From the NCBI GenBank assembly GCA_020048985.1, contig JAIFLR010000013.1, forward strand, positions 1-64,000: 64,000 nt of DNA, in the 5' to 3' direction. This document shows positions 1-64,000 of the stretch, piece after piece; positions within the stretch are counted from its first letter, which is position 1; each line of letters opens with the position of its first letter. The notes under the pieces are model-generated. The model made no database searches and was not told the DNA's origin. It saw only the letters and a program-made list of their open reading frames with translations. The DNA comes from Halobacteriovorax sp. Lineage in GTDB: Bacteria > Bdellovibrionota > Bacteriovoracia > Bacteriovoracales > Bacteriovoracaceae. Both the position numbers and the translations under genes were made by a program.

Positions 1-1097
1 ATGGGCAGAAATAATTCCTTGGCCATATATAATCCAAGGCCAAGGCCTGTCACTTCGTTGGGAGAAATCGCCCTTTCAAAACGATTAAAAATCCTCTCAA
101 AATTTGAAGCCTCAATACCAATCCCCATGTCAGTCACCGTTATTTCCACATCCTTATCATGAGCCTCTACTTCTATTTTTACTGGCTTACCCTTCCCATA
201 CTTAATGGCATTAGTGAGAAGGTTATTGATCACTTTCTCAATTCTGACTTTATCAATTCTGACTATCGCGTCGAAATTACAGATGAATTCAGGTGGGGAC
301 ATCTTAAAGGATTGAAAAACTGGATCCAATCTATCGATGACTTCTGAAATGACATTACAGATATTGTGTTTTTCAAATTCAAATTTGTAATGACCAGATC
401 GAACTCTGCCAAAATCCAAGATATCATTTATCAAGAAACTTAATCTTTTAATCTCTTTGTTCACTTGCCCAGAAAAAGCATACAATCTTTTGGTATTCTT
501 ACCATTTTCAATTAATAATTCGTTTCTCAAAAGCATTTCTGCTTGAAGCTGTAGCGCCGTAAGAGGAGTCCTTAATTCATGTGCGACGACGGATAGAAAA
601 TCATCTCTTGATTGGACCAAGGCCCTAAATTCTTCTTCCTGTGCAGCTTTAGTGATAATGCCTTTCAATGATTGAGCAAACTGAGTTGCAGCATCATTAA
701 CCGCCTGCTCGATTGAGCAAACAATAACTTCACGTTCAACAGGGCTTAAGACGACTTCTTCCTCCAGCACATCACATATAACTTGCCTCAAAATTTGATA
801 CTCAAGTATCAATTGGTCTATGGTGTATTCAAAACTGAAGGCTCGATCTTCTCCATGAATTTGTCCTAACCGGGTACTTTCATCTTTGTCGGATTTTTTT
901 CGCGCCTCCGTCCGGTTTATCGAAGTAGAAAGAGCAGAGGCCAAATGTGATAAATATCCAGGCAGAGAGTCCCTGAGGGCAAGTTTCTCTTGATGATGTG
1001 CCGAGCGCACTTCTGATAAAGTTATTTTTTCCCATTCATCCATGATTCTGGGGATGTTTTTTTTAAGTCGATCTGAAGTTTTGTTGGGCAATTTCAT
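1..1097 (-). CDS. Sensor histidine kinase, C-terminus cut by window edge
   Basis: About 365 residues are visible, starting at the ATG at 1097. The N-terminal ~160 residues are all-helical and resemble RsbRD_N-type sensor regions; this part of the call is tentative. The transmitter follows: H-box HELRTPL with the phosphorylatable His near residue 173, N-box NLLTNAIKYG, G1 box DMGIGIE and G2 box GLGLGLY near residue 353. The frame is still open at base 1, so only the last few residues are missing. No membrane segment is seen, so the kinase is probably cytoplasmic. No partner response regulator lies nearby in the window. Confidence 0.9.
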   Translation of the reverse strand, partial: MKLPNKTSDRLKKNIPRIMDEWEKITLSEVRSAHHQEKLALRDSLPGYLSHLASALSTSINRTEARKKSDKDESTRLGQIHGEDRAFSFEYTIDQLILEYQILRQVICDVLEEEVVLSPVEREVIVCSIEQAVNDAATQFAQSLKGIITKAAQEEEFRALVQSRDDFLSVVAHELRTPLTALQLQAEMLLRNELLIENGKNTKRLYAFSGQVNKEIKRLSFLINDILDFGRVRSGHYKFEFEKHNICNVISEVIDRLDPVFQSFKMSPPEFICNFDAIVRIDKVRIEKVINNLLTNAIKYGKGKPVKIEVEAHDKDVEITVTDMGIGIEASNFERIFNRFERAISPNEVTGLGLGLYMAKELFLP

Positions 1098-1236
1098 CCT
1101 TTGGTCGATAAAGGAGAACATATAAAAAGAAGTGAAGCTAGAACCAAGGCAACATTAGTATTTCGTGATTAGGATAACTTACATAATTGCTTGCTTAGGT
1201 CTTTACCACAGTGAATTCTTCCTCTAAGCTTTTCAC

Positions 1237-1845
1237 ATGAAAAAACTATTCCTTATTTTAGCTCTCTCTTTTCACTCCCTAGTCTCCTTCGCCCAGAGTT
1301 TTGAACTGAGGCCCATGGCAGAATTAGTCAGTCAAATTGAAGGTTCAAAATTTACCTTTAAGGAGAAAGGACTTCTTTTTGGTTTCTCCAGTATTCAAAG
1401 CTGCATGTACGTTGCAGAAGAGATGGTCATTTTTAAAAATTACTGCTCTCCAAGGAATAATTACCCTGCTCGTGGCTACACAATCATTTCTGCGAAATTT
1501 GGGATGATTGATATTTATGAAGAGCAAATTGGTGCCATCAATAAACGAGATATTACTCAAACTGAATTCTCGCAGAATCTTGCCCCTTACCTTACTATAC
1601 CTCTGCCACTAACAAGCTTAGATAGTCTGAGTGCTGTAATGGAGACTCTTTACTCTCAGTACAATCCCGGTTGCTGGTCAACGAATTGGAGCCACTACTC
1701 TCATCTTCCAGAAGCTGCTTGCAGTCGGGCGGCCGGTGACGTCCTGGGATTTGATGTATGGAATCAAGGGACCCAGGAAATAACCGGAAATGACGAAGCG
1801 TGGGCCGGTCTTTTTCAAACCATTGAAAAACAATTAGGTTTTTAA
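1237..1845 (+). CDS. Secreted protein of unknown function
   Basis: 202 residues with a clear Sec signal peptide (MKKLFLILALSFHSLVSFAQS, cleavage likely after FA or AQ), so it is exported to the periplasm or beyond. The mature part has several Cys residues and a C-terminal segment rich in Trp and Gly. I do not recognise the family. Its 3' end overlaps the end of the opposite-strand CHAD gene by 12 nt, a tail-to-tail arrangement common in this window. Confidence 0.7.
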   Translation: MKKLFLILALSFHSLVSFAQSFELRPMAELVSQIEGSKFTFKEKGLLFGFSSIQSCMYVAEEMVIFKNYCSPRNNYPARGYTIISAKFGMIDIYEEQIGAINKRDITQTEFSQNLAPYLTIPLPLTSLDSLSAVMETLYSQYNPGCWSTNWSHYSHLPEAACSRAAGDVLGFDVWNQGTQEITGNDEAWAGLFQTIEKQLGF

Positions 1846-2514
1846 TTGTGAACAACTTATAATAAAGCTCAGAGCGGATCGATAAGTTCGATTAAATTCT
1901 TTCATAGAAGACTCTTTGTCTTTTTGGATTCTTGATTTTTTACCTTTCATTTTCTGCAGAACTTCCAGGTCATGAATATGCCCCAAGTCGTCCTGCATCC
2001 TTTGTAATCGAAGGTAAAAGTGACCGAGGGCCTCTAAACTATAACGGACTTCTTTGATAGCAATTCGGAGGTGATGCAAATCCTTCGGAGTCAGTTCCAA
2101 CTTCTGAAATTTATGAAGCTTAATATTTAACTTCCTCATCCCTCGTTTATAAGTGCTGAGGATTTTTAAATCGGAATGGCGATGGAGAAGTCTAGTATCA
2201 AAATCTTTTATAGCGTCTATTGTTCTTTTTCTTGCTGCCTTTTTTGTCTTCATCAACTTTTTAGTTTTCAGTCCATAAGTCTTTGCATTTAAAATGGCGA
2301 CATCCAGATCACGATCTTTTCCTAAAGTTATTGCGAGCTCTTTTAACTTGCGACTATTAACAACAACCGACAACCGACGAATCGTAATTCTGATCTTGTG
2401 GATGGTCTTGACCGTAGGTTTCTTGCTCGCCTTTTTGAGAAGTTTCTCAAAAATTTCCATCTGGTGATATTTGTAATTAAGCAGTGTCTTGCTCGAGACG
2501 TGAGGTCTTTTCAT
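1834..2514 (-). CDS. CHAD domain protein
   Basis: 226 residues from the ATG at 2514; a TTG at 2544 would add ten residues, and neither start has a convincing ribosome site. The protein is rich in Lys, Arg and His with paired helical repeats. The conserved His segments are TIHKIRITIRRLS in the N half and LHHLRIAIKEVRYSLEAL with MQDDLGHIHDLEVL in the C half. This matches the CHAD (conserved histidine alpha-helical) domain, which binds inorganic polyphosphate. There is no CYTH triphosphatase domain, so it is a stand-alone CHAD protein, probably cytoplasmic or granule-associated. Confidence 0.8.
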   Translation of the reverse strand: MKRPHVSSKTLLNYKYHQMEIFEKLLKKASKKPTVKTIHKIRITIRRLSVVVNSRKLKELAITLGKDRDLDVAILNAKTYGLKTKKLMKTKKAARKRTIDAIKDFDTRLLHRHSDLKILSTYKRGMRKLNIKLHKFQKLELTPKDLHHLRIAIKEVRYSLEALGHFYLRLQRMQDDLGHIHDLEVLQKMKGKKSRIQKDKESSMKEFNRTYRSALSFIISCSQLKT

Positions 2515-2635
2515 ACAAGACAAGTGTGTAGAACAAAGGCCCAAACTGTCGATGCGCTGTGAACTCTTCTCCGAAATAACAATGAGTTAGAAGATATTGG
2601 TCAAGTAATCTCGTAGGTCATCCGACAAGAACAGG

Positions 2636-3795
2636 ATGAGATTATGGCTAGTGCTTCTCACAATTACTTTTTCCCTTAATGCTGCAGCTCAAACCAGCTG
2701 CCCTTCTCTCAATCATATTTTTCTCATCCATGGCATAGGTGGGAATGCTAAAAGCTTTGGTCAAATGGAGAAGTATATTGAAACGGTTGATGAGTGTTAC
2801 CGTGTTCATTCCTTTGAGTATGACACTGGTAATAGCTCCTTAAGCACCTATGAATTCGCTGCTAGCTTTGATCAATTTCTTTCAAAGAAGATTTTAGTCA
2901 AAGAAATATCACAATTCGCGAAGTTAATCCAGTAATCTATGAACAAGTCGATGCATTCATCACTCTCTCCACACCGCATTGGGGAGCAGAAATTGCCAAT
3001 ATTGGAAAACATCTTTTTTTTACTTTGCCTGAGGGAGTAAAAAATCCCATTTCTCCATTTGGAAGGATTGAACTCAATGAGATGAGTTATGGCAGCCGCA
3101 CGATAGAAAATTTGGATTCTATTTTTTCTCAAAATTTTCGTCCGATAAATTTTAGACCTCTGGCCATTGGCGGAGTTCATAAAATCAAAAACAAGCTTAT
3201 CGGGGAAAATGATACAGTGGTGCCAGTTTATTCTTCAAGGCCTGATCATTATTTTTCTAACAATGAAATAAACGTGAATGTAAATTCGGGATTTATTCCG
3301 GCTTCCTCATTCACCAAATCAAGCCGCATCCCCTTCGTCACAGTTGCAGCGACACATTTAAAATTGGATCTGCCCGGGATAGCGACAATCCCGGAGAAAT
3401 GTTTACAAAAGAGTGGATGTGACCACCCTTCACTGCCAGTGATTATAGACCACCTTAAGGGACGCTCCATAGCAACAGTGAGTGAAGAGCTGGACCACTT
3501 CCGAAGCAGTATTCACCTAAATAATGTATCCGGGGATAAGATTGATAAAAAAGACGTTAAGATTGAAATAGTGGAAAGCCCTCATGTTTCCATACCTGTT
3601 TCTCAGAAACTAAAATGTTATAAGGGAGATGCAAAACGTAAAGAGGGGCTCGCTTTTTCATTTCATGGCCATACTAAAAAGTCTGGCGTTCAGAAAATCC
3701 GCGTTATTCTGACTTTGAAAAATAAATTTCAACGCGAACTGGAAATTCCTGTTGAAGGTGGCCATTCAACTATCATCCGTTTGAGCCTTAACTAG
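2636..3795 (+). pseudogene. Secreted alpha/beta-hydrolase lipase, broken by internal deletion and frameshift
   Basis: The first part (from ATG 2636) has a signal peptide and the lipase oxyanion-hole motif HGIGGNAKSFG, then runs to a stop at 2935. From about 2872 a second frame is open and continues to 3795. It carries STPHWGAEIAN, the Asp segment GENDTVVPVYSSR and a His segment ATHLKLDLPG, all typical of the same lipase family. Between the two parts the nucleophile elbow (GHSxGG) is absent: only about 20-30 residues lie where such lipases usually have 60 or more. The gene therefore seems to have lost its catalytic Ser segment and its frame in one event. Everything else looks well preserved. 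Confidence 0.8.
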
Positions 3796-3917
3796 CATTT
3801 AACACATTATCACTAGCGCAGTGACTCCTCATCCTGAAGAACCACTTTAGTCGACAATCTATATTTCTATTCTAATATGACATGTTTTTGTATTTAAACT
3901 CTTTCCAGGAGATGTAA

Positions 3918-4673
3918 ATGCGACCTCATATCCTATTTTTAGTTTCGTTGTTCTTTCTTGTTTCTTGCGGAGGAAAATCAAGTGGCAATGGCCAAGGCGA
4001 TAGCACCAATCCTACTGCAAATGATGAGGTCCAAAATGAAACAATCAGCTCAGATGGCTCTAACATTAATGGAGTCTACGCTACCACCCTTCTGGCCATG
4101 AACAAAAACATCCATATATGGAAAGTCGGAACCGCCGCCATTCAACGAGTTGGTGATACTTTCTCCGCCTTTGTAAAAATAAAGTATGGCCAGAGGAACA
4201 CGACTCTTAAACAGTCTATCTATTCAGGTACAAGATGCCCCTCCATGAAGGATGACCTGAATGAAGATGCCTATGTTGATATTAATGAAGCAATGGTGGC
4301 GATTGGGCAAATCGTTATCCCACTGGATGGTAATCTTGACTCACAAATGGATGGATCAGCAGTTTATCCCGCGGGCGATGCAGAGTATGGTTCATTTTTG
4401 TATCAATCAACAGCAAGCTTCGCAAGAATGTTTGCAGACCTAAAGACACCCGACTTAGATCCATCAGACAACATCATCAAACTTAAAGCGGAGGAAGGTT
4501 TATCCCTTTCCGGACGCATCGTTTTGCTCCAAGGGGTGAACGAAAGCTTATATGTCCCAGATACTGCCGCCACTAATAATGAAGGCAGTGTTCATAAGAC
4601 TATGCCTATAGCCTGCGGAGTTTTAAAAAAGGTTGGTCGTTTGCCTGAAGAATTTGCTGGCACAATTAACTGA
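3918..4673 (+). CDS. Lipoprotein of unknown function
   Basis: 251 residues. The lipoprotein signal has lipobox LVSC at residues 14-17, followed by a low-complexity Gly/Ser/Asn linker of about 35 residues. An AGGAG ribosome site lies just before ATG 3918. The folded part (from about residue 50) contains an acidic stretch with repeated Asp/Asn reminiscent of a calcium-binding loop. I do not recognise the family. It is probably anchored in the inner or outer membrane, facing the periplasm. Confidence 0.8.
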   Translation: MRPHILFLVSLFFLVSCGGKSSGNGQGDSTNPTANDEVQNETISSDGSNINGVYATTLLAMNKNIHIWKVGTAAIQRVGDTFSAFVKIKYGQRNTTLKQSIYSGTRCPSMKDDLNEDAYVDINEAMVAIGQIVIPLDGNLDSQMDGSAVYPAGDAEYGSFLYQSTASFARMFADLKTPDLDPSDNIIKLKAEEGLSLSGRIVLLQGVNESLYVPDTAATNNEGSVHKTMPIACGVLKKVGRLPEEFAGTIN

Positions 4674-4683
4674 AACTAAAAAA

Positions 4684-4717
4684 AACACCCCAAAAGGAGC
4701 TCTACCTTTGGGGTGTT
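4684..4717 (-). terminator. Rho-independent terminator of truA
   Basis: An 11-bp perfect stem (4684-4694 with 4707-4717) is followed on the minus strand by a run of T. Its 5' arm lies inside the last codons of truA, so stop codon and terminator overlap. No T-run follows on the plus strand, so it mainly serves truA. Confidence 0.85.
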
Positions 4718-5523
4718 GAATATTTGGACTGATACAGATAGAGTCCCCGCGGCGAAGCAATCTTCCACAATCTCTTCATTTTCTCTGGCCCGTTTATCAA
4801 TGAAGAAAATTCATCTGGAGAAATTTTCCCTCCTCCAACTAACCAAATTGCACTCATCAAGTGCCTAACCATGTGTTTCAAAAATCCATTACCTTCAATT
4901 CTTAATTGATAGCACTGCCTTAAATTTTGAGGCAACACAAAAAGTTCTGAGTGTGAAAGAACCGTGTGAGGGTCAATTTCTGAGATATCACATGAGGAAA
5001 TATCTCTTACAGTGGTCTTCACATTACTTCCAGCGGAGCAAAAATTGTGGAAACTATGCCGGCCTACAATCTCTCGCGCGCATTTTTTCATGAGATCAAA
5101 ATCTAACTGGTAGGGATTATTTGCCAAAAACAGCTGATCAACATTGCCTGAATTAAGCACATTCGTAAAAAGGTATCGATACTCTTTAGAAATGCTGTCT
5201 GAAGCAGGCCTAAAAGAGCCTTCACAGGGAACAAATTCCAGGCACCTGATCTGCCGAGGAAGTATCTCATTGAGCCTGATTAAAAATGATTCGCATTCAA
5301 TGTGATTTTCAGAAGTCACTTTAACGACCTGTTCAATCGCATGAACTCCAGTATCAGTCCTTGAAGCTCCCATCGTTGTTATCTTGCCACTCATGAGATG
5401 AGTAAGAGATTGATTGAAATCGTTCTGGATGCTAGGGATATCTTTCTGCCACTGGAAACCGCAATAGTTTGTTCCGTCGTATTGAATTGTGGCCTTGTAA
5501 TAATTCATAAGACATATTTTCAT
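4702..5523 (-). CDS. truA: tRNA pseudouridine(38-40) synthase TruA
   Basis: 273 residues, normal for the family. TruA isomerises uridine to pseudouridine in the anticodon arm of tRNAs (positions 38-40). The catalytic Asp is D57 in ASRTDTGVHA. Other family landmarks are YDGTNYCGFQWQ near the N-terminus, FHNFCSAG in the middle and GNGFLKHMVRHLM near the C-terminus. ATG 5523 is used; an in-frame Met five codons later is possible. The gene stands alone with its own terminator. Confidence 0.97.
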   Translation of the reverse strand: MKICLMNYYKATIQYDGTNYCGFQWQKDIPSIQNDFNQSLTHLMSGKITTMGASRTDTGVHAIEQVVKVTSENHIECESFLIRLNEILPRQIRCLEFVPCEGSFRPASDSISKEYRYLFTNVLNSGNVDQLFLANNPYQLDFDLMKKCAREIVGRHSFHNFCSAGSNVKTTVRDISSCDISEIDPHTVLSHSELFVLPQNLRQCYQLRIEGNGFLKHMVRHLMSAIWLVGGGKISPDEFSSLINGPEKMKRLWKIASPRGLYLYQSKYSTPQR

Positions 5524-5571
5524 CTTTGAGTATAAAAAAAGCTACCCAGAAGATCGCACTTAGCTAAACTT

Positions 5572-6543
5572 TTAATTTTTCTTCTTCTTCTTATTCTTTT
5601 TGCCTTCGAAAACTGGAAATGTAACTCCCCCCATGATTCCTGTTTGAACACTCGTGATGGCCGAATGCTCAATTGATCCACCATAATTATCTAAAAAGGG
5701 TGCATCATCGACTTTACCGTAAACTCCACGGGCAGTGGCCATCAGATAGAACTGTTTACCGGCCCGAGTATTATAGCTAATACGGAAACGGCCATCAGCG
5801 TGAAAACCGTAACCCGCCAACTGGAAATTGTTATCGTTGTGGCGAACGGAACCATCGTAACCATCGGCGATGTAGATATTGGTTTTAGTAACGAGCATAC
5901 CAGCTCCCGCACCAATCCCCGCATCAGCGCTCCAGCGCTTGTTCACACTGGTGAAGAGATTCTGATAGTACACAACTCCGGCATTAACATAGTTGTAGCC
6001 GTCAGTGTGCTCCAGGTGGATCGGTGGATTATATCCAGCAGCTCTGAGATCAGCGATGGTATAAGAGGTGCCACCATGCCAGAACGGGCGATCGTAATTT
6101 CCAGATATTTCGTAATTCTCAGAAAGATCCATCACCCATTTCATATGATCAGTTCCAACTTCAATAGCAACCTTATCAGTGATCATGTAACCGAGGCGCA
6201 GATTATACTGGGGCTGAGTAATCTTGGTTGGGTCTATATAGGAGCGCAAAGTATTAGACGGGTGATCTACACCTTTCACATCATGAAGAGTGAAAGTACC
6301 ATCCGGTGTTTTAAAGGTTACGTCCGAGCGAGAGTGTTTACCTCGATGATATCCCCAAATAACGTAAACCCTGCCTTTATTGACTTGAGCTGAAATTGGA
6401 ACCATTTCTTCTACCTCATGCCCGACGATCTCTTGCAGATCAGCCTTGGAGCGCTCACGCATTTCTCGCAAAAAATCTTCAGGACAATCCTGTCCAAAAA
6501 CGAGGAACGGGCAAAGTATCAGAGTAAGAAATAAAAACTTCAT
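5572..6543 (-). CDS. Predicted outer-membrane beta-barrel protein
   Basis: 323 residues from ATG 6543, chosen because AAGGAG lies 8 nt before it and the Sec signal peptide (MKFLFLTLILCPFLVFGQ) starts there. The mature part has alternating aromatic and polar residues with many Gly and Tyr, as expected of amphipathic strands. Segments such as NLRLGYMITDKVAIEVG and GGTSYTIADL look like barrel strands and turns. It ends in an unusual poly-Lys tail (KKNKKKKKN) after the last strand. The family is not recognised. Confidence 0.7.
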   Translation of the reverse strand: MKFLFLTLILCPFLVFGQDCPEDFLREMRERSKADLQEIVGHEVEEMVPISAQVNKGRVYVIWGYHRGKHSRSDVTFKTPDGTFTLHDVKGVDHPSNTLRSYIDPTKITQPQYNLRLGYMITDKVAIEVGTDHMKWVMDLSENYEISGNYDRPFWHGGTSYTIADLRAAGYNPPIHLEHTDGYNYVNAGVVYYQNLFTSVNKRWSADAGIGAGAGMLVTKTNIYIADGYDGSVRHNDNNFQLAGYGFHADGRFRISYNTRAGKQFYLMATARGVYGKVDDAPFLDNYGGSIEHSAITSVQTGIMGGVTFPVFEGKKNKKKKKN

Positions 6544-6754
6544 AGGCACTCCTTGCAGATGAACCAAGGATACCTAGCAGGCCTTAAAACTAGGAAAAAA
6601 AATGTCCCATTTTCTTGTGAAAAGTTCTTAATAATTCTCTATGCTTAGGCATAAAAAGTCATATTTTGAGCTGATGGTGGAGCAGTAAAATCTATTAGAT
6701 GTAGAAGCTACAACATACGCTAATGCAGACGTTAAAACTCAAGTCAATACGAGG

Positions 6755-7408
6755 TCAATTCAAAGACCTCGATCTAGTCTCAAGACTTAGAATAGTCCTA
6801 AAAGTTAAATTGATTCTTGGTCCGATTGGATAAGATTTTTTTGAAATACTGTGCTGCCAATAGTGTTGAGTTTCACCTTTCATTAGCAAAAAACTTCCAT
6901 CTGTTAAATCGATAGAATTTTTTAATCTTTTGTCGAAATAATGTCTAAAATTAATTGTTCTGGTTGCGCCAAAACTAACAGATCCTATTGAGGGATTTTC
7001 TCCAAGTTCTTTTTCATTATCTCGGTGCCATCCCATGCTATCATTTTCATCACGGTAGAAATTTAATAAGGCGCTATTAAATTTTACTCCTGAAGATTTC
7101 TCTATTTTTTCTTTAATTTGGATAAGAGTGGAATTCCAGGGAGTGGGCTGCATGGTTATACCTGAATAGGAATAGCCTTTGCCTGAGTCCCCGTACCAAG
7201 CCGTCAGCCTCGGCTGCATAACTTCTTTCCCAAACATTTTTATTGGCTCCTGTTTCCAGGGCACTTCGTTTTCTAGTGCTAAAAAATATCTTTGAGACTC
7301 AGCCTCAGTGAAAAATTCGGAAAAATAAAATGCTTCTCCATCTTGAGAAAGCAAATTGCCAGTAGTTTGATTTGATTTTGATTTTGATGGCACAATTTTG
7401 TTTATCAT
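6755..7408 (-). CDS. AlkB-like 2-oxoglutarate/Fe(II) dioxygenase
   Basis: 217 residues. It carries the iron-binding triad of the AlkB family: H128 and D130 in GWHRDNE, and H186 in HYWQHS. The 2-oxoglutarate-binding arginines lie in PRINLTFR near residues 198-204. The segment LTAWYGDSGKGYSYSG is characteristic of the ALKBH2/3-like branch, which oxidatively removes methyl lesions such as 1-methyladenine and 3-methylcytosine from DNA. It is a single gene with no Ada or AlkA neighbour. The start at 7408 has a weak ribosome site. Confidence 0.92.
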   Translation of the reverse strand: MINKIVPSKSKSNQTTGNLLSQDGEAFYFSEFFTEAESQRYFLALENEVPWKQEPIKMFGKEVMQPRLTAWYGDSGKGYSYSGITMQPTPWNSTLIQIKEKIEKSSGVKFNSALLNFYRDENDSMGWHRDNEKELGENPSIGSVSFGATRTINFRHYFDKRLKNSIDLTDGSFLLMKGETQHYWQHSISKKSYPIGPRINLTFRTILSLETRSRSLN

Positions 7409-7692
7409 TAATGCCGTTCGCTGACAATCGGAAGGCTCCTTAGTGGAGCCTGCCGAAATTACAATTTTGAATTTCCAGTTTTAAAGACAATATTTATCGT
7501 CTTCTTCCATTACCTGTATTCAATGGCGAAGTGGCTGCTTAAGACCCTTCAAAAAGTCTCCTCCAGGCACTAACAAGCACCCCGATTCAATCATCGCCAC
7601 AAAATGTTGCCAAACTCAGCCATATCTCCCTCATTTTCAGGACTTAAGTGTCTGTTTTTCTTACTCAGAAGAACCTCAGTTATAATTCTACA

Positions 7693-8943
7693 ATGCTTAC
7701 TAAGTTGAAAAAGACCATTCTTGCTTTACTGATGCTTTTTGCACTTACCTCTTGTGAGGAATACTTTAGAACTGAAAAAGCACCACATAGCTGGGAAGGT
7801 GCCATTACTTCTATTATTGGATCAGTTATATCCAGCGCCCATGCAGTTGACGGAATCTGCCTTTCTACGTGTACCATAGATAGATGTGCACATTTAATTG
7901 TTCATACTAATTCAACTACAAGCGAGACGGTCTGTTCGACAAATGCCACGGCCAGATACAAATTCGACTTCACTGAAGATCCAAATGAGTACTATAGTGG
8001 AAAACTGATTGAAATTTTAATTATAGATGCTGACGACGAACTCAATAACAGATCATATATTGAGGTGGTTGATAAAAACGCCCCCGTTAAAATAAAAGAT
8101 TTATCTGCTGCTGAAAGCATTGTTTCTACGGCAATAAAAGGTCAAATTTTAAAAGCAATCGATGAGAGTGTAATTGATCTGCGTAGTACCTACGATGAAG
8201 CCTTATCCTATATAACCATTTCAAGAATTAACGACACTTTGAATATTCTAGCGGGCTCGGGGGCAAATCTTCTTTCTGACTTAAGTGACAATGAAAAAGT
8301 GAGAAAAGCAATTAAGCTCTCCAACCAATTAGATCCCGTTTTTCTAGGCAGACTAATGTCAATGTATCAAGAGTCGGAAGCAGAGGGACAAGTCTTCACA
8401 AATATAAAAACTCTTTGTAATGATGAGCATTCAAATCTCACTGGCGAAGAGAACCTCATGAACTCAAATCTTCCCAGCTGTTACCTTTCAAAAAGTTCTA
8501 TTGCAAGTGGTTCGCTGCTGGCCTGGAGTCCAATAAGTGAATTGTTGGGCGAATGTATTTTCAACTCGGGAACATCTCAAGCAACCTGCACAGATCCCGA
8601 CAGTGGTTTAATGTTGATAGGATTGCTACCAAGTGAGCCAGTAAATATCACCGACTATGTACTTGCATCAGATTACCTCGCAAATAACTATACTAGCAAC
8701 AGTTGTGCTACAGGTTATAATCGAAGTGGTGGATCATATATAATTGATACGTCTATCCAACTGGTACTTTCCCATACAGGCCCAACGACAGTGAGTCTTA
8801 CCCACAATCCATTTTATGTATTGAAAACCTACTCGGAATGCCTTAATGACCAAACTGCGAATATTAATTGCACAGCAGTTCTAGCAACTCCTGGAATTAA
8901 AACACTGCAACTTTCTTTGATAGAGGATGGATTTTGTTATTAG
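7693..8943 (+). CDS. Lipoprotein of unknown function
   Basis: 416 residues from ATG 7693, where a lipoprotein signal begins (MLTKLKKTILALLMLFALTSC, lipobox LTSC). The mature chain is rich in Ser, Thr and Asn with many Cys pairs, suggesting disulfides and an extracytoplasmic location. The N-terminal third contains a beta-rich stretch; the middle is helical. The family is not recognised. The 284 nt before the gene hold only a small hairpin (7433-7451) without a T-run. Confidence 0.75.
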   Translation: MLTKLKKTILALLMLFALTSCEEYFRTEKAPHSWEGAITSIIGSVISSAHAVDGICLSTCTIDRCAHLIVHTNSTTSETVCSTNATARYKFDFTEDPNEYYSGKLIEILIIDADDELNNRSYIEVVDKNAPVKIKDLSAAESIVSTAIKGQILKAIDESVIDLRSTYDEALSYITISRINDTLNILAGSGANLLSDLSDNEKVRKAIKLSNQLDPVFLGRLMSMYQESEAEGQVFTNIKTLCNDEHSNLTGEENLMNSNLPSCYLSKSSIASGSLLAWSPISELLGECIFNSGTSQATCTDPDSGLMLIGLLPSEPVNITDYVLASDYLANNYTSNSCATGYNRSGGSYIIDTSIQLVLSHTGPTTVSLTHNPFYVLKTYSECLNDQTANINCTAVLATPGIKTLQLSLIEDGFCY

Positions 8944-9027
8944 TAAATATTTTTTAAATTTAAGTGTAATCCGTCCGTGAGATAAGCAAATTTGTTCCTG
9001 AGAGTCACTTCCCTGATGATCTATTCA

Positions 9028-9561
9028 TTAATTACATTCAACTTCTAAGTCGATTTCACCACTAGTACCTGATGCTGTTAGATCCGTCATATAAACTGAG
9101 AGTTGTGGAGAAGTGATCACATGCCCGGCGCCACTGGTGGTGGAAGGAAAAGCCGTCCAGGCCAGAACTTCATTCATATTAAAATGAATGTATCCAGGTG
9201 TTGAGCAACCACAATTGGAATTAGTGCTTAATGCTGTTCCATGAGGGCATGCAACACAACTTGAACAAGGCAGGACATAACTCGAGAATGCTGGTGGATT
9301 TCCTGGAGTCGTGGTCACTGTGTACCGTTTAACAGTGCAACCTATCTAGGAAGAGACATCTATAGTGTTACAACTATCGGCACCGACTGAGGAGAGATTA
9401 TGGTAAACAGGTCCACCACCACCTCCGCCTCCTCCAGCTGAGCCTCCAGCCGTGCTTCCAACCACTCCCCCTGGTGAATTTCCTTCATTGTATCCGCAAG
9501 AGGTCACAAAAATAAATAAACCTAGAAAAAGATAGAGATGAGCCCTAGAAAACAAAACCAT
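9028..9561 (-). pseudogene. Cys-rich lipoprotein interrupted by an in-frame TAG
   Basis: The first part (ATG 9561 to 9346) encodes a lipoprotein signal (lipobox VTSC), a poly-Gly linker and a short folded segment ending CNTIDVSS. A TAG stop at 9346-9348 follows. The same frame stays open beyond it, through IGCTVKRYTVTTTPG and a Cys-rich domain (CSSCVACPHG), to 9028. The uninterrupted reading on both sides suggests one gene of about 177 codons with a nonsense mutation or a base-call error. Its start overlaps the end of the upstream, also broken, barrel gene by 17 nt, so the two were probably co-translated. Confidence 0.6.
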
Positions 9562-10140
9562 AAATCAATCCCCATCCAGCGTAAGATATTTCGTCATCCA
9601 GTTTACTTTCATCCGAGCCGGTCTCAGTTTCTTCATAGGTCACATTGGTATATTCCAGGCCGATGTAACTTCTTCCAGCTAGTTTATAGTTGATTTGAAG
9701 CACATAAGATGGAAACGCAGGCGTTTTTAAGTAACATTTTCTTCAGCGAAATTTTTTTCATTGGAGCTGAATTGAGAATAAAGTACTGGCCTTCCCAGTA
9801 CGATGAAGGGCCCGAAATTGAGACCAAGGATAGGACTTAAATTTAACTGGGTACCGGACATATTGGTATCATCTACATCTTCAGGATCAGTTCGCTGACT
9901 CCAGATGAGATAATCGACTGTAAGGCCTGTAACAATATAACCAAATCGCATCCCCAGCGAAGCTTCTCCTCCATACTGAAAATGATCCCTGGATTCTGCG
10001 AAAATTTCATCCTGAGAAAATGAGGTTCCGATTCCACCCTTAGCAGCGATTGAGAAAAAAAACCGACTTGATCCTGAGGAGTCAGAGGCGTGCGAGCTCA
10101 TAGAGAATATAAAAATGAGGGCTGCTAAGATGAAGTTCAT
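9545..10140 (-). pseudogene. Outer-membrane barrel protein with a 1-nt frameshift
   Basis: The ATG 10140 frame gives a signal peptide and barrel-like strands (FQYGGEASLGMRFGYIVTGL) and stops at 9727 within a short A-run. Shifting frame by one base there continues the barrel: YVLQINYKLAGRSYIGLEYTNV and then a last strand SYAGWGLIYGFVF ending at 9545. A terminal Phe is the usual outer-membrane C-terminal signature, so this tail is very likely part of the gene. A single base lost in or near the A-run explains the break. Repaired, the protein would be about 197 residues. Confidence 0.7.
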
Positions 10141-10238
10141 GCTTTTATTATAATAATTTTTTTTAAAGTTTGAAAAAGTTTCGAATCTATTTTTTGAGTA
10201 TTGTTACATATTTTTGATATGAAAAAAATCGTTTGGAA

Positions 10239-10252
10239 AATGGCGCACTCTG
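10239..10252. repeat. Distal copy of the tRNA-Arg 3' end (att-like)
   Basis: Fourteen bases (aatggcgcactctg) identical to 11677-11690. It lies in the 137-nt AT-rich gap between the broken barrel gene and the ORF6N gene. A chance match of this length to one given 14-mer in 64 kb is very unlikely. Confidence 0.7.
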
Positions 10253-10277
10253 GTTGATGACTTTCGAACTTCGTGCT

Positions 10278-10796
10278 CTAGTTTCTAGGTTTTAAACCAA
10301 TTTTCTTGCGGTTAGGCTTCAAGCTCGGAGTCTCATCTTCAACTGCGTCAAGCCTTTCAAAAACAACCTTGAAAAGCTTGTTAGTTCCTTCTTCCAATTT
10401 ACTTACCCTGTCTGAAAGGGAGTTTTCCATGGCCAGAAAGCTTCTGAGCCGAATAAACGTTCTTATAATAGAAATGTTGACCCTTGCAGCTTCATCACTT
10501 GTGAGGACACTGGACAGCATTGCGACTCCGCCTTCTGTAAAAACACGTGGTAAATACCTTCGGCCACCTCGCCCGACGTTTGAGGTTCCAATTTGGAACC
10601 TCAAACTTTCAGTCTCTTCTAGTGTGAGCTGAAACATAAAATCCTCTGGAAACCTGTCAATGTTACGACTGACTGCTTTATTCAAGTTTTTAGTTAAAAC
10701 GCCATACAATTCCGCCAAATCTGAATCAACCATGACTTTATGACCTCGTATTACATAAATCATACTTTCAACTTTCACTAACCTTATATTGCTCAT
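10278..10796 (-). CDS. ORF6N-domain DNA-binding protein
   Basis: 172 residues from the third ATG (10796), which has GGAG six bases before it; two further in-frame ATGs lie 6 and 12 nt upstream. The N-terminal ~90 residues form an ORF6N domain: VESMIYVIRGHKVMVDSDLAELYGV, then RFPEDFMFQLT and LPRVFTEGGVAMLSSVL. The C-terminal part is helical and probably coiled-coil, with a basic tail. ORF6N domains occur in phage antirepressor-like proteins and in mobile elements. The gene lies inside the tRNA-flanked islet, divergent from the methyltransferase and 87 nt from it, so it may regulate that gene; this is inference. Confidence 0.9.
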   Translation of the reverse strand: MSNIRLVKVESMIYVIRGHKVMVDSDLAELYGVLTKNLNKAVSRNIDRFPEDFMFQLTLEETESLRFQIGTSNVGRGGRRYLPRVFTEGGVAMLSSVLTSDEAARVNISIIRTFIRLRSFLAMENSLSDRVSKLEEGTNKLFKVVFERLDAVEDETPSLKPNRKKIGLKPRN

Positions 10797-10883
10797 TCTC
10801 ATCTCCATCTAAAGACCGCGTTTTATTCAAAGTCGATAAAAAATGGAAGCACAACAAGCTCTAACTAATGCTAAAATTCACGT

Positions 10884-11612
10884 ATGAAATATTACGAAAT
10901 GCATGAAGTTGTTTATCAACGAATCAAAAATGATGGCCATCTTTCTTGGGATAAGTCCTCATCTTTTGATGATATGTGGTTGCACGGTACTAACATTGGT
11001 CTAAAAAAACATCTGACCGAAGTTGGTTTGAGCTTTAAGGACTTACGTGTTTTAGACCTTGGAACTGGCACGGGTACAAGCGCTCTTTACTGTGCAAAGG
11101 AAGGAGCAAAATGTGTTGGTGTTGAAGTTTCAAAGACAGCAATTGATATCGCTTTCAAGAATGCGCAGGCATTAGGATTAGATGTTGAATTTATCGTTGG
11201 GGATATTCTTGATCTAAACTTGAACAAAAAATTTGATCTTGTAATCGACAGTACAGTACTACATTGTATTGTCGGTGATAATGATAGAAAGAATTTTTAT
11301 GAGACTGCAAAAAGACACTTGAATGCCGATGGTTACCTTTTCATAAACACTATGATTTCCATGGGTGATATGTCATCACACTTTCGTAAAGACTATTTTC
11401 ATTATGAGGATGAGATTCTTTGGTCATTGGGAATAAGCGAGATTACAAAAAGAAAAACAATTGATGGAAAAAGTTATTTCCCTCATCGAACATTGCTATT
11501 TGAAGAAAATCAAATTAAAGAATTTAAAAACAATGGGTTTGAGATTGTTAATATCGAGATTGTTTCTGAATCTGTAAATTGTATGGTAGCTCTACTCAAA
11601 TTAAAGACTTAA
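10884..11612 (+). CDS. Class I SAM-dependent methyltransferase
   Basis: 242 residues. SAM-binding motif I is VLDLGTGTGTSAL at residues 56-68; the acidic residue of motif II is in VGVEVS; motif IV is FDLVIDSTVLHCI. This is the small-molecule-type Rossmann methyltransferase fold (Methyltransf_11/25-like); the substrate cannot be told from sequence. The gene is clearly more AT-rich than its surroundings, especially in its last third, and sits inside the tRNA-flanked islet. No good ribosome site precedes ATG 10884. Confidence 0.85.
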   Translation: MKYYEMHEVVYQRIKNDGHLSWDKSSSFDDMWLHGTNIGLKKHLTEVGLSFKDLRVLDLGTGTGTSALYCAKEGAKCVGVEVSKTAIDIAFKNAQALGLDVEFIVGDILDLNLNKKFDLVIDSTVLHCIVGDNDRKNFYETAKRHLNADGYLFINTMISMGDMSSHFRKDYFHYEDEILWSLGISEITKRKTIDGKSYFPHRTLLFEENQIKEFKNNGFEIVNIEIVSESVNCMVALLKLKT

Positions 11613-11676
11613 AACTATCAGTTCGATAGTGGATGATGGTCTGCCTTGCATGCATTTGAAATTAATGAGGATTTTG

Positions 11677-11690
11677 AATGGCGCACTCTG
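11677..11690. repeat. Proximal att-like repeat inside tRNA-Arg 3' end
   Basis: The 14-bp partner of 10239-10252. It covers the CCA, the discriminator base and the 3' acceptor strand of the tRNA plus two flanking bases. Similarity stops abruptly on both sides. Confidence 0.7.
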
Positions 11691-11755
11691 AGGGATTCGA
11701 ACCCCCGACCAATTGGTTCGAAGCCAACTACTCTATCCAGCTGAGCTAAGAGTGC
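11679..11755 (-). tRNA. tRNA-Arg (anticodon UCG)
   Basis: 77 nt including an encoded CCA. The acceptor stem is GCACTCT paired with AGAGTGC. The anticodon stem is GTTGG/CCAAT with loop CTTCGAA, giving anticodon UCG (reads CGA and other CGN codons). The T arm GGGGG-TTCGAAT-CCCTC is canonical. It stands alone, and its 3' end serves as the right boundary of the islet. Confidence 0.96.
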
Positions 11756-11839
11756 GTTCCAATGAGTATGAGGGAGATAATGGGCTTTGTCAGCAAAGGA
11801 AGTGCTTTTGCGCTAAGTCAAAAGCACTTATTTTAGGGT

Positions 11840-14143
11840 CTATTTCTTCTCAGTATTTAAAAGCTCGTCAACTTCTTCAACATCAAACTCATTGAGGCCG
11901 TATGGGTTATCTTTCGAGTTAAGGTCCTCGTCGATATAACGTTTGCCCATATTCTCTTCGATTTCATCCAGGGAATCTTGATCGATGTTTCCTTGCTTCT
12001 TCTCAATATCGTCAAGGCTCTCGTTCTCGAGGAGTTTATCTTCATTAAGCTTAGCATCGTTGAGGATGGTCTCTGCCTGCTCAATTTCATTTTCAAGTCG
12101 CTCAAGGGCCTTCAGGTCGCGTTCAGAATCTTTGATGACTGACTTCTCACGCTCCTGACGTTCAAGCTCCGAAAGCTCGTCCTCAGTTAACTGAATTTTA
12201 TCGGCTTGTTTAAGCAGATCGTCGTTGAGATTTTCAAGATTAAGTTCAACATCAAGCTCTTCCAGGGCCTTGCCACCCATAAGTTCTTTTTTACTTTGAG
12301 AAGTTGCCTTTTTGGCATTCATCTCGCGCAGATGGGCCTCTTTAGTTTTAGTAATGGCGATGTCACCAGGACCAAAATGTTTAATCGTTTTAGAAACGAG
12401 AACAGTCGCAAAATTATCTGTAAGGGTGATAACTGTTAATTCACCCATTTTATAGGTCGGTTGGTCGGTAATTTTCTCATCCATCAGACGATCTTTAAAT
12501 CCATAGACTTCAAAAACGTTACCTATCTCAACACCGTCTGCTCGACCGCGATCTAGGTAAACCACATCACCAAAACCTAAAATACTTTGTAGAGGATTGA
12601 AAGTTGCAAGAATCGCAGCTTCAACCAATCTCGAGTTATAGGTTGAGGTTATGCGCTCAAGCTTAGGAGTATAGGTTGTAACTCGATCTCCCCTTTGAGG
12701 AGTTCCGGCCACTTCAAAAAACTCTACTTCCCATTTATCTTTGATTTTGCGAATCAACTTAACCTGGCCAACAACAGCGTACTTGTAACCTTCGCGGTCG
12801 GAGTTTTTGTGTTTGGCTTTGCCCATAGAAGAGTAGATTGAAAACTTGTCACCAGGTAGTGCATTGATGGATTCATCAAATTTCACATAGGCCCTGTCAC
12901 CGATTGTGAAGAAAATATTTTCGTCTGGACCGTTCGTAATTTCCCCAAAGTCCTGAACGATATTGGTGGAAACAAAAGTGCTTAGGTAAAATCCTTCTTT
13001 AAAGGAATAGATAATTCTGGAATTTTTATCAAATCCAGATGAATCGTAATTTGATGGAATAATAACATCAAATTCACTACGAGGCGGCTCATAGTTTTCA
13101 TATTCTCTGTTAAGTGCCTGCTCACCGGCCTTATTGAGATCATCCATGGTTTCTTCAGAAGCATATTGAAAGTAAATACCTTGATTGGTGAGATCACTCT
13201 TTTCTTCAAGCCACTTAGGCTTGGCATCATCACCAAAATTTGCCAAGTCATTAGCATTTGTCGTGCCTACTGAACCAGGAACTGCATCAAGTTCGTCCCT
13301 TGTAAACTCTCCCAATTTTACCTGAGGTGGATTAGCACCACTACCAGTTGTAAATGAAAGAACCATGCCAGGCTCAATAAAGTGAGGATTCGTGATAAAT
13401 GAGTTTATTGACCATATTTTTGGATAGAAAAAACCTGATCCAAAAATCTTTTTACTTATTTTAAATAACCAGTCATTTTTTACGACTGTATAAGAATCAA
13501 CTTTAGCTGCCGTGGCGACTTCGTTCCATTCGTTATCAGAAATTTGACCTTGAATATTTTTTGCAATGGAAAGAAGGTCTCGCTCCTCTCTACCGACATC
13601 AAACACTGCCGGTTCTGCACTTTCTTTTTTTTCTGCTGTGGCCGTCGAGTCGTCTTCTTTTTTATCGGACTCTACTTCAGACTTGACCGTTTCTGCTGCG
13701 CCGTCAGATGTTGCAGGTTTAAATTCCTGATCATCGCCAATATCAGTTTTCAGGGCTTCAAGATCATCACCCCCAGCAGCTTCACTAGTATTAGCAGTCT
13801 CAGTACTGGGCTCCAATGGCTCAAGCACTGCAGCTTCTTCAACTGGGGCCGCCTCAGGTGTCACTTCTGCTGGTGCCGCAGCTGTTTCATTAGTGGTTGG
13901 TTCAATTGGTTCAAGATCCTGAACATCCACCGTATCAGAAGGAGTCGATTCTATAGTTGAAGGAGCCGCTTCCGCTGTGGGAGCTGGCTCAAGCACCTCT
14001 TTGGTCTCGGCTTCGGAAGATTTATTATCCTCTAGCAGAGTCTGAAGATCTTGCTCATTAAGTTCTTCATCTTGTGCCCAAGACGCAGGTATAGCGTTCA
14101 CTAAAAGTGCTACCGCAATGAGAAATGTGGTTTCTCTTTTCAC
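11840..14143 (-). CDS. Secreted LysM-domain protein with acidic low-complexity regions
   Basis: 767 residues from a GTG start, with a signal peptide ending PASWA. Residues 25-190 are an acidic, Ala/Pro/Glu/Thr-rich disordered stretch. A LysM-like domain follows (YTVVKNDWLFKISKKIFG to FIEPGMVLSF), which should bind peptidoglycan. The central ~300 residues are beta-rich (for example GDRAYVKFDESINALPGDKFSIYS and VVYLDRGRADGVEIGNVFEVYG). The C-terminal ~170 residues are a highly charged coiled coil ending LLNTEKK. The TPR lipoprotein lies 16 nt upstream, so they probably form one operon and act together at the cell wall. Function unknown. Confidence 0.85.
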   Translation of the reverse strand: MKRETTFLIAVALLVNAIPASWAQDEELNEQDLQTLLEDNKSSEAETKEVLEPAPTAEAAPSTIESTPSDTVDVQDLEPIEPTTNETAAAPAEVTPEAAPVEEAAVLEPLEPSTETANTSEAAGGDDLEALKTDIGDDQEFKPATSDGAAETVKSEVESDKKEDDSTATAEKKESAEPAVFDVGREERDLLSIAKNIQGQISDNEWNEVATAAKVDSYTVVKNDWLFKISKKIFGSGFFYPKIWSINSFITNPHFIEPGMVLSFTTGSGANPPQVKLGEFTRDELDAVPGSVGTTNANDLANFGDDAKPKWLEEKSDLTNQGIYFQYASEETMDDLNKAGEQALNREYENYEPPRSEFDVIIPSNYDSSGFDKNSRIIYSFKEGFYLSTFVSTNIVQDFGEITNGPDENIFFTIGDRAYVKFDESINALPGDKFSIYSSMGKAKHKNSDREGYKYAVVGQVKLIRKIKDKWEVEFFEVAGTPQRGDRVTTYTPKLERITSTYNSRLVEAAILATFNPLQSILGFGDVVYLDRGRADGVEIGNVFEVYGFKDRLMDEKITDQPTYKMGELTVITLTDNFATVLVSKTIKHFGPGDIAITKTKEAHLREMNAKKATSQSKKELMGGKALEELDVELNLENLNDDLLKQADKIQLTEDELSELERQEREKSVIKDSERDLKALERLENEIEQAETILNDAKLNEDKLLENESLDDIEKKQGNIDQDSLDEIEENMGKRYIDEDLNSKDNPYGLNEFDVEEVDELLNTEKK

Positions 14144-14159
14144 CAGTTAAACCTGACCC

Positions 14160-14831
14160 TTATTTCGCTTCAAAAACATCATTAAGCATTGATGCGTATT
14201 GTTCTTTTTTATTCTGAATTCCTAATCTATCACTGCAATTAACCGCGTACTTTAATGCATCAAGAACAACACCAGAGTGAGCATTCTTGTTAATGATATC
14301 TTCAAAAACTTGCAGGGCCAAATCATATTGCCCTTTTCCATAGAGAAGTTCACCGATTTGAAGTTTTGCCCTTACTCTTATGGCAGGTGTTCCCGCTGTT
14401 TCAAGCTGTTGAAATATTTTTGTCGCTTCACCAGGGTTAGACTCTTTAAGCCCCACACCTTTCTTGAAGATCAATAATTGAGACTCAAGATCAGAAGGAA
14501 GGTCTTCGCTTGCCACAACAACCTGTTGATTGGGAAAAGCGTCCACAGTCTCAGCATTTGGAGTCGTTTGAGCAAAATTCTCGCTGGAAGTTTTTTGTAA
14601 TTCATCGACTAAAGATGATTGTCCCTTGTTAGGATTCTCTTTAAGGGCTTCGTATTTTTTAGAGAGTTCTTCGTACTTAACCAGCAGTTGGTCGTATTGT
14701 GAACGAGACACAGATCGAGATTGCTTAGCCTTCTTTTCGTCGTCCTCGACTAAAGAGCGCTCCACATCACGGTACCATGAGCAAGAATTGAGGACTAATA
14801 AGGCAAACATTGGGATCAGGGCAGATTTCAA
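14160..14831 (-). CDS. TPR-containing lipoprotein
   Basis: I place the start at TTG 14831: GGAGG ends 5 nt before it and translation then begins with a textbook lipoprotein signal (MKSALIPMFALLVLNSC). The ATG four codons upstream overlaps that ribosome site and is less likely. After lipobox LNSC come a charged coiled-coil segment (about residues 35-65), a linker, and a C-terminal TPR-like region (residues 120-220; EATKIFQQLETAG, YDLALQVFEDIINKN). The layout recalls CpoB/YbgF-type periplasmic scaffolds. It precedes the LysM gene with a 16-nt gap, which suggests a joint role at the peptidoglycan. Confidence 0.75.
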   Translation of the reverse strand: MKSALIPMFALLVLNSCSWYRDVERSLVEDDEKKAKQSRSVSRSQYDQLLVKYEELSKKYEALKENPNKGQSSLVDELQKTSSENFAQTTPNAETVDAFPNQQVVVASEDLPSDLESQLLIFKKGVGLKESNPGEATKIFQQLETAGTPAIRVRAKLQIGELLYGKGQYDLALQVFEDIINKNAHSGVVLDALKYAVNCSDRLGIQNKKEQYASMLNDVFEAK

Positions 14832-14918
14832 AGCGTCCTCCATGACATAACTTCTTAAATTTTTTGACTTTCCCTACCTTTTATTTTAATTGGTAATCCT
14901 TTTTCGTCAAGGAAACTA

Positions 14919-15188
14919 ATGCCCCATACCTATCAGTCGACTAAACAGCTCTTCTACTGCATCCTTCGCATGCCCAAGGATGATGCCTATTTCGTGTATT
15001 TTACCTTCGAATCTAACGAGGGAATGTGTTTCTACTCTACGGTAGATGAATCCCTGAAGGGGCAGTATAGGGACATTGAAGTCAGATGCCCAATTGAGTG
15101 GGAGCCGCACCTCAAAGCTCTTATTACTAAGCTCCAGACGGAAATCCGCCTGGATATCTTAGAGGAAAAAATTATTTCTGATTCTTAA
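14919..15188 (+). CDS. DUF4911-like small protein
   Basis: 89 residues with AAGGA five bases before ATG 14919. The pattern (a basic strand LFYCILRMPKDDAYFVYFTFESNEG followed by strands and a C-terminal helix EPHLKALITKLQ) fits DUF4911, a small family of unknown function. It probably folds as a compact alpha/beta domain. It is transcribed divergently from the LysM/TPR operon, and its last 17 nt overlap the end of the peroxiredoxin gene. Confidence 0.7.
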   Translation: MPHTYQSTKQLFYCILRMPKDDAYFVYFTFESNEGMCFYSTVDESLKGQYRDIEVRCPIEWEPHLKALITKLQTEIRLDILEEKIISDS

Positions 15189-15732
15189 ACACTTTCAAGA
15201 TGTCATCATGGTGGGTGGTAGTATTCACCTTATCCATGATGTGGATGATCTTCCCGTCCTTATCCAGCAGAAAACTTTGTCGCAAAATCCCCATGTACTC
15301 TCGGCCCATAAATTTCTTCAAGGCCCAGGTCCCATAAGCTTCACAAACTTTGTGATCAGGATCTGACAAAAGAGTGAAATTCAATTTCTGTTTGTCCTCA
15401 AACTGCTTGAGCTTTTTAACCGGATCCGCACTGATTCCCAGTACGACAATCTTCTCTTTACTGAGTTTGGAGTGAGAGTCCCGTATTGCGCAGGCCTGAA
15501 CTGTACAGCCTGGTGTAAGCGCCTTAGGGTAAAAATAAACCACTACATTTTGCCCCTTAAAATCCTTCAATGAGATTTTTTTCCCATTCTGATCTTCAAG
15601 TACAAATGTTGGGGCTAAATCACCGACAGCAAGGAGTGCAGTCTTAGGTTCAGGAGCTTTTTTAGGCGCAACTTTCTTGACCACTTTTTTTGTTACTTTT
15701 TTGGTTACGTTTTTAGCCACTTTCTTTGCCAT
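15172..15732 (-). CDS. bcp: BCP-type peroxiredoxin with Lys/Ala-rich N-terminal tail
   Basis: 186 residues. The thioredoxin-fold peroxidase domain (about 35-186) carries the peroxidatic Cys C76 in TPGCT and a resolving Cys C81 five residues later, the atypical 2-Cys BCP/PrxQ arrangement. It reduces H2O2 and organic hydroperoxides using thioredoxin. The first ~30 residues (MAKKVAKNVTKKVTKKVVKK) are a repetitive Lys/Val/Ala tail like that of histone H1-type bacterial proteins, unusual for a peroxiredoxin. AAGGA precedes ATG 15732. The metallo-beta-lactamase gene lies 11 nt upstream, so they are probably co-transcribed. Confidence 0.95.
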   Translation of the reverse strand: MAKKVAKNVTKKVTKKVVKKVAPKKAPEPKTALLAVGDLAPTFVLEDQNGKKISLKDFKGQNVVVYFYPKALTPGCTVQACAIRDSHSKLSKEKIVVLGISADPVKKLKQFEDKQKLNFTLLSDPDHKVCEAYGTWALKKFMGREYMGILRQSFLLDKDGKIIHIMDKVNTTTHHDDILKVFKNQK

Positions 15733-15743
15733 ATATATTCCTT

Positions 15744-16481
15744 TTACCAGTTGTCTCTTAGGGATCTAAGTTTGATAAACAAGTTTCGCTCATCAATCGT
15801 CTCCCCTTTGAGTATGTTTTGTTGAATCTCTTGCGAGTTGAGGCGAAAAAAAGGATTCACTTTTTTCTCCTGACCCAGGCTCCATTCAAGCCCCTGCTCA
15901 GTATCTGCGTCTCGAACAATTCTTAAGGCTTCATCAATTGCTATATTTTCAGGCTCACAGGATTTGGCAAAAAGTAGATTTTTTAAAACATAATCATGGC
16001 CCGGATAAAGCAGTACTTTATCCTGAAGATTTTTTAGGCGATTGGTGGTCTCGTATAATGCTTCAACATTACCTCCCCCATGACAATTTCCGACCCCACT
16101 ATTAAACAGGGTATCTCCGGAGAATAATCCCAGAACATCCTCAGCTTTTTGCCAATAAAAAGCGACGTGATCACTGGTATGTCCGGGTGTATCCACAAAC
16201 TTGATCATTTGGTCATTATCCAGTTGGATCTTATTAGATTCTCGGGATAACACTGGGCAGTTAAAAATGCTTTGAAGCGCAGAGTTGCCGCGGACATGAT
16301 CCCAATGTTGATGGGTATTTAAAATTCCTGCAAGCGTGAGAGATTCTTTTTTGATATAATCAACTATCGGCTTTTCATCGTAAGGATCAATAACCCAGGA
16401 GTTTCCTGTTTTTTTATCCAAAACGAGATAGCTGAAGTTTCTGAGATCATTTTTACCGTAGAAAATTTTAACCTGGATCAT
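15744..16481 (-). CDS. Hydroxyacylglutathione hydrolase-like metallo-beta-lactamase-fold enzyme
   Basis: 245 residues. The metal-binding motif is HQHWDH (H57, H59, D61, H62), followed by TPGHTSDH, FSGDTLF and YPGHDY, in glyoxalase II order. The C-terminal NPFFRLNS and the final helix fit the HAGH C-terminal domain that positions glutathione. The probable reaction is hydrolysis of S-lactoylglutathione to lactate; gshB elsewhere in the window makes glutathione use plausible. Its start codon is separated by only 3 nt from the start codon of the divergent M48 protease, so the promoters must overlap coding sequence. Confidence 0.9.
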   Translation of the reverse strand: MIQVKIFYGKNDLRNFSYLVLDKKTGNSWVIDPYDEKPIVDYIKKESLTLAGILNTHQHWDHVRGNSALQSIFNCPVLSRESNKIQLDNDQMIKFVDTPGHTSDHVAFYWQKAEDVLGLFSGDTLFNSGVGNCHGGGNVEALYETTNRLKNLQDKVLLYPGHDYVLKNLLFAKSCEPENIAIDEALRIVRDADTEQGLEWSLGQEKKVNPFFRLNSQEIQQNILKGETIDERNLFIKLRSLRDNW

Positions 16482-16484
16482 AAC

Positions 16485-17735
16485 ATGTCTAACCTTTACT
16501 CATATTATACTCAAGTCATCTTTCTTTTATTTATTATTATCAATCACCTGATCGAAATTTATCTTACTCGCAGGCAATTAGAAATGTATCAAAAACATGC
16601 TCTCACCCCTCCCGAGGAATTTAAATCTTTTTTAACTGATAGTGAGCATCAAAAAGCCATTCAATACTCATCTTCCAAACTCAAAATGGGCCAGTTCCAC
16701 CTGGTGTTTGATGCCATCTTACTTTTCTATTGGTTTCCTTTGCACGGAGCCGAAAAACTCTATCTGGCACTTCCCATCGAGGGGATGCACCGTGAAGTCT
16801 TCTTTTTGATCACTTTCACCTTGATTCAGTTTGTGTTGAGTCTTCCTTGGTCAATTTTTTCAACTTTTTATCTGGAAGAAAAATTTGGCTTTAATAAATC
16901 CACTCCAAAATTATTTATCATTGATCGACTCAAAGGTCTTGCTCTGGGCGGCGTACTTGGAATACCGCTTCTCTATGCAGTCTTTTTTCTCTTCAAGTCG
17001 CTGGGGGAATATTGGTGGCTTGCAAGTTTTGCACTACTAACCTGTTTTCAATTTTTCCTGGTTTGGATTTATCCTACCGTCATCGCTCCTTTATTTAATA
17101 AATTTCAGCCGCTCGAAGGGTCTGAACTCAAACAAGGAATCGAAAACTTAGTAACTAACGCAGGTTTCAACGCCAAGGAAGTCTTCGTCATGGACGCCTC
17201 ACGTAGAAGTGCCCATGGAAACGCCTACTTTACTGGTTTTGGAAAAAATAAACGTGTGGTGTTTTTTGATACGTTACTCAAACAACTCGAGAATCCAGAA
17301 ATTCTGGCGATCCTTGCCCACGAGCTAGGGCATATGAAACTCAAGCACATACCTAAGTCGATGATCACTTCCGTTTTGCTGTCATTCGCAGGCTTTTGGC
17401 TTATGGGGAAAGTCGCCAATCAAGAATGGTTCTTCCATGGGCACTTCATTCGCTACACTTCACCCGGAATTCTTTTGCTGCTCTTTACTCAAGCCTTGCC
17501 ACTCTATACCTTCTGGTTTTCGCCTATTGGTACGTGGATCTCCCGCAAAAGAGAATTTGAAGCGGATGCCTATGCGGCAAAAGAAACGAGACCAGAAAAT
17601 TTAATTCAAGGTTTACTGAAACTTTATCAGCAAAATGCGAGTCCCGTAGTGACTGATAAAATCTATTCCGGATTCTATCATTCACATCCTCCAGCTTTAG
17701 AGAGGATTAGAAGACTGGAATCACTCAAAAGTTAA
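16485..17735 (+). CDS. Ste24-type M48 membrane metallopeptidase
   Basis: 416 residues with several membrane helices: residues ~8-28, ~70-90, ~105-125, ~150-175, ~185-210, and two after the active site. The zinc motif HELGH lies near residue 280 (LAHELGHMKLKH), with the third ligand in EFEADAYA near 360. Length and topology fit the CAAX prenyl protease 1/Ste24 branch of M48 rather than short HtpX. In bacteria its substrates are unknown; membrane-protein quality control is likely. The 3' end overlaps the opposite hydrolase by 15 nt. Confidence 0.93.
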   Translation: MSNLYSYYTQVIFLLFIIINHLIEIYLTRRQLEMYQKHALTPPEEFKSFLTDSEHQKAIQYSSSKLKMGQFHLVFDAILLFYWFPLHGAEKLYLALPIEGMHREVFFLITFTLIQFVLSLPWSIFSTFYLEEKFGFNKSTPKLFIIDRLKGLALGGVLGIPLLYAVFFLFKSLGEYWWLASFALLTCFQFFLVWIYPTVIAPLFNKFQPLEGSELKQGIENLVTNAGFNAKEVFVMDASRRSAHGNAYFTGFGKNKRVVFFDTLLKQLENPEILAILAHELGHMKLKHIPKSMITSVLLSFAGFWLMGKVANQEWFFHGHFIRYTSPGILLLLFTQALPLYTFWFSPIGTWISRKREFEADAYAAKETRPENLIQGLLKLYQQNASPVVTDKIYSGFYHSHPPALERIRRLESLKS

Positions 17736-18572
17736 TCCAGTTAGCGAGTGGCGAAGAAAATTCAAGTAGGGCTTACGGAATTTTTCAATTTCATTGTGAA
17801 GCTCGTGGTAGCCACCATCAAAGACTTTTAATTGGGCATTCTTCTCAATTTCAGTGAAATACTTAATCATCAGCCCAGGATGAACTAACACATCCTCAGA
17901 TCCAATGGCACAATACAGAGGGCATCTTATTCGAAGAGGCCGAGAGAAAACTTCTCTCGAAGCTTTCATGACCTCAAGATACAGTTTGGTGTGAATTTTA
18001 AGCATGGTAAATTCATCTTTCACGTAACTCTCATAAACCCGACTATCATGAGAAAGTTTTCTTAGATTTAAAACTTTTGCCACCGCAATTGTTGGAAGTT
18101 TAATCAAGCTTTCAAACAAAAACTTAGGAGCGTTGGCGAAAACAGGTCCCATCAGTCCGGGTGCCCCAACCGCTGGAGAACTTAAAAATACTTTTTCAGG
18201 GTAAAGGGTCTCTCTCACATGATTCTGCATATAATCAGCAGTAATCAGTCCACCCATTGAGTGACCGAAGAGGATATAGGAGCTGAGGTTAAAATGCTTT
18301 TGAAGATAGAGGATCACAGTATCCAAATCTTTTGAGAAATCGGTAAAGTTCTCCACCCAGCCTCTCTTGCCGCCACTTCTCCCATGCCCACGCAAATCAT
18401 AAATCGCAATATTAAAGTTCTGAGAAAAAAGCTTCAAAAAGAACTCATGACGCCCCAGGTGCTCCCCAAGACCGTGAGTAACGATCAACCATTTATTGCT
18501 GCCGGTCTCACGAATCAGGCATTTTAAAGGTGTTCCATCAAAAGAGATGATATCGCGGTACTCGTTATTCAT
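17721..18572 (-). CDS. Alpha/beta hydrolase, monoacylglycerol-lipase-like
   Basis: 283 residues. The nucleophile elbow GHSMGG places the catalytic Ser at about 105. The oxyanion segment THGLGEHLGRHEF and YDLRGHGRSGG are typical of the serine aminopeptidase S33/monoglyceride lipase family (Hydrolase_4). The acid is probably in GSEDVLVHP and the His in GGYHELHNE. It likely hydrolyses monoacylglycerols or lysophospholipids. There is no signal peptide, so it is cytoplasmic or membrane-peripheral. AAAGGA precedes ATG 18572. Confidence 0.92.
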   Translation of the reverse strand: MNNEYRDIISFDGTPLKCLIRETGSNKWLIVTHGLGEHLGRHEFFLKLFSQNFNIAIYDLRGHGRSGGKRGWVENFTDFSKDLDTVILYLQKHFNLSSYILFGHSMGGLITADYMQNHVRETLYPEKVFLSSPAVGAPGLMGPVFANAPKFLFESLIKLPTIAVAKVLNLRKLSHDSRVYESYVKDEFTMLKIHTKLYLEVMKASREVFSRPLRIRCPLYCAIGSEDVLVHPGLMIKYFTEIEKNAQLKVFDGGYHELHNEIEKFRKPYLNFLRHSLTGLTFE

Positions 18573-18616
18573 TAAATATTCCTTTATTGGTTCAGGACGT
18601 CTGATATACTCAATCT

Positions 18617-18997
18617 ATGTATTGCCCAGTATGCTTTCAAAACGCGATGAAAATTAAGTCTAACGGTGTCGTTAAACTCGCCTTCAATGGGAAATCCAAA
18701 AACTCGTCCCTCTATACTTATAATCTCCAAAAAGAGACTCAAGAGCAACTGCTAGCTAAGCTTAGAGAAAAAGTTGTGGATTTTTTTAGCTTCTATTCAG
18801 AATTCAATAATAAAAGCCCGATTAAGAACTTTGAAGCCTATTCCGCTGACTTCATTTGCACCAACAGCTGTAAAATGGACATGATAAACAACAAGATAAG
18901 TATCGTTGGGGTGCTCTATACTGTGAGCGAGGTAAAAAGCCTTCTACAGGAAGAAGGCAAGAAGTTTGGAATCGAAATCGAAGTTACCTTTAAATAA
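18617..18997 (+). CDS. Small protein with putative zinc ribbon
   Basis: 126 residues. It starts with MYCPVCF and has a second Cys pair, CTNSC, near residue 80; together these could bind one zinc. Between them is a charged helical region with several Lys-rich turns. The family is not recognised. It is divergent from the hydrolase gene, with 44 nt between the starts. Confidence 0.65.
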   Translation: MYCPVCFQNAMKIKSNGVVKLAFNGKSKNSSLYTYNLQKETQEQLLAKLREKVVDFFSFYSEFNNKSPIKNFEAYSADFICTNSCKMDMINNKISIVGVLYTVSEVKSLLQEEGKKFGIEIEVTFK

Positions 18998-19004
18998 ATC
19001 CCTA

Positions 19005-19991
19005 TTAAATTTTCGCCTTAATTTTTACTTCAAATTCAAGAAAACCTTTCAACTGAAATGATTTCGGCGCGTGTTTAGGATCAATGTAAGAATCAATTCT
19101 TAGAGCATTTCCTTTTTTTAACATGGGAATTAAATTCGTATCAGGAACCTTGAGATCCATACAGATATTATGACTGCAAGGGTTTATCTCCCCAATCCCC
19201 AGCTCCTCAACCTTTAGGGCATCTTGGGCCAATCTATTTTTAAACATTTCAATCTGAACTGGATTCTTCTTAAATTCAATCAGAATTGACCGACTTAAAG
19301 TGTGAATCCTCGTAAAATATTGTCCATACTGATCTTCAAGATATTTTCTGGTGGCGTTGGGTTTATCAGTTTGAATAATATTTATTTCTCCGACTTCCTC
19401 CCCTTTGAGAGATTCTTCTTTTTGCTCCTGATTATATTTTAGCAGCAAGAGACCCGTTGAACTGTCCTCCCACTTTTGAGCATGGCGATCTCTTTTACTT
19501 GGGAATAAAGAAGTAAAAAAAGACATCTCATTATCACCAAATGAATCGGTTTCAACTATCGGCTCCCAGTTCGGATTTTCGTTATCGAGAATAGTGGGAC
19601 CAACTTTAACCGCCAGTCTTCTGAGGAATTCAAAGTTTTCTTTTCTCTCATCACCCTCGATAAAAAAGAAAATTCTTTTTATTTTAATAGAAGCCAATTC
19701 TCCAGGGATCTCGGGGATCGGCTGAGTGAGTGACAATCTTGTCTTACCGGCCCCCATAGAGGCGCCGAGGTTCATGATAGAGCTGGCAAAACCCCGAAAG
19801 AGGGGGTTCATATCTGAAACCGGTGATTTAAACGAAGAAATGGATTTATCAGAAAGCGGGATAACCACTGGAAATGTGCAGTGCTGGCCGTCGCAAAGCG
19901 CCCTGGCCTCGACATGGGTCTTAATCGTGCTCTTCTGGCCACAACTGGCGACCAGCACGGCCAAGCTGAGTATAAATGCACTCTTGATCAT
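19005..19991 (-). CDS. Lipoprotein of unknown function
   Basis: 328 residues from ATG 19991, chosen because a lipoprotein signal (MIKSAFILSLAVLVASC, lipobox VASC) starts there with AAGGG upstream. The mature protein is mixed alpha/beta with a paired-Cys segment (NPCSHNICMDL) and beta-rich ends. I do not recognise the family. The divergent outer-membrane gene starts 160 nt away. Confidence 0.75.
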   Translation of the reverse strand: MIKSAFILSLAVLVASCGQKSTIKTHVEARALCDGQHCTFPVVIPLSDKSISSFKSPVSDMNPLFRGFASSIMNLGASMGAGKTRLSLTQPIPEIPGELASIKIKRIFFFIEGDERKENFEFLRRLAVKVGPTILDNENPNWEPIVETDSFGDNEMSFFTSLFPSKRDRHAQKWEDSSTGLLLLKYNQEQKEESLKGEEVGEINIIQTDKPNATRKYLEDQYGQYFTRIHTLSRSILIEFKKNPVQIEMFKNRLAQDALKVEELGIGEINPCSHNICMDLKVPDTNLIPMLKKGNALRIDSYIDPKHAPKSFQLKGFLEFEVKIKAKI

Positions 19992-20150
19992 CTCATAACC
20001 CTTTGAAATCATTGTTTCGCCTAAGATTATAACAAACCGTACAATTTTTTGGGGGTCCCCTGTCATCTTTACATAGCACCGGGTAAACAATTCAAACGCA
20101 CGGCGTTACAGGGTAATATCTTCACACATCACAAGAGTTTGGGGGAATTC

Positions 20151-21365
20151 ATGAAAAGGCTGTTAGCCGCTTTAATATTGGGATTATCGGTATCTGCTCA
20201 AGGGCAGGTCTGGAAAACAGTTCCCAAGGGAGTGCGCATTCTTGGATATAGAAATGTCACAACCTCAAAAGTTAAATCTAACTACAATCAATTTCGTTCT
20301 GAATCTTCACTCGGTTCTGAATTTCGTCTTGATGCCACAACACTGAACTCAATTGCTAACAATGTGATCGTTCCTGGAGAAGATATCAACGCCGATGCCT
20401 ATAATAATTTTCTAATCGGCGAATACAAAGTCGATGCAGCCGCTCAATTCAATGTCCATGGCCTTGGTTTTGGATATGGAATTACAGACAAGGTTATGCT
20501 CTACGCAGAAGTGGCTTTTTATAATGCTCAAGTACAAACGAACATTAAAAGAACCAAGAAGAATACCTATGGGGACACCTCTAATATTCTCCATAATTCA
20601 GAGGGTGGAGTTTCAGAAGAAGCCCTGGCCGATAATATCAAAAATTTACCAGACGTTGATGAAGCCGTGATTCAATCAGCGATTACCAGACACTATGGTT
20701 ATAAACCTATTGGTGACTGGACTGGTGCCGGATACGGCGATATGGAAACTGGTCTCATGGCAAAGGTCATCGACAAGGGTATCTGGGGAGTGATGTTATA
20801 CCCAGGACTCATTCTACCAACTGGCCGTCAGGATGATCCTGACATTCTCCAGGACGTGGGATTTGGTGACGGACAATTTGATATTTTTGGAGAAGTTGGA
20901 ACTGGTTACGTTGTTAATGACAATTTAAGTTTTGGCACAACATTTCGCTATACCTACCAGATGCCAACTCAGAAAGAGTTGAGAATACCTGAGAGTCGTG
21001 ACTTTTCACTTTCTGATAGAAAGGGTGATTTTAATGTGAAATACGGGGACAGACTTAACTGGATGGTGAACTCTACGTTTGGTCTTAATGACTGGATCTC
21101 ATTTACGCCGATGTACCGTTTTATGTACCAAATGCCTTCTGAATATAGCTCTGAATTTTCACAAGCTGATGAGTACCTCTCCTACAATACGTCGAAGGTA
21201 GAGCACCAGGTTCAACTCACAACCTCTCTTTCTTCGATCCAGCCTTTTCTTAAAAAGAAGTTTCTTCTTCCGGCCCAGATCAATATGAATCTGGTCCAGA
21301 CAGTTGGAGGACAGAACGTGCCAAAAGTAGGAAGGTTTGAGCTTGAGTTAAGAATGCTCTTTTAG
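20151..21365 (+). CDS. Outer-membrane beta-barrel protein
   Basis: 404 residues from ATG 20151, with a GGGGGA ribosome site and a signal peptide (MKRLLAALILGLSVSAQG). It is rich in Tyr, Gly and Phe with alternating patterns; segments such as VHGLGFGYGITDKVMLYAEVAFY and LSFGTTFRYTYQMP read as barrel strands. It ends RFELELRMLF with the terminal Phe that BAM substrates usually carry. It resembles uncharacterised transporter-like barrels common in predatory Deltaproteobacteria-type genomes. The 3' end overlaps the response-regulator gene by 4 nt. Confidence 0.8.
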   Translation: MKRLLAALILGLSVSAQGQVWKTVPKGVRILGYRNVTTSKVKSNYNQFRSESSLGSEFRLDATTLNSIANNVIVPGEDINADAYNNFLIGEYKVDAAAQFNVHGLGFGYGITDKVMLYAEVAFYNAQVQTNIKRTKKNTYGDTSNILHNSEGGVSEEALADNIKNLPDVDEAVIQSAITRHYGYKPIGDWTGAGYGDMETGLMAKVIDKGIWGVMLYPGLILPTGRQDDPDILQDVGFGDGQFDIFGEVGTGYVVNDNLSFGTTFRYTYQMPTQKELRIPESRDFSLSDRKGDFNVKYGDRLNWMVNSTFGLNDWISFTPMYRFMYQMPSEYSSEFSQADEYLSYNTSKVEHQVQLTTSLSSIQPFLKKKFLLPAQINMNLVQTVGGQNVPKVGRFELELRMLF

Positions 21366-22030
21366 TTAACGAGTCTGTAACCAGTTCCCCAGACAGTCTC
21401 AATACCAATTCTGATCTTGTTCATTTTTTTTCTTAGAGAAAAAATATGAACATCAATATTTCGTGACGTCATTTCAGAATCATTTTCGAATTGATTAATA
21501 AGATCTTCTCTAGTGCTTGGTGCATTTCTATGGTTATGCAGGTGTTGGAAGATAATAAACTCCCTGGACGTTAGATTCACGGTAACCCCATCCATCATCA
21601 CACTGTGAGCTTCTGGAATAAGTTTCAATCCCACGTTGAGCATGTTGTCTTTAAGGTTACCAAACTTCGACAGAGCATTTTTAATACGAATCAAAAGCTC
21701 ATCATAATTAAAAGGTTTGGTTATATAGTCATCAGCTCCCGCTTGAAGTCCCTCAATGATTTGAGCTGATTCAATATTGGCAGAAACCATAAAGAGAGGA
21801 GAGAGTTTATCCCTGAGACGCAGGGTCTTAATAATATCGATACCTTTTATCCCTGGCAGGTTCCAATCCACGAGGTAGATACATTGATCTGGAACATTCT
21901 TGGCCGCAAAAAATTCCTCGGCGGAGCCAAAGATCACCACGCCAAAGTCATTTTTCTCAAGGAAATATTTAAGAGAAGTCGCAATGTCCAGCTCGTCCTC
22001 AATCACAACTACAGATGTTTTTACGTTCAT
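21362..22030 (-). CDS. OmpR/PhoB-family response regulator
   Basis: 222 residues. Receiver domain residues 1-120: acidic pair ED at 11-12, phospho-acceptor D55 in YLVDWNLPG, and the conserved Lys in ADDYITKPF. The C-terminal winged-helix domain ends with VDVHIFSLR-like and GTGYRLVN signatures (NIDVHIFSLRKKMN, VWGTGYRLV). It is a DNA-binding transcription regulator activated by a histidine kinase, but no kinase gene is adjacent, so it is an orphan in this window. Confidence 0.95.
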   Translation of the reverse strand: MNVKTSVVVIEDELDIATSLKYFLEKNDFGVVIFGSAEEFFAAKNVPDQCIYLVDWNLPGIKGIDIIKTLRLRDKLSPLFMVSANIESAQIIEGLQAGADDYITKPFNYDELLIRIKNALSKFGNLKDNMLNVGLKLIPEAHSVMMDGVTVNLTSREFIIFQHLHNHRNAPSTREDLINQFENDSEMTSRNIDVHIFSLRKKMNKIRIGIETVWGTGYRLVN

Positions 22031-22208
22031 AACCTAAACCTCAAGATGAACTAAAGAGACATCCTAATATTATAGGCACAGGGGAACTAAATAAAGACTT
22101 AATAATAAAAAACGATAGTCATTTCAGATTGTTAGGATTGACCTAATAAGTCGTAGGGAGAGAGACGGAATTAAAGAAAGCAGCTAGTTAGCAGGGACAT
22201 GTGGAAAA

Positions 22209-22284
22209 TGGTGGGCGTTGAGGGGATTGAACCCCCGACATCTACCTTGTAAGGGTAGCGCTCTCCCAGCTGAGCTAAACGCCC
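22209..22284 (-). tRNA. tRNA-Val (anticodon UAC)
   Basis: 76 nt with encoded CCA. The acceptor stem is GGGCGTT/AACGCCC. The anticodon stem is CTACC/GGTAG with loop CTTACAA, giving anticodon UAC. The T arm CGGGG-GTTCAAT-CCCC(T) is canonical. No duplicated 3' end was noticed around it. Confidence 0.96.
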
Positions 22285-22334
22285 ACATGTCGATTAGAGC
22301 GTCCATATTAAGGATCTAAAGTATTGTTGTCAAA

Positions 22335-22365
22335 CAAAAAAAGGCCCTGCTTCAACCGCAGGGCC
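22335..22365 (-). terminator. Rho-independent terminator after the coiled-coil gene
   Basis: An 8-bp GC-rich stem (22343-22350 with 22358-22365, 7-nt loop) is followed on the minus strand by eight T. It lies 18 nt past the stop of the 1252-residue gene. Confidence 0.9.
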
Positions 22366-22382
22366 TCAAAAATTTGTGAATA

Positions 22383-25300
22383 TTACTGGGCCGTTATTTG
22401 CAGATCTGAGATTTTAACTTCTCCGCCGGCATTTTTAACGGAGACCTTGAAGTTAATGGTCTTGCCACGGGCAGACTTATCAAGCTTGTATTCAAAAATG
22501 AGCTTCTTAGTAGCACCTCTGGCCAATTTCTCAGTGGTTGCTTTGGAATTTGTAAATCGAGCATAGCTTGAGCCGACTTCTTCAATTGAAACTTCGTACC
22601 CCTGCTCGACCCCTTCAAACTTAGGGGTGATTGAGTAAGCGATATCGTGTTTTTTTACAATTCCCAGAGTTGAAACTTTTGGAGTGGCATCAAAATTAAC
22701 AACACTTTCAACTGAAGGGTTAACTGCAACTACGGATTCGACGCTGAAATTTTCAACTCGGCTGGCGCGGTAATTGTTCCCCGCATGCACAAGCTCACCA
22801 CTAATCGTCACTTTAGATCCCGGGAGTGCGTTGTCATTAACTTTCAATTTCATGACGGCCAAATCTGATTGAGATTTAGCGGCAACAGATGGAACTGCGT
22901 TATCACGATTTGTAATGACGAGGTTTGAGCTAGAAGAGGTAATTCTCAGGATTGAATTACTCGCAACTTTAGCCCCAATATTCTTAAGCAACATTTTGAG
23001 CTCTAATTCAGCTCCTGGAGAAATTCCATATGTGCCTTCAGCTTTTAGCTTCGCCTGGCCTTTCAGCGTCAGAGCAGACCCTTCATTTAAATATGTTCCA
23101 ACCAGAGCAATCGCTTCGCTTTCAACTCTTGCTCCCTCAATCTCAATGTTAGAAGCATAAGAAGCATTTTCTGAACGGGTAAAAGATTGGCTGTAAATTT
23201 CTTTTTTACCGGCCGCGACTCCGACACTACTTCCAACGGTAGTCCCCTCTTTCAAGTGCCCAGGGTAAAGACGAGAAAGTTCAGCATCAAAAGTTTTAAC
23301 AATCTGATCAGCAAATGTCTGACCGTATTCTTTTACAAATGATGACTGGTGAGCAGTTAGGTAAAGACCTTGGTAGCTGGCGCCATATGAGGACTTACAA
23401 GCATCGATAAAGTCTTTAACGTTTTTATAAACGCCGGAACAATTTGGATTAGCTGCGTTCTCTCCAGCACCAGGAGTTGTATAAACTCCGCGCGGATCGG
23501 CCAAGCGAGAGCGCATTGAAACGGCTTGATTGGCCTCAACTAGGGCCTGCTCAATCATGGCATCCAAAGAAGTAAGAATTCTTGCAGAGGCATCTATTTC
23601 TTCCTGAGAGAGTTCAGGGATATCATTTCTCACCAACATTTTAGACGATGCGATAGTGCTTACTTCGTCAGTCATTCTGAATGCCATATTTTTCTTCAGG
23701 GCCACTTCATCATCAACTAAACGTCGATCAAGTTCGGCTAAAAAGAACTCTGGTTTTAAAACTAAGTTTGCGTGATCTTTAGCTCGTTTAGCACCCGCAA
23801 TACGACCATCGTTGGTCCCTTGAGAAGCATCTGCCGAAGAATTCAATCCAATTTCAAAACCAGAATCAAACCCTTTGATTTCTCCACGGATATAACCTCG
23901 TCTCATGGCGATCCACTTCGCCTCAGAAGCTGCATTCTCTGTCGCGAGTTTGATCGCTTTGGTACGAGCATCAACGGCACCGGCCTTCACTCCGTCCGTT
24001 GTTCCGATGGTCGCGCGCTCAGTTCCTAGCGTCTGCGCATCTGATAGGTAGCGCTGAAAAAGGCTCAGGCGTCCTTGGTATTGAGCATCAGCAGCGTCAG
24101 CTTTTCTCTGGGCTTCAAGCATCGCATTCTCAGCGCTGACAACTTTAGGACTTAAAACCCCAAGTTCGCTGCGTAGACGCGGAAGCTCCTGAGCAATCGT
24201 CGTGATGTCCTGGTTATTAACACCGATCTCCTGAGTAGAATCGGTAATGACTCTTTCAGCAGAAGCCCTTTGGGCCTTGAGGTCATCGTATTTTCGAATA
24301 GAATCTTGATTGTAGCGAGTAAGAGCATCACGATTCTGAATTTCTTGTTGAACTTTGTTCTGAAGAGCTCCAATCAATTGATTCGATTGCGCCAAGTCAG
24401 CATTCAAGCGGTTAAGTTCATTTTGAGCAGCAGCACTCTCTCTCTCGATAACGATTCTGTCTTGCTGAATTCGGGCGAGAAGTTTTTCCTCACGAATGAT
24501 CTGCAGTTTAGCCGCTTGAATTTGTTCGTCATACTTTTGAATGCGGTTTTCCAGACGACGATTATTAAGTGGAAAATCTACGATGGCCTTCTCCATCTCA
24601 GCGATGACTTTCGTCAACTGGGCGGTCTCACCATCCAGCTGCTGAATAGAGCTCGTAAGTGAGGCGATCTGAGTTGTAAGAGCACTTTCCTGTGCTTTGA
24701 GTTCACCTAAGCTTTTCGCAATCCTATCTCGAGAGACTTCCAGAGCTTTAATCGCAGCTTCAAGATCATTTATTTCTTTTACCAAGCTTGAGTTGGTAGC
24801 GAGCCTTTCATCTATGATTTTTTGGTTTGCAGCAATCTTATCCTGAGCGGCTTCATTCTCAGCAACTAGATTAGTAACTAAGGCTTCGGCCTGGTCAACT
24901 TGGGCCTTGATATTAGTCAATTCCTGATTTCTTGGTGCAACTGAAAGTACTAGATTTTCATGTTGTTTTTCCAGGCGTGCAATCTCAAGACGCTTAGGAG
25001 CAATCCGTTTTTCTATGGCTTCCGCCTCGAGTTTAAGTCGGGCAAGTTCAGTTGGATTTGCACCTGATCTTTCAAGCTCACGAATTTTTTGTTTAACCTC
25101 AATTAATTGCCCCATATCGGGTTTAATCGCCTCTTTAGCAGCAACAATTTGTGCGCTCAAATTGGCGATTTGAGTGTTCGTCGCAGATAATTCTTTTTCA
25201 AGTGCATCACGCTTAGCAATCAGCGCCGCTAAACCTGTTGCATTGATTTTTACTTTATTCGCTTCAATCTTCGCCTTCAAATCTGTAATTTCTTTTTGGA

Positions 25301-26141
25301 GTTTCGCCACTTCTGGCATCTGGGTCGCAAGCTGCGCCTTCAGTGTTGCCAGCTTGGCCTTGCTCGGCGCCATTTCTGCGTCCGCTTGGTTAAGGGATGC
25401 TGTTGCAGTCGCGATCTGGGATTTTACTCCAGGAAGTTTCCCCTGGGCTTCTGCTAGTTGCGTTTTCTTAGTCGCAGAGGCTTGAATGTTGGCCGCCACT
25501 TTCGTTTTATTTACGGGAAGATCTCTTTTGAATCTCTCCACATCACGAATAAGATTCTGACGTTCAGCTACGTCTTCATTACGTTTTTGAATATCGTTAT
25601 CAAGACCACGACTGAGATTATTCAGCACTTGTCTCGATTGATTTTCTTCAGCAATCTCTTGCTGAAGTCTGGCGTTGATACGCGCGACGTCCTGAGCAAC
25701 CTGAGCACGACGGGCCTGAATATTTTGGGCACGTCCAGACTCTTCAGAGATATCCCTTTGAAGCTGGGCCACCATGGCATCAATGCGGCGAAGATCTTCA
25801 ATGATTTTGCTTAATATTCCTTCCAGACCCAGCATCTCTGACTGAACACGAGACAATTCCTGGCGTTTAGCATCGATCAGACGCTGAAGATCATTGTTTC
25901 GGGCCGGAAGACCCTGCTGGTCTCTCACCATTTCCGAAATAGTTTTTTCAATTTCTGCTTTTTGGTCAGAGAGATTATTAAACTCCGCTGCCTTGGCATT
26001 AAGAACTTGTTCAAGATTCTGGTATATCTTTAAGTATTGAGGGTGGTTGATTTCATCCGGCAGTGATTGGGCCATCGCCTGGCCTGAGATAATGAGGGTA
26101 GCAAGTAAGGCCGTCTTCATAGAAAATGAAGTGTGTTTCAT
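22383..26141 (-). CDS. Giant periplasmic coiled-coil protein of unknown function
   Basis: 1252 residues with a GGAGG ribosome site before ATG 26141 and a signal peptide (to about residue 24, AMAQ). Residues ~30-720 are an almost unbroken coiled coil rich in Ala, Glu, Lys and Gln. Residues ~720-830 and ~980-1010 contain spaced glycines in GxxxGxxxG rhythm (DGVKAGAVDA, GFDSGFEIG, VGSSVGVAAG). The C-terminal ~230 residues look like two or three beta-sandwich modules (ELELKMLLKNIGAKVA, ATKKLIFEYKLDKSARGKT). It is exported and soluble; a span-the-periplasm or filament role is possible. It is monocistronic with its own terminator. Confidence 0.85.
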   Translation of the reverse strand: MKHTSFSMKTALLATLIISGQAMAQSLPDEINHPQYLKIYQNLEQVLNAKAAEFNNLSDQKAEIEKTISEMVRDQQGLPARNNDLQRLIDAKRQELSRVQSEMLGLEGILSKIIEDLRRIDAMVAQLQRDISEESGRAQNIQARRAQVAQDVARINARLQQEIAEENQSRQVLNNLSRGLDNDIQKRNEDVAERQNLIRDVERFKRDLPVNKTKVAANIQASATKKTQLAEAQGKLPGVKSQIATATASLNQADAEMAPSKAKLATLKAQLATQMPEVAKLQKEITDLKAKIEANKVKINATGLAALIAKRDALEKELSATNTQIANLSAQIVAAKEAIKPDMGQLIEVKQKIRELERSGANPTELARLKLEAEAIEKRIAPKRLEIARLEKQHENLVLSVAPRNQELTNIKAQVDQAEALVTNLVAENEAAQDKIAANQKIIDERLATNSSLVKEINDLEAAIKALEVSRDRIAKSLGELKAQESALTTQIASLTSSIQQLDGETAQLTKVIAEMEKAIVDFPLNNRRLENRIQKYDEQIQAAKLQIIREEKLLARIQQDRIVIERESAAAQNELNRLNADLAQSNQLIGALQNKVQQEIQNRDALTRYNQDSIRKYDDLKAQRASAERVITDSTQEIGVNNQDITTIAQELPRLRSELGVLSPKVVSAENAMLEAQRKADAADAQYQGRLSLFQRYLSDAQTLGTERATIGTTDGVKAGAVDARTKAIKLATENAASEAKWIAMRRGYIRGEIKGFDSGFEIGLNSSADASQGTNDGRIAGAKRAKDHANLVLKPEFFLAELDRRLVDDEVALKKNMAFRMTDEVSTIASSKMLVRNDIPELSQEEIDASARILTSLDAMIEQALVEANQAVSMRSRLADPRGVYTTPGAGENAANPNCSGVYKNVKDFIDACKSSYGASYQGLYLTAHQSSFVKEYGQTFADQIVKTFDAELSRLYPGHLKEGTTVGSSVGVAAGKKEIYSQSFTRSENASYASNIEIEGARVESEAIALVGTYLNEGSALTLKGQAKLKAEGTYGISPGAELELKMLLKNIGAKVASNSILRITSSSSNLVITNRDNAVPSVAAKSQSDLAVMKLKVNDNALPGSKVTISGELVHAGNNYRASRVENFSVESVVAVNPSVESVVNFDATPKVSTLGIVKKHDIAYSITPKFEGVEQGYEVSIEEVGSSYARFTNSKATTEKLARGATKKLIFEYKLDKSARGKTINFKVSVKNAGGEVKISDLQITAQ

Positions 26142-26230
26142 GGAATCCTCCGAGGATTTTATAATCCCGGGGATTCTAGCCTGAATAATGATTTTGACGT
26201 GATGCCGGTGTAAAAATTACATTTTTTGGC

Positions 26231-26256
26231 AAAAAAAAACCCGGCCGAAGCCGGGT
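26231..26256 (-). terminator. Rho-independent terminator of lon
   Basis: A 7-bp stem ACCCGGC/GCCGGGT (26239-26245 with 26250-26256) with a tight TTCG-type loop, followed on the minus strand by nine T. It lies 12 nt past the lon stop codon. Confidence 0.92.
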
Positions 26257-26267
26257 CTTCATTTTAA

Positions 26268-28676
26268 TTAATTAGCGACTTCTAAGTTTGACTCTCCATC
26301 AAGAACCTTAAGCGCGCGGGCCTTCATAAATTCCTCTGGTTTAGATAAATTCAGAGCAATTCTAAGGACTTCCTCGGCAAAAGAGACTGGACGAATCTCA
26401 ATCCCATCTTTGATTTCGTCAGGGATCTTAGCGATGTCCTTGCGATTCTTCTCAGGAATAATCACTAATGTGATTCCGGCCTGTTTAGCAGCAAGGATCT
26501 TCTCTTTAAGACCACCGATAGGAAGCACACGTCCACGAAGAGAGATCTCACCAGTCATTGCCACATCCTGACGAACAGGAATATTGGCTATGGCAGAAGT
26601 CAGAGCTGTCGCCATTGTGATCCCTGCAGAAGGACCATCTTTTGGAGTTGCCCCATCTGGTACGTGGATATGGATATCATTTTTAGAGTACCACTCATGA
26701 TCTACACCTAGGCGGCCAGAAATTGAGCGAACATAAGATAGAGCAGCTGAAGCAGACTCTCTCATGACTTCTTTAAGGTTACCAGTTACCTGGATCTTAC
26801 CGTTACCTGGAACAGTGACCACTTCAATGTTAAGAAGCTCACCACCAACAGACGTCCAGGCCAGACCGTTTACAAGACCAACCTGAGGCTGCTCTTCAAT
26901 TCCAGTTCTGTCGTATTTAATTGGACCCAAGTACTTATCAAGGTTCTTCTCAGTGATAGCGAATTTACGTCCTTCTTTCACATCTTCAGTCACTACTTCT
27001 GTCGCAATTTTACGAGTGATAGTGTTCATTAAGCGCTCAAGCTCACGTACACCAGCTTCTTTCGTATAACCACGAACAACTGTAGAGAAGATTTTATCAG
27101 TCATTGTCACAGGGTAGTTTTTCAAACCGTGAGACTCGACTGATTTAGGAAGAAGGTATTTCTTCGCAATCTGCATTTTTTCATCAGGAGTATATCCAGC
27201 GATATGGATGATTTCCATACGGTCACGAAGTGGACCAGGAATAGCACCAAGATCGTTGGCAGTCATAATGAACATAACTTTTGAAAGGTCATATTCACAC
27301 TCGATGTAGTGATCTCCGAAAGTCTTATTCTGACCTGGATCCAATACTTCAAGCATCGCTGCTCCTGGATCACCTTTGAAGTCTGAACTCATTTTATCGA
27401 TCTCATCGAGAAGGATAACTGGGTTAGAGCTTCCTGCTTTTTTAAGAGCAGAGATAATTTTACCAGGCATCGCACCTACGTATGTACGACGGTGACCACG
27501 AATTTCAGCTTCATCACGTACTCCACCTAAAGAGATACGAACAAACTTACGACCCAATGATTCAGCAAGTGATTTTGCAATTGATGTTTTACCAACACCA
27601 GGAGGACCAGCTAAACAGAGAAGTGTCCCACGAGTGTCGTCTTTAACGAGAGAACGAACAGCAAGGTATTCAACAATACGTTCTTTCACATCGTTAAGAC
27701 CGTAGTGATCGTTATCAAGAATCTCACGAGCTTTCGCTACAGAGTTATCATCGGCCGTGTACTCATCCCAAGGAAGAGAAATCATCCAATCAAGGTAGTT
27801 ACGAACTACTGCAGATTCTGCAGACATTGGAGACATCGACTTAAGCTTACGAAGTTCCTTGTTAGCTTTTTCACGAGCTTCTTCAGGCATTTTCTTAGCT
27901 TTAAGTTTCTCTTCGATCTCGGCCACATCAGACTTATCGTCCTTGTTTCCAAGCTCTTTCTGAATCGCATTCATCTGCTCATTCAGGTAGTATTCTTTCT
28001 GAGATTTTTCCATCTGCGTTTTTACACGTGAACGGATGCGCTTCTCAACGTTGATGATCTCGATCTCACCCTGCATTTTCTCAAGAAGAAGTTGCAAACG
28101 TGTATCAACATTAACAGCATTTAGAATGTCTTGTTTCTCAGGAATTTTCATCGTTAAGTGAGCGACAATAATGTCGGCCAAACGAGAAGGATCTGTGATT
28201 GAAGAAATGCTCATCAAAAGCTCAGGAGGTATGCGCTTATTGAGTTTCACATATTGCTCGAAGATGTTCTTCACTGAGCGCATAGAAGCTTCTACTTCTA
28301 CTTCGCTTTCTGTGATATCAGCACACTTCTCAACGTCTGAGTAGTAGCCATCATTTTCACAACGAAAGTTTTTAATCTTTGCGCGGTACTTGCCTTCGAT
28401 AAGCACCTTAACAGTGTTATCTGGCAGTCTAAGCATTTGGATGATGCTTACAACGGTACCAATATCATAAACGTCTTCACGTTCAGGATTAAGCACTGAT
28501 GCATCCTTCTGAGTTACCAGAAAGAGTTCATTTCCATTCTTAGCCGCTTTCTCTAAAGCTGAGATTGATTTTTCACGCCCTACGAAGAGAGGAACAACCA
28601 TGTGCGGGAAGATGATGACATCTCGTAGTGGAAGCAAAGGAAAGTTATTAACAGCTTCAGATTTCTTGTCGGACAT
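26268..28676 (-). CDS. lon: ATP-dependent protease Lon
   Basis: 802 residues. The N-terminal substrate-binding LON domain (1-~200, LPLRDVIIFPHMVVPLFVGR) is followed by a helical linker. The AAA+ module has Walker A GPPGVGKTS near residue 358 and Walker B VILLDEIDKM. The C-terminal serine protease has its catalytic Ser in DGPSAG near 680 and its Lys about 43 residues later. It degrades misfolded and regulatory proteins in the cytoplasm. AGGAGGT precedes the ATG. It has its own terminator, and a palindrome lies in its leader (28712-28734). Lies downstream of clpX on the same strand. Confidence 0.99.
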   Translation of the reverse strand: MSDKKSEAVNNFPLLPLRDVIIFPHMVVPLFVGREKSISALEKAAKNGNELFLVTQKDASVLNPEREDVYDIGTVVSIIQMLRLPDNTVKVLIEGKYRAKIKNFRCENDGYYSDVEKCADITESEVEVEASMRSVKNIFEQYVKLNKRIPPELLMSISSITDPSRLADIIVAHLTMKIPEKQDILNAVNVDTRLQLLLEKMQGEIEIINVEKRIRSRVKTQMEKSQKEYYLNEQMNAIQKELGNKDDKSDVAEIEEKLKAKKMPEEAREKANKELRKLKSMSPMSAESAVVRNYLDWMISLPWDEYTADDNSVAKAREILDNDHYGLNDVKERIVEYLAVRSLVKDDTRGTLLCLAGPPGVGKTSIAKSLAESLGRKFVRISLGGVRDEAEIRGHRRTYVGAMPGKIISALKKAGSSNPVILLDEIDKMSSDFKGDPGAAMLEVLDPGQNKTFGDHYIECEYDLSKVMFIMTANDLGAIPGPLRDRMEIIHIAGYTPDEKMQIAKKYLLPKSVESHGLKNYPVTMTDKIFSTVVRGYTKEAGVRELERLMNTITRKIATEVVTEDVKEGRKFAITEKNLDKYLGPIKYDRTGIEEQPQVGLVNGLAWTSVGGELLNIEVVTVPGNGKIQVTGNLKEVMRESASAALSYVRSISGRLGVDHEWYSKNDIHIHVPDGATPKDGPSAGITMATALTSAIANIPVRQDVAMTGEISLRGRVLPIGGLKEKILAAKQAGITLVIIPEKNRKDIAKIPDEIKDGIEIRPVSFAEEVLRIALNLSKPEEFMKARALKVLDGESNLEVAN

Positions 28677-28711
28677 AGCACCTCCTGCGCTCTTATCAAA
28701 CTCGGGAACAA

Positions 28712-28734
28712 ATAACCTCGATCATTGAGGTTAT
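28712..28734. promoter_or_regulatory. Perfect inverted repeat in the lon leader
   Basis: ATAACCTC, 7-nt spacer, GAGGTTAT, lying 36 nt before the lon start and after the clpX terminator. It is not the CIRCE (HrcA) consensus nor the CtsR tandem heptamer. It could be a repressor operator or an mRNA hairpin controlling lon. Confidence 0.4.
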
Positions 28735-28771
28735 ATAAAAATAGTATCCCACGGATTTTGGATTCAATACT

Positions 28772-28807
28772 AAAAAAAAATGGCCCGGGAGTTTTTTTCC
28801 CAGGCCA
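28772..28807 (-). terminator. Rho-independent terminator of clpX
   Basis: A 10-bp stem with one mismatch (28781-28790 with 28798-28807) is followed on the minus strand by nine T. It lies 60 nt past the clpX stop and separates clpPX from lon. Confidence 0.85.
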
Positions 28808-28867
28808 CCTGATTTAATCGTTTTTGTTGATGCAAAAGTTATTTAGTGTAAGGATCGGCCAGTGTCA

Positions 28868-30184
28868 TTACGACGCGTTTTCGATCTTTTTGGCCGCTTT
28901 GGCCCCAACTTTTGAATCAGGGCGTTTCTTGCGGTCGCCCTCTTCAAGAATCGGTTTCCCAAGACCAATAATCGAGTCTTTAGTGACGATACATTTAGCA
29001 ACTTTCTCGAGACCTGGAAGGTCATACATCACGTCCAACATCACTTGTTCAAGAATAGCGCGCAGTCCTCGTGCACCCGTTTTCTTGCTTAAAGCAGTTT
29101 TGGCAACTTCAAGAATGGCATCATCAGTAAATTCCAGATCAATTCCGTCAAAGTCAAAAAGCTTTTGGTACTGTTTAACAATGGCGTTTTTTGGCTCAGT
29201 TAGAATCGAAACCAAAGCTTTTTCGTCCAGTTCTTCCAACATTGCTGTAACTGGAAGTCGCCCGATAAATTCTGGAATAAGACCAAACTTCACTAAATCT
29301 CCTGGCTCAATAGCTCCTAGATTTTCAAAGTGAGTTTTTTCAATTTTAGACGTGTTATCCGAAGTAAGACCTACTGACTTAGACTTCGTCATACGCTTCT
29401 CGATAATTTTATCCAGCCCTACGAAGGCACCAGCACAAATAAAGAGAATGTTACGAGTATCAACCTGAATGTATTCCTGTTGAGGGTGCTTACGTCCGCC
29501 CTTAGGAGGAACATTAGCTACCGATCCTTCAACCAGTTTGAGTAGTGCTTGTTGCACACCTTCACCCGATACGTCACGAGTGATCGAAGGGTTTTCTGAC
29601 TTACGGGCAATCTTATCGATTTCATCCACGTAAACAATACCACGTTGAGCTCGCTCAACATCGAAGTCACAGTTTTGAAGAAGAGAAAGAATAACGTTCT
29701 CAACGTCCTCACCTACGTAACCAGCTTCAGTTAATGTCGTAGCATCACATATAGCGAATGGTACGTTCAAGAACTTAGCGAGTGACTGAGCAATGAGTGT
29801 CTTACCAGAACCCGTTGGACCAGCAAGTAGAATGTTAGATTTCGCTAACTCTACTTCATCCCCTTCACGAGTGGCAGACTTGTAAGAAATACGTTTGTAA
29901 TGGTTATGAACCGCTACCGAAATAATTTTTTTAGCACGGTCTTGCCCAATAACATAATTATCTAAGTGAGCTTTAATCTCATGTGGCTTTGGAACACTAT
30001 CTGTCGCCGTTTTAGAAACAGCTTTGACCGAATCTTCGTAGATAATGTCGTTACACAATTCAATACACTCATCACAGATATAACAACCTGGACCAGCAAT
30101 TAATTTTTTAACTTCTTTCTGTGATTTTCCGCAGAAGTTACAGTTTAAACTACCGTAAGATCCACCAGCTTTCTCTTTGCTCAT
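28868..30184 (-). CDS. clpX: ClpX unfoldase, ATPase subunit of ClpXP
   Basis: 438 residues from ATG 30184, preceded by AAAGG (a GTG two codons earlier is possible). The N-terminal C4 zinc-binding domain is CNFCGKS then [11 protein letters not shown]. The AAA+ module has Walker A GPTGSGKT near residue 123 and Walker [10 protein letters not shown]. The family's GYVGEDVE pore region and the sensor-2 segment GARGLR are present. It unfolds tagged proteins and feeds them to ClpP. It follows clpP by only 9 nt on the same strand. ClpX is intact although clpP next to it is damaged. Confidence 0.98.
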
Positions 30185-30193
30185 ACTCACCTT

Positions 30194-30764
30194 TTATACT
30201 TTCTTCGTTTTGCCTTTCGGCATGATGATATTGTCGATTAATCCAAACTCTTTAGCTCTACCTGGATCAAGATAATTATCGCGATCACAGGCCTTCTCTA
30301 CTTCTTCGTAACTTTTGCCTGTGTGCTTAACGTAAATATTGTTCAATTGTTTCTTGAGATCAAGAATTTCACGCGCTTGAATCTCAATATCAGTTGCCTG
30401 GCCGCGAGCTCCACCCAGCTTCGTGCCCTGCTTGAAGCAGCAAAGATCCCATTGAGGCGGCCATACCTACGCAATACGTATAAACCGGACAGGTTATATG
30501 TTGCATAATATCGTAAATACCTAGACCAGCATAAACTGATCCTCCGGGAGAATTGATATAAAAGTGGATAGGAGCCTCTGGATCAGACTGCTCTAAGAAC
30601 AACATCTGAGCTACCAGAAGATTTGCCACCGTATCGTTCACTTCTGTTCCTAGAAAGATAATTCTGTCTAATAAAAGTCGAGAGTAAATATCGTATTGGC
30701 GCTCCCCACGAGCTGTTTGTTCAATAACGATAGGATTAGGTATATAAGCTCTAGGCGTGTCCAT
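30194..30764 (-). pseudogene. clpP: ClpP protease subunit, broken: catalytic-His segment missing, frame shifted
   Basis: From ATG 30764 (AAGGA 6 nt upstream) the protein matches ClpP through [18 protein letters not shown] and the catalytic Ser S104 in GMAASMGS, then leaves frame after [10 protein letters not shown] and stops at 30390. A second frame picks up exactly with [20 protein letters not shown] and runs to KGKTKKV* at 30194, including the Asp region [19 protein letters not shown]. The usual segment between (KR-F-LPNSRIMIHQP, about 15-16 residues with the catalytic His) is absent. Loss of roughly 50 nt at 30411-30425 accounts for both the gap and the frame change. As written the gene cannot give active ClpP. 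Confidence 0.9.
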
Positions 30765-30913
30765 GACGGTCCTTTTCCTTGGAAATGGTTGATCTATTTG
30801 TTCAAACTTATCGGAAAATCTAAGTAATTCTTGAGGTTTAATTTAACTCTAAGCTGATTTTTATTAAAGATGGGCAGACTTCACCAATATGCAAGGGAAG
30901 GAAACACCTTGTC

Positions 30914-30942
30914 TTGAAATATTCCTTACTTAAGACTAGATT
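30914..30942 (+). promoter_or_regulatory. Candidate sigma-70 promoter of the AhpC-type gene
   Basis: TTGAAA, 17-nt spacer, TAGATT, close to the TTGACA/TATAAT consensus. It lies about 60 nt upstream of the start at 31002. The 237-nt gap here is shared with the divergent clpP gene. Confidence 0.45.
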
Positions 30943-31001
30943 CCTTGTGTCCATGTTTCAATCATGAATCTGGTTTAACCCTTAGTTTTCAAGGAGTCCT
31001 T

Positions 31002-31586
31002 ATGGCACGTTTAGTTGGTAATCCAGCCCCATATTTTAAGGCTGACGCTCTCGTTAACGGTCAGAACAAGCAAATATCGCTTGATGACTATAAAGGTAAG
31101 TGGAAAGTTCTTTTCTTTTATCCTTTAGATTTCACTTTTGTTTGCCCTACTGAAATCATTGCTTATTCAGATGCTGCTGACAAATTTAAGGCCATGAACT
31201 GCGAACTCATTGCTTGTTCAGTAGATTCATTCTTCTCTCACCTGGCTTGGACAAAACAGCCTCGTAACGAGGGTGGTTTGGGCGAAGTTAAGTTCCCTAT
31301 CATTGCTGATTTGGACAAAAAAATTGCTCGTGATTACGAAGTACTTGTAAATGACTCTGTTGCTCTTCGTGGGATTTTCATCATTGATGACAACAACGTT
31401 ATTCAGCAAGCAACTGTGAACAACCTTTCAGTGGGTCGTAACGTTGAAGAGACTCTTCGTTTAGTTGAAGCTTACCAATTTACAGCGAAGTCTGGTGACG
31501 TGTGCCCAGCTAACTGGAAAAAAGGTGCCGACACGATGAAACCTGATCCAACAGGTTCTAAGACTTGGTTCAAAAAGAACGCTTAA
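31002..31586 (+). CDS. AhpC/Prx1-type 2-Cys peroxiredoxin
   Basis: 194 residues from ATG 31002, chosen for AAGGAG at 30991 and the conserved start MARLVGNPAPYF. The peroxidatic Cys is C48 in DFTFVCPTE and the resolving Cys is near 168 in GDVCPANW, typical of 2-Cys Prx1 enzymes. It reduces H2O2, alkyl hydroperoxides and peroxynitrite. No AhpF reductase is adjacent, so thioredoxin is the likely donor. A terminator follows. Confidence 0.97.
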   Translation: MARLVGNPAPYFKADALVNGQNKQISLDDYKGKWKVLFFYPLDFTFVCPTEIIAYSDAADKFKAMNCELIACSVDSFFSHLAWTKQPRNEGGLGEVKFPIIADLDKKIARDYEVLVNDSVALRGIFIIDDNNVIQQATVNNLSVGRNVEETLRLVEAYQFTAKSGDVCPANWKKGADTMKPDPTGSKTWFKKNA

Positions 31587-31623
31587 GTTTCTAAATACCT
31601 GACTAATTAGTTCGGTGACTAAG

Positions 31624-31650
31624 AGGGGGGCCTAATTGGCTCCCCTTTTT
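31624..31650 (+). terminator. Rho-independent terminator of the peroxiredoxin gene
   Basis: A 9-bp stem (31624-31632 with 31638-31646, one G-U pair, 5-nt loop) followed by a T-run, 38 nt after the stop codon. Confidence 0.9.
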
Positions 31651-31756
31651 GTTTTCTGGACGCAGTCCGCCACCTGATTCAGGTCAGAAAATAGGTAAAA
31701 TTATTCAGTATTTAGCCCTGCACAATCAGTAATCTTTACAAAAACTAAAGGATTGT

Positions 31757-31835
31757 AAATTCTCAAGCTTGTCGAAGGCTCCCCGGCTTCTTATAAACGG
31801 CTTCATAAATATATCGAGCTTGCGACTGAGAATTT
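31757..31835 (+). ncRNA. Long imperfect hairpin in a gene-free gap
   Basis: The 318-nt gap 31587-31904 contains the peroxiredoxin terminator and, further on, this structure. AAATTCTCA (31757-31765) and GTCG (31771-31774) pair with a continuous 13-base arm CGACTGAGAATTT (31823-31835), leaving a 5-nt bulge and a 48-nt apical region in which GGCTTC recurs. It may be an untranslated leader of the next gene or a small RNA; it matches no family I know. I see nothing else in the gap. Confidence 0.25.
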
Positions 31836-31904
31836 GGCCTCAAGTTTGCGATGTGAGGGGTAGATCGAGACCATGATGGTCACTTTCTAAAAACAGAGGG
31901 TTTA

Positions 31905-32177
31905 ATGATTAAGACAAATGTAGTGATGATGGGGCAATTTCGTGAAATGCGTGAGACTCAAAGGTCTCAGGATAATTACAAGCGCTACCTATCAACTTTG
32001 GCCAATTCTCAGCTTGAGAGTGAGATCAATTATCTATTGGAAGAGTTTTCCATGGACACCTATGGCCAGGACTTCTTTTATAAGACTCGTCTAGTACAAA
32101 GTGAACTCGTCTCACGTGCTGACGATGATTGGAAAGTTCGAATCGAAAATATGAATCTAGAAACCAATCCCATCTAG
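31905..32177 (+). CDS. Small hypothetical protein
   Basis: 90 residues, preceded by AGAGGG eight bases before ATG 31905. The chain is charged and mainly helical (LANSQLESEINYLLEEF), with no signal peptide or membrane segment. It is not recognised. The gene reads away from the structured leader at 31757-31835 and ends 5 nt before the convergent gene. Confidence 0.55.
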   Translation: MIKTNVVMMGQFREMRETQRSQDNYKRYLSTLANSQLESEINYLLEEFSMDTYGQDFFYKTRLVQSELVSRADDDWKVRIENMNLETNPI

Positions 32178-32182
32178 GGCCA

Positions 32183-32554
32183 TCACAAGTCCTTTCTTCT
32201 TCTTCTTCTATTAATCAGATAACCAAAAGATCCTGCAATGTAACCTGCAGATCCGTTTTGAGTTCCAGAGCTGCCCAGTCCGCTCTGGAAGCCTTGCATC
32301 CCGGATGCATTACAACCACTTGTGCCGGAAGTGCCAAAACCACCTATACTTCTGAATTCGTAGGGCTGATGCCCTTTTGAATGATCAACACCCGCTTTAT
32401 CAGGCACAAATACTTCGTGCTCAAATTTCTCAGGGTTAATGTCAGTGTCTAGCATTTCTGAATCAAACAGAGGGACTGGCTTCTTATTTGTTTGCTCATT
32501 GTTTTTTTTTATTTTTTTTGTGGGCCTCTGTGGCGTTTTTTTTTGAGACTGCAT
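32183..32554 (-). CDS. Hypothetical protein with basic ends and Gly/Ser-rich middle
   Basis: 123 residues from ATG 32554, chosen for GAGGAG seven bases upstream; ATG 32569 lies before that site. The N-terminal ~25 residues are Lys/Gln-rich. The middle is Gly/Ser/Asn-rich low complexity (GGFGTSGTSG, GLGSSGTQNG). A short hydrophobic stretch is followed by a terminal RRRRRK cluster. The composition suggests a disordered or surface-associated protein; the family is unknown. Confidence 0.55.
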   Translation of the reverse strand: MQSQKKTPQRPTKKIKKNNEQTNKKPVPLFDSEMLDTDINPEKFEHEVFVPDKAGVDHSKGHQPYEFRSIGGFGTSGTSGCNASGMQGFQSGLGSSGTQNGSAGYIAGSFGYLINRRRRRKDL

Positions 32555-32797
32555 ACTTACTCTCCTCAAAGATGATTCACCTCAATCGAGCAGAATTGGT
32601 GCCACTTATGATTTGCTTTTTTTTTAATCAGTTGCAAATATTGAACTTAATTACTCCGCAAAAAATGGATCTCGCCTTGAGGCGATTTGGTACGAAATAA
32701 TGCTGAATTTCATCTCATTAACTAACTGAAATTAATGTTTTCTTCCATGGCACCAGCCTTGCTCATAAAGAACCGTAACGATGAACAAGGAGGATTT

Positions 32798-33463
32798 ATG
32801 AATCCAAAGACAATGAAATTTTCAACAGTAGTTGCCACAATGAGTCTCGTGATAGCAGTTGGTTGTTCTAGTGCAAAAAAAGACCAGAAGAAAGAGAAGC
32901 CAAAAGCTCAACCGGCCCCAACAACCACCATGACTGACGCTTCCACAGGCCTTGATGTCGGGGCCGGTGCCCCTGGAACAGAGAATGCACCCGCTCCCCA
33001 AACTGCAGCGGCAGGAGAGACAGCTGTCTTTACGGATCAGGTGGATTTCGCCGCACTTGAGTTTGATAAAGGTGAAGCAAAACTAAGTGAAATGGATCGA
33101 CGTCACTTAAATGAGCTCGCCATGAAGATGACGGGTGCCGGAAAAGTGGTTGATGATATTAAAATTCTGACTTGGTCAGATCGTGCAGTAGCGACAGATC
33201 AGGATGCCTCAAACACTGAGATCATTCTTGCCAGACAAAGAGCGGAGTCAATTAAGAATTATCTCGAAAGAAATCTTCCTGCAGAAGAGGATATTGATTT
33301 TTATAACATGGCAGAAAATCCGAAGAGATATTCTACTTATATGAAACGTAAGGGCGTGCCGGTAGAGCAAGCTTTCAACGAAGATGGTAAGGCGGGAAGT
33401 CCGGACGGTAAGGCCTTGGTTATTATTGAGTACCAAAGCGGTCCAATGCCATCAACTCTTTAG
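32798..33463 (+). CDS. OmpA-like lipoprotein
   Basis: 221 residues from ATG 32798 (AAGGAGG ribosome site). The signal has lipobox IAVGC, then a Lys-rich and Ala/Pro/Thr-rich linker to about residue 75. The C-terminal half resembles the OmpA peptidoglycan-binding fold (FDKGEAKLSEMDRRHLNELAMKM; ARQRAESIKNYLERNL), though the usual central NxxLSxxRA signature is altered and an insertion carries TYMKRKG. It probably tethers the envelope to peptidoglycan. dps follows after 8 nt on the same strand, which suggests co-transcription. Confidence 0.75.
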   Translation: MNPKTMKFSTVVATMSLVIAVGCSSAKKDQKKEKPKAQPAPTTTMTDASTGLDVGAGAPGTENAPAPQTAAAGETAVFTDQVDFAALEFDKGEAKLSEMDRRHLNELAMKMTGAGKVVDDIKILTWSDRAVATDQDASNTEIILARQRAESIKNYLERNLPAEEDIDFYNMAENPKRYSTYMKRKGVPVEQAFNEDGKAGSPDGKALVIIEYQSGPMPSTL

Positions 33464-33471
33464 GAGGCGGT

Positions 33472-33978
33472 ATGGTTAATAAAATAGAAATAGAAATTAA
33501 TAGCGAGATAAATATTGGGATTTCAGAAAAAGACCGCAAAGAAGTCTGCATCAGTCTTAATAAACTTCTTGCAGACTCTTATCTTCTTTATCTTAAAACC
33601 CAAAACTATCACTGGAACGTGACCGGAAAAATGTTTCAATCCTTACACCTGCTATTTGAAGAGCAATACACAGAGCAGGCAAAAGCGATTGATATGATTG
33701 CAGAAAGAATTCGCGCTCTGGGGGAATTCGCTCCGGGATCCTTTGCAGCTTTCTCAAAAGTCTCATCAATCAAGGAAGAGTCTGCCATACCTTCTGCTGA
33801 AGAGATGATTCATAACCTTGTGCATGGGAACGAAGCCGTGGTGACAACGGCCAGGGAGATTGTTTCTCTAGCCGACGGGTGTGAAGACGATGTCACAAGT
33901 GATTTAATGATCGAAAGAATGCAGGTACATGAAAAAAATGCCTGGATGCTGAGAAGTCTGATCACACATCAGGCTTAA
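33472..33978 (+). CDS. dps: Dps-family ferritin-like protein
   Basis: 168 residues. The ferroxidase-site helix is LLYLKTQNYHWNVTGKMFQSLHLLFEEQYTE, shown here in parts as QNYHWNVTG and LHLLFEEQY, with AIDMIAERIRALG following; these are diagnostic of Dps. It oxidises and stores iron as a dodecamer, protecting DNA from peroxide. AGGAGG precedes the ATG. It sits 8 nt behind the OmpA-like lipoprotein and near two peroxiredoxin genes, in keeping with oxidative-stress defence. Confidence 0.95.
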   Translation: MVNKIEIEINSEINIGISEKDRKEVCISLNKLLADSYLLYLKTQNYHWNVTGKMFQSLHLLFEEQYTEQAKAIDMIAERIRALGEFAPGSFAAFSKVSSIKEESAIPSAEEMIHNLVHGNEAVVTTAREIVSLADGCEDDVTSDLMIERMQVHEKNAWMLRSLITHQA

Positions 33979-33985
33979 GGAATAA

Positions 33986-34010
33986 GGTGGAGAGAAGTTT
34001 TCTCTCCACC
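33986..34010 (+). terminator. Hairpin terminator after dps
   Basis: An 11-bp perfect stem (33986-33996 with 34000-34010) with a 3-nt loop, directly after dps; the tail CCTTTCT is only moderately T-rich. Because the stem is symmetrical it may also stop transcripts from the convergent kinase gene. Confidence 0.65.
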
Positions 34011-34015
34011 CCTTT

Positions 34016-34219
34016 CTAAATTACATATCTTTTTACGTTATCAACCAGCGCCTCCAGATCCAGGGGCTTGGTCAAAATATCCTTGAAATAGTCACTGGTA
34101 TTCATGACCGGTATTTCCTCCGGAGACGCCGAAATCATTACAACCGGGCAATCTTTGATTCCAAGCGACTCAATTTCATTTTTACATTTTAAAAACTCAC
34201 ATCCCTTCATTGAATCCAT
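34016..34219 (-). pseudogene. C-terminal half of the hybrid kinase's receiver domain, out of frame
   Basis: 67 codons reading MDSMKGCEFLKCKN, CPVVMISASPEE and FKDILTKPLDLEALVD. This is the second half of a response-regulator receiver (post-Asp loop, Ser/Ala switch, conserved Lys-Pro). Its first half lies at the end of the upstream kinase in another frame. The strand-3 segment with the phospho-acceptor Asp (normally LILLDxxMP) is missing between the two. Not likely to be translated on its own. Confidence 0.8.
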
Positions 34220-35493
34220 CTTGGAGTATGCCTACCATTTTTTAAACCTTCCAATGCTTCTTTGGGATCTGCATGAGACTGAACCGCGAATCCTTCATTC
34301 GTAAGGGCCCAGCTGATAACCTCACGAAGATCATCATCATCGTCATCGTCAATCACGAGAATATTACGTTTAGTGTCCACGCATTTAGGAATTGAGAACG
34401 AAAAGCGAGAACCAGATGTTCTCTGATTTTCCACAAGAATATGTCCGCCGTGAGCTTCCACAATCGTCTTACATATAAAGAGCCCAAGCCCAGTTCCCGA
34501 CTTACCTATCACACAACCCGTCCAGTACTTGTCAAAAACAAGACTAAGCTCAGACGGATTAATTCCAGGTCCGCTGTCTGAAACACTGAAAATAATTTCT
34601 TTTTCTAATGCTTCTATCCCCAAGTGGATTCGCCCCCCCTCGGGAGTAAACTTAATGGCATTGCTCAAAAGATTTGTAAGGACTTGAAACATCTTGTTTT
34701 TATCTATGTTGAGCATAAGCCCATTAGGAAAAGTCGTATTCACTGAAAGAGTTTTTTGTTTTAAAAGTGGCAGATTGGTATCGTATACCTCTCTAAAAAC
34801 CACAGAGACGTCACAAACTGTTTTCTTGAGACACGAAAGATCATCTTCCGTTTTATTTTTATCCAAAAGATCTGCGATAAGAATTTTTAATTTTTCTGTG
34901 GTTTTAAGAATTCGACTCGCCTGACATTGAACATCTTTTGAAAATACACTTTTTACATTCCTCTCAGCAACTTTTAGTAGCATCTGAGCTTCTAGCTGAA
35001 TGACGCTAAGAGGATTTTTTATATCATGAGAGACAATGGCGAGCATTTGCTCTCTCGCTGCAAATGCCTTGTCGGCGAGCTTACTCATTCTTGCTTCTTT
35101 TTCTTTGATTTCACCTTCCTGTAAGACGCGGCTTACGACCTGAACCAAACGCTGGGGATAGGCGCTAAGGACAACATCTTCCGCCCCTGCCCTCATCAAA
35201 CAGGCCACCTCCACTTCTCCAACTCCACTAGAAATGAGAATGAATGGTAAGTTGCAACATTTTTTTTTGGTTCTCAGGAGAGCTTCTTGTGCCGAAAATT
35301 CAACGACTTCCGAATCGAAGGCCACGAGATTCCATGGTGAAGCCTCTAGCTTCTTTTGAAATTCGTCAGCATTTCCCACGACAGCAGATTGAATTGTGTA
35401 ACCTAAGCATTGAAGATGCTTAAGAATGTCCTGGCATTTATCTTCCGATTTTCCAACACTCAATATCCTCAAAATCTTTTCGGGACTCATCAT
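34207..35493 (-). CDS. Hybrid sensor histidine kinase, C-terminal receiver truncated by frameshift
   Basis: 428 residues from ATG 35493. Residues ~8-120 form a degenerate receiver-like domain (FDSEVVEF where the acceptor Asp region would be). A dimerisation domain follows with H156 in IVSHDIKNPLSV, then N-box NLLSNAIKFT, G1 DSGPGIN and G2 GTGLGLF. After the kinase a true receiver begins (ILVIDDDDDDDLREV), but the frame is lost after LKNGRHTP and a stop follows. The rest of that receiver is found out of frame at 34016-34219. The kinase core should still work; phosphorelay through the missing receiver should not. An HPt protein is encoded nearby at 35941. Confidence 0.88.
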   Translation of the reverse strand: MMSPEKILRILSVGKSEDKCQDILKHLQCLGYTIQSAVVGNADEFQKKLEASPWNLVAFDSEVVEFSAQEALLRTKKKCCNLPFILISSGVGEVEVACLMRAGAEDVVLSAYPQRLVQVVSRVLQEGEIKEKEARMSKLADKAFAAREQMLAIVSHDIKNPLSVIQLEAQMLLKVAERNVKSVFSKDVQCQASRILKTTEKLKILIADLLDKNKTEDDLSCLKKTVCDVSVVFREVYDTNLPLLKQKTLSVNTTFPNGLMLNIDKNKMFQVLTNLLSNAIKFTPEGGRIHLGIEALEKEIIFSVSDSGPGINPSELSLVFDKYWTGCVIGKSGTGLGLFICKTIVEAHGGHILVENQRTSGSRFSFSIPKCVDTKRNILVIDDDDDDDLREVISWALTNEGFAVQSHADPKEALEGLKNGRHTPRWIQ

Positions 35494-35597
35494 GCTTCTT
35501 TTTTTTCGAGAATAAAATGGCAACCCCGGAGACTACCTTAAAGTAGCATCCAGGGCGCAACTGTAATTTAAATTTAAGATCCCGCAGAGACCTGAGT

Positions 35598-35810
35598 CTA
35601 CTGGCGAGAGGAAAACGCCTTTGAATCCAATGCATTTCTTAGAAAAATTGTTCTGGCTTTGTTATCAGATCGAAGGGGAACATGAGTTACCAGACCATTC
35701 CCCAAAAGCTGTCTGAGAGATTCTTGTAACAATCTATTCTGGCCTTGCGACAAGCAGTTACGAACCTTTCTTTTTGCTTCTTGATTAACCACAAAGTTAA
35801 ACTCCATCAT
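35598..35810 (-). CDS. Small hypothetical protein
   Basis: About 70 residues from ATG 35810 (a second ATG follows directly). Basic and helical (NQEAKRKVRNCLSQGQNRLLQESLRQLL), with a C-terminal segment rich in Arg and Ser. No family is recognised and the ribosome site is weak. It lies between the hybrid kinase and the HPt gene on the same strand, so it could belong to that signalling cluster. Confidence 0.4.
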   Translation of the reverse strand: MMEFNFVVNQEAKRKVRNCLSQGQNRLLQESLRQLLGNGLVTHVPLRSDNKARTIFLRNALDSKAFSSRQ

Positions 35811-35940
35811 TTTATTCAAAGCTCATAAACAACAAAGCAAGGTGAAGGCCACCTACCGGAGGATGACTTTTCAACTAGTTATTACAAATCTATAAAAACG
35901 GTGGGGAATTCTGGGACAAGATTAGTAAAGAAACGGGGAA

Positions 35941-36225
35941 TTAATAGAAATTGAGTCGGGCAATTTTGATTTCACAGGCCATCGAATGGGCCAATTGTCT
36001 TATGATTGCCTTATCCCTATTTTGGGCGGCAATCTCTATCTCGGCCCCAAAAGGCGCTATTTGAGGAAATTCAAAAGTAACAGCGTTTCCTTTGACCTGG
36101 TGACCGAGCTTTAAGGCCGGAGCAAAATCATTCATATCTAGTGACTGGATAAGGTCATCAATCTCTTGAATCCTTTTATCCAGATACTTTCTTTTTAATT
36201 CAACAGGTACTTGCATGGGCCGCAT
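35941..36225 (-). CDS. Histidine phosphotransfer (HPt) protein
   Basis: 94 residues, or 91 if the ATG at 36216 (AGGA upstream) is used. H42 lies in LGHQVKGNAVTF, matching the HPt consensus HxxKG. The flanking helices (YLDKRIQEIDDLIQSL, GAEIEIAAQNRDKAIIRQL) complete a four-helix HPt bundle. It should shuttle phosphoryl groups between a hybrid kinase receiver and a response regulator. The nearest candidate partner is the hybrid kinase at 34207-35493, whose receiver is broken. Confidence 0.85.
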   Translation of the reverse strand: MRPMQVPVELKRKYLDKRIQEIDDLIQSLDMNDFAPALKLGHQVKGNAVTFEFPQIAPFGAEIEIAAQNRDKAIIRQLAHSMACEIKIARLNFY

Positions 36226-36400
36226 CCTATAATTTCCATTTCGGGTCGCCTACATAAGGTCAGCTTAATTTCATCAGTGGGGCCATATCGCACTGTAAAA
36301 TCTTTTTACACAGGCAAGTAATCGCTTCACTTGCTCACCCTTTTACCCCCAAAATAGCGATAATTACACGCGTACAACTTTGGGTTCGGAGATCCACATA

Positions 36401-36940
36401 ATGAAACGTTTCAGTCTCCTCATTCTTTTAGGCCTCTTACAAGCATGCGACCCCTATGGATTTGGTTTTAAAATGAACCCTGCTTTTGTTCTGAATGAAG
36501 CCTTCAAGTCAGTGCTGGCGCTAGACCATGAGGCATTTCTAGAGGTTTCCGGCAAAGAGGCACTATGTTTGTATGGAAATCCTGAGGGAGTCTCCTATTT
36601 ACGTAGCAACCTCAATCTTGATGCTGAAAACGTTGAAATCAAACCTAAACTAATTGAAAACTCGAGCAAATACACTAAGGCCCCTCACTTCGTTGGTTAC
36701 TGGTCTTACTACCAGGAAAAGTACCAGATCAATATTTTAGATAAGGGCACCAAGGAAGAACTCCTCCAAGTAGTGGTTGAATGTCATTACGGTTTTGAAG
36801 GCGAGAAGAAAGAAAGCTATCAGAATCTCAAACTTAAAAAATATAAAATGAAAGAGTGTCGAGTGATCAAAATGATTCCACTTAAGTTCTCTGGTCTTCC
36901 TATGCGAGATGAGTGTCAGCCTTTGAGAGTCGTTTTATAA
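36401..36940 (+). CDS. Lipoprotein of unknown function
   Basis: 179 residues from ATG 36401 with GGAG upstream. The lipoprotein signal has lipobox LLQAC (MKRFSLLILLGLLQAC). The mature part is beta-rich with paired Cys (CHYGFEG, KECRVIKM, DECQPL). I do not recognise the family. The end overlaps the convergent PilZ gene by 6 nt. Confidence 0.72.
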   Translation: MKRFSLLILLGLLQACDPYGFGFKMNPAFVLNEAFKSVLALDHEAFLEVSGKEALCLYGNPEGVSYLRSNLNLDAENVEIKPKLIENSSKYTKAPHFVGYWSYYQEKYQINILDKGTKEELLQVVVECHYGFEGEKKESYQNLKLKKYKMKECRVIKMIPLKFSGLPMRDECQPLRVVL

Positions 36941-37504
36941 CCACTGAAGACTTTTATAATCGTGCGTAACAGCGGCCCTCAAATGAGCGATTCTCTCAAC
37001 GTCTTTATAACCCAGAACTCCAGCAAGAACTCTCGCCTTGACCTTGGTTTCCTCATCCGAGTTATAGGAATCGATTAGCGTCTGCAAGAAGATGAGATTT
37101 GAAGCAAAGGTTAAAACATAATCTTCGATGTGCTTCTGATCTTGATCAGTAATCCTGATAAATTGTAGTCCAAAACGAGAGCGAAAAATATTATCCAGGT
37201 TTTGTGATAACTGCTCCCTCCTGACCATCTTCGCCTTCACTCTAATCACCTTGTGCTGGAAGAGCTCTTTTGAAAAAGTCTGCATTTTAAGGATGGAGAA
37301 GTTTTTGAGTGAAGGAAGCTGAGGCAGAGAAATCATAATGGCGACTTCATCAGTCTCGGGAAAACTAGGCATTTCATCAATCAGAAGTCCGCCCTCGGAA
37401 ATATTGAGAGCGCGGGCCTTCAAAACATAATCCCCATCAGCGTAAAGCACCGTCTCCTTAAAAGGAGCTCTTAGGTGCTTACGCTGATAGTTCTTTGATC
37501 TCAT
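36935..37504 (-). CDS. PilZ-domain protein
   Basis: 189 residues. The PilZ c-di-GMP motif is present as the basic cluster RKHLRAPF near residue 8 and NISEGG near residue 34. The beta-barrel continues to about residue 125 (FGLQFIRI), followed by a helical C-terminal extension. It is probably a c-di-GMP effector. Its ATG overlaps the TGA of the phoH gene (ATGA), so translation is coupled to PhoH. Confidence 0.85.
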   Translation of the reverse strand: MRSKNYQRKHLRAPFKETVLYADGDYVLKARALNISEGGLLIDEMPSFPETDEVAIMISLPQLPSLKNFSILKMQTFSKELFQHKVIRVKAKMVRREQLSQNLDNIFRSRFGLQFIRITDQDQKHIEDYVLTFASNLIFLQTLIDSYNSDEETKVKARVLAGVLGYKDVERIAHLRAAVTHDYKSLQWL

Positions 37505-38820
37505 AGAAGTTTGCTGGCAATTTCTGAAAGAGGTGAACGTTCGCCGACGGAAAGCTTCACGTGAGCAACGATCTCTTCACCTTTAAGTTTATCAATAGTG
37601 TAAACCAAACCGTTATTCAAAGAATCAAGGTATGGATTATCGATTTGCTCAGAGTCACCAGTTAGAACGATTTTCGTCCCTTCACCGGCACGAGTGATAA
37701 TTGTCTTAATCTCATGCGGAGTTAAGTTTTGAGACTCATCCACAATCATGAACTGCTGAGGAAGAGAGCGACCTCTGATGTAAGTCAGTGGCTCAACGTG
37801 AAGAAGACCTTGGTTAATAAGTTCATCCCAAGTCGTCATCTCGTTACGAGCACGCTGATTTCCAAACAAGAAATCGATGTTATCAAAAATAGGCTGCATC
37901 CAAGGGCCTAATTTCTCACTGATGTCTCCTGGTAAGAAACCAAGATCTCTCCCCATTGGCACGATCGGACGAGAAACAAGCACGCGTGAATAGTTTTGTT
38001 TAGTGATGGCACACTCGAGGCCAGCTGCAATCGCAAGAAGGGTTTTCCCTGTACCTGCTTTACCAACCAATGAAACCAAATTGATTTCATTATTCAAAAG
38101 AGCATCCATAGCAAACTGCTGCTCGATATTTTTAGGATGAATACCCCAAACACCTTCTTTAGGCTTGATGAGAGGAACCAGTCCACCCTTCTTAGCGTGA
38201 AAGCGTCCGAGAGCTTTTTTGAAAGGATTGTTTTTATCCGCCAAGACCAAGTACTCGTTAGGATAAAGATTGTTGATATCACCTGGCTCAATTTTTAAGA
38301 AACGTTCTTTCTCAAATTCTTCAATTTTTTCCAGATCAAATTGTACAACTCTTTGTCCTGAATAAAGCTCATCTTCAGTGACACCAGTAGTTTCATAATC
38401 TTCAGCATGAACGTTAACTGCATCAGATTTTAACCGAAGGTTAATATCCTTTGTAATCAGGATGACGTTTTCCCCAGCTTCTTTCAACGTGAGAGCTGAA
38501 GCAAGAATGATGTTGTCATTCAAGTCCAGTTTCAGCCCGGAGTTCGCAGTTCCCTTGTACTCTTTAGTAACACTCACCTGTAGGGTGCCACCGTTTTCAA
38601 GCTTGACTCCTTTAAAGAGTGAGCCTTGAGAGCGGAAGCCATCAATCAAACGAGAGAAGTAACGAGCATTTCGCCCATTTTCGTTCTGATCTTTTTTAAA
38701 GCGATCTAGTTCTTCAATGACTGTTAGAGGAATAAAGACTTTGTTGTCTGGGCCAAATTTGTTTATGGCAAGAGGATCAAGTAACAGGACGTTCGTATCC
38801 AAAATGAATGTTTTATTCAA
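37501..38820 (-). CDS. PhoH-family protein with N-terminal PIN domain
   Basis: 439 residues, TTG start with a strong AGGAGG site just upstream. The N-terminal PIN nuclease domain (LDTNVLLLDP, IEELDRFKKD, GRNARYFSR) is fused to a PhoH ATPase with Walker A VGKAGTGKT near residue 253 and Walker B FMIVDESQNL, plus VLTGDSEQID. This PhoH2/YlaK-like layout is associated with RNA unwinding and cleavage. It is coupled by a 4-nt overlap to the PilZ gene downstream, so c-di-GMP signalling might affect its activity; that link is inferred. Confidence 0.96.
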   Translation of the reverse strand: MNKTFILDTNVLLLDPLAINKFGPDNKVFIPLTVIEELDRFKKDQNENGRNARYFSRLIDGFRSQGSLFKGVKLENGGTLQVSVTKEYKGTANSGLKLDLNDNIILASALTLKEAGENVILITKDINLRLKSDAVNVHAEDYETTGVTEDELYSGQRVVQFDLEKIEEFEKERFLKIEPGDINNLYPNEYLVLADKNNPFKKALGRFHAKKGGLVPLIKPKEGVWGIHPKNIEQQFAMDALLNNEINLVSLVGKAGTGKTLLAIAAGLECAITKQNYSRVLVSRPIVPMGRDLGFLPGDISEKLGPWMQPIFDNIDFLFGNQRARNEMTTWDELINQGLLHVEPLTYIRGRSLPQQFMIVDESQNLTPHEIKTIITRAGEGTKIVLTGDSEQIDNPYLDSLNNGLVYTIDKLKGEEIVAHVKLSVGERSPLSEIASKLL

Positions 38821-38869
38821 AAAACTCCTCCTATCCGTGGGGGCCGTGTGTTGAATTTAGGATAAAAAA

Positions 38870-39988
38870 TTAAGCATCGAATGAAAAGTCAAATAAGCTC
38901 AGATAGATGATGAACCGCTTACTTTTTGTCTGTTTGTACTTAGAACCGAGTTCAACGTCGTAAAAACCTGCCATTAGTTTCATAAAGGCCATATCAAGTT
39001 GAGCTCCGTAGCTGTAATATCCGCTATTCATTCCGGCCATAAAAGTCAGACCTGGAAGTCCAACTTGGGCACCAAACCGCAGTCTTTTACCGAAATCCAT
39101 CTGCTCATTTAGCCCTCTCACATCTGCAGATAGTACATAGTGAAAAAGACCCATATCCTGCCCGCCGGCGAGACCTAAATTGACTTGATCATCAGTATTT
39201 GCGACCGCTAAATTTTCGGCATTTTTAGGAACCTTATACTCTGTGCCAGTAATGTCCAAGGCCGAAAGACCCAAAACAAATTGGGAATTTCCCTCCTTGA
39301 TAACATGCTCGAGGCCCGCGTCAAAGCCCCAGCCGATTCCTCTCACTTGTCCCAGAGATTTAAGTAAGGCATCCATCTCATCCTGACCAAGAGAGTCGGC
39401 TACTACCGGTCCGGTTAGGGCCATTGTATCTTTAAGGCCAGTGCGCTCAAGATATTTAGCGCTAAATCCCAGAGAGGTCTGCGAGCCCGTGTTGGATTTT
39501 CTGCTGATGCGATTTGCACTAATGGGAATCCCTAGGCCAAATGCAACGCCCTTATCTGAGCGAATATCGAGATCCATCATGGGATGAGTTTTATTTCTTA
39601 GGAGAACATCAAAACTTTCGTTAGCAATAAAGCTCACGCCAAAGTTAAACAACTTGAATCCTGGAGCTACCCCTGCACTAGCGTGGGCCGGATAATTCAT
39701 GAGAACGTCAGCAACTCCAACAGCATCTGAAGGAAAATCGCTGAATCGATCCATATCTGCAAGAACATTTGTGCCCGAAAAATAGCCATTAAATGGATAC
39801 AAAGTCAGATCACTCTTATGACGGGCCAGTGAGGCCGGATTATAAAACAAAGTATACTCATCATCATTCACTGCTGTGAAAGCATCTCCCATAAGAAGTG
39901 CCTTGGGTGATCTCAGAATATAGGGATACTCAAAAGCCATTGCGTGAGCAGATAAAAAGAAGAGACAAAAAATCTTCCAATTTTTCAT
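38870..39988 (-). CDS. Outer-membrane barrel protein (UPF0164/PorV-like N-terminus)
   Basis: 372 residues with signal peptide (to about residue 18, AMA). The start of the mature chain (SPKALLMGDAFTAVNDDEYTLFYNPASLA) is typical of PorV/FadL-like barrels in which GDAFTAV..D..A.FYNPAGLA is conserved. The rest alternates Gly, Phe and Tyr as barrel strands do. Its ATG overlaps the stop of the preceding lipoprotein gene (ATGA), so the two are co-translated and may form an outer-membrane pair. Confidence 0.8.
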   Translation of the reverse strand: MKNWKIFCLFFLSAHAMAFEYPYILRSPKALLMGDAFTAVNDDEYTLFYNPASLARHKSDLTLYPFNGYFSGTNVLADMDRFSDFPSDAVGVADVLMNYPAHASAGVAPGFKLFNFGVSFIANESFDVLLRNKTHPMMDLDIRSDKGVAFGLGIPISANRISRKSNTGSQTSLGFSAKYLERTGLKDTMALTGPVVADSLGQDEMDALLKSLGQVRGIGWGFDAGLEHVIKEGNSQFVLGLSALDITGTEYKVPKNAENLAVANTDDQVNLGLAGGQDMGLFHYVLSADVRGLNEQMDFGKRLRFGAQVGLPGLTFMAGMNSGYYSYGAQLDMAFMKLMAGFYDVELGSKYKQTKSKRFIIYLSLFDFSFDA

Positions 39989-40971
39989 GGAAGGCCAACT
40001 TCAAATAAGAGGGCATAAATATATTGAAGGTTATCGAATTCAGCCGCTCCGGAGACTAATGTTTCACAAGTCGACTGTGAAGTTGTCGTAATTAAAGTTT
40101 CTAAGGCTGGATCGGCAGCAATGATAGCCGTTTTAAGCACATTAATTGATGCAGCAACAGTGTTTAAGTCTGCAAGGTCAGAGCCTGCTGGTAAAGTTAA
40201 GTTATCCAGGATGTCGATAATGTTGGTTACTAACATTAGGCCTTCACACATTCTTCTTTTTGTGATGACCAAATCCCCTGCGGGGGCGAATAACATATTT
40301 GGGTGACCATCATCTGTTCCCAAATCATTACAAACTCCAGCTCCACCGAGGCCAAGGAAAGCAATTGCGTTGGCGTATGTGTATTCCACAAAACAGGTTG
40401 AAGGTGTCGCTGATTGTTCATCAACACTCGCAGCTCCAGCGCCTTTATTTCCGAGTGAATCAACATTTCCATAGAAGTGCAGGAATTTTCCTAACTGAGT
40501 GATACTAAGTAAAAGCGCTTGAACACCCATGTCACCCGCTTTACGAGTTCCATACTTTAATTCTCGCGCGGCTTGACTAGGCTGAGCACTGTCAACATTC
40601 AGAAGAATATCCAGTCCTTCACGTAGCGCCAGGTACTCTGCGGAATCGGCTTCAGTCTCCGAGGAGTAAGTTATAGTAGTAAGGGATTTCATGAAAGTGG
40701 CAGCACCCGTTTGTATTTTAGAGAATTCGCTGCTCAAAAAAACAACTTCACTAAAACCGGCCTTGCAAGCATAAGCAGAGGCTAGAACTTGAAGATAAAT
40801 GGCGTTGTCTGTATCACGCCCGACATCTTCAAGAACATCAATGGCGGCTGCACATTTGTTAGATGACAAATACGTCAAAGCAATATCAATTGCCTCATCC
40901 ATCTCGTCTTCGGGTGGCTTGGCACAACTAGCAAATAAAATTAATGAAAACAGGATGAGTATTAAGCGCAA
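39985..40971 (-). CDS. Lipoprotein with TPR-like N-terminal region
   Basis: 328 residues, TTG start with GGAGG upstream. The lipobox is FASC (MRLILILFSLILFASC). Residues ~25-110 form helical pairs (IALTYLSSNKCAAAIDVLEDVG, YLQVLASAYACKAGFSE) like TPR units. The rest is helical with several Cys and a Gly-rich centre. Its stop overlaps the start of the barrel gene. Possibly an assembly or accessory lipoprotein of that barrel; family not recognised. Confidence 0.75.
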   Translation of the reverse strand: MRLILILFSLILFASCAKPPEDEMDEAIDIALTYLSSNKCAAAIDVLEDVGRDTDNAIYLQVLASAYACKAGFSEVVFLSSEFSKIQTGAATFMKSLTTITYSSETEADSAEYLALREGLDILLNVDSAQPSQAARELKYGTRKAGDMGVQALLLSITQLGKFLHFYGNVDSLGNKGAGAASVDEQSATPSTCFVEYTYANAIAFLGLGGAGVCNDLGTDDGHPNMLFAPAGDLVITKRRMCEGLMLVTNIIDILDNLTLPAGSDLADLNTVAASINVLKTAIIAADPALETLITTTSQSTCETLVSGAAEFDNLQYIYALLFEVGLP

Positions 40972-41051
40972 AATCCAATCCCTCCAAGCCTAATTATAAG
41001 GCATTGAGAGGGACAAAATGAGTCTGGGACAAAAATGCCGTTGAGGCTAGA

Positions 41052-42266
41052 TTACGCCCGATTCAGGTACTTGATTATTTTGGAGATGGCTTCCTGGAAT
41101 GGGACTTCTTCAATCACAAGGGCAATTCTTGCCGAGTTGGGAACGCCAAAGTCACTGCCTGGGACGACAGTAATCCCCTCGTTCTGAAGCAACTCGTCTG
41201 CGATTGCATATGAGTGATCTTTGTCACTCTCAAATCGGGCAAACATAGGTGTGCGAGAGAAATCGATCATAAAATAAAAAGCCGAAGTAGATTGATACCA
41301 ACAATGACCCAAGTTCGCTTCGCGGAATTTTTCACGAATAGTTGCGGCATTTTGTCTTACGTGATGCCTTACTGGGCCTAAAAAAGTTTCAACAAATTTC
41401 AGATCGAAATCCATCAAAGCCCTTTGAATTAAACTGTTGGGCCCAGAGGTCGTTTGCCCTTGGATTTTCCCCATGGCATTAACCAGGGCAGCTGGCCCAA
41501 TCGCATATCCCAAGCGCAGTCCAGTCGAGGCGAGAGACTTTGAAATCGCCTGAATAATAATGGTGCGACTTAAAAGTGAATGATCGAATTGATAAAAATA
41601 GGTTGGTTTTGGATCAAAATAATAAATGTCAGAATAAACTTCATCACTAAAGACGATGAGATCTGGGTATTCCAAAAGAAAGGCAGCAAACTCTTTCATC
41701 CAAGCATCTGAATAATGTACGCCGGCCGGATTATTTGGGCTGTTTACAATGATTGCTTTCGTTCTTGGAGTCATGGCCTTTCTAATATCCTCGACTGCAG
41801 GAACAAAAGCATCAAATACGTTTGATTTTACAACTGTGGGTATACCACCCCAGAACTTTATCATCTCTGGATAACTCACCCAATAAGGAACCAACAAAAT
41901 GACTTCATCCCCTGGATCTACCAAAGCTCCGAGACCATTGTAGATAGAATGTTTAGATCCATTGCTAACGATACAGTCAAAATCATTTTCAAAAATCTCA
42001 GTCGGAAGATTTCTGACCTCTGCCACATATTTGGTTAGTTTTTTTCTTAAATTTGTAAAACCAGAGACAGGAGAATATTGATAACTTTTTAAAAAGTTTA
42101 ACTGATGATGGATTTTTTCAATAAATTCGGGAAGCGGCTTAATAGGAAGCTGTCCACCGGATAAGTTATATATCACCTTACCTTCGTCGGTCATGTTCAA
42201 AGCTTTTTCATTAAGCTTCATGGTGATACTATATGAGAGTCCTTTTACTCGAGAACTTAAAAGCAT
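41052..42266 (-). CDS. PLP-dependent class I/II aminotransferase
   Basis: 404 residues, full length for the aspartate-aminotransferase-like fold I. The PLP Lys is in ISKSLASTGLRLGY near residue 240. Other landmarks are NSPNNPAGVHY and the C-terminal Arg in SARIALVI. It transfers amino groups to 2-oxoacids; the exact substrate (aspartate or aromatic) cannot be assigned. It follows coaD by 15 nt on the same strand, in a housekeeping cluster with rsmD. Confidence 0.93.
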   Translation of the reverse strand: MLLSSRVKGLSYSITMKLNEKALNMTDEGKVIYNLSGGQLPIKPLPEFIEKIHHQLNFLKSYQYSPVSGFTNLRKKLTKYVAEVRNLPTEIFENDFDCIVSNGSKHSIYNGLGALVDPGDEVILLVPYWVSYPEMIKFWGGIPTVVKSNVFDAFVPAVEDIRKAMTPRTKAIIVNSPNNPAGVHYSDAWMKEFAAFLLEYPDLIVFSDEVYSDIYYFDPKPTYFYQFDHSLLSRTIIIQAISKSLASTGLRLGYAIGPAALVNAMGKIQGQTTSGPNSLIQRALMDFDLKFVETFLGPVRHHVRQNAATIREKFREANLGHCWYQSTSAFYFMIDFSRTPMFARFESDKDHSYAIADELLQNEGITVVPGSDFGVPNSARIALVIEEVPFQEAISKIIKYLNRA

Positions 42267-42281
42267 AAATGACTTTTTGTT

Positions 42282-42764
42282 TTAGGGTTTAATCTTCTTC
42301 ATTTCCTCGTGAACCATAGGTGGGACAAAAGGAGTAATGTCACCGTCGTGAGCATAAACTTCTTTCACCAGAGAGCTAGAGATGTAGTACAACTTTTCAC
42401 TCGTCATGAGGAAGACTGTGTCACATTCAGCATTAATCTTACGGTTCATAGACGCCATTTGAAATTCGATCTCAAAGTCACCGGTTGGACGCAGTCCTCT
42501 GACAATTGAGCTGATTTTATTCTGTCTCGCATACTCAACAATTAATCCAGACCAACTATCAACGACAACTTTGGGCTCATGGGCAAAAAGTTTTTTCAGG
42601 ACGTTGACTCTGGCTTCAGTCGACATGAAAGGTTTCTTCGTTGGTGATACGGCTACCAGCACAACTATCTCATCGAAGATTTTGACAGCTCGTTGTACGA
42701 TATCCAAATGACCATTGGTGAATGGGTCAAATGTTCCAGCATAAAGTCCGCGTTTCTTTTCCAA
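42282..42764 (-). CDS. coaD: Phosphopantetheine adenylyltransferase
   Basis: 160 residues, normal size. The nucleotidyltransferase motif TFDPFTNGHLD (His19) and the C-terminal YISSSLVKEV are diagnostic. It catalyses the fourth step of CoA synthesis (4'-phosphopantetheine plus ATP to dephospho-CoA). It lies 30 nt downstream of rsmD, an order common in bacteria. Confidence 0.98.
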   Translation of the reverse strand: MEKKRGLYAGTFDPFTNGHLDIVQRAVKIFDEIVVLVAVSPTKKPFMSTEARVNVLKKLFAHEPKVVVDSWSGLIVEYARQNKISSIVRGLRPTGDFEIEFQMASMNRKINAECDTVFLMTSEKLYYISSSLVKEVYAHDGDITPFVPPMVHEEMKKIKP

Positions 42765-42794
42765 GGAACTTCCTTTGATTGGTTCTCTTAAATA

Positions 42795-43373
42795 CTATAC
42801 GAGTTTTCCCACCACGACAAAATGATCTCCCTGCTCCACCGTTTTGATAACCGAATGGAATGCCGCAGTGACGTCCTGAAGCTTAGGTCCCTTTAAACGA
42901 TCGGACTCCAGCCACACTTCACCTTCGAAATTTTGTCCTTTAAGTAGATCAAGAATTTCAAAATAAAGGGCATGTAGCTCAAAGGGCGGATCAAGAAAAA
43001 GTATTACGTCCTGAGTCTCTGGAAATTGATAACGCAATTCTTTTGAAACCCAATGTTTTGCATCTGAATTACTGACCACAATCGAAGCAGGGTCAAATTT
43101 GAAAGACTTTATTAGTTGTTCCTGATTTTGTTTCAAAGTCAGAAATGCCCCTCTCATTGAGTCGTTGGCAGCAACTTTCTCAGCACCACGAGATAGTGCC
43201 TCAAAGGCCATTGCTCCCGAGCCCGCGCAAAGATCCACAAACTGGTACCCCTCAAGGTTTTGTCTCCAGTCAAAGAGCTTTCTCTTAATGAGGACGGATG
43301 TTGGACGTGTGGAATCAGATCGAGGCGTAGCAAGAGGAAAACCTCTCGCTACGCCACCAAGAATTTTTATCAT
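42795..43373 (-). CDS. rsmD: 16S rRNA (guanine966-N2)-methyltransferase RsmD
   Basis: 192 residues. The N-terminal ILGGVARGFPLATP segment, SAM motif VDLCAGSGAMAFEALSRGA and catalytic DPPF (near residue 128-131) are the RsmD signature. It methylates G966 of 16S rRNA. It is the likely first or second gene of an rsmD-coaD-aminotransferase run, with the short acidic protein gene 7 nt upstream. Confidence 0.96.
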   Translation of the reverse strand: MIKILGGVARGFPLATPRSDSTRPTSVLIKRKLFDWRQNLEGYQFVDLCAGSGAMAFEALSRGAEKVAANDSMRGAFLTLKQNQEQLIKSFKFDPASIVVSNSDAKHWVSKELRYQFPETQDVILFLDPPFELHALYFEILDLLKGQNFEGEVWLESDRLKGPKLQDVTAAFHSVIKTVEQGDHFVVVGKLV

Positions 43374-43380
43374 TGAATGA

Positions 43381-43794
43381 TTATACGGCTTTTTTTAGCG
43401 ATTGTGCATCAGAGACTGGTACATTAAACGAAATACCACCATCCATCTTAATGTTTAGACCGCCCTCAGAAACCTCGAGCATGATCGTTTTGCCACCAAC
43501 TTCGAATTGAAGCTCCAGATTCAAGTCACCCTGAACCTTAAATGACATTGATGTGGATGTAGAGGTCTTTGTTTGAGTTGCTGCTGGAGTCTCTTTTTTC
43601 TCAAAAGGAAGAACTTCCGCGTCGCTTTTTGTGGCGATAGGAATTGATATTTCTTCTTCCATTTCTGCCAGCTCTTCCATGACAGATGAAGCTTCCACCG
43701 TGTCAGTTTCGTCGGCGCCATTAAAATCTTCTTCCAGAGATTCAATTTCTTTCATAATGTCTGAAAGCTCTTGATCGTTGAAGCTCTTATCCAT
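43381..43794 (-). CDS. Hypothetical acidic protein
   Basis: 137 residues with a good GGGGG-type ribosome site. The N-terminal ~55 residues are very acidic and helical (IMKEIESLEEDF, EELAEMEEE). A Thr/Ser linker follows, then a C-terminal beta-rich domain of about 55 residues (FKVQGDLNLELQFEVGGKTIMLEV). Cytoplasmic; the family is not recognised. It lies 7 nt upstream of rsmD on the same strand. Confidence 0.65.
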   Translation of the reverse strand: MDKSFNDQELSDIMKEIESLEEDFNGADETDTVEASSVMEELAEMEEEISIPIATKSDAEVLPFEKKETPAATQTKTSTSTSMSFKVQGDLNLELQFEVGGKTIMLEVSEGGLNIKMDGGISFNVPVSDAQSLKKAV

Positions 43795-43978
43795 GTCATC
43801 CCCCGTGCAAAGGTAATTTGTTTATGCTGCGTTCGTTATACGAATCTATGCTCAGTTCCTAATCGGAGCAACGCGGTAAAACTTTAGAAAAATACTCCTA
43901 TTCAGGCTCTTTTTCCATGACAAGAACACACGGATAAGTCACAATCTGGCACCCTTTTAATAATTAAATCAACGACTT

Positions 43979-46843
43979 TTGACGTACTTGGAACAAGTGA
44001 CCAGGAAGATATTTTTTGCTCAACAATGGCTTCAAAAAGATGAATCGCATGACGATTCTTTGGTACCTACTGTACCCAAGTCCACCAAAGAAATTTGTCC
44101 CATCAAAAGTCGATTCCCTACTTTCATAAACCGTCAGAAAATTGTCGCTCGCACTTTGCCCGTACTTGATGACACAAAATTTTCACCTATGAATTGCTTT
44201 GTTCCCGGCTGGAAAGGTGAATCCCTCTCTTCCAAGCACGTTGTTAAATTTGAACGATTACTTAAAACCGTTGAAGACGATATTCGCAACGAACTTCTAA
44301 AAACCAAAGATTTTCCCCGCACGATCAAGATGGGGCTCTACAACGAGTTTCTCTCTTATGCTGAAAGCCTTGGCCTGCATTTCGAAGGCCTCGATGACAT
44401 GGGTCGATTCTGGCAGCTGCTCACACCCGAGAAGCTGAGCGAAGACAAAGATTTATCTCAATTCGTTGATATCTACACTGGCCGCATAGCCACCATGACA
44501 TTTCTAAAACTACGTTTTATTGCTTCTCTCCTTGATAAATGTGGCCTCGAACTTAACGATCGGGCACTGCTCTACCCTACTTCTTTCTTGTCTCAGATAT
44601 TCAAGAAAGGCAGTCAGTCTGAACTCAATTCAAGGGCGCTTGAGAGCAATTTATACAGCTGGTATCGTCCTAACGAGGCCATGAAAGAAACGATGAAAGA
44701 ACTTCTGCTCCTTTCAAAAGACCTGGCAATTACCGAGATTATTAAAAATGTTTCGGTAAGAACTCAGGTCAAACAAGATCAAGGTAAGGTTTATTCTCAC
44801 GCCTTATCTCAAGTTAGCTTGGGGCTATTTTTAAATTCCCTTCAAATCAACTTTCCCATGTGGATTGAAACGATTGAAGGAAAAACAATTCCATCTGGAA
44901 GTCTTGAGCAAGAAGAAATCATCAGCTGTAAATACTTTGGTGATTACTTAGAATCTCTTTCCCTTTCACACTGGCTTGCCCAGGAAAACAACCAGAACTT
45001 CCGTTGGGATCAGATTCTTTGTCCAGACTTCAAAGGGCTTGAATTTATTTCAGGTAACTTCGCCAAGATCTGCAATGAGCTTCAGTTCCTTACTTTTCTG
45101 GTTAACAAAGCTGAGCATCAGCGCGAAAAACCAATTGAATACATCTGCAAAATCATGGGAGGTCACTTTCGTAATAGAAAGAACTCTCACGCCAAGCAGG
45201 GTTTATTATTAGAACATAATCCATTTTATTCTTCGACCTACGATCGAGTGGTGCTCAATCTGTGCCATTTTCCTAAGAATAATCCTCAGCACTATTTAAT
45301 GACTCAAATTCTGGAGCAGGTTAAATATTTAAAGAACGATGGATATCTTTTTGTTCTTTCAAATAAAAAACTATTCGTTCCTTCTTTGAGAGAAAGATTA
45401 GAGCCAGTTTTAAAAGAACTCAAAACAGAAGCCATCTTTGACATGGAGAATGTCAAAGGCAAAGGAGAGCTTGGCTCTTACGTCTACGTTTTCCGTAAAC
45501 GTGCTCAAGAAAGCGCATGTCAAAAACAACTTTGTTCATACTTCAGAGTTTCGGCCGATCTTACAACGTTTCAAGAGTTTTCAAGTTTAACCGAACACTT
45601 AAGAACATTCTATCTCTCACACTTAACTGAAATGCCTCCAATGGCGCAAATCGATTTCTCTGATTCATTCAGACTTGAGTATTACCAGGAAGCTTTGGTT
45701 AATGGGATGCTGATTCATTCAACCAATGAAGATTCTTCTCGCATTACTCACCCTACTTTTTTTAAAAACTTGATGAACTCTTGTGTTCCCTTGGACACGC
45801 TATTTGAAATAAAATCCATCTCATTTAATGAGAAGTTCAACCACAAAGACAATAGTTTGAACCTGGGACTAACACGAGATCACACTTACTTTGTAGTTGT
45901 AGATTTCAGAAGGTCTGAAGTTTCTCTTGAACTCCATCCAATGGACACGCTACGTTCGATCCATTCTGATTACGGTGAAACTCTCTGTAACTATTTTGAA
46001 CTTCATCCTAAGCTCCAGGGACTCAACCCAAATATTTTACGAAATTATTTCGTAACTCCAATTGGCAAGCAGGTCACAAATCTCACCTTCACGGGTGGAC
46101 CTAGTCTGGTTAAGGGATCGCTTTCTAAGTTGCTCGTACCTAAATTTATGGCCGAAACTGAAGCTCTTCCTCAAAACCTGAAGGGAGCATTTACTATCTT
46201 CGAGAAATCTGAAGAGGACTTCTTACAACTTTCTCCTCAAGCCGTATTAATGTCGTTTAACCACATTGATCAGATTGCCCGTGATGTGTTGCCTAAGCAC
46301 GCTTGCGAAATACTTTCCCATTATTCAAATCTTGAACGAACCCTCCAGTCACTTATCTGGAAAATGGATGATACGAGATACGGGCACAAAATTAGTTTTA
46401 ACAATCCGATGATCCAGGCCAAGCTGGTCCAAAAAACGACCAAACCCATGTATCCGGATAATCAAGAGATCTACCTGGAATTTGTCGAAGGCTCTTCCCC
46501 AGTCGACATCCATTTGCCTTTGACTCAAACCCAAATGAAAGTCACTCACGATGGGGACCTTAAACTTTATTCGCTAGAGCTCATCTCTAATGACAGAGTT
46601 ATTGTTCGTTTGCATGCTGAAGAGTTAATGATTCTATTTATTAACTTCCTCCTCACCCATGCTATGAATGTCTCTCTTTCAAAAATTCTTAAAGCTATTC
46701 ATGTTCCCGCTTTAAACGACCTTAAACTTATAATTGAAACCACTCAGGGTCTGAAGCAAACGTACCAAGAAGTACTGAGCAAAGTTCAGGCATCGATATT
46801 GATGGCCTTCAGCGTACACGTGAGCCCCAAGAGGACTCCGTGA
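43979..46843 (+). CDS. Large protein with degenerate N6-DNA-methylase-like region
   Basis: 954 residues from a TTG with no clear ribosome site; a GTG at 43997 is an alternative. Around residues 420-520 the order YDRVVLNLCHFPKNN, helix, YLKNDGYLFVLSNKKLFVP, LRERLEPVL, then EAIFDMENV..GELGSYVYVF parallels type I HsdM methylases. However, the catalytic NPPF/Y is replaced by NLCHF, so activity is doubtful. A later stretch (FTGGPSLVKGSLSKLLVPKF) recalls the specificity-subunit TRD. No restriction subunit is nearby. It overlaps dtd by 4 nt, so the two are co-translated. The methylase relation is inferred from pattern only. Confidence 0.7.
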   Translation: MTYLEQVTRKIFFAQQWLQKDESHDDSLVPTVPKSTKEICPIKSRFPTFINRQKIVARTLPVLDDTKFSPMNCFVPGWKGESLSSKHVVKFERLLKTVEDDIRNELLKTKDFPRTIKMGLYNEFLSYAESLGLHFEGLDDMGRFWQLLTPEKLSEDKDLSQFVDIYTGRIATMTFLKLRFIASLLDKCGLELNDRALLYPTSFLSQIFKKGSQSELNSRALESNLYSWYRPNEAMKETMKELLLLSKDLAITEIIKNVSVRTQVKQDQGKVYSHALSQVSLGLFLNSLQINFPMWIETIEGKTIPSGSLEQEEIISCKYFGDYLESLSLSHWLAQENNQNFRWDQILCPDFKGLEFISGNFAKICNELQFLTFLVNKAEHQREKPIEYICKIMGGHFRNRKNSHAKQGLLLEHNPFYSSTYDRVVLNLCHFPKNNPQHYLMTQILEQVKYLKNDGYLFVLSNKKLFVPSLRERLEPVLKELKTEAIFDMENVKGKGELGSYVYVFRKRAQESACQKQLCSYFRVSADLTTFQEFSSLTEHLRTFYLSHLTEMPPMAQIDFSDSFRLEYYQEALVNGMLIHSTNEDSSRITHPTFFKNLMNSCVPLDTLFEIKSISFNEKFNHKDNSLNLGLTRDHTYFVVVDFRRSEVSLELHPMDTLRSIHSDYGETLCNYFELHPKLQGLNPNILRNYFVTPIGKQVTNLTFTGGPSLVKGSLSKLLVPKFMAETEALPQNLKGAFTIFEKSEEDFLQLSPQAVLMSFNHIDQIARDVLPKHACEILSHYSNLERTLQSLIWKMDDTRYGHKISFNNPMIQAKLVQKTTKPMYPDNQEIYLEFVEGSSPVDIHLPLTQTQMKVTHDGDLKLYSLELISNDRVIVRLHAEELMILFINFLLTHAMNVSLSKILKAIHVPALNDLKLIIETTQGLKQTYQEVLSKVQASILMAFSVHVSPKRTP

Positions 46844-47277
46844 AGGTAGTAGTTCAAAGAGTCCAGGAAGCCGAAGTTCGGGTAGAAAATGAAACAGTTG
46901 GCGCCATAGGTGCTGGACTTCTACTTCTGGTTTGTTTTGAACAAGGTGACGACGAATCTGCCATCAATAAAAGCGTTGATAAAATAAGCAAACTCAGAAT
47001 TTTTGATGATGCCGATGGAAAAATGAATCTCGATATTCAGGCCATCAAGGGTGAAATTCTCTCGATCAGCCAGTTCACACTAAGCTGGGATGGCTCCGGC
47101 GGTCACCGCCCAAGTTTCGAAAAATCGATGCTGCCCCAGGAAGCCCGATTGAAGTACGCCTTATTTAATAGGGAGCTCAGGGCCAGAGGACACACTGTCA
47201 AAGAGGGTCAATTCGGTTCTTTTATGAAGGTGTCACTAGTCAACAATGGACCAGTGACATTTATTCTTCAGTTCTAG
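46840..47277 (+). CDS. dtd: D-aminoacyl-tRNA deacylase
   Basis: 145 residues, GTG start overlapping the TGA of the large upstream gene. MKVVVQRVQEAEV, the SQFTL motif near residue 77 and the NNGPVT motif near residue 135 are diagnostic of Dtd. It removes D-amino acids mischarged onto tRNA. Coupling to the methylase-like gene is unusual. The last 4 nt overlap the convergent membrane-protein gene. Confidence 0.98.
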   Translation: MKVVVQRVQEAEVRVENETVGAIGAGLLLLVCFEQGDDESAINKSVDKISKLRIFDDADGKMNLDIQAIKGEILSISQFTLSWDGSGGHRPSFEKSMLPQEARLKYALFNRELRARGHTVKEGQFGSFMKVSLVNNGPVTFILQF

Positions 47278-48641
47278 TTCATTAATTCGCGGGCCAGATC
47301 TTTCTTTTTACCTTTCACTACTGACACTAAATTCTTATTTGATTTTGCATCTCTAGGAACACGGTTCATAGTGAATCTAATCGCCATTCCAGTAATCGCT
47401 CCAGCGCGGTCTGTTTTATTTTCAATATGCCAGGTAGAGTTCGTCTCGTTGGCCATCTCTTTGAGAAGAATCATATTCATATCCATTGAGTCAGCGGAGA
47501 TGTTCTGATTATTCTGACTGAAATCAAGTTCCGTTGCTGTGAATGTATTTCCCGCTAGGAACAAATTGATGATCGCCTTATCAGAATGAATCTGGTTGGA
47601 AACGATAATTTTCTTCCCATCATTTCTGCGCGTAGCAAGCTTGTTGATAGCAGCATTCATCATCTGTTCAAAACCTTCAAAGGCCACTGCCAATTGAACA
47701 TCTCGCACATCACTAACATGAATCAAGTCTTTGGCATTAATATTCTGAATTGAAACCAGAACTTCTTTAAATGAAGTTTTATGCCCATCAAGGGTCTCAG
47801 GTGGTGTGAATTCTGGAATTTCTTCCTTCGTCTCAACTGTCTCAGTCTTTTCGTTTTTTCCTTCATAATAAGCCGAACGAGAAGCCATTCTCTCCAAAAG
47901 ATCACCATGATAATCTTTAAAGATTTGCGCACTCACAGGTAGCCCTTGAGTCAGAAGACCACGCTCAATAATTTGATCAACCATGGCACCCACATTGGCC
48001 TGGCCAGTCTTTAATAAGTTAAGAGCTTTCTTTTCAATCTCTTGCTGAAGTTGAATGCGATTAAATTCTTTGAGAGAAAGAATACTTAGGGAAATAACAA
48101 ACATCAAAAGTCCAAGACCCATCAACACTTCATCACTCATCTGTATTTCTCTGATGCGGGAATTAGTTGCATCAATCTCATCTACAAGATTAATTTTAAG
48201 ATTCTCCATTTGAGAAAACTTTGACGAGAGAGGATTTAAAGGAACATCCAAATTCTTACCACTCACCATTGGGCTATGAGTGCGAACAACACTTTCATGA
48301 AACCAATGAACATCTGAAATCAATTTATTAAGAGTTTCATAACCCTTGCCAATATTTTGCTTAAATGGATTGATCCCTTTAATTGTTTCATTCAGGCATT
48401 CATCAGACAGACCCATAAAACCGCGGTTCAAATAAGGTGAGTGAATATCCTTAATCATCATGGCAGTGAACGTTTGTGAGATGCGGTTAAAACAAGTGCC
48501 TACGCCCTGGTTCAAAACATTCATACGATCTAATTGATTCTGATTGGTTTGGTGATGCCAGAAAGCACCGAGAGTCATAAGAAGTCCAAGGCCACACAGC
48601 ATGAGGACTTTAGACGAAGAAACGCCAAGTAATTTTTTCAT
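47274..48641 (-). CDS. Membrane protein with a kinase-like ATPase remnant
   Basis: 455 residues from ATG 48641. TM1 is near residues 10-26 and TM2 near 165-185 (GLGLLMFVISLSILSL), with a ~135-residue helical periplasmic sensor-like loop between them. The cytoplasmic part has a coiled coil and a linker. The C-terminal ~150 residues (FEQMMNAAINKLATRR, IIVSNQIHSDKAIINLFL, MILLKEMANETNSTWHIENK) follow the order of a HATPase domain but lack H, N, G1 and G2 boxes. Probably a receptor derived from a histidine kinase that no longer phosphorylates. The call is by topology and pattern. Confidence 0.6.
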   Translation of the reverse strand: MKKLLGVSSSKVLMLCGLGLLMTLGAFWHHQTNQNQLDRMNVLNQGVGTCFNRISQTFTAMMIKDIHSPYLNRGFMGLSDECLNETIKGINPFKQNIGKGYETLNKLISDVHWFHESVVRTHSPMVSGKNLDVPLNPLSSKFSQMENLKINLVDEIDATNSRIREIQMSDEVLMGLGLLMFVISLSILSLKEFNRIQLQQEIEKKALNLLKTGQANVGAMVDQIIERGLLTQGLPVSAQIFKDYHGDLLERMASRSAYYEGKNEKTETVETKEEIPEFTPPETLDGHKTSFKEVLVSIQNINAKDLIHVSDVRDVQLAVAFEGFEQMMNAAINKLATRRNDGKKIIVSNQIHSDKAIINLFLAGNTFTATELDFSQNNQNISADSMDMNMILLKEMANETNSTWHIENKTDRAGAITGMAIRFTMNRVPRDAKSNKNLVSVVKGKKKDLARELMN

Positions 48642-48844
48642 AGTAAACAACATCCTTATTGTTCCAAAGACTGAAAATATCTAATTTTCCTCGGTTATTG
48701 TCTCTTTTTCAGTCCCTTTGAGTCAAGGTCGGAAAATTTGACCGAGTATAAAGCTCAAGTGATAGAAAATTCGTATTCGCCTATGGTACATTGCCTCTGA
48801 TCAGAAATTAGAGCTATGATCTTTGAGTACAGGAGTCCGGTCTT

Positions 48845-49663
48845 ATGACGGATATGGCCATCCACATTAACTTCAAAATAAATTACGCACGCTCGCTAGC
48901 GTTGACTCTGCTTTTGCATTTAATCGTAGCTGCCGTGGTGCAGGGTCCGGAAATAGTTGCCAACAATTTTACCAAAGATACCCCTACTCGAAATCCTCTT
49001 AAGATTCACACGCTGGGTATTAAACGAAAGACCCCCACAGAAAATACTGTCTATGCCAGAGAAAACAAAGTTCAAATTCTCAAGCAGCAACGTGATGGCC
49101 ACCATTCCAAAAAGCTAAGCTTCAGTGATCTTAAGGCCACTCCTGAACAGATCTCTCGCCCGGGAACCCTTCCCAAACAAACAACGGCGATGAATGGCAT
49201 TCGTTTCGGAAATGATGAACTCAAAAAAATGGCACAAGAATCCTACAGTGGAAACACACAAACATTCGCTGGCGACAAGATCTCTCTGAAGTATGAAGTA
49301 CCAGACGGAAAAAAACTGGATGAACTGAACGAAGCTGAACTCAGACTCTATGGATTTCTAAAAAGAGGCGCAAAAAATTACGCCACCTCAATTGCAGCTG
49401 AACTTCATGAATTTAATTTGAAATACCCTCACCTACAATTTCCCATGACGGATACAAAACAGCTCATGACGGGAAGACTGACTTATGATGAGAAAGGAAA
49501 TCTCAAGCAGATTAAAATGGTTCGCTGGACAAACATTGATAGGCTGCAAGGATTTTTTGAAGAAGTCTTAAAGCGCATGGACGTCATGCAAAATCCGCCG
49601 AAAGAACTGTGGTCTCAAAATGGTGAGTTCACAGTTTTCGTCACTCTTCAGATTAACGGCTAA
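48845..49663 (+). CDS. TonB-like protein
   Basis: 272 residues. A single N-terminal membrane helix (ARSLALTLLLHLIVAAVV) is followed by a long basic, flexible periplasmic region. The C-terminal ~90 residues (LMTGRLTYDEKGNLKQIKMV, FFEEVLKRM, NGEFTVFVTLQING) match the TonB C-terminal fold, as in energy-transducer or AgmX-type proteins. No ExbB/ExbD genes are adjacent. The end overlaps the anti-sigma-like gene by 11 nt. Confidence 0.72.
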   Translation: MTDMAIHINFKINYARSLALTLLLHLIVAAVVQGPEIVANNFTKDTPTRNPLKIHTLGIKRKTPTENTVYARENKVQILKQQRDGHHSKKLSFSDLKATPEQISRPGTLPKQTTAMNGIRFGNDELKKMAQESYSGNTQTFAGDKISLKYEVPDGKKLDELNEAELRLYGFLKRGAKNYATSIAAELHEFNLKYPHLQFPMTDTKQLMTGRLTYDEKGNLKQIKMVRWTNIDRLQGFFEEVLKRMDVMQNPPKELWSQNGEFTVFVTLQING

Positions 49664-49973
49664 CCCATTCTTCCCAAGAATTTCTAACTCTATCGGCGAA
49701 GCTTTTTGGCTCTTCTTTGAGAAGATTAAAAATCGAAAGCTTCATCTCACTCTCTAACGATTCTGTTATTTCCTTAGACATCAACGGTACAGGAATAAGG
49801 TTTTTCAAGAACGAAAGTTCATCTTCTTTCTTTTTAATCTGAGCTTCAAATTCCGGATGTGTTCGAATATAAGCTTCAAACTCTGACTTCTCTTCAATCG
49901 ACAAAGAGCCATCAAGAAAGCCTAGAATCTTTTTTTGAAATTTTGAATCTATCGTATTTTGAGTTTTTTCCAT
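49653..49973 (-). CDS. Small anti-sigma-like protein
   Basis: 106 residues from ATG 49973, which overlaps the stop of the sigma-like gene (TGATG); a GTG one codon earlier is possible. The N-terminal ILGFLDGSLSIEEKSEFEAYIRTHPEFEAQI resembles the anti-sigma/zinc-finger helical hairpin (written in parts: ILGFLDGSLS, EKSEFEAYI, HPEFEAQI) but lacks its His and Cys ligands. There is no membrane segment. Given its coupling to the sigma-like gene, it may be that protein's regulator. Confidence 0.6.
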   Translation of the reverse strand: MEKTQNTIDSKFQKKILGFLDGSLSIEEKSEFEAYIRTHPEFEAQIKKKEDELSFLKNLIPVPLMSKEITESLESEMKLSIFNLLKEEPKSFADRVRNSWEEWVSR

Positions 49974-50458
49974 CACGGTTGAACTCCTTGATTAAAATCA
50001 TTAAGTAACAAGAATCTTCCGTTATGAAGTTTCTCAATCACCTCGTAGCGGGGCATAGTAGCAATGTCTTCAATTTCATCCACAGTGAATTGAAAATCAT
50101 ATCTTAAGCTGATTATGAGTCTGACTTTGGGGGCCAAGCCATAGAATGACTGAAAATCTGAAGGCTGATTAAATTTTGTCTGATCAACTAACTGAGAAGA
50201 TCTTCTGCATCCAATTTCACCCATGTAACGAAGAATACCTTTAAAATAAAGTCGGCGCGAAATCTGAATATCTTTTTTAGAAAGTAATTCGTACTCGGAT
50301 GCTGCCAGTATTTTTTTCTTTTCTTTAATAAGGTAAGCGTTAAGTGAATCAACTACTAACTGCTCAGCTTGGAGATCATCCGGGATGAGTCTGAAGGCCA
50401 TGCGGTAGAGCTTATCCGTCACTGGTAAAACTAACTGGTAAAAATCTTTTCTTTTCAT
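49973..50458 (-). CDS. ECF sigma-factor-like protein
   Basis: 161 residues. The N-terminal half (FYQLVLPVTDKLYRMAFRLI, DDLQAEQLVVDSLNAYL) matches the helical pattern of sigma region 2; the C-terminal half (YGLAPKVRLIISLRYDFQFTVDEIEDI, EVIEKLHNGRFLL) matches region 4 with its helix-turn-helix. The DNA-melting and -10 residues are poorly conserved, so it may be a divergent ECF sigma factor or a sigma-derived regulator. It is coupled to the anti-sigma-like gene. Confidence 0.65.
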   Translation of the reverse strand: MKRKDFYQLVLPVTDKLYRMAFRLIPDDLQAEQLVVDSLNAYLIKEKKKILAASEYELLSKKDIQISRRLYFKGILRYMGEIGCRRSSQLVDQTKFNQPSDFQSFYGLAPKVRLIISLRYDFQFTVDEIEDIATMPRYEVIEKLHNGRFLLLNDFNQGVQP

Positions 50459-50649
50459 AGGTAGATATTGTACCCACGAGCAACTAGGGGGTTCAAGGGC
50501 CCTTTATCTATCAATTCCTGTCAGCCTAAACCCTGTTTTCAATAGGTTAGCATGTTCCGGCTCGAAATTTATCAAGTTTTTCTCGCTAACTTCCGAATAG
50601 TTCATGGAGAAAGACTAAAACGGGATATTAATCCGCTTTGAAGGTATGT

Positions 50650-51732
50650 ATGAAGCAAAAAACTTTTCTACTGATGATCACATTTTTCGCTCTGATTCTG
50701 ACAGGCTGTCAGCAAAAAGCGTCCAAGAAATCATCATCGAGCACCACTAACCCTAGCAGCTTAAACTGTTCAGGCCAGGCTTACTGGACCACACCAGGTT
50801 GTGTCGGCTTCTGCCAAAATAGTCCTTCCAACTATGCTTGTAACGGTGGAACAACCACTGGCGGTACAACAACTGGTGGAACTACCGGAGGCACTACTGG
50901 TGGCACAGTGACAGGTATGTGTGCACTCAATCCAACAGCTGCTTATTGTTCTCCAACTTATTGTTCAGCTTTACCTAAACCATATGGATGCCTTGCAAAC
51001 GGAACCAACTGTTTTCAAAATCAAACAGCAGCAGGCTGTGGTGGATCATCAACAGTAGTTGCCGCCAATCCATATTGGGGAGTCTGGTATCCAGGTGGAG
51101 TGCCCGCAAGTACTTGCTCGGCAACTACCCTTCCAGATGGATTGACCACTGCTTTAGAAACTCGTAAAGGAACTATTACACTGAGCAGTCCAGGCAAAGA
51201 AAGCGCAATCCCCACTGAATACTCACCATTTAGTTCGGATGCTTCTCAATTAATCAACACCACAACCATGCTAAAAAGCGTGGCGCAGGCGAAGATGTTT
51301 TTCCTAACAGACTCTGTCCTAAAATTCAGAGTCAAAGTGAATCCAGAACCAGATTCTCCGGGGACGGCGTCGAGTGTCTGTTATGGACGTGGCACTGGTG
51401 CTTATCTGTCTGGTTACACGAAACTTAAGTATACTGTGAAAGTTTATGCAGCTTCATCGAGCAATGCTGTTTCCTGGCTCGCGACTCTTGGCCCTTTTAC
51501 CACTGGTGTAAATGGTTGTTCAGAAGCGATTGACCTGTCGGAATATAAAGAGGCCAGCCCTTCTGGATTAATCGTTACTATTAATGATGTTCAAGAAAAT
51601 AAGAACTGCTCAAACTGGAACTGGAACAGCGCCGGCTGGAACGCTTGTAATACTTTTAACAAAGTCCGTAAAATGGAATGCTGGTCAATGGATTTTGAAG
51701 TGGCAGCAGATGGAACTAAGACTTTTGATTAA
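50650..51732 (+). CDS. Cys-rich lipoprotein with Thr/Gly repeat linker
   Basis: 360 residues from ATG 50650 (AAGG upstream). Lipobox LTGC, then a Ser/Thr linker and a Cys-rich segment. Next comes a tandem GGTT-type repeat (residues ~75-100, about GGTTTGGTTTGGTTGGTTGG), a flexible stalk that could vary in length by slippage. The C-terminal ~220 residues are beta-rich with Cys pairs and Trp (NWNWNSAGWNACN), like a lectin or adhesin head. Probably displayed on the cell surface. Family not recognised; its end overlaps gshB by 17 nt. Confidence 0.75.
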   Translation: MKQKTFLLMITFFALILTGCQQKASKKSSSSTTNPSSLNCSGQAYWTTPGCVGFCQNSPSNYACNGGTTTGGTTTGGTTGGTTGGTVTGMCALNPTAAYCSPTYCSALPKPYGCLANGTNCFQNQTAAGCGGSSTVVAANPYWGVWYPGGVPASTCSATTLPDGLTTALETRKGTITLSSPGKESAIPTEYSPFSSDASQLINTTTMLKSVAQAKMFFLTDSVLKFRVKVNPEPDSPGTASSVCYGRGTGAYLSGYTKLKYTVKVYAASSSNAVSWLATLGPFTTGVNGCSEAIDLSEYKEASPSGLIVTINDVQENKNCSNWNWNSAGWNACNTFNKVRKMECWSMDFEVAADGTKTFD

Positions 51733-52669
51733 TCATATCGATCACTACGTCCGCAAGATTTTTCTTGAGGGCGTAGCTGACTTCGACCAATAACCCCGGA
51801 CAAGTGATATTGACCTCAGTGACAGCGTCGCCAAGAATGTCAAAGGCAAGCCAGTCCACTCCATAAGATCTTAATTCAGCAGCTATTTTCTCGCAGCGCT
51901 CACGGGCAACGTCAGATAACTCATGGGCACCAAAAGTGGCACCTTGAGCGATATTAGAAAGGAATTCGCCGTCCTTTGGAGTCTTGAGAATCGTGCCGAT
52001 TTCCTCACCCTTAAAATAGAGCGAGCGGATTTCTCCTCTCGTTACGGCTTCAACAAAAGGTTGAACGATAACAGGACCATTAAGTTCATTAACCTTCTCT
52101 TCAAAGCGCTCTTGCCATCCAGTCACTGGCAACTTCTCAACACCTAAGCCACTATATAAATCCATTGGTTTCAAAATAAGGGCTGAAGGCTTAGGATCCA
52201 GATTGTGCACAAACTGGGCGGCGAGCTTGACGTTAGAGCCTACGAAGCTCGCAACAGATCCCTCTTTGCGGTAAGCGTAGAGTTTTTCATTAAAGAGCAT
52301 TATTCCACGAGGATGGTTAAGAACCTGAATCCCCTTTTCTGCTAAATCATCCAGCATCCATAAGATACGCAGGTAGCGGCTATCAAATGGTGGATCCAGT
52401 CGCATGTGAATCATGTCAGTTGTATGGAGTTCAATCACTTTTGTGTCAGTCGTTTCAAAGGACTGCATATAGATGCCATCTTCTTTCAGTGTTCCCTGGA
52501 AAGAATGGACGGTCAGTTTTTGAACCCCTTGATTATGAATAGCAAAATCTTTTTCGAAAAAAACATAACACTCAATTCCCCTTCTTTGCATCGCTAGTGC
52601 CAGCATGAAAGAGGAGTCTTTTTTTACGTTGAGTTTTTCAATGGGATCAATCAAGAGCAAGTGGCGCAT
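51716..52669 (-). CDS. gshB: Glutathione synthetase (ATP-grasp)
   Basis: 317 residues, as expected for GshB. The family landmarks are DPIEKLNVKKDSSFMLALAMQRRG at the N-terminus (read as DPIEKLNVKKDSS), RLDPPFDSRY, NHPRGIMLFNEKLYA, LKPMDLYSGLGV and the C-terminal DILGDAVTEVNITCPG. It joins gamma-glutamylcysteine and glycine. AAAGG precedes the ATG. Its start overlaps the end of the COG4324 peptidase gene by 23 nt. Gives glutathione for enzymes such as the glyoxalase II-like protein at 15744. Confidence 0.93.
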   Translation of the reverse strand: MRHLLLIDPIEKLNVKKDSSFMLALAMQRRGIECYVFFEKDFAIHNQGVQKLTVHSFQGTLKEDGIYMQSFETTDTKVIELHTTDMIHMRLDPPFDSRYLRILWMLDDLAEKGIQVLNHPRGIMLFNEKLYAYRKEGSVASFVGSNVKLAAQFVHNLDPKPSALILKPMDLYSGLGVEKLPVTGWQERFEEKVNELNGPVIVQPFVEAVTRGEIRSLYFKGEEIGTILKTPKDGEFLSNIAQGATFGAHELSDVARERCEKIAAELRSYGVDWLAFDILGDAVTEVNITCPGLLVEVSYALKKNLADVVIDMINQKS

Positions 52670-53726
52670 GCGGGACCTTTAATTTAAGATAGTCAGTGAA
52701 GCTGCCAATTTTATTCTGGTCGTCAAAACTCTCATATTCTACTCTAAGCCAACTTAAAAAGTCTTTTAAGTTTAACTTTTTGGCACCCTTAAGATCCTTG
52801 AGAAAATCCTGTTCCTCTTCATAAGTAAGAAACGCAGCAAAGCTCGCCTGATTCCAGTTATCCTTAAATTCACATTCACTTTCTTCCAACTCAAGTCTAG
52901 CGCACATTGCCCTGAGGTCGGGCTTAAATACTTCATCCACAAATCTTGAGGTAAGTTCGTCGGCTTTTTGGGCAGTATTAAATCCACCAAGCTTGGCAAA
53001 TTCGGATTGAAGAATCCCAATCAACTCAACGACTCTTTTATCTAATTGGATTTTCTTTTCCTGATTGGCCAGATACGTTTTCAATTCCGGACGGTCTTGA
53101 AAATATTCTTTGAGCATCTCTTTACCATAGAGGTTTGCCAAATTTTCGTTGAGGTCAATTTCATCTTTAATAAAAAACACAGTGTGAAACAATTCATGAA
53201 AAATCAGCTCGGCCAACTCAACATCGTCATATTCAAAGAATGAAGAAAGGATTCTGTCTTCCAGATATCCTAAAGTTGAATAGGCATAAACAGGTCGAAT
53301 CCAGGTAACAACCTTTTCATCTTCTTCCAAGTTTTTGGCATAACTCTTGGCCGAATCAAGACTGAAAAATCCTAGATAGGGAAAACTTCCCATAATCGGA
53401 AATTCAAATTCATGGGCCTTAATGTCTGTGTGAGGACTTGCAATCAAAAGGTAAGTCACGGCCTTATTATCCAACATGGACGTTTTGGAATAGATATTGG
53501 TCACTTTCTTGTCAAAATAGTGATAAAAAAACTTTTTGTATTCTTCGACCAATAATATTTTTCGCTTAAATGAAGGCGAAATTTTCGGATTGCTCAGCAC
53601 TTCATCATTATTCTTTCCACTCCATTGAAGCTTCATCTGCCCAACACCTTGTTCGGTCAAATAACCCAACTTGGCACAACCGGGCATCAGAAGTGTGAGA
53701 AATAAAGGGAGTAAAATAAGTTTCAT
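52647..53726 (-). CDS. COG4324-type predicted aminopeptidase, lipoprotein
   Basis: 359 residues from ATG 53726 (a TTG two codons earlier is less likely). Lipobox LMPGC. The zinc motif HELFH is near residue 178 (LIFHELFHTVF), and NENLANLYG follows with the third ligand Glu. This matches the Aminopep (PF10023/COG4324) family of predicted periplasmic aminopeptidases. Anchored to a membrane by its lipid; overlaps gshB. Confidence 0.88.
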   Translation of the reverse strand: MKLILLPLFLTLLMPGCAKLGYLTEQGVGQMKLQWSGKNNDEVLSNPKISPSFKRKILLVEEYKKFFYHYFDKKVTNIYSKTSMLDNKAVTYLLIASPHTDIKAHEFEFPIMGSFPYLGFFSLDSAKSYAKNLEEDEKVVTWIRPVYAYSTLGYLEDRILSSFFEYDDVELAELIFHELFHTVFFIKDEIDLNENLANLYGKEMLKEYFQDRPELKTYLANQEKKIQLDKRVVELIGILQSEFAKLGGFNTAQKADELTSRFVDEVFKPDLRAMCARLELEESECEFKDNWNQASFAAFLTYEEEQDFLKDLKGAKKLNLKDFLSWLRVEYESFDDQNKIGSFTDYLKLKVPHAPLALD

Positions 53727-53782
53727 GGTCAATATTCTAACCTAATCATGGTGTAGTCAGAAGACTTAAAAGTCCTAGCAAA

Positions 53783-54145
53783 TTACTTGGAAGAATTTTT
53801 ACGGGTCACGACAAAGAATCCAACACTTGTAAGAATCAATGTGATAACGATTTTAACCGCTAGCAGTCCCTGAAGCGTGTTCCACAGGATGAATTGGGAA
53901 AACAGGATCATGGCAGCGCAAAGAACTTTGGCCTTGGGCCGAATAACACGGTTCTCCTGCCAATCCCTCACGGCAGCTCCCGCTAAAGGAAGGCCCATTA
54001 GCCATTGATGAAAACGAGGAGAGGATTTAGAAAACATGAAAGCGGCCAGGAGTATAAAGGGCGTAGTGGGAATGATCGGGAGAAAAGCGCCAATGACGCC
54101 TAAACCAAAACAGACCCAGCCAAAAATGAAAATGAATAACTTCAC
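53783..54145 (-). CDS. YbaN/DUF454 inner-membrane protein
   Basis: 120 residues, GTG start overlapping the TGA of miaB. FGWVCFGLGVIGAFLPIIPTTPFILLAAFMFSKSSPRFHQWL (signature parts: GLGVIGAFLP, PTTPFILLAA, FSKSSPRFH) is the DUF454 signature. Three to four membrane helices fill the short chain. Function unknown. Translationally coupled to miaB. Confidence 0.93.
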   Translation of the reverse strand: MKLFIFIFGWVCFGLGVIGAFLPIIPTTPFILLAAFMFSKSSPRFHQWLMGLPLAGAAVRDWQENRVIRPKAKVLCAAMILFSQFILWNTLQGLLAVKIVITLILTSVGFFVVTRKNSSK

Positions 54146-55563
54146 GGCAAGATTTTACCAAAGTCCGTAATTAATTTCCCCTGGGTAGAAAGGGCCGTGA
54201 CCGAAGTAATTTCGACGTCTACCCAGTGCCACTGATAATTCTTATCCGGAATATCACCTTCAAAATGCACTAAGCGGTGGCACGATGTCCGCCCACTCCA
54301 CTTCATGACACCTTTAGAAATGTTTTTATCTTCCACTAAAACCCGATAGGTTTTGCCAATCATCTCTCCCCTGAGGGAGGCCTGGATCTTCATTTGTTTA
54401 TCTTGAATCTCTTTTAATCGGCGCAGACGAATATCGTCAGTCAAAACGTCATTAATACGAGTCGCTTTGGTGCCTTTGCGAGGAGAATAGGTATAACCGT
54501 AGATAAAATCAAACTGTGCCTTGTCCAAAAGATCCATCGTCGCATGATGTTCTTCTTCAGTTTCATTCGGAAAACCTGCAATCATATCAGTTGTGATAAT
54601 GATTTCAGGATTCGCTTTACGCATTTTGGCCAGCAAGGTCAGGTAATGCTCAATGGTGTACTCACGAAGCATGCGCTGAAGAACTGTATTCGAACCAGAC
54701 TGAACGGGAAGATGTAAATGATTAACAAGTTTTTTGGCCGAACCGTGGATCGCCACTAATTCGTCCGTCACGTCATAGGGATGAGAGGTCGTATAACGAA
54801 GGCGCTGAAGTCCATTGATTTGATCCAGCTCTTGAATGAGCATCGCCAGGGACTCTCCATTATCTTTTCCAAATGAATTCACGTTTTGACCAAGCAGAGT
54901 GACTTCCTGAATCCCGGAATATTCAACTAAACGTCTGACGTCAGTCACGACCTCATGCAAGCGCCGTGATTTTTCCCGCCCTCTGGTAAAAGGAACAATA
55001 CAGTAAGAGCAAAATTTATCGCAACCCTTAATGATATTCACAAACGCCATCGGAGTGCCGGGAGTGATCTTTGTTTCAATCGAATAATTGTCGGATTTAT
55101 CCCAAGTTGTAACAGTAAATTTCTTTTCGCCGGCGTAAGCGCGGTAAACCATCTCGCCGATGTTATCAATAACATCAGTTCCAAAAGCAAAATCTAATTG
55201 TTTATATTTCTTAACAAGGTCCTTGCCTTCAGTCTGAGCAATACAGCCGCCGGCAGCAATGATGACGTCTTTTTTAAGACCTGTTTCTGGATCAATCACC
55301 GGATTTTCGCGGATGTGTTTCGTTTCACCTAGGGCGGAATAAAATTTTTGGTTTGCCAGATCTCGAACTGCGCAAGTGTTAAAAATCACCAGATCAGCTT
55401 CAGTTTTTTCGTCCGTCAGGGTGAAGTTTAGATTAGAGAGGTGAGAAACAATCCGCTCGCTGTCGTGATAATTCATCTGACAGCCGTAGGTTTTCATCCA
55501 GACTTTGCGTGGAGGGAAATCGAGTTCTCCCACCTTTACCGATTTGGTATTCGTGCTTTCCAT
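54142..55563 (-). CDS. miaB: tRNA-2-methylthio-N6-isopentenyladenosine synthase MiaB
   Basis: 473 residues. The N-terminal UPF0004 domain has Cys ligands in TYGCQMN, NTCAVRD and GGCIAQ. The radical-SAM core carries CDKFCSYC near residue 180, and the C-terminal TRAM domain starts near 400. It adds the methylthio group at C2 of i6A37 in tRNAs. AAGGG precedes the ATG. The DUF454 gene is coupled downstream. Confidence 0.98.
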   Translation of the reverse strand: MESTNTKSVKVGELDFPPRKVWMKTYGCQMNYHDSERIVSHLSNLNFTLTDEKTEADLVIFNTCAVRDLANQKFYSALGETKHIRENPVIDPETGLKKDVIIAAGGCIAQTEGKDLVKKYKQLDFAFGTDVIDNIGEMVYRAYAGEKKFTVTTWDKSDNYSIETKITPGTPMAFVNIIKGCDKFCSYCIVPFTRGREKSRRLHEVVTDVRRLVEYSGIQEVTLLGQNVNSFGKDNGESLAMLIQELDQINGLQRLRYTTSHPYDVTDELVAIHGSAKKLVNHLHLPVQSGSNTVLQRMLREYTIEHYLTLLAKMRKANPEIIITTDMIAGFPNETEEEHHATMDLLDKAQFDFIYGYTYSPRKGTKATRINDVLTDDIRLRRLKEIQDKQMKIQASLRGEMIGKTYRVLVEDKNISKGVMKWSGRTSCHRLVHFEGDIPDKNYQWHWVDVEITSVTALSTQGKLITDFGKILP

Positions 55564-55653
55564 AAAATCCCTTAAAAGATTAGTTATTAAGCCTAAGACT
55601 AAGGGTGCTTAAATTTATGGCGCAATATAGCAATGTGGGATTTTAAAGTACAG

Positions 55654-56256
55654 TTAAATGATCTCGAGTTGCAGGGCAACATAGAAGGTCAGGTTAAAGA
55701 CAAAATGCAAACAAATGGGTGCCAAGACCGAGTGAAATCTAAGCAACGCCTGACCACAAATGACACCCAATACGAATGTGTAGAAAACCTGAAATCCAAT
55801 AAAGGGAACATATTCCACCGGAAGAACCGCCAGACCAACAAGATGTGAAAAGGCAAAAATCGAGGCCACAAGCATCGAAGTCACACGCTTCCCACCCATA
55901 TTTCCAATCAGAACACGCTGGAAAGTTTGGCGGAAAACAAGTTCTTCAAGAAGTGGAGCAAAAAGTAATAAGTGCCACTCAAGGTTTGAAACTAAACGGA
56001 AGGGAATTTCAATGTCCATGTACCAGATGGCACCAATTGATCCCACGCCAAGAGCGAAAACTTCACCAATCGCCTTGAGAGTCTGCTTATTGATATGCCA
56101 CTTAAATTTCCAAGGAAGTCGGAAGAAAAATGAAACGCCTAGAGCAAACAGGAGATCAAAAACATACGAAAATGAAATATTGGACGGTATTTTATGCCAG
56201 GGTAATCCCCAGGAAAATCCAAAATAAACTATGACTAAAACGAAAAAACTGATCAA
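55654..56256 (-). CDS. CPBP-family intramembrane metalloprotease
   Basis: 200 residues with several membrane helices. The family motifs are EELVFRQ (EExxxR), FAFSHL (FxxxH) and a late HFVFN (HxxxN). TTG 56256 overlaps the previous stop codon and has GGGAGAG five bases upstream, so I accept it. CPBP (CAAX/bacteriocin-processing) proteases often act in protein maturation or bacteriocin self-immunity. Last gene of the WYL-IspZ-LOG-GNAT run. Confidence 0.88.
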   Translation of the reverse strand: MISFFVLVIVYFGFSWGLPWHKIPSNISFSYVFDLLFALGVSFFFRLPWKFKWHINKQTLKAIGEVFALGVGSIGAIWYMDIEIPFRLVSNLEWHLLLFAPLLEELVFRQTFQRVLIGNMGGKRVTSMLVASIFAFSHLVGLAVLPVEYVPFIGFQVFYTFVLGVICGQALLRFHSVLAPICLHFVFNLTFYVALQLEII

Positions 56257-56966
56257 CGGATCTCTCCCACAATGGCAATTCGGTGCACAAGTTTAACTAT
56301 TTCATCATAGATTTGTGGTTTTGTAACTTTGATAATTTGCTGAAAAGTTGGTGCTTTCGCCCCACCATGCCCTAAGTTCTTATCGTCAAATATGGCGATA
56401 CGTAGGGTCAGGTCATCCAGAAAGTAGCAAAAAATGTCCAGATTAAACGCCATAATCCTTAACACATTCAAGCCTGAATCAGGCTCTATTCCGGAAAAAA
56501 CCGCGGCCGTGAGGATTAAATCTTTTCTTTCCTGGAATTGATCAAGGGCTTTTATGAGTGTGCCAAAACTGGCCTGAATCCACAGAAGCGCCTTTGCCTC
56601 ATTTTGATAATCCAAAGAATTGGCGCCGCTAACGGGACTCAGAAGAAAATCATGATTACTTTCAAGTCCAAACTTAAGTGTAGAGTGGATGCAAAGATTC
56701 ATGAGTCCATGAAGTTCATGATTTTGGCTTGCAACTTTTTTCGTTCTGATATTTTTTTTATTTTTAAAGAATCTGATCTGCTCTTTAGCTCCACGTGCCC
56801 ACTCAATGCTCTCCTGCAAAGGCTTGTGGACTTCTAAGGACCAGAGGCGATCTTTGGGATTTTTTAAATCAAAATTCCAGCTCACCACCCTCCAAACCGA
56901 TTGAGCAGGAGAAAATTCCAAAAATAGTGTGCGTGGATCTTTTCCAAAAAAATTAAAAACACTCAT
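56253..56966 (-). CDS. Hypothetical protein
   Basis: 237 residues, no signal peptide or membrane segment. The sequence is alpha/beta with a conserved-looking C-terminal helix pair (FQQIIKVTKPQIYDEIVKLVHRI). The family is not recognised. It is coupled on both sides: its ATG overlaps the GNAT stop (ATGA), and its TGA overlaps the TTG of the CPBP gene. Confidence 0.7.
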   Translation of the reverse strand: MSVFNFFGKDPRTLFLEFSPAQSVWRVVSWNFDLKNPKDRLWSLEVHKPLQESIEWARGAKEQIRFFKNKKNIRTKKVASQNHELHGLMNLCIHSTLKFGLESNHDFLLSPVSGANSLDYQNEAKALLWIQASFGTLIKALDQFQERKDLILTAAVFSGIEPDSGLNVLRIMAFNLDIFCYFLDDLTLRIAIFDDKNLGHGGAKAPTFQQIIKVTKPQIYDEIVKLVHRIAIVGEIR

Positions 56967-57415
56967 TTCAATATTTTCCCCAAACTGTATTCATGAAATC
57001 CCGGGGCTTCATGGTCAGGGTGATATCCTTCGATGGTATAACCTTGCTTAAGTTTGATTTGAACCATTTGGTGATTAAAATAATAAACGGTAGAAACCAC
57101 TTTTTTAATCCCTACTCTTTTGCATTCGTCTTCGATCGCCTGGGAGAGAAGCGCCCCAAGCCCAGTTCCACGAAACTCCTTAAAAATAGTCGTCTTAACC
57201 GTCTCGGCCAGAGTGGGAGTTTTTAAACTATATCCAGTAATGCCGATTTGTTTCTCCTGATAAAAAGCCCGGTAATACACGACTCCGCCCTTCATGATTT
57301 TCTCTTTGGTCACGGGCCATGGAGCATTGGAATAATACTCATGACAAATATCGACCAACTCCTGGGCCTCTGACTCGCTTGCAAGATCATATAGCTTGAG
57401 TAAAATTTCATCCAT
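56963..57415 (-). CDS. GNAT-family N-acetyltransferase
   Basis: 150 residues from ATG 57415, which overlaps the end of the LOG gene by 8 nt; longer reading upstream is LOG sequence. The acetyl-CoA-binding motif A is FRGTGLGALLSQ (R/Q-G-x-G-x-G/A form), with strands GITGYSL and KKVVSTVYYFN and the C-terminal QGYTIEGY. Substrate unknown. Part of the coupled LOG-GNAT-unknown-CPBP run. Confidence 0.85.
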   Translation of the reverse strand: MDEILLKLYDLASESEAQELVDICHEYYSNAPWPVTKEKIMKGGVVYYRAFYQEKQIGITGYSLKTPTLAETVKTTIFKEFRGTGLGALLSQAIEDECKRVGIKKVVSTVYYFNHQMVQIKLKQGYTIEGYHPDHEAPGFHEYSLGKILK

Positions 57416-57953
57416 GCTTGAATCCACTGAAGTGATCCCAAATTTCCTCCCAACTTGGGGAAGCAAATATGATGTCTCTATCTTTTTGCTTAATGAGTCC
57501 TTGTTTGACAGCATGATCTAGAAATTCAAGTAGAGAATCGTAGTAGCCATTGATATTCAGTATTGCAATCGGCTTTGCGTGAATGCCAATCTGGCGCCAA
57601 GTGACTATTTCAAACAACTCATCCAGTGTTCCCATTCCGCCCGGGAAAATCAAAAAAGCGTCAGACATTTTATACATCTTCTGTTTTCTCTCATGCATGT
57701 CTTTTGTCACAATCAATTCGCTAAGCCCTCCGTGGGCCACTTCTTTCGTCATTAAAAGTTGTGGAATGATTCCTGTCACTCTTCCCCCACGAACTATAAG
57801 GTCTGTGGCAAGCATACCCATAACACCAATGGCGGCCCCACCATAAACAAGTTCAATTTTTTTCTCTCCGAAAAAAGTCATAACTTTTTTCGCCATAACT
57901 TCCACGTCAGAATCAAGACTTGAATTGGCACCGCAAAAAATACAGATCTTCAT
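57408..57953 (-). CDS. LOG-family phosphoribohydrolase
   Basis: 181 residues. The LOG signature PGGMGTLDE is near residue 104, with CGANSS near the N-terminus and YGGAAIGVMG following. LOG enzymes cleave nucleoside 5'-monophosphates, releasing a base (cytokinin activation in plants; AMP-type substrates in many bacteria). Its ATG overlaps the stop of the IspZ-like gene (TAATG). Confidence 0.94.
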   Translation of the reverse strand: MKICIFCGANSSLDSDVEVMAKKVMTFFGEKKIELVYGGAAIGVMGMLATDLIVRGGRVTGIIPQLLMTKEVAHGGLSELIVTKDMHERKQKMYKMSDAFLIFPGGMGTLDELFEIVTWRQIGIHAKPIAILNINGYYDSLLEFLDHAVKQGLIKQKDRDIIFASPSWEEIWDHFSGFKHG

Positions 57954-58445
57954 TAATTTTTTCTCCGCAAAATAAATTTTAAATAAATCATTTCAAGCAG
58001 CATGAAGCTGCCGAAGGCCATGTAGAATCCACCTGTTTTCCAGAAAAGCCACGTCGCAGTGGTTTCATAAATAGCGACTTTTGCCATAAAAACAGCGAAG
58101 ACCAAAAGAAAGAGAGTCATGTGCCATTCCATAGTCTTGTAGATTGCTTCAGGAAGAGGAGGTATTTGTCCCATGTGTAAATGTGGGCTGAAGTCGAAAC
58201 CAAACGCCCTCTTTGGCAATTAAGGAGACAATTCCCAATACGACAATGAGAAAAATGTTAACTTTGGATAGAGTATGAACATGGCCGGTGAAATATTTTT
58301 CCAAGATCATCTCAACGAGCCCTAAAAAAATGCCTCCTATCAAGGCAATTTCCAAGGTCGTATATGTTTCGAGCAGCCAGTATGCTACCGCAGGAATGAA
58401 GGATAAAAGGAAGTATGGTGGCTTCCTCTGTGCAGGCTTATTCAT
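57953..58445 (-). pseudogene. IspZ/YciB-like septation membrane protein, broken by internal deletion and frameshift
   Basis: From ATG 58445 the frame reads KPPYFLLSFIPAVAYWLLETY, ALIGGIFLGLVEMILEK, VHTLSKVNIFLIVVLG and KEGVWFRLQPTFT, the N-terminal half of an IspZ-like protein. It then goes out of frame and stops at 58149. The C-terminal half (MGQIPPLPEAIYKTMEW and two membrane helices to FILRRKN) lies in another frame down to 57953. Compared with E. coli YciB, about 26 residues forming one membrane helix are absent between the two. The break is at about 58172-58190. The gene is probably non-functional as written. It is coupled to the LOG gene. Confidence 0.8.
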
Positions 58446-58455
58446 GCCAGCTATC

Positions 58456-59388
58456 CTACGCGACTTTTCTTAGTTTTTCCTCACAATACATCAAAAATTC
58501 ATCTTTGAACTTACCTGGATCCATCACTTCTACGTTAGAACCCAAGGCAAGCAGCCACTCAAAAAGATCGTCACAGGGCTCCACATAAGCCGCCCAGATG
58601 AGATCACCATTAGGATTTGTAATCATGCATGGTTTCCCCAGAAAGTGATGATCTGGGAACAAATTTACTGACTGAGGATCATGAATTTTAAGTACCAGTC
58701 TGGTCTCTTTTTCGTTCATGGCCCGTATTGCAAAAATAAACTCATCAACCTCGAAGCTAGCAACTTTGGGTGCCGACATTGTTTCAAGAATTGAAACTTC
58801 TTTTAACTCACTGATGCTCATGACAACCAGGCAATGATCTCCAGCATCTTCGGCAATCATCGAAAGCTGGCCTTCCAGATGGATGATCTTGCAAGGGTAC
58901 ATTTGGTATGTCTTATTGGAAGCAGTAGTAATGGAGACAAGTGACCTTTGAGATACGGCTTCGTCTAATTTTGAAACTAACATTTGGTTCGCATCACTCA
59001 ACTGGAGATCCCAGTGATCAAGTTCATTTAGCAATTCCATAACCGCCTTTATTGGACCGTTCTCAGTAATTTTCTTTTGAAGTGAATTCAGCGAAGGATT
59101 CTTCTGTTGAGATAACAATTTGTGCAGGGCCATCCATTCTGTCGGAGAAAGCGGAAGCATGTACTGAATGGCGTTGGCATCAATATCCACCATACATTCG
59201 TTGTTTTTGGTGTAGACTTCTGCCCCAGTGCCTCCTGGAAATATCTGGCGTAAAAACATCAAAGTATCTTCGCAAGAAAGCCCCATATCGAGGGATAAGT
59301 CCTTTAAACTAATTGTCCCCTGCCTCTCACCTATCACCATCAGCTTCTTAATTGCGTCCGGAGAAATCTTCAATCCCGTGCCTTTCAT
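58456..59388 (-). CDS. WYL-domain transcriptional regulator
   Basis: 310 residues with GAGG before the ATG. The N-terminal ~65 residues look like a winged HTH (IKKLMVIGERQGTISLKDLSLDMGLSCED: parts GTISLKDLS, DMGLSCEDTL). The central part carries the WYL-type domain (YQMYPCKIIHLEGQLSMIAED), and the C-terminal ~90 residues are the WCX extension. WYL regulators sense nucleotides or nucleic acids. It starts the run IspZ-LOG-GNAT-unknown-CPBP, which it may control. Confidence 0.85.
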   Translation of the reverse strand: MKGTGLKISPDAIKKLMVIGERQGTISLKDLSLDMGLSCEDTLMFLRQIFPGGTGAEVYTKNNECMVDIDANAIQYMLPLSPTEWMALHKLLSQQKNPSLNSLQKKITENGPIKAVMELLNELDHWDLQLSDANQMLVSKLDEAVSQRSLVSITTASNKTYQMYPCKIIHLEGQLSMIAEDAGDHCLVVMSISELKEVSILETMSAPKVASFEVDEFIFAIRAMNEKETRLVLKIHDPQSVNLFPDHHFLGKPCMITNPNGDLIWAAYVEPCDDLFEWLLALGSNVEVMDPGKFKDEFLMYCEEKLRKVA

Positions 59389-59474
59389 ATAACCTCGTTT
59401 CCTGATTATTCTTGTCGGACATTATCCTTTAACTCTTTAGTGCAAATTTTAGGTTTTCACAGGATAATGGTCAT

Positions 59475-59963
59475 ATGTTGTGGAATTCCTTACTAAAAAA
59501 GCCAATTTTCGCCATGGGAATAATTATGTTTTCCCTCTTCCTCTTCCAGGTTGTGAAGAAGGAAAAGTGGGGCATTTTTCATAACGATAAGCTCATTTCT
59601 ACCCCTTGCAGGGGTGTTCTGATCAGATTGGAGAAGAAAGTTCCCGAGAACTGGAAAGTCTTTTGTGAGGGGAATAACCTGGCCGTTGAGATTCGTGAGA
59701 TCGCTATTCCCGAGAAGGCCAGCAATGTAAAACTTCTGATCTACCGACAACTCGCTAACCACATGGCGTTTGTGGCCCGCATGGCGACAGTTGATATTCT
59801 TGAGAAGGTGATGTTTATTCGATTCAGAATCACGCATCCTGATCTAACCATCAATGCAGTGACAGAGGGAAAATTCATAGTGAAGTTGGCAACGTTAGAA
59901 AATGCTGATCACATCATGAGCCATCTTAAGAGTACAGTTCAGGTCCAGGAAACACCTAAATAA
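59475..59963 (+). CDS. Membrane-anchored hypothetical protein
   Basis: 162 residues. One N-terminal membrane helix (PIFAMGIIMFSLFLFQVV), then a soluble mixed alpha/beta domain of about 130 residues on the periplasmic side. Not recognised. It is divergent from the WYL gene (86 nt gap), and the last 25 nt overlap the convergent pseudouridine synthase gene. Confidence 0.65.
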   Translation: MLWNSLLKKPIFAMGIIMFSLFLFQVVKKEKWGIFHNDKLISTPCRGVLIRLEKKVPENWKVFCEGNNLAVEIREIAIPEKASNVKLLIYRQLANHMAFVARMATVDILEKVMFIRFRITHPDLTINAVTEGKFIVKLATLENADHIMSHLKSTVQVQETPK

Positions 59964-60817
59964 ACAGATAAATCGAAATATTCGTCAAAGCCCTCTGCTA
60001 CTGGATCTACAACTATTTCATCCCATTCATATTTCCAAGCGTGAAGGTAAAGTCTTGAGGTCTCTCTTCCCCCATAAAGCTGATCTCCTAGGATGGGAAA
60101 TCCCAGATGCGCCAATTGCGCCCGGATCTGGTGCCTGAGCCCGGTTTGCAGACTCACAAGTAATAAGGACTTTTCATCTTTAAAACTAAGTAACTTAACT
60201 TTGAGGTGACCTTCCTGAGCATCAGGGTGGAAATCCTCAGAGACTTTCTGTTTCGCCCCTTTGATTCCAGTGGCGCGAAAAAAATGGCTCCAGCTCCCCT
60301 CTCGGTCAAACTTTCCATCCACTACGACCAGGTAGAGCTTTTGCTTCATTTTGTCTTTGAATTCATTACGAATGGAATCAAAATAACTTTCTTCCTTCGC
60401 CAGGAGGATCACTCCGGAAGTTTCATAATCCAGACGGTAGAGAAGTCCCCTATCATACTGATTAACGTTCACGTTGAGGGCCTCCCATTTTCCTTCTTCG
60501 GCAAGAAAGTTTAGGAGTGTGTCCTGATCCGAATAACATAAGGGGTGACCGTGAACGCCCGGAGGTTTATGTAAAGCTAGGTAGCGGGAATTTTCCTTAA
60601 TGATGGAAGGGCGAGGTCCTTTAAAAACGGGATTAATTTTGAGATGGTTCACCAGGTCCAGAGGGAGTCTGATCAGTTCTTTGGCCCTGGTATTTTTTTG
60701 AAGCTCTTTCGAGGAAAAATATTTTTTTAGGAGCTGACCCGAACAATTCAGTAACCCCTGAAGGGATTCTTTTTTTGAGGGCCCATCATTTAACCATTGA
60801 AACTCAATAAACTGCAT
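59939..60817 (-). CDS. RluA-family pseudouridine synthase
   Basis: 292 residues. The catalytic motif RLDYETSG (HRLDxxTSG form, Asp near residue 127) and the closing GLRHQIRAQLAHLG and GDQLYGG are diagnostic. The N-terminus lacks a full S4 domain. It modifies uridines in rRNA or tRNA; the specific site cannot be assigned. It precedes no obvious partner gene; motB ends 5 nt upstream of it on the same strand. Confidence 0.94.
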   Translation of the reverse strand: MQFIEFQWLNDGPSKKESLQGLLNCSGQLLKKYFSSKELQKNTRAKELIRLPLDLVNHLKINPVFKGPRPSIIKENSRYLALHKPPGVHGHPLCYSDQDTLLNFLAEEGKWEALNVNVNQYDRGLLYRLDYETSGVILLAKEESYFDSIRNEFKDKMKQKLYLVVVDGKFDREGSWSHFFRATGIKGAKQKVSEDFHPDAQEGHLKVKLLSFKDEKSLLLVSLQTGLRHQIRAQLAHLGFPILGDQLYGGRETSRLYLHAWKYEWDEIVVDPVAEGFDEYFDLSVYLGVSWT

Positions 60818-60822
60818 AAGCT

Positions 60823-61620
60823 TTACTGAGCTTCAACTTTTCTTCCCTCAGTACGAAGATCGGTTTTTTTAAGTAAAAATTCCACTCTTCGGTCAGAAAC
60901 ATTAGGATTCGTTTTATCTTGAGGACGAGAATCACCGTAGAAGATAGTGGTAATTCGGTTCGGCGAAATACCTCTCTGAATTAATGATTTTGAAACGGCT
61001 AAAGCACGCTGAGATGACAAGGCATAGGCATCGACAGAAGGATCTTTTGCTAAATGCTCACCGGCCTCTGCATGGCCTTCAATCATAATATGCCAGTTAT
61101 TTTCTCTCATCATTTTCACCAGGCGCTCAAAAACTTGAATATTGATATCATCAATACCAGTCGATCCCGGACGAAATTGAATTTTATCTTTCATCTTAAC
61201 AAAAATGCTTTCTGGCATTTCATAGACTGTGGCAGATTCAGAGAGCTCATTATCAGCGAGCATTTTCTTCAGCTGATTCAATTGAACATCAGAATCACGG
61301 TTAATTTCATGTTTATCTAAAAGACCTTCGGCAGTCAGAAATTCAATCGGGAACGGTTTTGCTGGCATATCAGAGTCGATCATCGTGGCAGCATCACTTG
61401 GGGATTTACCCGAGCGAATAACCTCTCCCGCTTTAAGCACGTTACCACCGAAAGCATTTCGGAGCGATCCAACTGCAGCCTCATATTTAGCTGTCTCTGT
61501 TTTAGCAAACGATAGAAGCAAAATAAAAAACGTCAGAAGGAGCGTACATAAATCTGAGAATGTCGCCAACCATCCTGGAGCACCAGGTTTACAGGGAGGA
61601 CATTTAGGAGCGTCGGCCAT
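60823..61620 (-). CDS. motB: Flagellar stator protein MotB
   Basis: 265 residues. One membrane helix near the N-terminus with the proton-carrying Asp in TFSDLCTLLLTFFILLLSF (D23). A plug/linker follows, then the OmpA-type peptidoglycan-binding domain (IMIEGHAEAGEH, SSQRALAVSKSLI, DRRVEFLL). The N-terminal APKCPPCKPGAPGW is the pattern seen in Bdellovibrio-type MotB. AAGGAG precedes the ATG. With MotA it forms the ion channel that drives flagellar rotation. Confidence 0.96.
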   Translation of the reverse strand: MADAPKCPPCKPGAPGWLATFSDLCTLLLTFFILLLSFAKTETAKYEAAVGSLRNAFGGNVLKAGEVIRSGKSPSDAATMIDSDMPAKPFPIEFLTAEGLLDKHEINRDSDVQLNQLKKMLADNELSESATVYEMPESIFVKMKDKIQFRPGSTGIDDINIQVFERLVKMMRENNWHIMIEGHAEAGEHLAKDPSVDAYALSSQRALAVSKSLIQRGISPNRITTIFYGDSRPQDKTNPNVSDRRVEFLLKKTDLRTEGRKVEAQ

Positions 61621-61623
61621 AAA

Positions 61624-62388
61624 TTACTCCTTCTTCTCTTCCACCAAGCGATCTTTAGGAGAAAGAAATGAATCCAGTTTCTCACGAATCACGCGCGGAT
61701 TTTCTCCTGCCACGATACCCAGAACACCGGCCACAATAATGTTCATCTTAGTGGCTTCTTGTTTTGAGCGCTGCTTAAGTTTCGCAGCTACCGGGATGGA
61801 AAATACGTTGGCAATAACTGAACCATAAAATGTAGTAAGGAGAGCAACCGCCATCGCTGGACCAATTGATGATGGATCAGACATGTTCTGTAACATCTGA
61901 ACCAGACCAATGAGTGTTCCAATCATTCCGAATGCCGGACCATCTGCTCCGATACCTTCCAGAATATCCACACCTTTTGAGTGTCGGTCTTCCATCGCAG
62001 CAATTTCTAAACTTAGAATGGAGGTAATCACTTCAGGTGGACGGTTATCAGCTGCAAGAGTCACAGCTTTTTTTAAAAACTTATCTTCAACAGGAACTTT
62101 TTCAAGTGCAAAAACTGATTCACGTCTGGCCGTTTCAGCAAGCTTTTGAATCTCTTCAATCATTGCCTTGGGATCCCCCACACTAGAAAAAATTGATTTC
62201 ATGTAATACGCCATGAGTGCTTTGACGTTTTCCATTGGCCATTTAATCAGAGTTGTTGCAATCACTCCTCCACCCACAACTGCCACCGAGGGAATATCGA
62301 TGAAAATCGAGAGAGGCGATCCGTAGAGAATGGATCCAATAATTGAAAGAGTTGCTAAAACTAAACCTGCGACGGTTGCGATATCCAT
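61624..62388 (-). CDS. motA: Flagellar stator protein MotA
   Basis: 254 residues from ATG 62388, chosen for AAGG five bases upstream (a GTG two codons before is less likely). The four-helix MotA topology is clear, with DIPSVAVVGGGVIATTLI near the N-terminus and PAFGMIGTLIGLVQML plus a late VIANVFSIPVAAKL helix. Conserved charged residues of the cytoplasmic loop (RRESVFALEKV) are present. It forms the stator with MotB. It has a FliA-like promoter upstream (62426-62452). Confidence 0.97.
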   Translation of the reverse strand: MDIATVAGLVLATLSIIGSILYGSPLSIFIDIPSVAVVGGGVIATTLIKWPMENVKALMAYYMKSIFSSVGDPKAMIEEIQKLAETARRESVFALEKVPVEDKFLKKAVTLAADNRPPEVITSILSLEIAAMEDRHSKGVDILEGIGADGPAFGMIGTLIGLVQMLQNMSDPSSIGPAMAVALLTTFYGSVIANVFSIPVAAKLKQRSKQEATKMNIIVAGVLGIVAGENPRVIREKLDSFLSPKDRLVEEKKE

Positions 62389-62425
62389 AAGCACCTTCAG
62401 AAAATTAAAAGTTTCTATGACCTAA

Positions 62426-62452
62426 GTATCGGAATCTAGAAAAGGAACTTAA
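62426..62452 (-). promoter_or_regulatory. FliA (sigma-28)-like promoter of motAB
   Basis: On the minus strand: TTAAGTTC, 11-nt spacer, TCCGATAC, against the enterobacterial consensus TAAAGTTT-N11-GCCGATAA (six of eight matches in each half, exact spacing). It lies 38 nt before the motA start, where a class III flagellar promoter would be expected. Confidence 0.55.
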
Positions 62453-62553
62453 CAGAGGCTGTTGAAATGACTAAAAAGTATCCGGCCTATAAGAGTTACA
62501 GGGGCGGACAGTAAGTCCGACATTGCCGCTCGGATTTAAAGCATAATTTGGGC

Positions 62554-63606
62554 ATGAAAACATTTAAACTTGCCCTGATCGCTTCAGTCATTGCCTGCGC
62601 CCCATTGGCGTCGGCGGAGGTTCTCTCCCCCATTGCAGAAGCCGACTGCCAGAATGACTACCTGACTTTGATGTCCAAGCCTGAGATCAATGTCACCATT
62701 GCTTATGGCTACTTTGATGGTGAAGATGGTTCAACCTGGGACACCAGAATGCTTAATCAGTTTCTGAGCAAGATGACTGCCTCATGCAAGACTTGGCATA
62801 CTAAATCTTGCGGCTTCAAAAAATCCGGCAAGGGCCCTTATGTTCTGACTCGTAAGATGACCGGTCCCGATGGACTAATCAAAACCATAAAGATCACAGT
62901 CGATGCGCCAAGTACCTCAGCTGATAACAAAACCAACATGTCTAACCCGGCTCAAAAAACAAAAAGTGCAGCCGTTAAAAATATGTACCTCAATGGTCTG
63001 CGTAATTCAGAAGTCACTTTATATTTAGGCCATTCTCGGGACGGTGGTGGTCCCGATTTTGACCCACCTAAATTACGTAATGGACACGTGGATTATGATT
63101 CCTACCAGTCCAACCCGAAGGATAAAAAAGAGATGCTCAGTGTTTTGGCCGAGGATCCTAATAAACCACGAATTGTAGGATTCTTTTCCTGCAGCTCCAT
63201 TCGGTGGTTTTCGAAAGGTGTGAGTTCTGGGGCGCCGGCGAGTGGATTTATCGGTACTGATGACACGTATTGGACTACGGCTTTTGATCAGGTCCACCCA
63301 TTTATTGAAAAGATTTTTTCTTATCAGTGTATTGATAAACTCGTTGTGGATGATGTGAAAAAAGTCAGTCAGATCAAGGCCACCAAAAAATGGAAAATTC
63401 CGGCCAAAGATGCGCGCATCTCAAAACTGACTTTAACTCAACAAACCCTGGAAAAGTTAGCTGCTCAGCTTGCCTCAAGTGATATAGAAGTGCGTAAAGA
63501 GGCTTACCGCGAAATACAAAGTTATAATAAAGACGACTACTCTCCAAAAGTCTGGAGAGCCTTAAACGATTATAAATTTGGGAATTCTGTCGGCAAGAGT
63601 TTTTAG
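62554..63606 (+). CDS. Secreted protein with possible His/Cys catalytic centre
   Basis: 350 residues from ATG 62554; a TTG two codons earlier is possible. A signal peptide ends near PLASA. The middle holds TLYLGHSRDGGGPDF (His) and, about 60 residues later, VGFFSCSSIRWF (Cys), each after a hydrophobic strand. This strand-His/strand-Cys order loosely recalls clan CD cysteine peptidases such as caspases and gingipains, but the family is not recognised and no relation is claimed. The C-terminal ~60 residues are helical and Lys-rich. Likely exported to the periplasm or outside. Confidence 0.7.
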   Translation: MKTFKLALIASVIACAPLASAEVLSPIAEADCQNDYLTLMSKPEINVTIAYGYFDGEDGSTWDTRMLNQFLSKMTASCKTWHTKSCGFKKSGKGPYVLTRKMTGPDGLIKTIKITVDAPSTSADNKTNMSNPAQKTKSAAVKNMYLNGLRNSEVTLYLGHSRDGGGPDFDPPKLRNGHVDYDSYQSNPKDKKEMLSVLAEDPNKPRIVGFFSCSSIRWFSKGVSSGAPASGFIGTDDTYWTTAFDQVHPFIEKIFSYQCIDKLVVDDVKKVSQIKATKKWKIPAKDARISKLTLTQQTLEKLAAQLASSDIEVRKEAYREIQSYNKDDYSPKVWRALNDYKFGNSVGKSF

Positions 63607-63615
63607 CCAGAGGGC

Positions 63616-63646
63616 AAAAAAAAACCCAGGTGGTTAGACCTGGGTT
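63616..63646 (-). terminator. Rho-independent terminator of the small gene at 63669
   Basis: A 9-bp stem AACCCAGGT/ACCTGGGTT (63623-63631 with 63638-63646) is followed on the minus strand by nine T. It lies 22 nt past the stop of the 70-residue gene; its symmetry could also help terminate the convergent secreted-protein gene. Confidence 0.88.
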
Positions 63647-63668
63647 CTATATTTGGAGGGGTGGAAAA

Positions 63669-63881
63669 TTATTTATCATCCCCAACAAGTAGCATTGTCG
63701 AGTCGATATAAGAAAGCATAGCAGTTCTCAGATCATCCAAAGAAACTTCCTGATCATTTTGACCTTGGAAAATCTCCTCTTTGATCATCTCAATAGGAAA
63801 ACCAGTCATCTTGGCCAAAGCTTCGAGACTTATCTTCCCATTTTTTTCTGTGCCACTTGTGGCCAGATCTTGTGCCGTCAT
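63669..63881 (-). CDS. Small hypothetical protein
   Basis: 70 residues with a good AAGGAG ribosome site before ATG 63881. The middle (ISLEALAKMTGFPIEMIKEEIF) could form a small helix-turn-helix-like unit; the ends are polar. No family is recognised. It has its own terminator, and nothing else is seen in the last 119 nt of the window. Confidence 0.6.
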   Translation of the reverse strand: MTAQDLATSGTEKNGKISLEALAKMTGFPIEMIKEEIFQGQNDQEVSLDDLRTAMLSYIDSTMLLVGDDK

Positions 63882-64000
63882 TCTGTGCTCCTTGAATCAA
63901 TAAGCTACTCAATCCTTAGAGTAGCAAGTTGCCTCAGAGCATATCGATGGGCATAAACCAAAGTCAATCATAGGCTTATGAGATGTAAGTTTATGTTAGA

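Follow-up and report, generated by a model that had tools for sequence, protein, structure and literature searches.

The window, a 64,000-nucleotide stretch of DNA from Halobacteriovorax sp. (contig JAIFLR010000013.1), encodes a large protein, probably an N6-adenine DNA methyltransferase that has lost catalysis, which combines methyltransferase core and specificity-like C-terminus in one chain and is retained as the product of a chromosomal core gene. Its predicted fold is that of such enzymes, motifs I and IV are lost from its sequence, its gene occupies a fixed chromosomal site, the clades of its tree match most families, and it is under purifying selection. Judged from sequence and model, it most likely binds DNA and no longer methylates; the motif losses predict inactivity, short of proof.

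The gene and its product

The initial annotation had described a 954-residue frame with a GTGA overlap onto dtd, and both open reading frames are present as claimed. The longer one (43979-46843, plus strand, 954 codons) is intact and begins with TTG at 43979. This start is doubtful, since the majority of the aligned orthologues start at the position matching codon 7 (GTG 43997, with TTGGAACAA just 5' of it), so that the protein probably comprises 948 amino acids; residue numbers are counted here from the TTG. A chance frame or pseudogene was rejected in view of long open frames and a dN/dS of 0.009, indicating strong purifying selection (pair L009/L010; values are saturated for pairs including the window sequence). 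Orthologues in all 36 genomes of the window's own family and in 125 of 129 genomes of the class likewise show that the frame is no product of chance. All 73 good class genomes carry the gene, usually as a single copy; two full-length copies occur in two class genomes, G008 and G081 (contamination 2% and 9%), and eight class members have one stop within the matched span of the class genome search. Features of the locus are listed in Table 1.

Table 1 Features of the methyltransferase-like locus (window positions)
Feature	Position	Strand	Basis
coaD, synteny marker	42282..42764	-	TIGR01510 E 2.1e-55
rsmD-like 16S rRNA methyltransferase gene, synteny marker	42795..43373	-	PF03602 E 4e-28; under TIGR00095 cut-off
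Small protein, divergent neighbour	43381..43794	-	kept across several families
Intergenic region between two divergent units, presumed promoters	43795..43996		gene order
Methyltransferase-like protein CDS	43997..46843	+	orthologues support GTG start
Helical N-terminal domain, residues 85-300	44231..44878	+	model; merged alignment; VIA
Probable motif X remnant YSHAL	44792..44806	+	alignment, uncertain here; YTPPLL in least-diverged relatives
Rossmann methyltransferase core, approximately residues 313-510	44915..45508	+	model, fold searches
Degenerate SAM-binding motif I (EIISCKYFGDYLES)	44915..44956	+	model, alignment; single Gly left, G321
Former catalytic motif IV loop (VLNLCHFPKNNPQ)	45251..45289	+	sequence position, class alignment
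C-terminal specificity-subunit-like part, residues 600-954	45776..46840	+	model pLDDT 85.4; VIA; Foldseek
dtd, D-aminoacyl-tRNA deacylase	46840..47277	+	TIGR00256 161 bits; PF02580 E 4e-50; 4-nt GTGA overlap

Predicted fold

The AlphaFold model resembles the N6-adenine DNA methyltransferases BrxX/PglX, HsdM, M.BseCI and BpuSI, and together with the Foldseek and VIA searches it bears out the methylase-like fold first proposed from the sequence. With the whole model, the best Foldseek match was BrxX (8zek, E 2.2e-7) among 58 PDB chains at E<=1e-3, and VIA gave Z-scores of 13.2 against 2f8l, 12.8 against M.BseCI and 11.5 against EcoKI M. As in gamma-type N6-adenine DNA methyltransferases, the modelled Rossmann core is combined with a helical N-terminal domain, and in VIA the matching type I M subunits align from residues 73-89 onward. 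The N-terminal domain bears the signature YSWYRP (residues 226-231), of which YSW or FSW is found in all 47 aligned rows from three groups.

In the model, the C-terminal part is laid out as a mixed domain, a long helix, a second mixed domain and a second long helix. Its proposed likeness to specificity subunits holds at moderate strength: with the C-terminal 355 residues, the top four VIA rows were HsdS/S subunits (Z 8.1 for 1yf2, then 7.7, 7.2 and 7.0, where 7-8 is a range which the tool grades as possibly generic), but Foldseek, ranking the same HsdS chain 1yf2 first, reached only E 0.044 and gave no match at E<=1e-3 for this part. A BFVD search yielded five matches at E<=1e-3, namely three giant-virus proteins annotated as adenine methyltransferase or as type I specificity protein, a phage protein named helicase and one without a functional name.

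Loss of the catalytic motifs

The HsdM-like order of motifs claimed initially applies to the fold but not to the letters, as the motif I position reads SCKYFGDYL; its counterpart in the least-diverged relatives is FDPxxG[ST]GNFL. In the merged alignment GxG is absent from this position in the window protein, the aligned class rows and the f8/f12-group rows, and the seven class hits of the pattern lie off motif I, at residues 473-608. The relatives in families f4 and f5 retain an intact motif I with GxG. The motif II region gave no confident alignment.

The replacement of NPPF/Y by NLCHF was confirmed: residues 427-431 lie at the end of a predicted strand (421-428), where NPPY/F is expected. 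The strand was used to locate the class loop because the merged alignment placed it outside the motif IV columns. In the class, the loop reads N-L-x3-P-K-x-N-P and is among the most conserved stretches, with P432, K433 and N435 at >=97% (weighted) in 73 class sequences and N427 retained at >90%. None of 123 distinct family members (115 of them >=850 aa) has [NDS]PP[YFWH] at motif IV, and the f4/f5 relatives carry (C/A)PPE where NPPY is expected. For comparison, a Thermus relative has both LLDPACGSGTFL and FDFVVGNPPY, and NPP[YFW] is present in 10 of 13 inspected PF02384 loci (20 were returned), two of the other three being family members. By their sequences, the relatives across the phylum form a decay series. 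Motif I survives in two families, and because intermediates with an intact cofactor motif persist in sister families, the stages by which the enzyme died can be followed.

A still active methyltransferase whose active site is atypical and whose substrate is RNA, protein or DNA would suit the conservation of the former motif IV loop and of N427, and early family members could still bind SAM, as motif I is intact in the f4/f5 relatives. However, the missing GxG in the class and in the f8/f12 group makes a normal SAM site unlikely, and that the protein is still an enzyme appears unlikely as well.

Relationship to known methyltransferases

On its own, the window protein has no significant match in Pfam, NCBIfam, PADLOC or PDB sequences, and PDB sequence searches with it and with the class profile A1 gave nothing below E 0.26. 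Profile-profile comparison linked A1 collinearly to profiles A3 (E 4.9e-11) and A4 (E 1.1e-13), and A4 to HsdM (E 7.9e-10); control comparisons with unrelated profiles gave E 0.47 and 0.46. Neither A1 (E 0.48) nor A3 (E 0.53) reaches HsdM directly, so the chain of sequence similarity passes via A4, whose f4/f5 rows are the least diverged. The f5 relative L246 matches Eco57I (E 4.2e-16), N6_Mtase (2e-9) and MmeI_Mtase (1.1e-6) in Pfam; it and the f4 relative L163 are above the cut-offs for all three and show a weak TaqI_C match. Neither the window protein nor any of 22 class rows gives an Eco57I or N6_Mtase match.

To BREX PglX/BrxX the family is related by the best Foldseek match and by partial NCBIfam PglX matches of the f4/f5 relatives (BREX-2 1.8e-10, far under cut-off), but it has lost motifs I and IV, belongs to the core genes with a fixed site, and no BREX partners were seen with it. 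The Pfam matches of the same relatives connect it with the Eco57I/MmeI (type IIG/IIL) and TaqI-like N6 methyltransferases, from which it is set apart by (C/A)PPE in place of NPPY, by the class members' lack of significant Pfam matches and by the fact that no nuclease domain was recognised. Type I HsdM and HsdS resemble the core and the C-terminus, respectively, in the VIA searches; here, however, both parts are in one chain, and the class profile does not align significantly with HsdM.

Live enzymes are often controlled by dead paralogues. Eukaryotic METTL14 and DNMT3L, dead methyltransferases that keep the fold without catalysis as the window family probably does, belong to unrelated lineages and have live partners. 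A comparable role, in which the protein would assist an active methyltransferase as regulator or structural partner, is very unlikely here, since the window's genome (91.6% complete), searched for N6_Mtase, N6_N4_Mtase and Eco57I, has no N6_Mtase match, no N6_N4_Mtase match over the cut-off and a single Eco57I match, in a 288-aa frame (26.4 bits).

Distribution and phylogeny

An early search suggested an invention of the class alone, which was overturned by relatives found later outside it. Diverged relatives lie near rsmD-coaD in 12 more families of the phylum; profile searches gave no match for 15 of 28 family labels, f6 included. Three f12 genomes gave weak non-class hits (E 2e-5 to 7e-3), and a hit to a frame of 53 aa in the f11 genome G266 (E 0.02) was set aside as chance. 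In the tree the class is one clade, as is each of five of the six other families with at least two rows; f8 requires three changes. Five live methyltransferases fall inside this unrooted tree beside f4, f5, f10 and f13, and long branches meet. A single capture early in the phylum, followed by domestication and silencing, is the favoured interpretation; the empty family labels, the f8 changes and the unrooted tree with its live enzymes and long branches weaken the case for a single capture.

The chromosomal locus

The site is marked by rsmD in 67 of 69 class loci with upstream room; outside the class, where 13 loci were retrieved solely through a profile match, 12 have it. The housekeeping rather than defensive role suggested by the initial annotation agrees with the gene's status as part of the class core, its fixed site and the strong purifying selection on it. 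An orphan BREX or restriction-modification methyltransferase is highly improbable: the nearest folds and the Pfam and NCBIfam matches of the least-diverged relatives are indeed BREX PglX, type IIG and type I enzymes, but the site is fixed, all good class genomes keep the gene, the catalytic motifs are all gone, and no restriction-modification or BREX partner (hsdR, hsdS, pglZ) was found in the four neighbours scanned in Pfam, as the initial annotation had said of restriction genes, nor among the recurring neighbours of 79 class loci. An adjoining protein (47274-48653) resembling an MspI-like nuclease (E 0.0012) is under the cut-off and was rejected. So was a mobile or phage gene, as no viral contig matched the window protein or A4 in scans that each drew on a small number of peptide patterns.

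The dtd gene, with AGAGGA just 5' of its GTG start, follows directly in 27 of 79 named class loci (26 scored, L059 by inspection), while a ChaN-like gene does so in 43. That the overlap points to tRNA or RNA, as the initial annotation suggested, is not supported. The overlap is real in the window's genus and near relatives, and the dtd link is secondary. The downstream partner in the non-class loci that were read is a protein of about 200-260 aa, with a ChaN-like protein also in some; a search for the ~240-aa partner found it in 0 of 126 in the class, a weak result of a search without positive control. The overlap looks like the outcome of the loss of a formerly intervening gene.

That the protein is a co-translated, tRNA- or RNA-binding partner of Dtd, both acting on aminoacyl-tRNA, is scarcely credible. 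The 4-nt overlap recurs in 22 of the 26 directly adjacent loci, and dtd is close again behind the ChaN-like gene in 8 of 79 loci and about 1.6 kb downstream in 3 of 12 picked class genomes; yet dtd, found in 10 of these 12, lies elsewhere in 7 and was undetected in 2, while the protein persists. Moreover, the fold and the C-terminal part resemble proteins that act on DNA, namely methyltransferases and specificity subunits.

A probable domesticated methyltransferase

Restriction-modification enzymes are usually mobile and soon lost. Here, an old defence-type enzyme has seemingly become a permanent housekeeping protein, because its signatures are lost while the gene is kept at the same spot in nearly all class relatives; it was apparently domesticated, disarmed and retained in nearly all examined members of a class to which predatory bacteria belong. 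As a dead methyltransferase, the protein would descend from a type IIG-, BREX- or type I-like enzyme of restriction-modification type and would no longer perform methylation. Nucleic acid, most likely double-stranded DNA, may still be bound by the specificity-like part and by the old catalytic cleft, the loop of which would have turned into N-L-x3-P-K-x-N-P in the class. The protein could then act by occupying or marking sites and not by chemistry, either by itself or together with the ChaN-like protein, its usual partner in the operon. In the window's genus and near relatives, the dtd overlap would set co-expression and nothing more.

More tentatively, the protein might be a methylation-free reader of DNA sites, essential for a housekeeping task, for instance in chromosome organisation or gene control, in which the base-flipping cleft is re-used via the conserved P-K-x-N-P loop, across the class and patchily in the phylum. 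Should it bind DNA and leave it unmodified, the protein would be the bacterial equivalent of the dead methyltransferases of eukaryotes and would represent a novel type of nucleoid or regulatory protein. The portions of the literature consulted, from PMC11656739 and PMC12839542 among others, hold no description of this family. Bd1029, another SAM methyltransferase, is named in PMC11656739 as a cluster specific to intraperiplasmic predators.

Open reading frame and predicted fold

The methyltransferase (MTase)-like open reading frame and dtd do share a GTGA overlap, as initially annotated, and both frames are present. Because most aligned orthologues start six codons downstream of the listed TTG, at the equivalent of GTG 43997, which is preceded by TTGGAACAA, the protein is probably 948 amino acids (aa) long; residue numbers below follow the TTG. 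Searched alone, it gave nothing significant in Pfam, NCBIfam, PADLOC or the PDB sequences.

The AlphaFold model (mean pLDDT 77.7, pTM 0.57) shows a predicted methyltransferase fold. Foldseek matched it to BrxX (E 2.2e-7), a Vibrio methyltransferase, BpuSI, M.BseCI, HsdM and CamA, and VIA to lmo1582 (2f8l; Z 13.2, 287 aligned, rmsd 5.9), M.BseCI (Z 12.8, rmsd 11.8) and EcoKI M (Z 11.5, rmsd 8.4). The methylase-like character first proposed is thus borne out, the matches being N6-adenine DNA methyltransferases. The specificity-like C-terminus is plausible but not proven: for residues 600–954, modelled separately (pLDDT 85.4), the top four VIA rows are type I specificity subunits (Z 8.1, 7.7, 7.2 and 7.0; 243–256 residues aligned), yet the rmsd is 7.7–9.0 and Foldseek gave only E 0.044.

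Features of the window and of compared loci
Feature	Locus	Coordinates	Strand	Remark
Small conserved protein	window	43381-43794	-	between rsmD and MTase-like gene in class and several other families
MTase-like ORF	window	43979-46843	+	TTG start as listed
dtd	window	46840-47277	+	overlaps MTase-like ORF
Conserved neighbour	window	47274-48653	-	MspI-endonuclease Pfam match E 0.0012, under cut-off
ChaN/Tiki-like protein	L033	7805-9445		500-590 aa
	L034	7875-9506
	L178	513-2222		and others
~240-aa family	L173	6830-7552
	L177	849-1604
	L244	2185-2892		and others
dtd and ChaN-like gene	L149 (G039)	61-516 and 1486-3156		opposite strands
Thermus N-6 DNA methylase	L253 (NZ_AP025611.1)	1-5442

Loss of the catalytic motifs

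The motif I position reads SCKYFGDYL, with a single Gly remaining, and NLCH does occupy the NPPY position, closing predicted strand 421–428. Ranked by conservation across 73 class sequences, the top 11-residue stretches begin at 589 (ITHPTFFKNLM), 459 (VLSNKKLFVPS), 326 (SLSLSHWLAQE), 568 and 364; the sixth, at 431 (FPKNNPQHYLM), covers part of what was the motif IV loop, with P432, K433 and N435 conserved at 97%. Judged from the sequences, the motifs are lost, and a new fixed sequence took the place of the former catalytic loop, which did not drift.

At motif IV, [NDS]PP[YFWH] occurs in 0 of 123 distinct members (79 + 32 + 12 by group; 115 are at least 850 aa long); one SPPY lies away from it, at residue 522 of L252. 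Of the 20 PF02384 loci returned as a control, 13 were inspected and 10 of these carry NPP[YFW]; two of the remaining three belong to the MTase-like family itself. Members from f4 and f5 (family labels within the phylum) retain motif I as FDP[TA][MC]G[ST]GNFL. It reads FNPIAGAG in the f10 row, LNLCAGSG in one of two f13 rows, FxPTLR[DE]G in most rows of the f8/f12 group and SCKYFGD or similar in the class, and the families together make up a decay series. Pfam recognises the f5 member L246 (Eco57I E 4.2e-16, N6_Mtase 2e-9, MmeI_Mtase 1.1e-6) and the f4 member L163 (Eco57I 2.6e-11); motif IV is FDFVVCCPPE in L246 versus FDFVVGNPPY in a Thermus relative (E 6e-15). Among plasmid-borne relatives of L246, the best one recovered (L253) is an N-6 DNA methylase from Thermus whose motifs are intact; it lies immediately behind parA-parB.

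Distribution, selection and relatives

Among 58 genomes searched, all 36 from the window's family carry the gene. The class profile A1 (22 rows) detected it in 125 of 129 class genomes and in all 73 good ones (≥90% complete, ≤5% contaminated); the four without a match are 56–88% complete. It is mostly single-copy, with full-length pairs in G008 and G081, the remaining doubles being pieces. Since Bacteriovorax stolpii, Halobacteriovorax marinus and many Bacteriovoracaceae MAGs are among the named records, we take the class as Bacteriovoracia and the phylum as Bdellovibrionota. Pairs involving the window sequence are saturated with substitutions; the close pair L009/L010 (pN 0.003, pS 0.274, dN/dS 0.009) indicates purifying selection.

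Outside the class, A1 gave weak matches in three f12 genomes, to ORFs of 897–946 aa divergent from rsmD-coaD as in the class. A recognisable member was present at 15 of 34 coaD loci taken from other families, and later at two more (L163, L174). Profile A3 matched 77 of 280 phylum genomes, 64 non-class and 13 class (reverse recovery), the former spanning 12 families (f4, f5, f8, f10, f12, f13, f15, f17, f19, f20, f24, f25). Matches were absent from 15 of 28 family labels, with none in f6, of which a comparable sample of equal size and draw contains 48 genomes. Profile–profile comparisons were collinear (A1–A3 E 4.9e-11; A1–A4 E 1.1e-13; controls 0.47 for the ~240-aa and 0.46 for the ChaN-like profile). 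Direct comparison with HsdM was not significant for A1 (E 0.48) and A3 (E 0.53); A4, which holds the least-diverged f4/f5 rows, gave E 7.9e-10.

The chromosomal site is fixed. Of the 69 named class loci that extend far enough upstream, 67 have rsmD there and 66 the small divergent gene; among the 13 non-class loci retrieved solely by profile match, 12 have rsmD within reach, in f4 with a few genes intervening. In the tree, the class, f12, f4, f13, f17 and f20 form one clade each. A single capture of a methyltransferase, which rests mainly on this common site, stays an inference because f8 requires three changes, branches are long, the tree is unrooted and five live methyltransferases join beside the f4/f5/f10/f13 group.

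Possible function

Methylation would have been lost, and the retained cleft and specificity-like part may bind nucleic acid, probably DNA, so that the protein would act by occupying sites. A partnership with a live methyltransferase is disfavoured, since in the window genome the searches gave no hit for N6_Mtase, none over cut-off for N6_N4_Mtase and, for Eco57I, only one 288-aa ORF. Defence is likewise disfavoured, since every good class genome carries the gene at the same site, in keeping with the non-defensive role initially suggested. The fold is already known; no description of a dead, fused methyltransferase as a core gene throughout a class was found in the literature searched.

Neighbouring genes

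The initial annotation had also taken the coupling to dtd as a hint of a possible RNA- or tRNA-binding role; work on tRNA together with Dtd is not supported, and the pairing is not constant. Directly downstream, the 79 class loci carry dtd in 26 (with L059 as a further case, its longest dtd frame beginning inside the MTase-like gene), a ChaN-like gene (PF04187) in 43, a contig end in 5 and something else in 4. Of these 26 loci, 22 show an overlap of 4 nt, and dtd comes next after the ChaN-like gene in 8 of the 43. Among 12 picked class genomes dtd lies ~1.6 kb away in three, elsewhere in seven and was undetected in two; TIGR00256 matched nothing in G060 and G086 (99 and 98% complete). The direct overlap thus looks like a late arrangement.

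The order MTase-like gene, ~200–260-aa protein, ChaN-like gene occurs in f17 (L244, L250), f20 (L178, L189) and f8 (L169; L168 with one extra gene), in some loci with an additional short ORF. In f12, f15, f19 and f24 the ~240-aa protein is present with no ChaN-like gene within reach. This ~240-aa family lies directly 3' of the MTase-like gene outside the class; none of the seven members scanned reached a Pfam cut-off (the best match was ATC_hydrolase in L189, E 1.9e-4). In most class loci read, as in some non-class families, the MTase-like gene has the ChaN/Tiki-like gene beside it. A search of 22 genomes from the window's genus did not detect the ChaN/Tiki-like gene, which also occurs elsewhere in the phylum without the MTase-like gene. 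The MspI-endonuclease match of the window's conserved neighbour is probably due to chance. In the f5 genome G039, dtd and a ChaN-like gene lie close together, on a different contig from the MTase-like gene.
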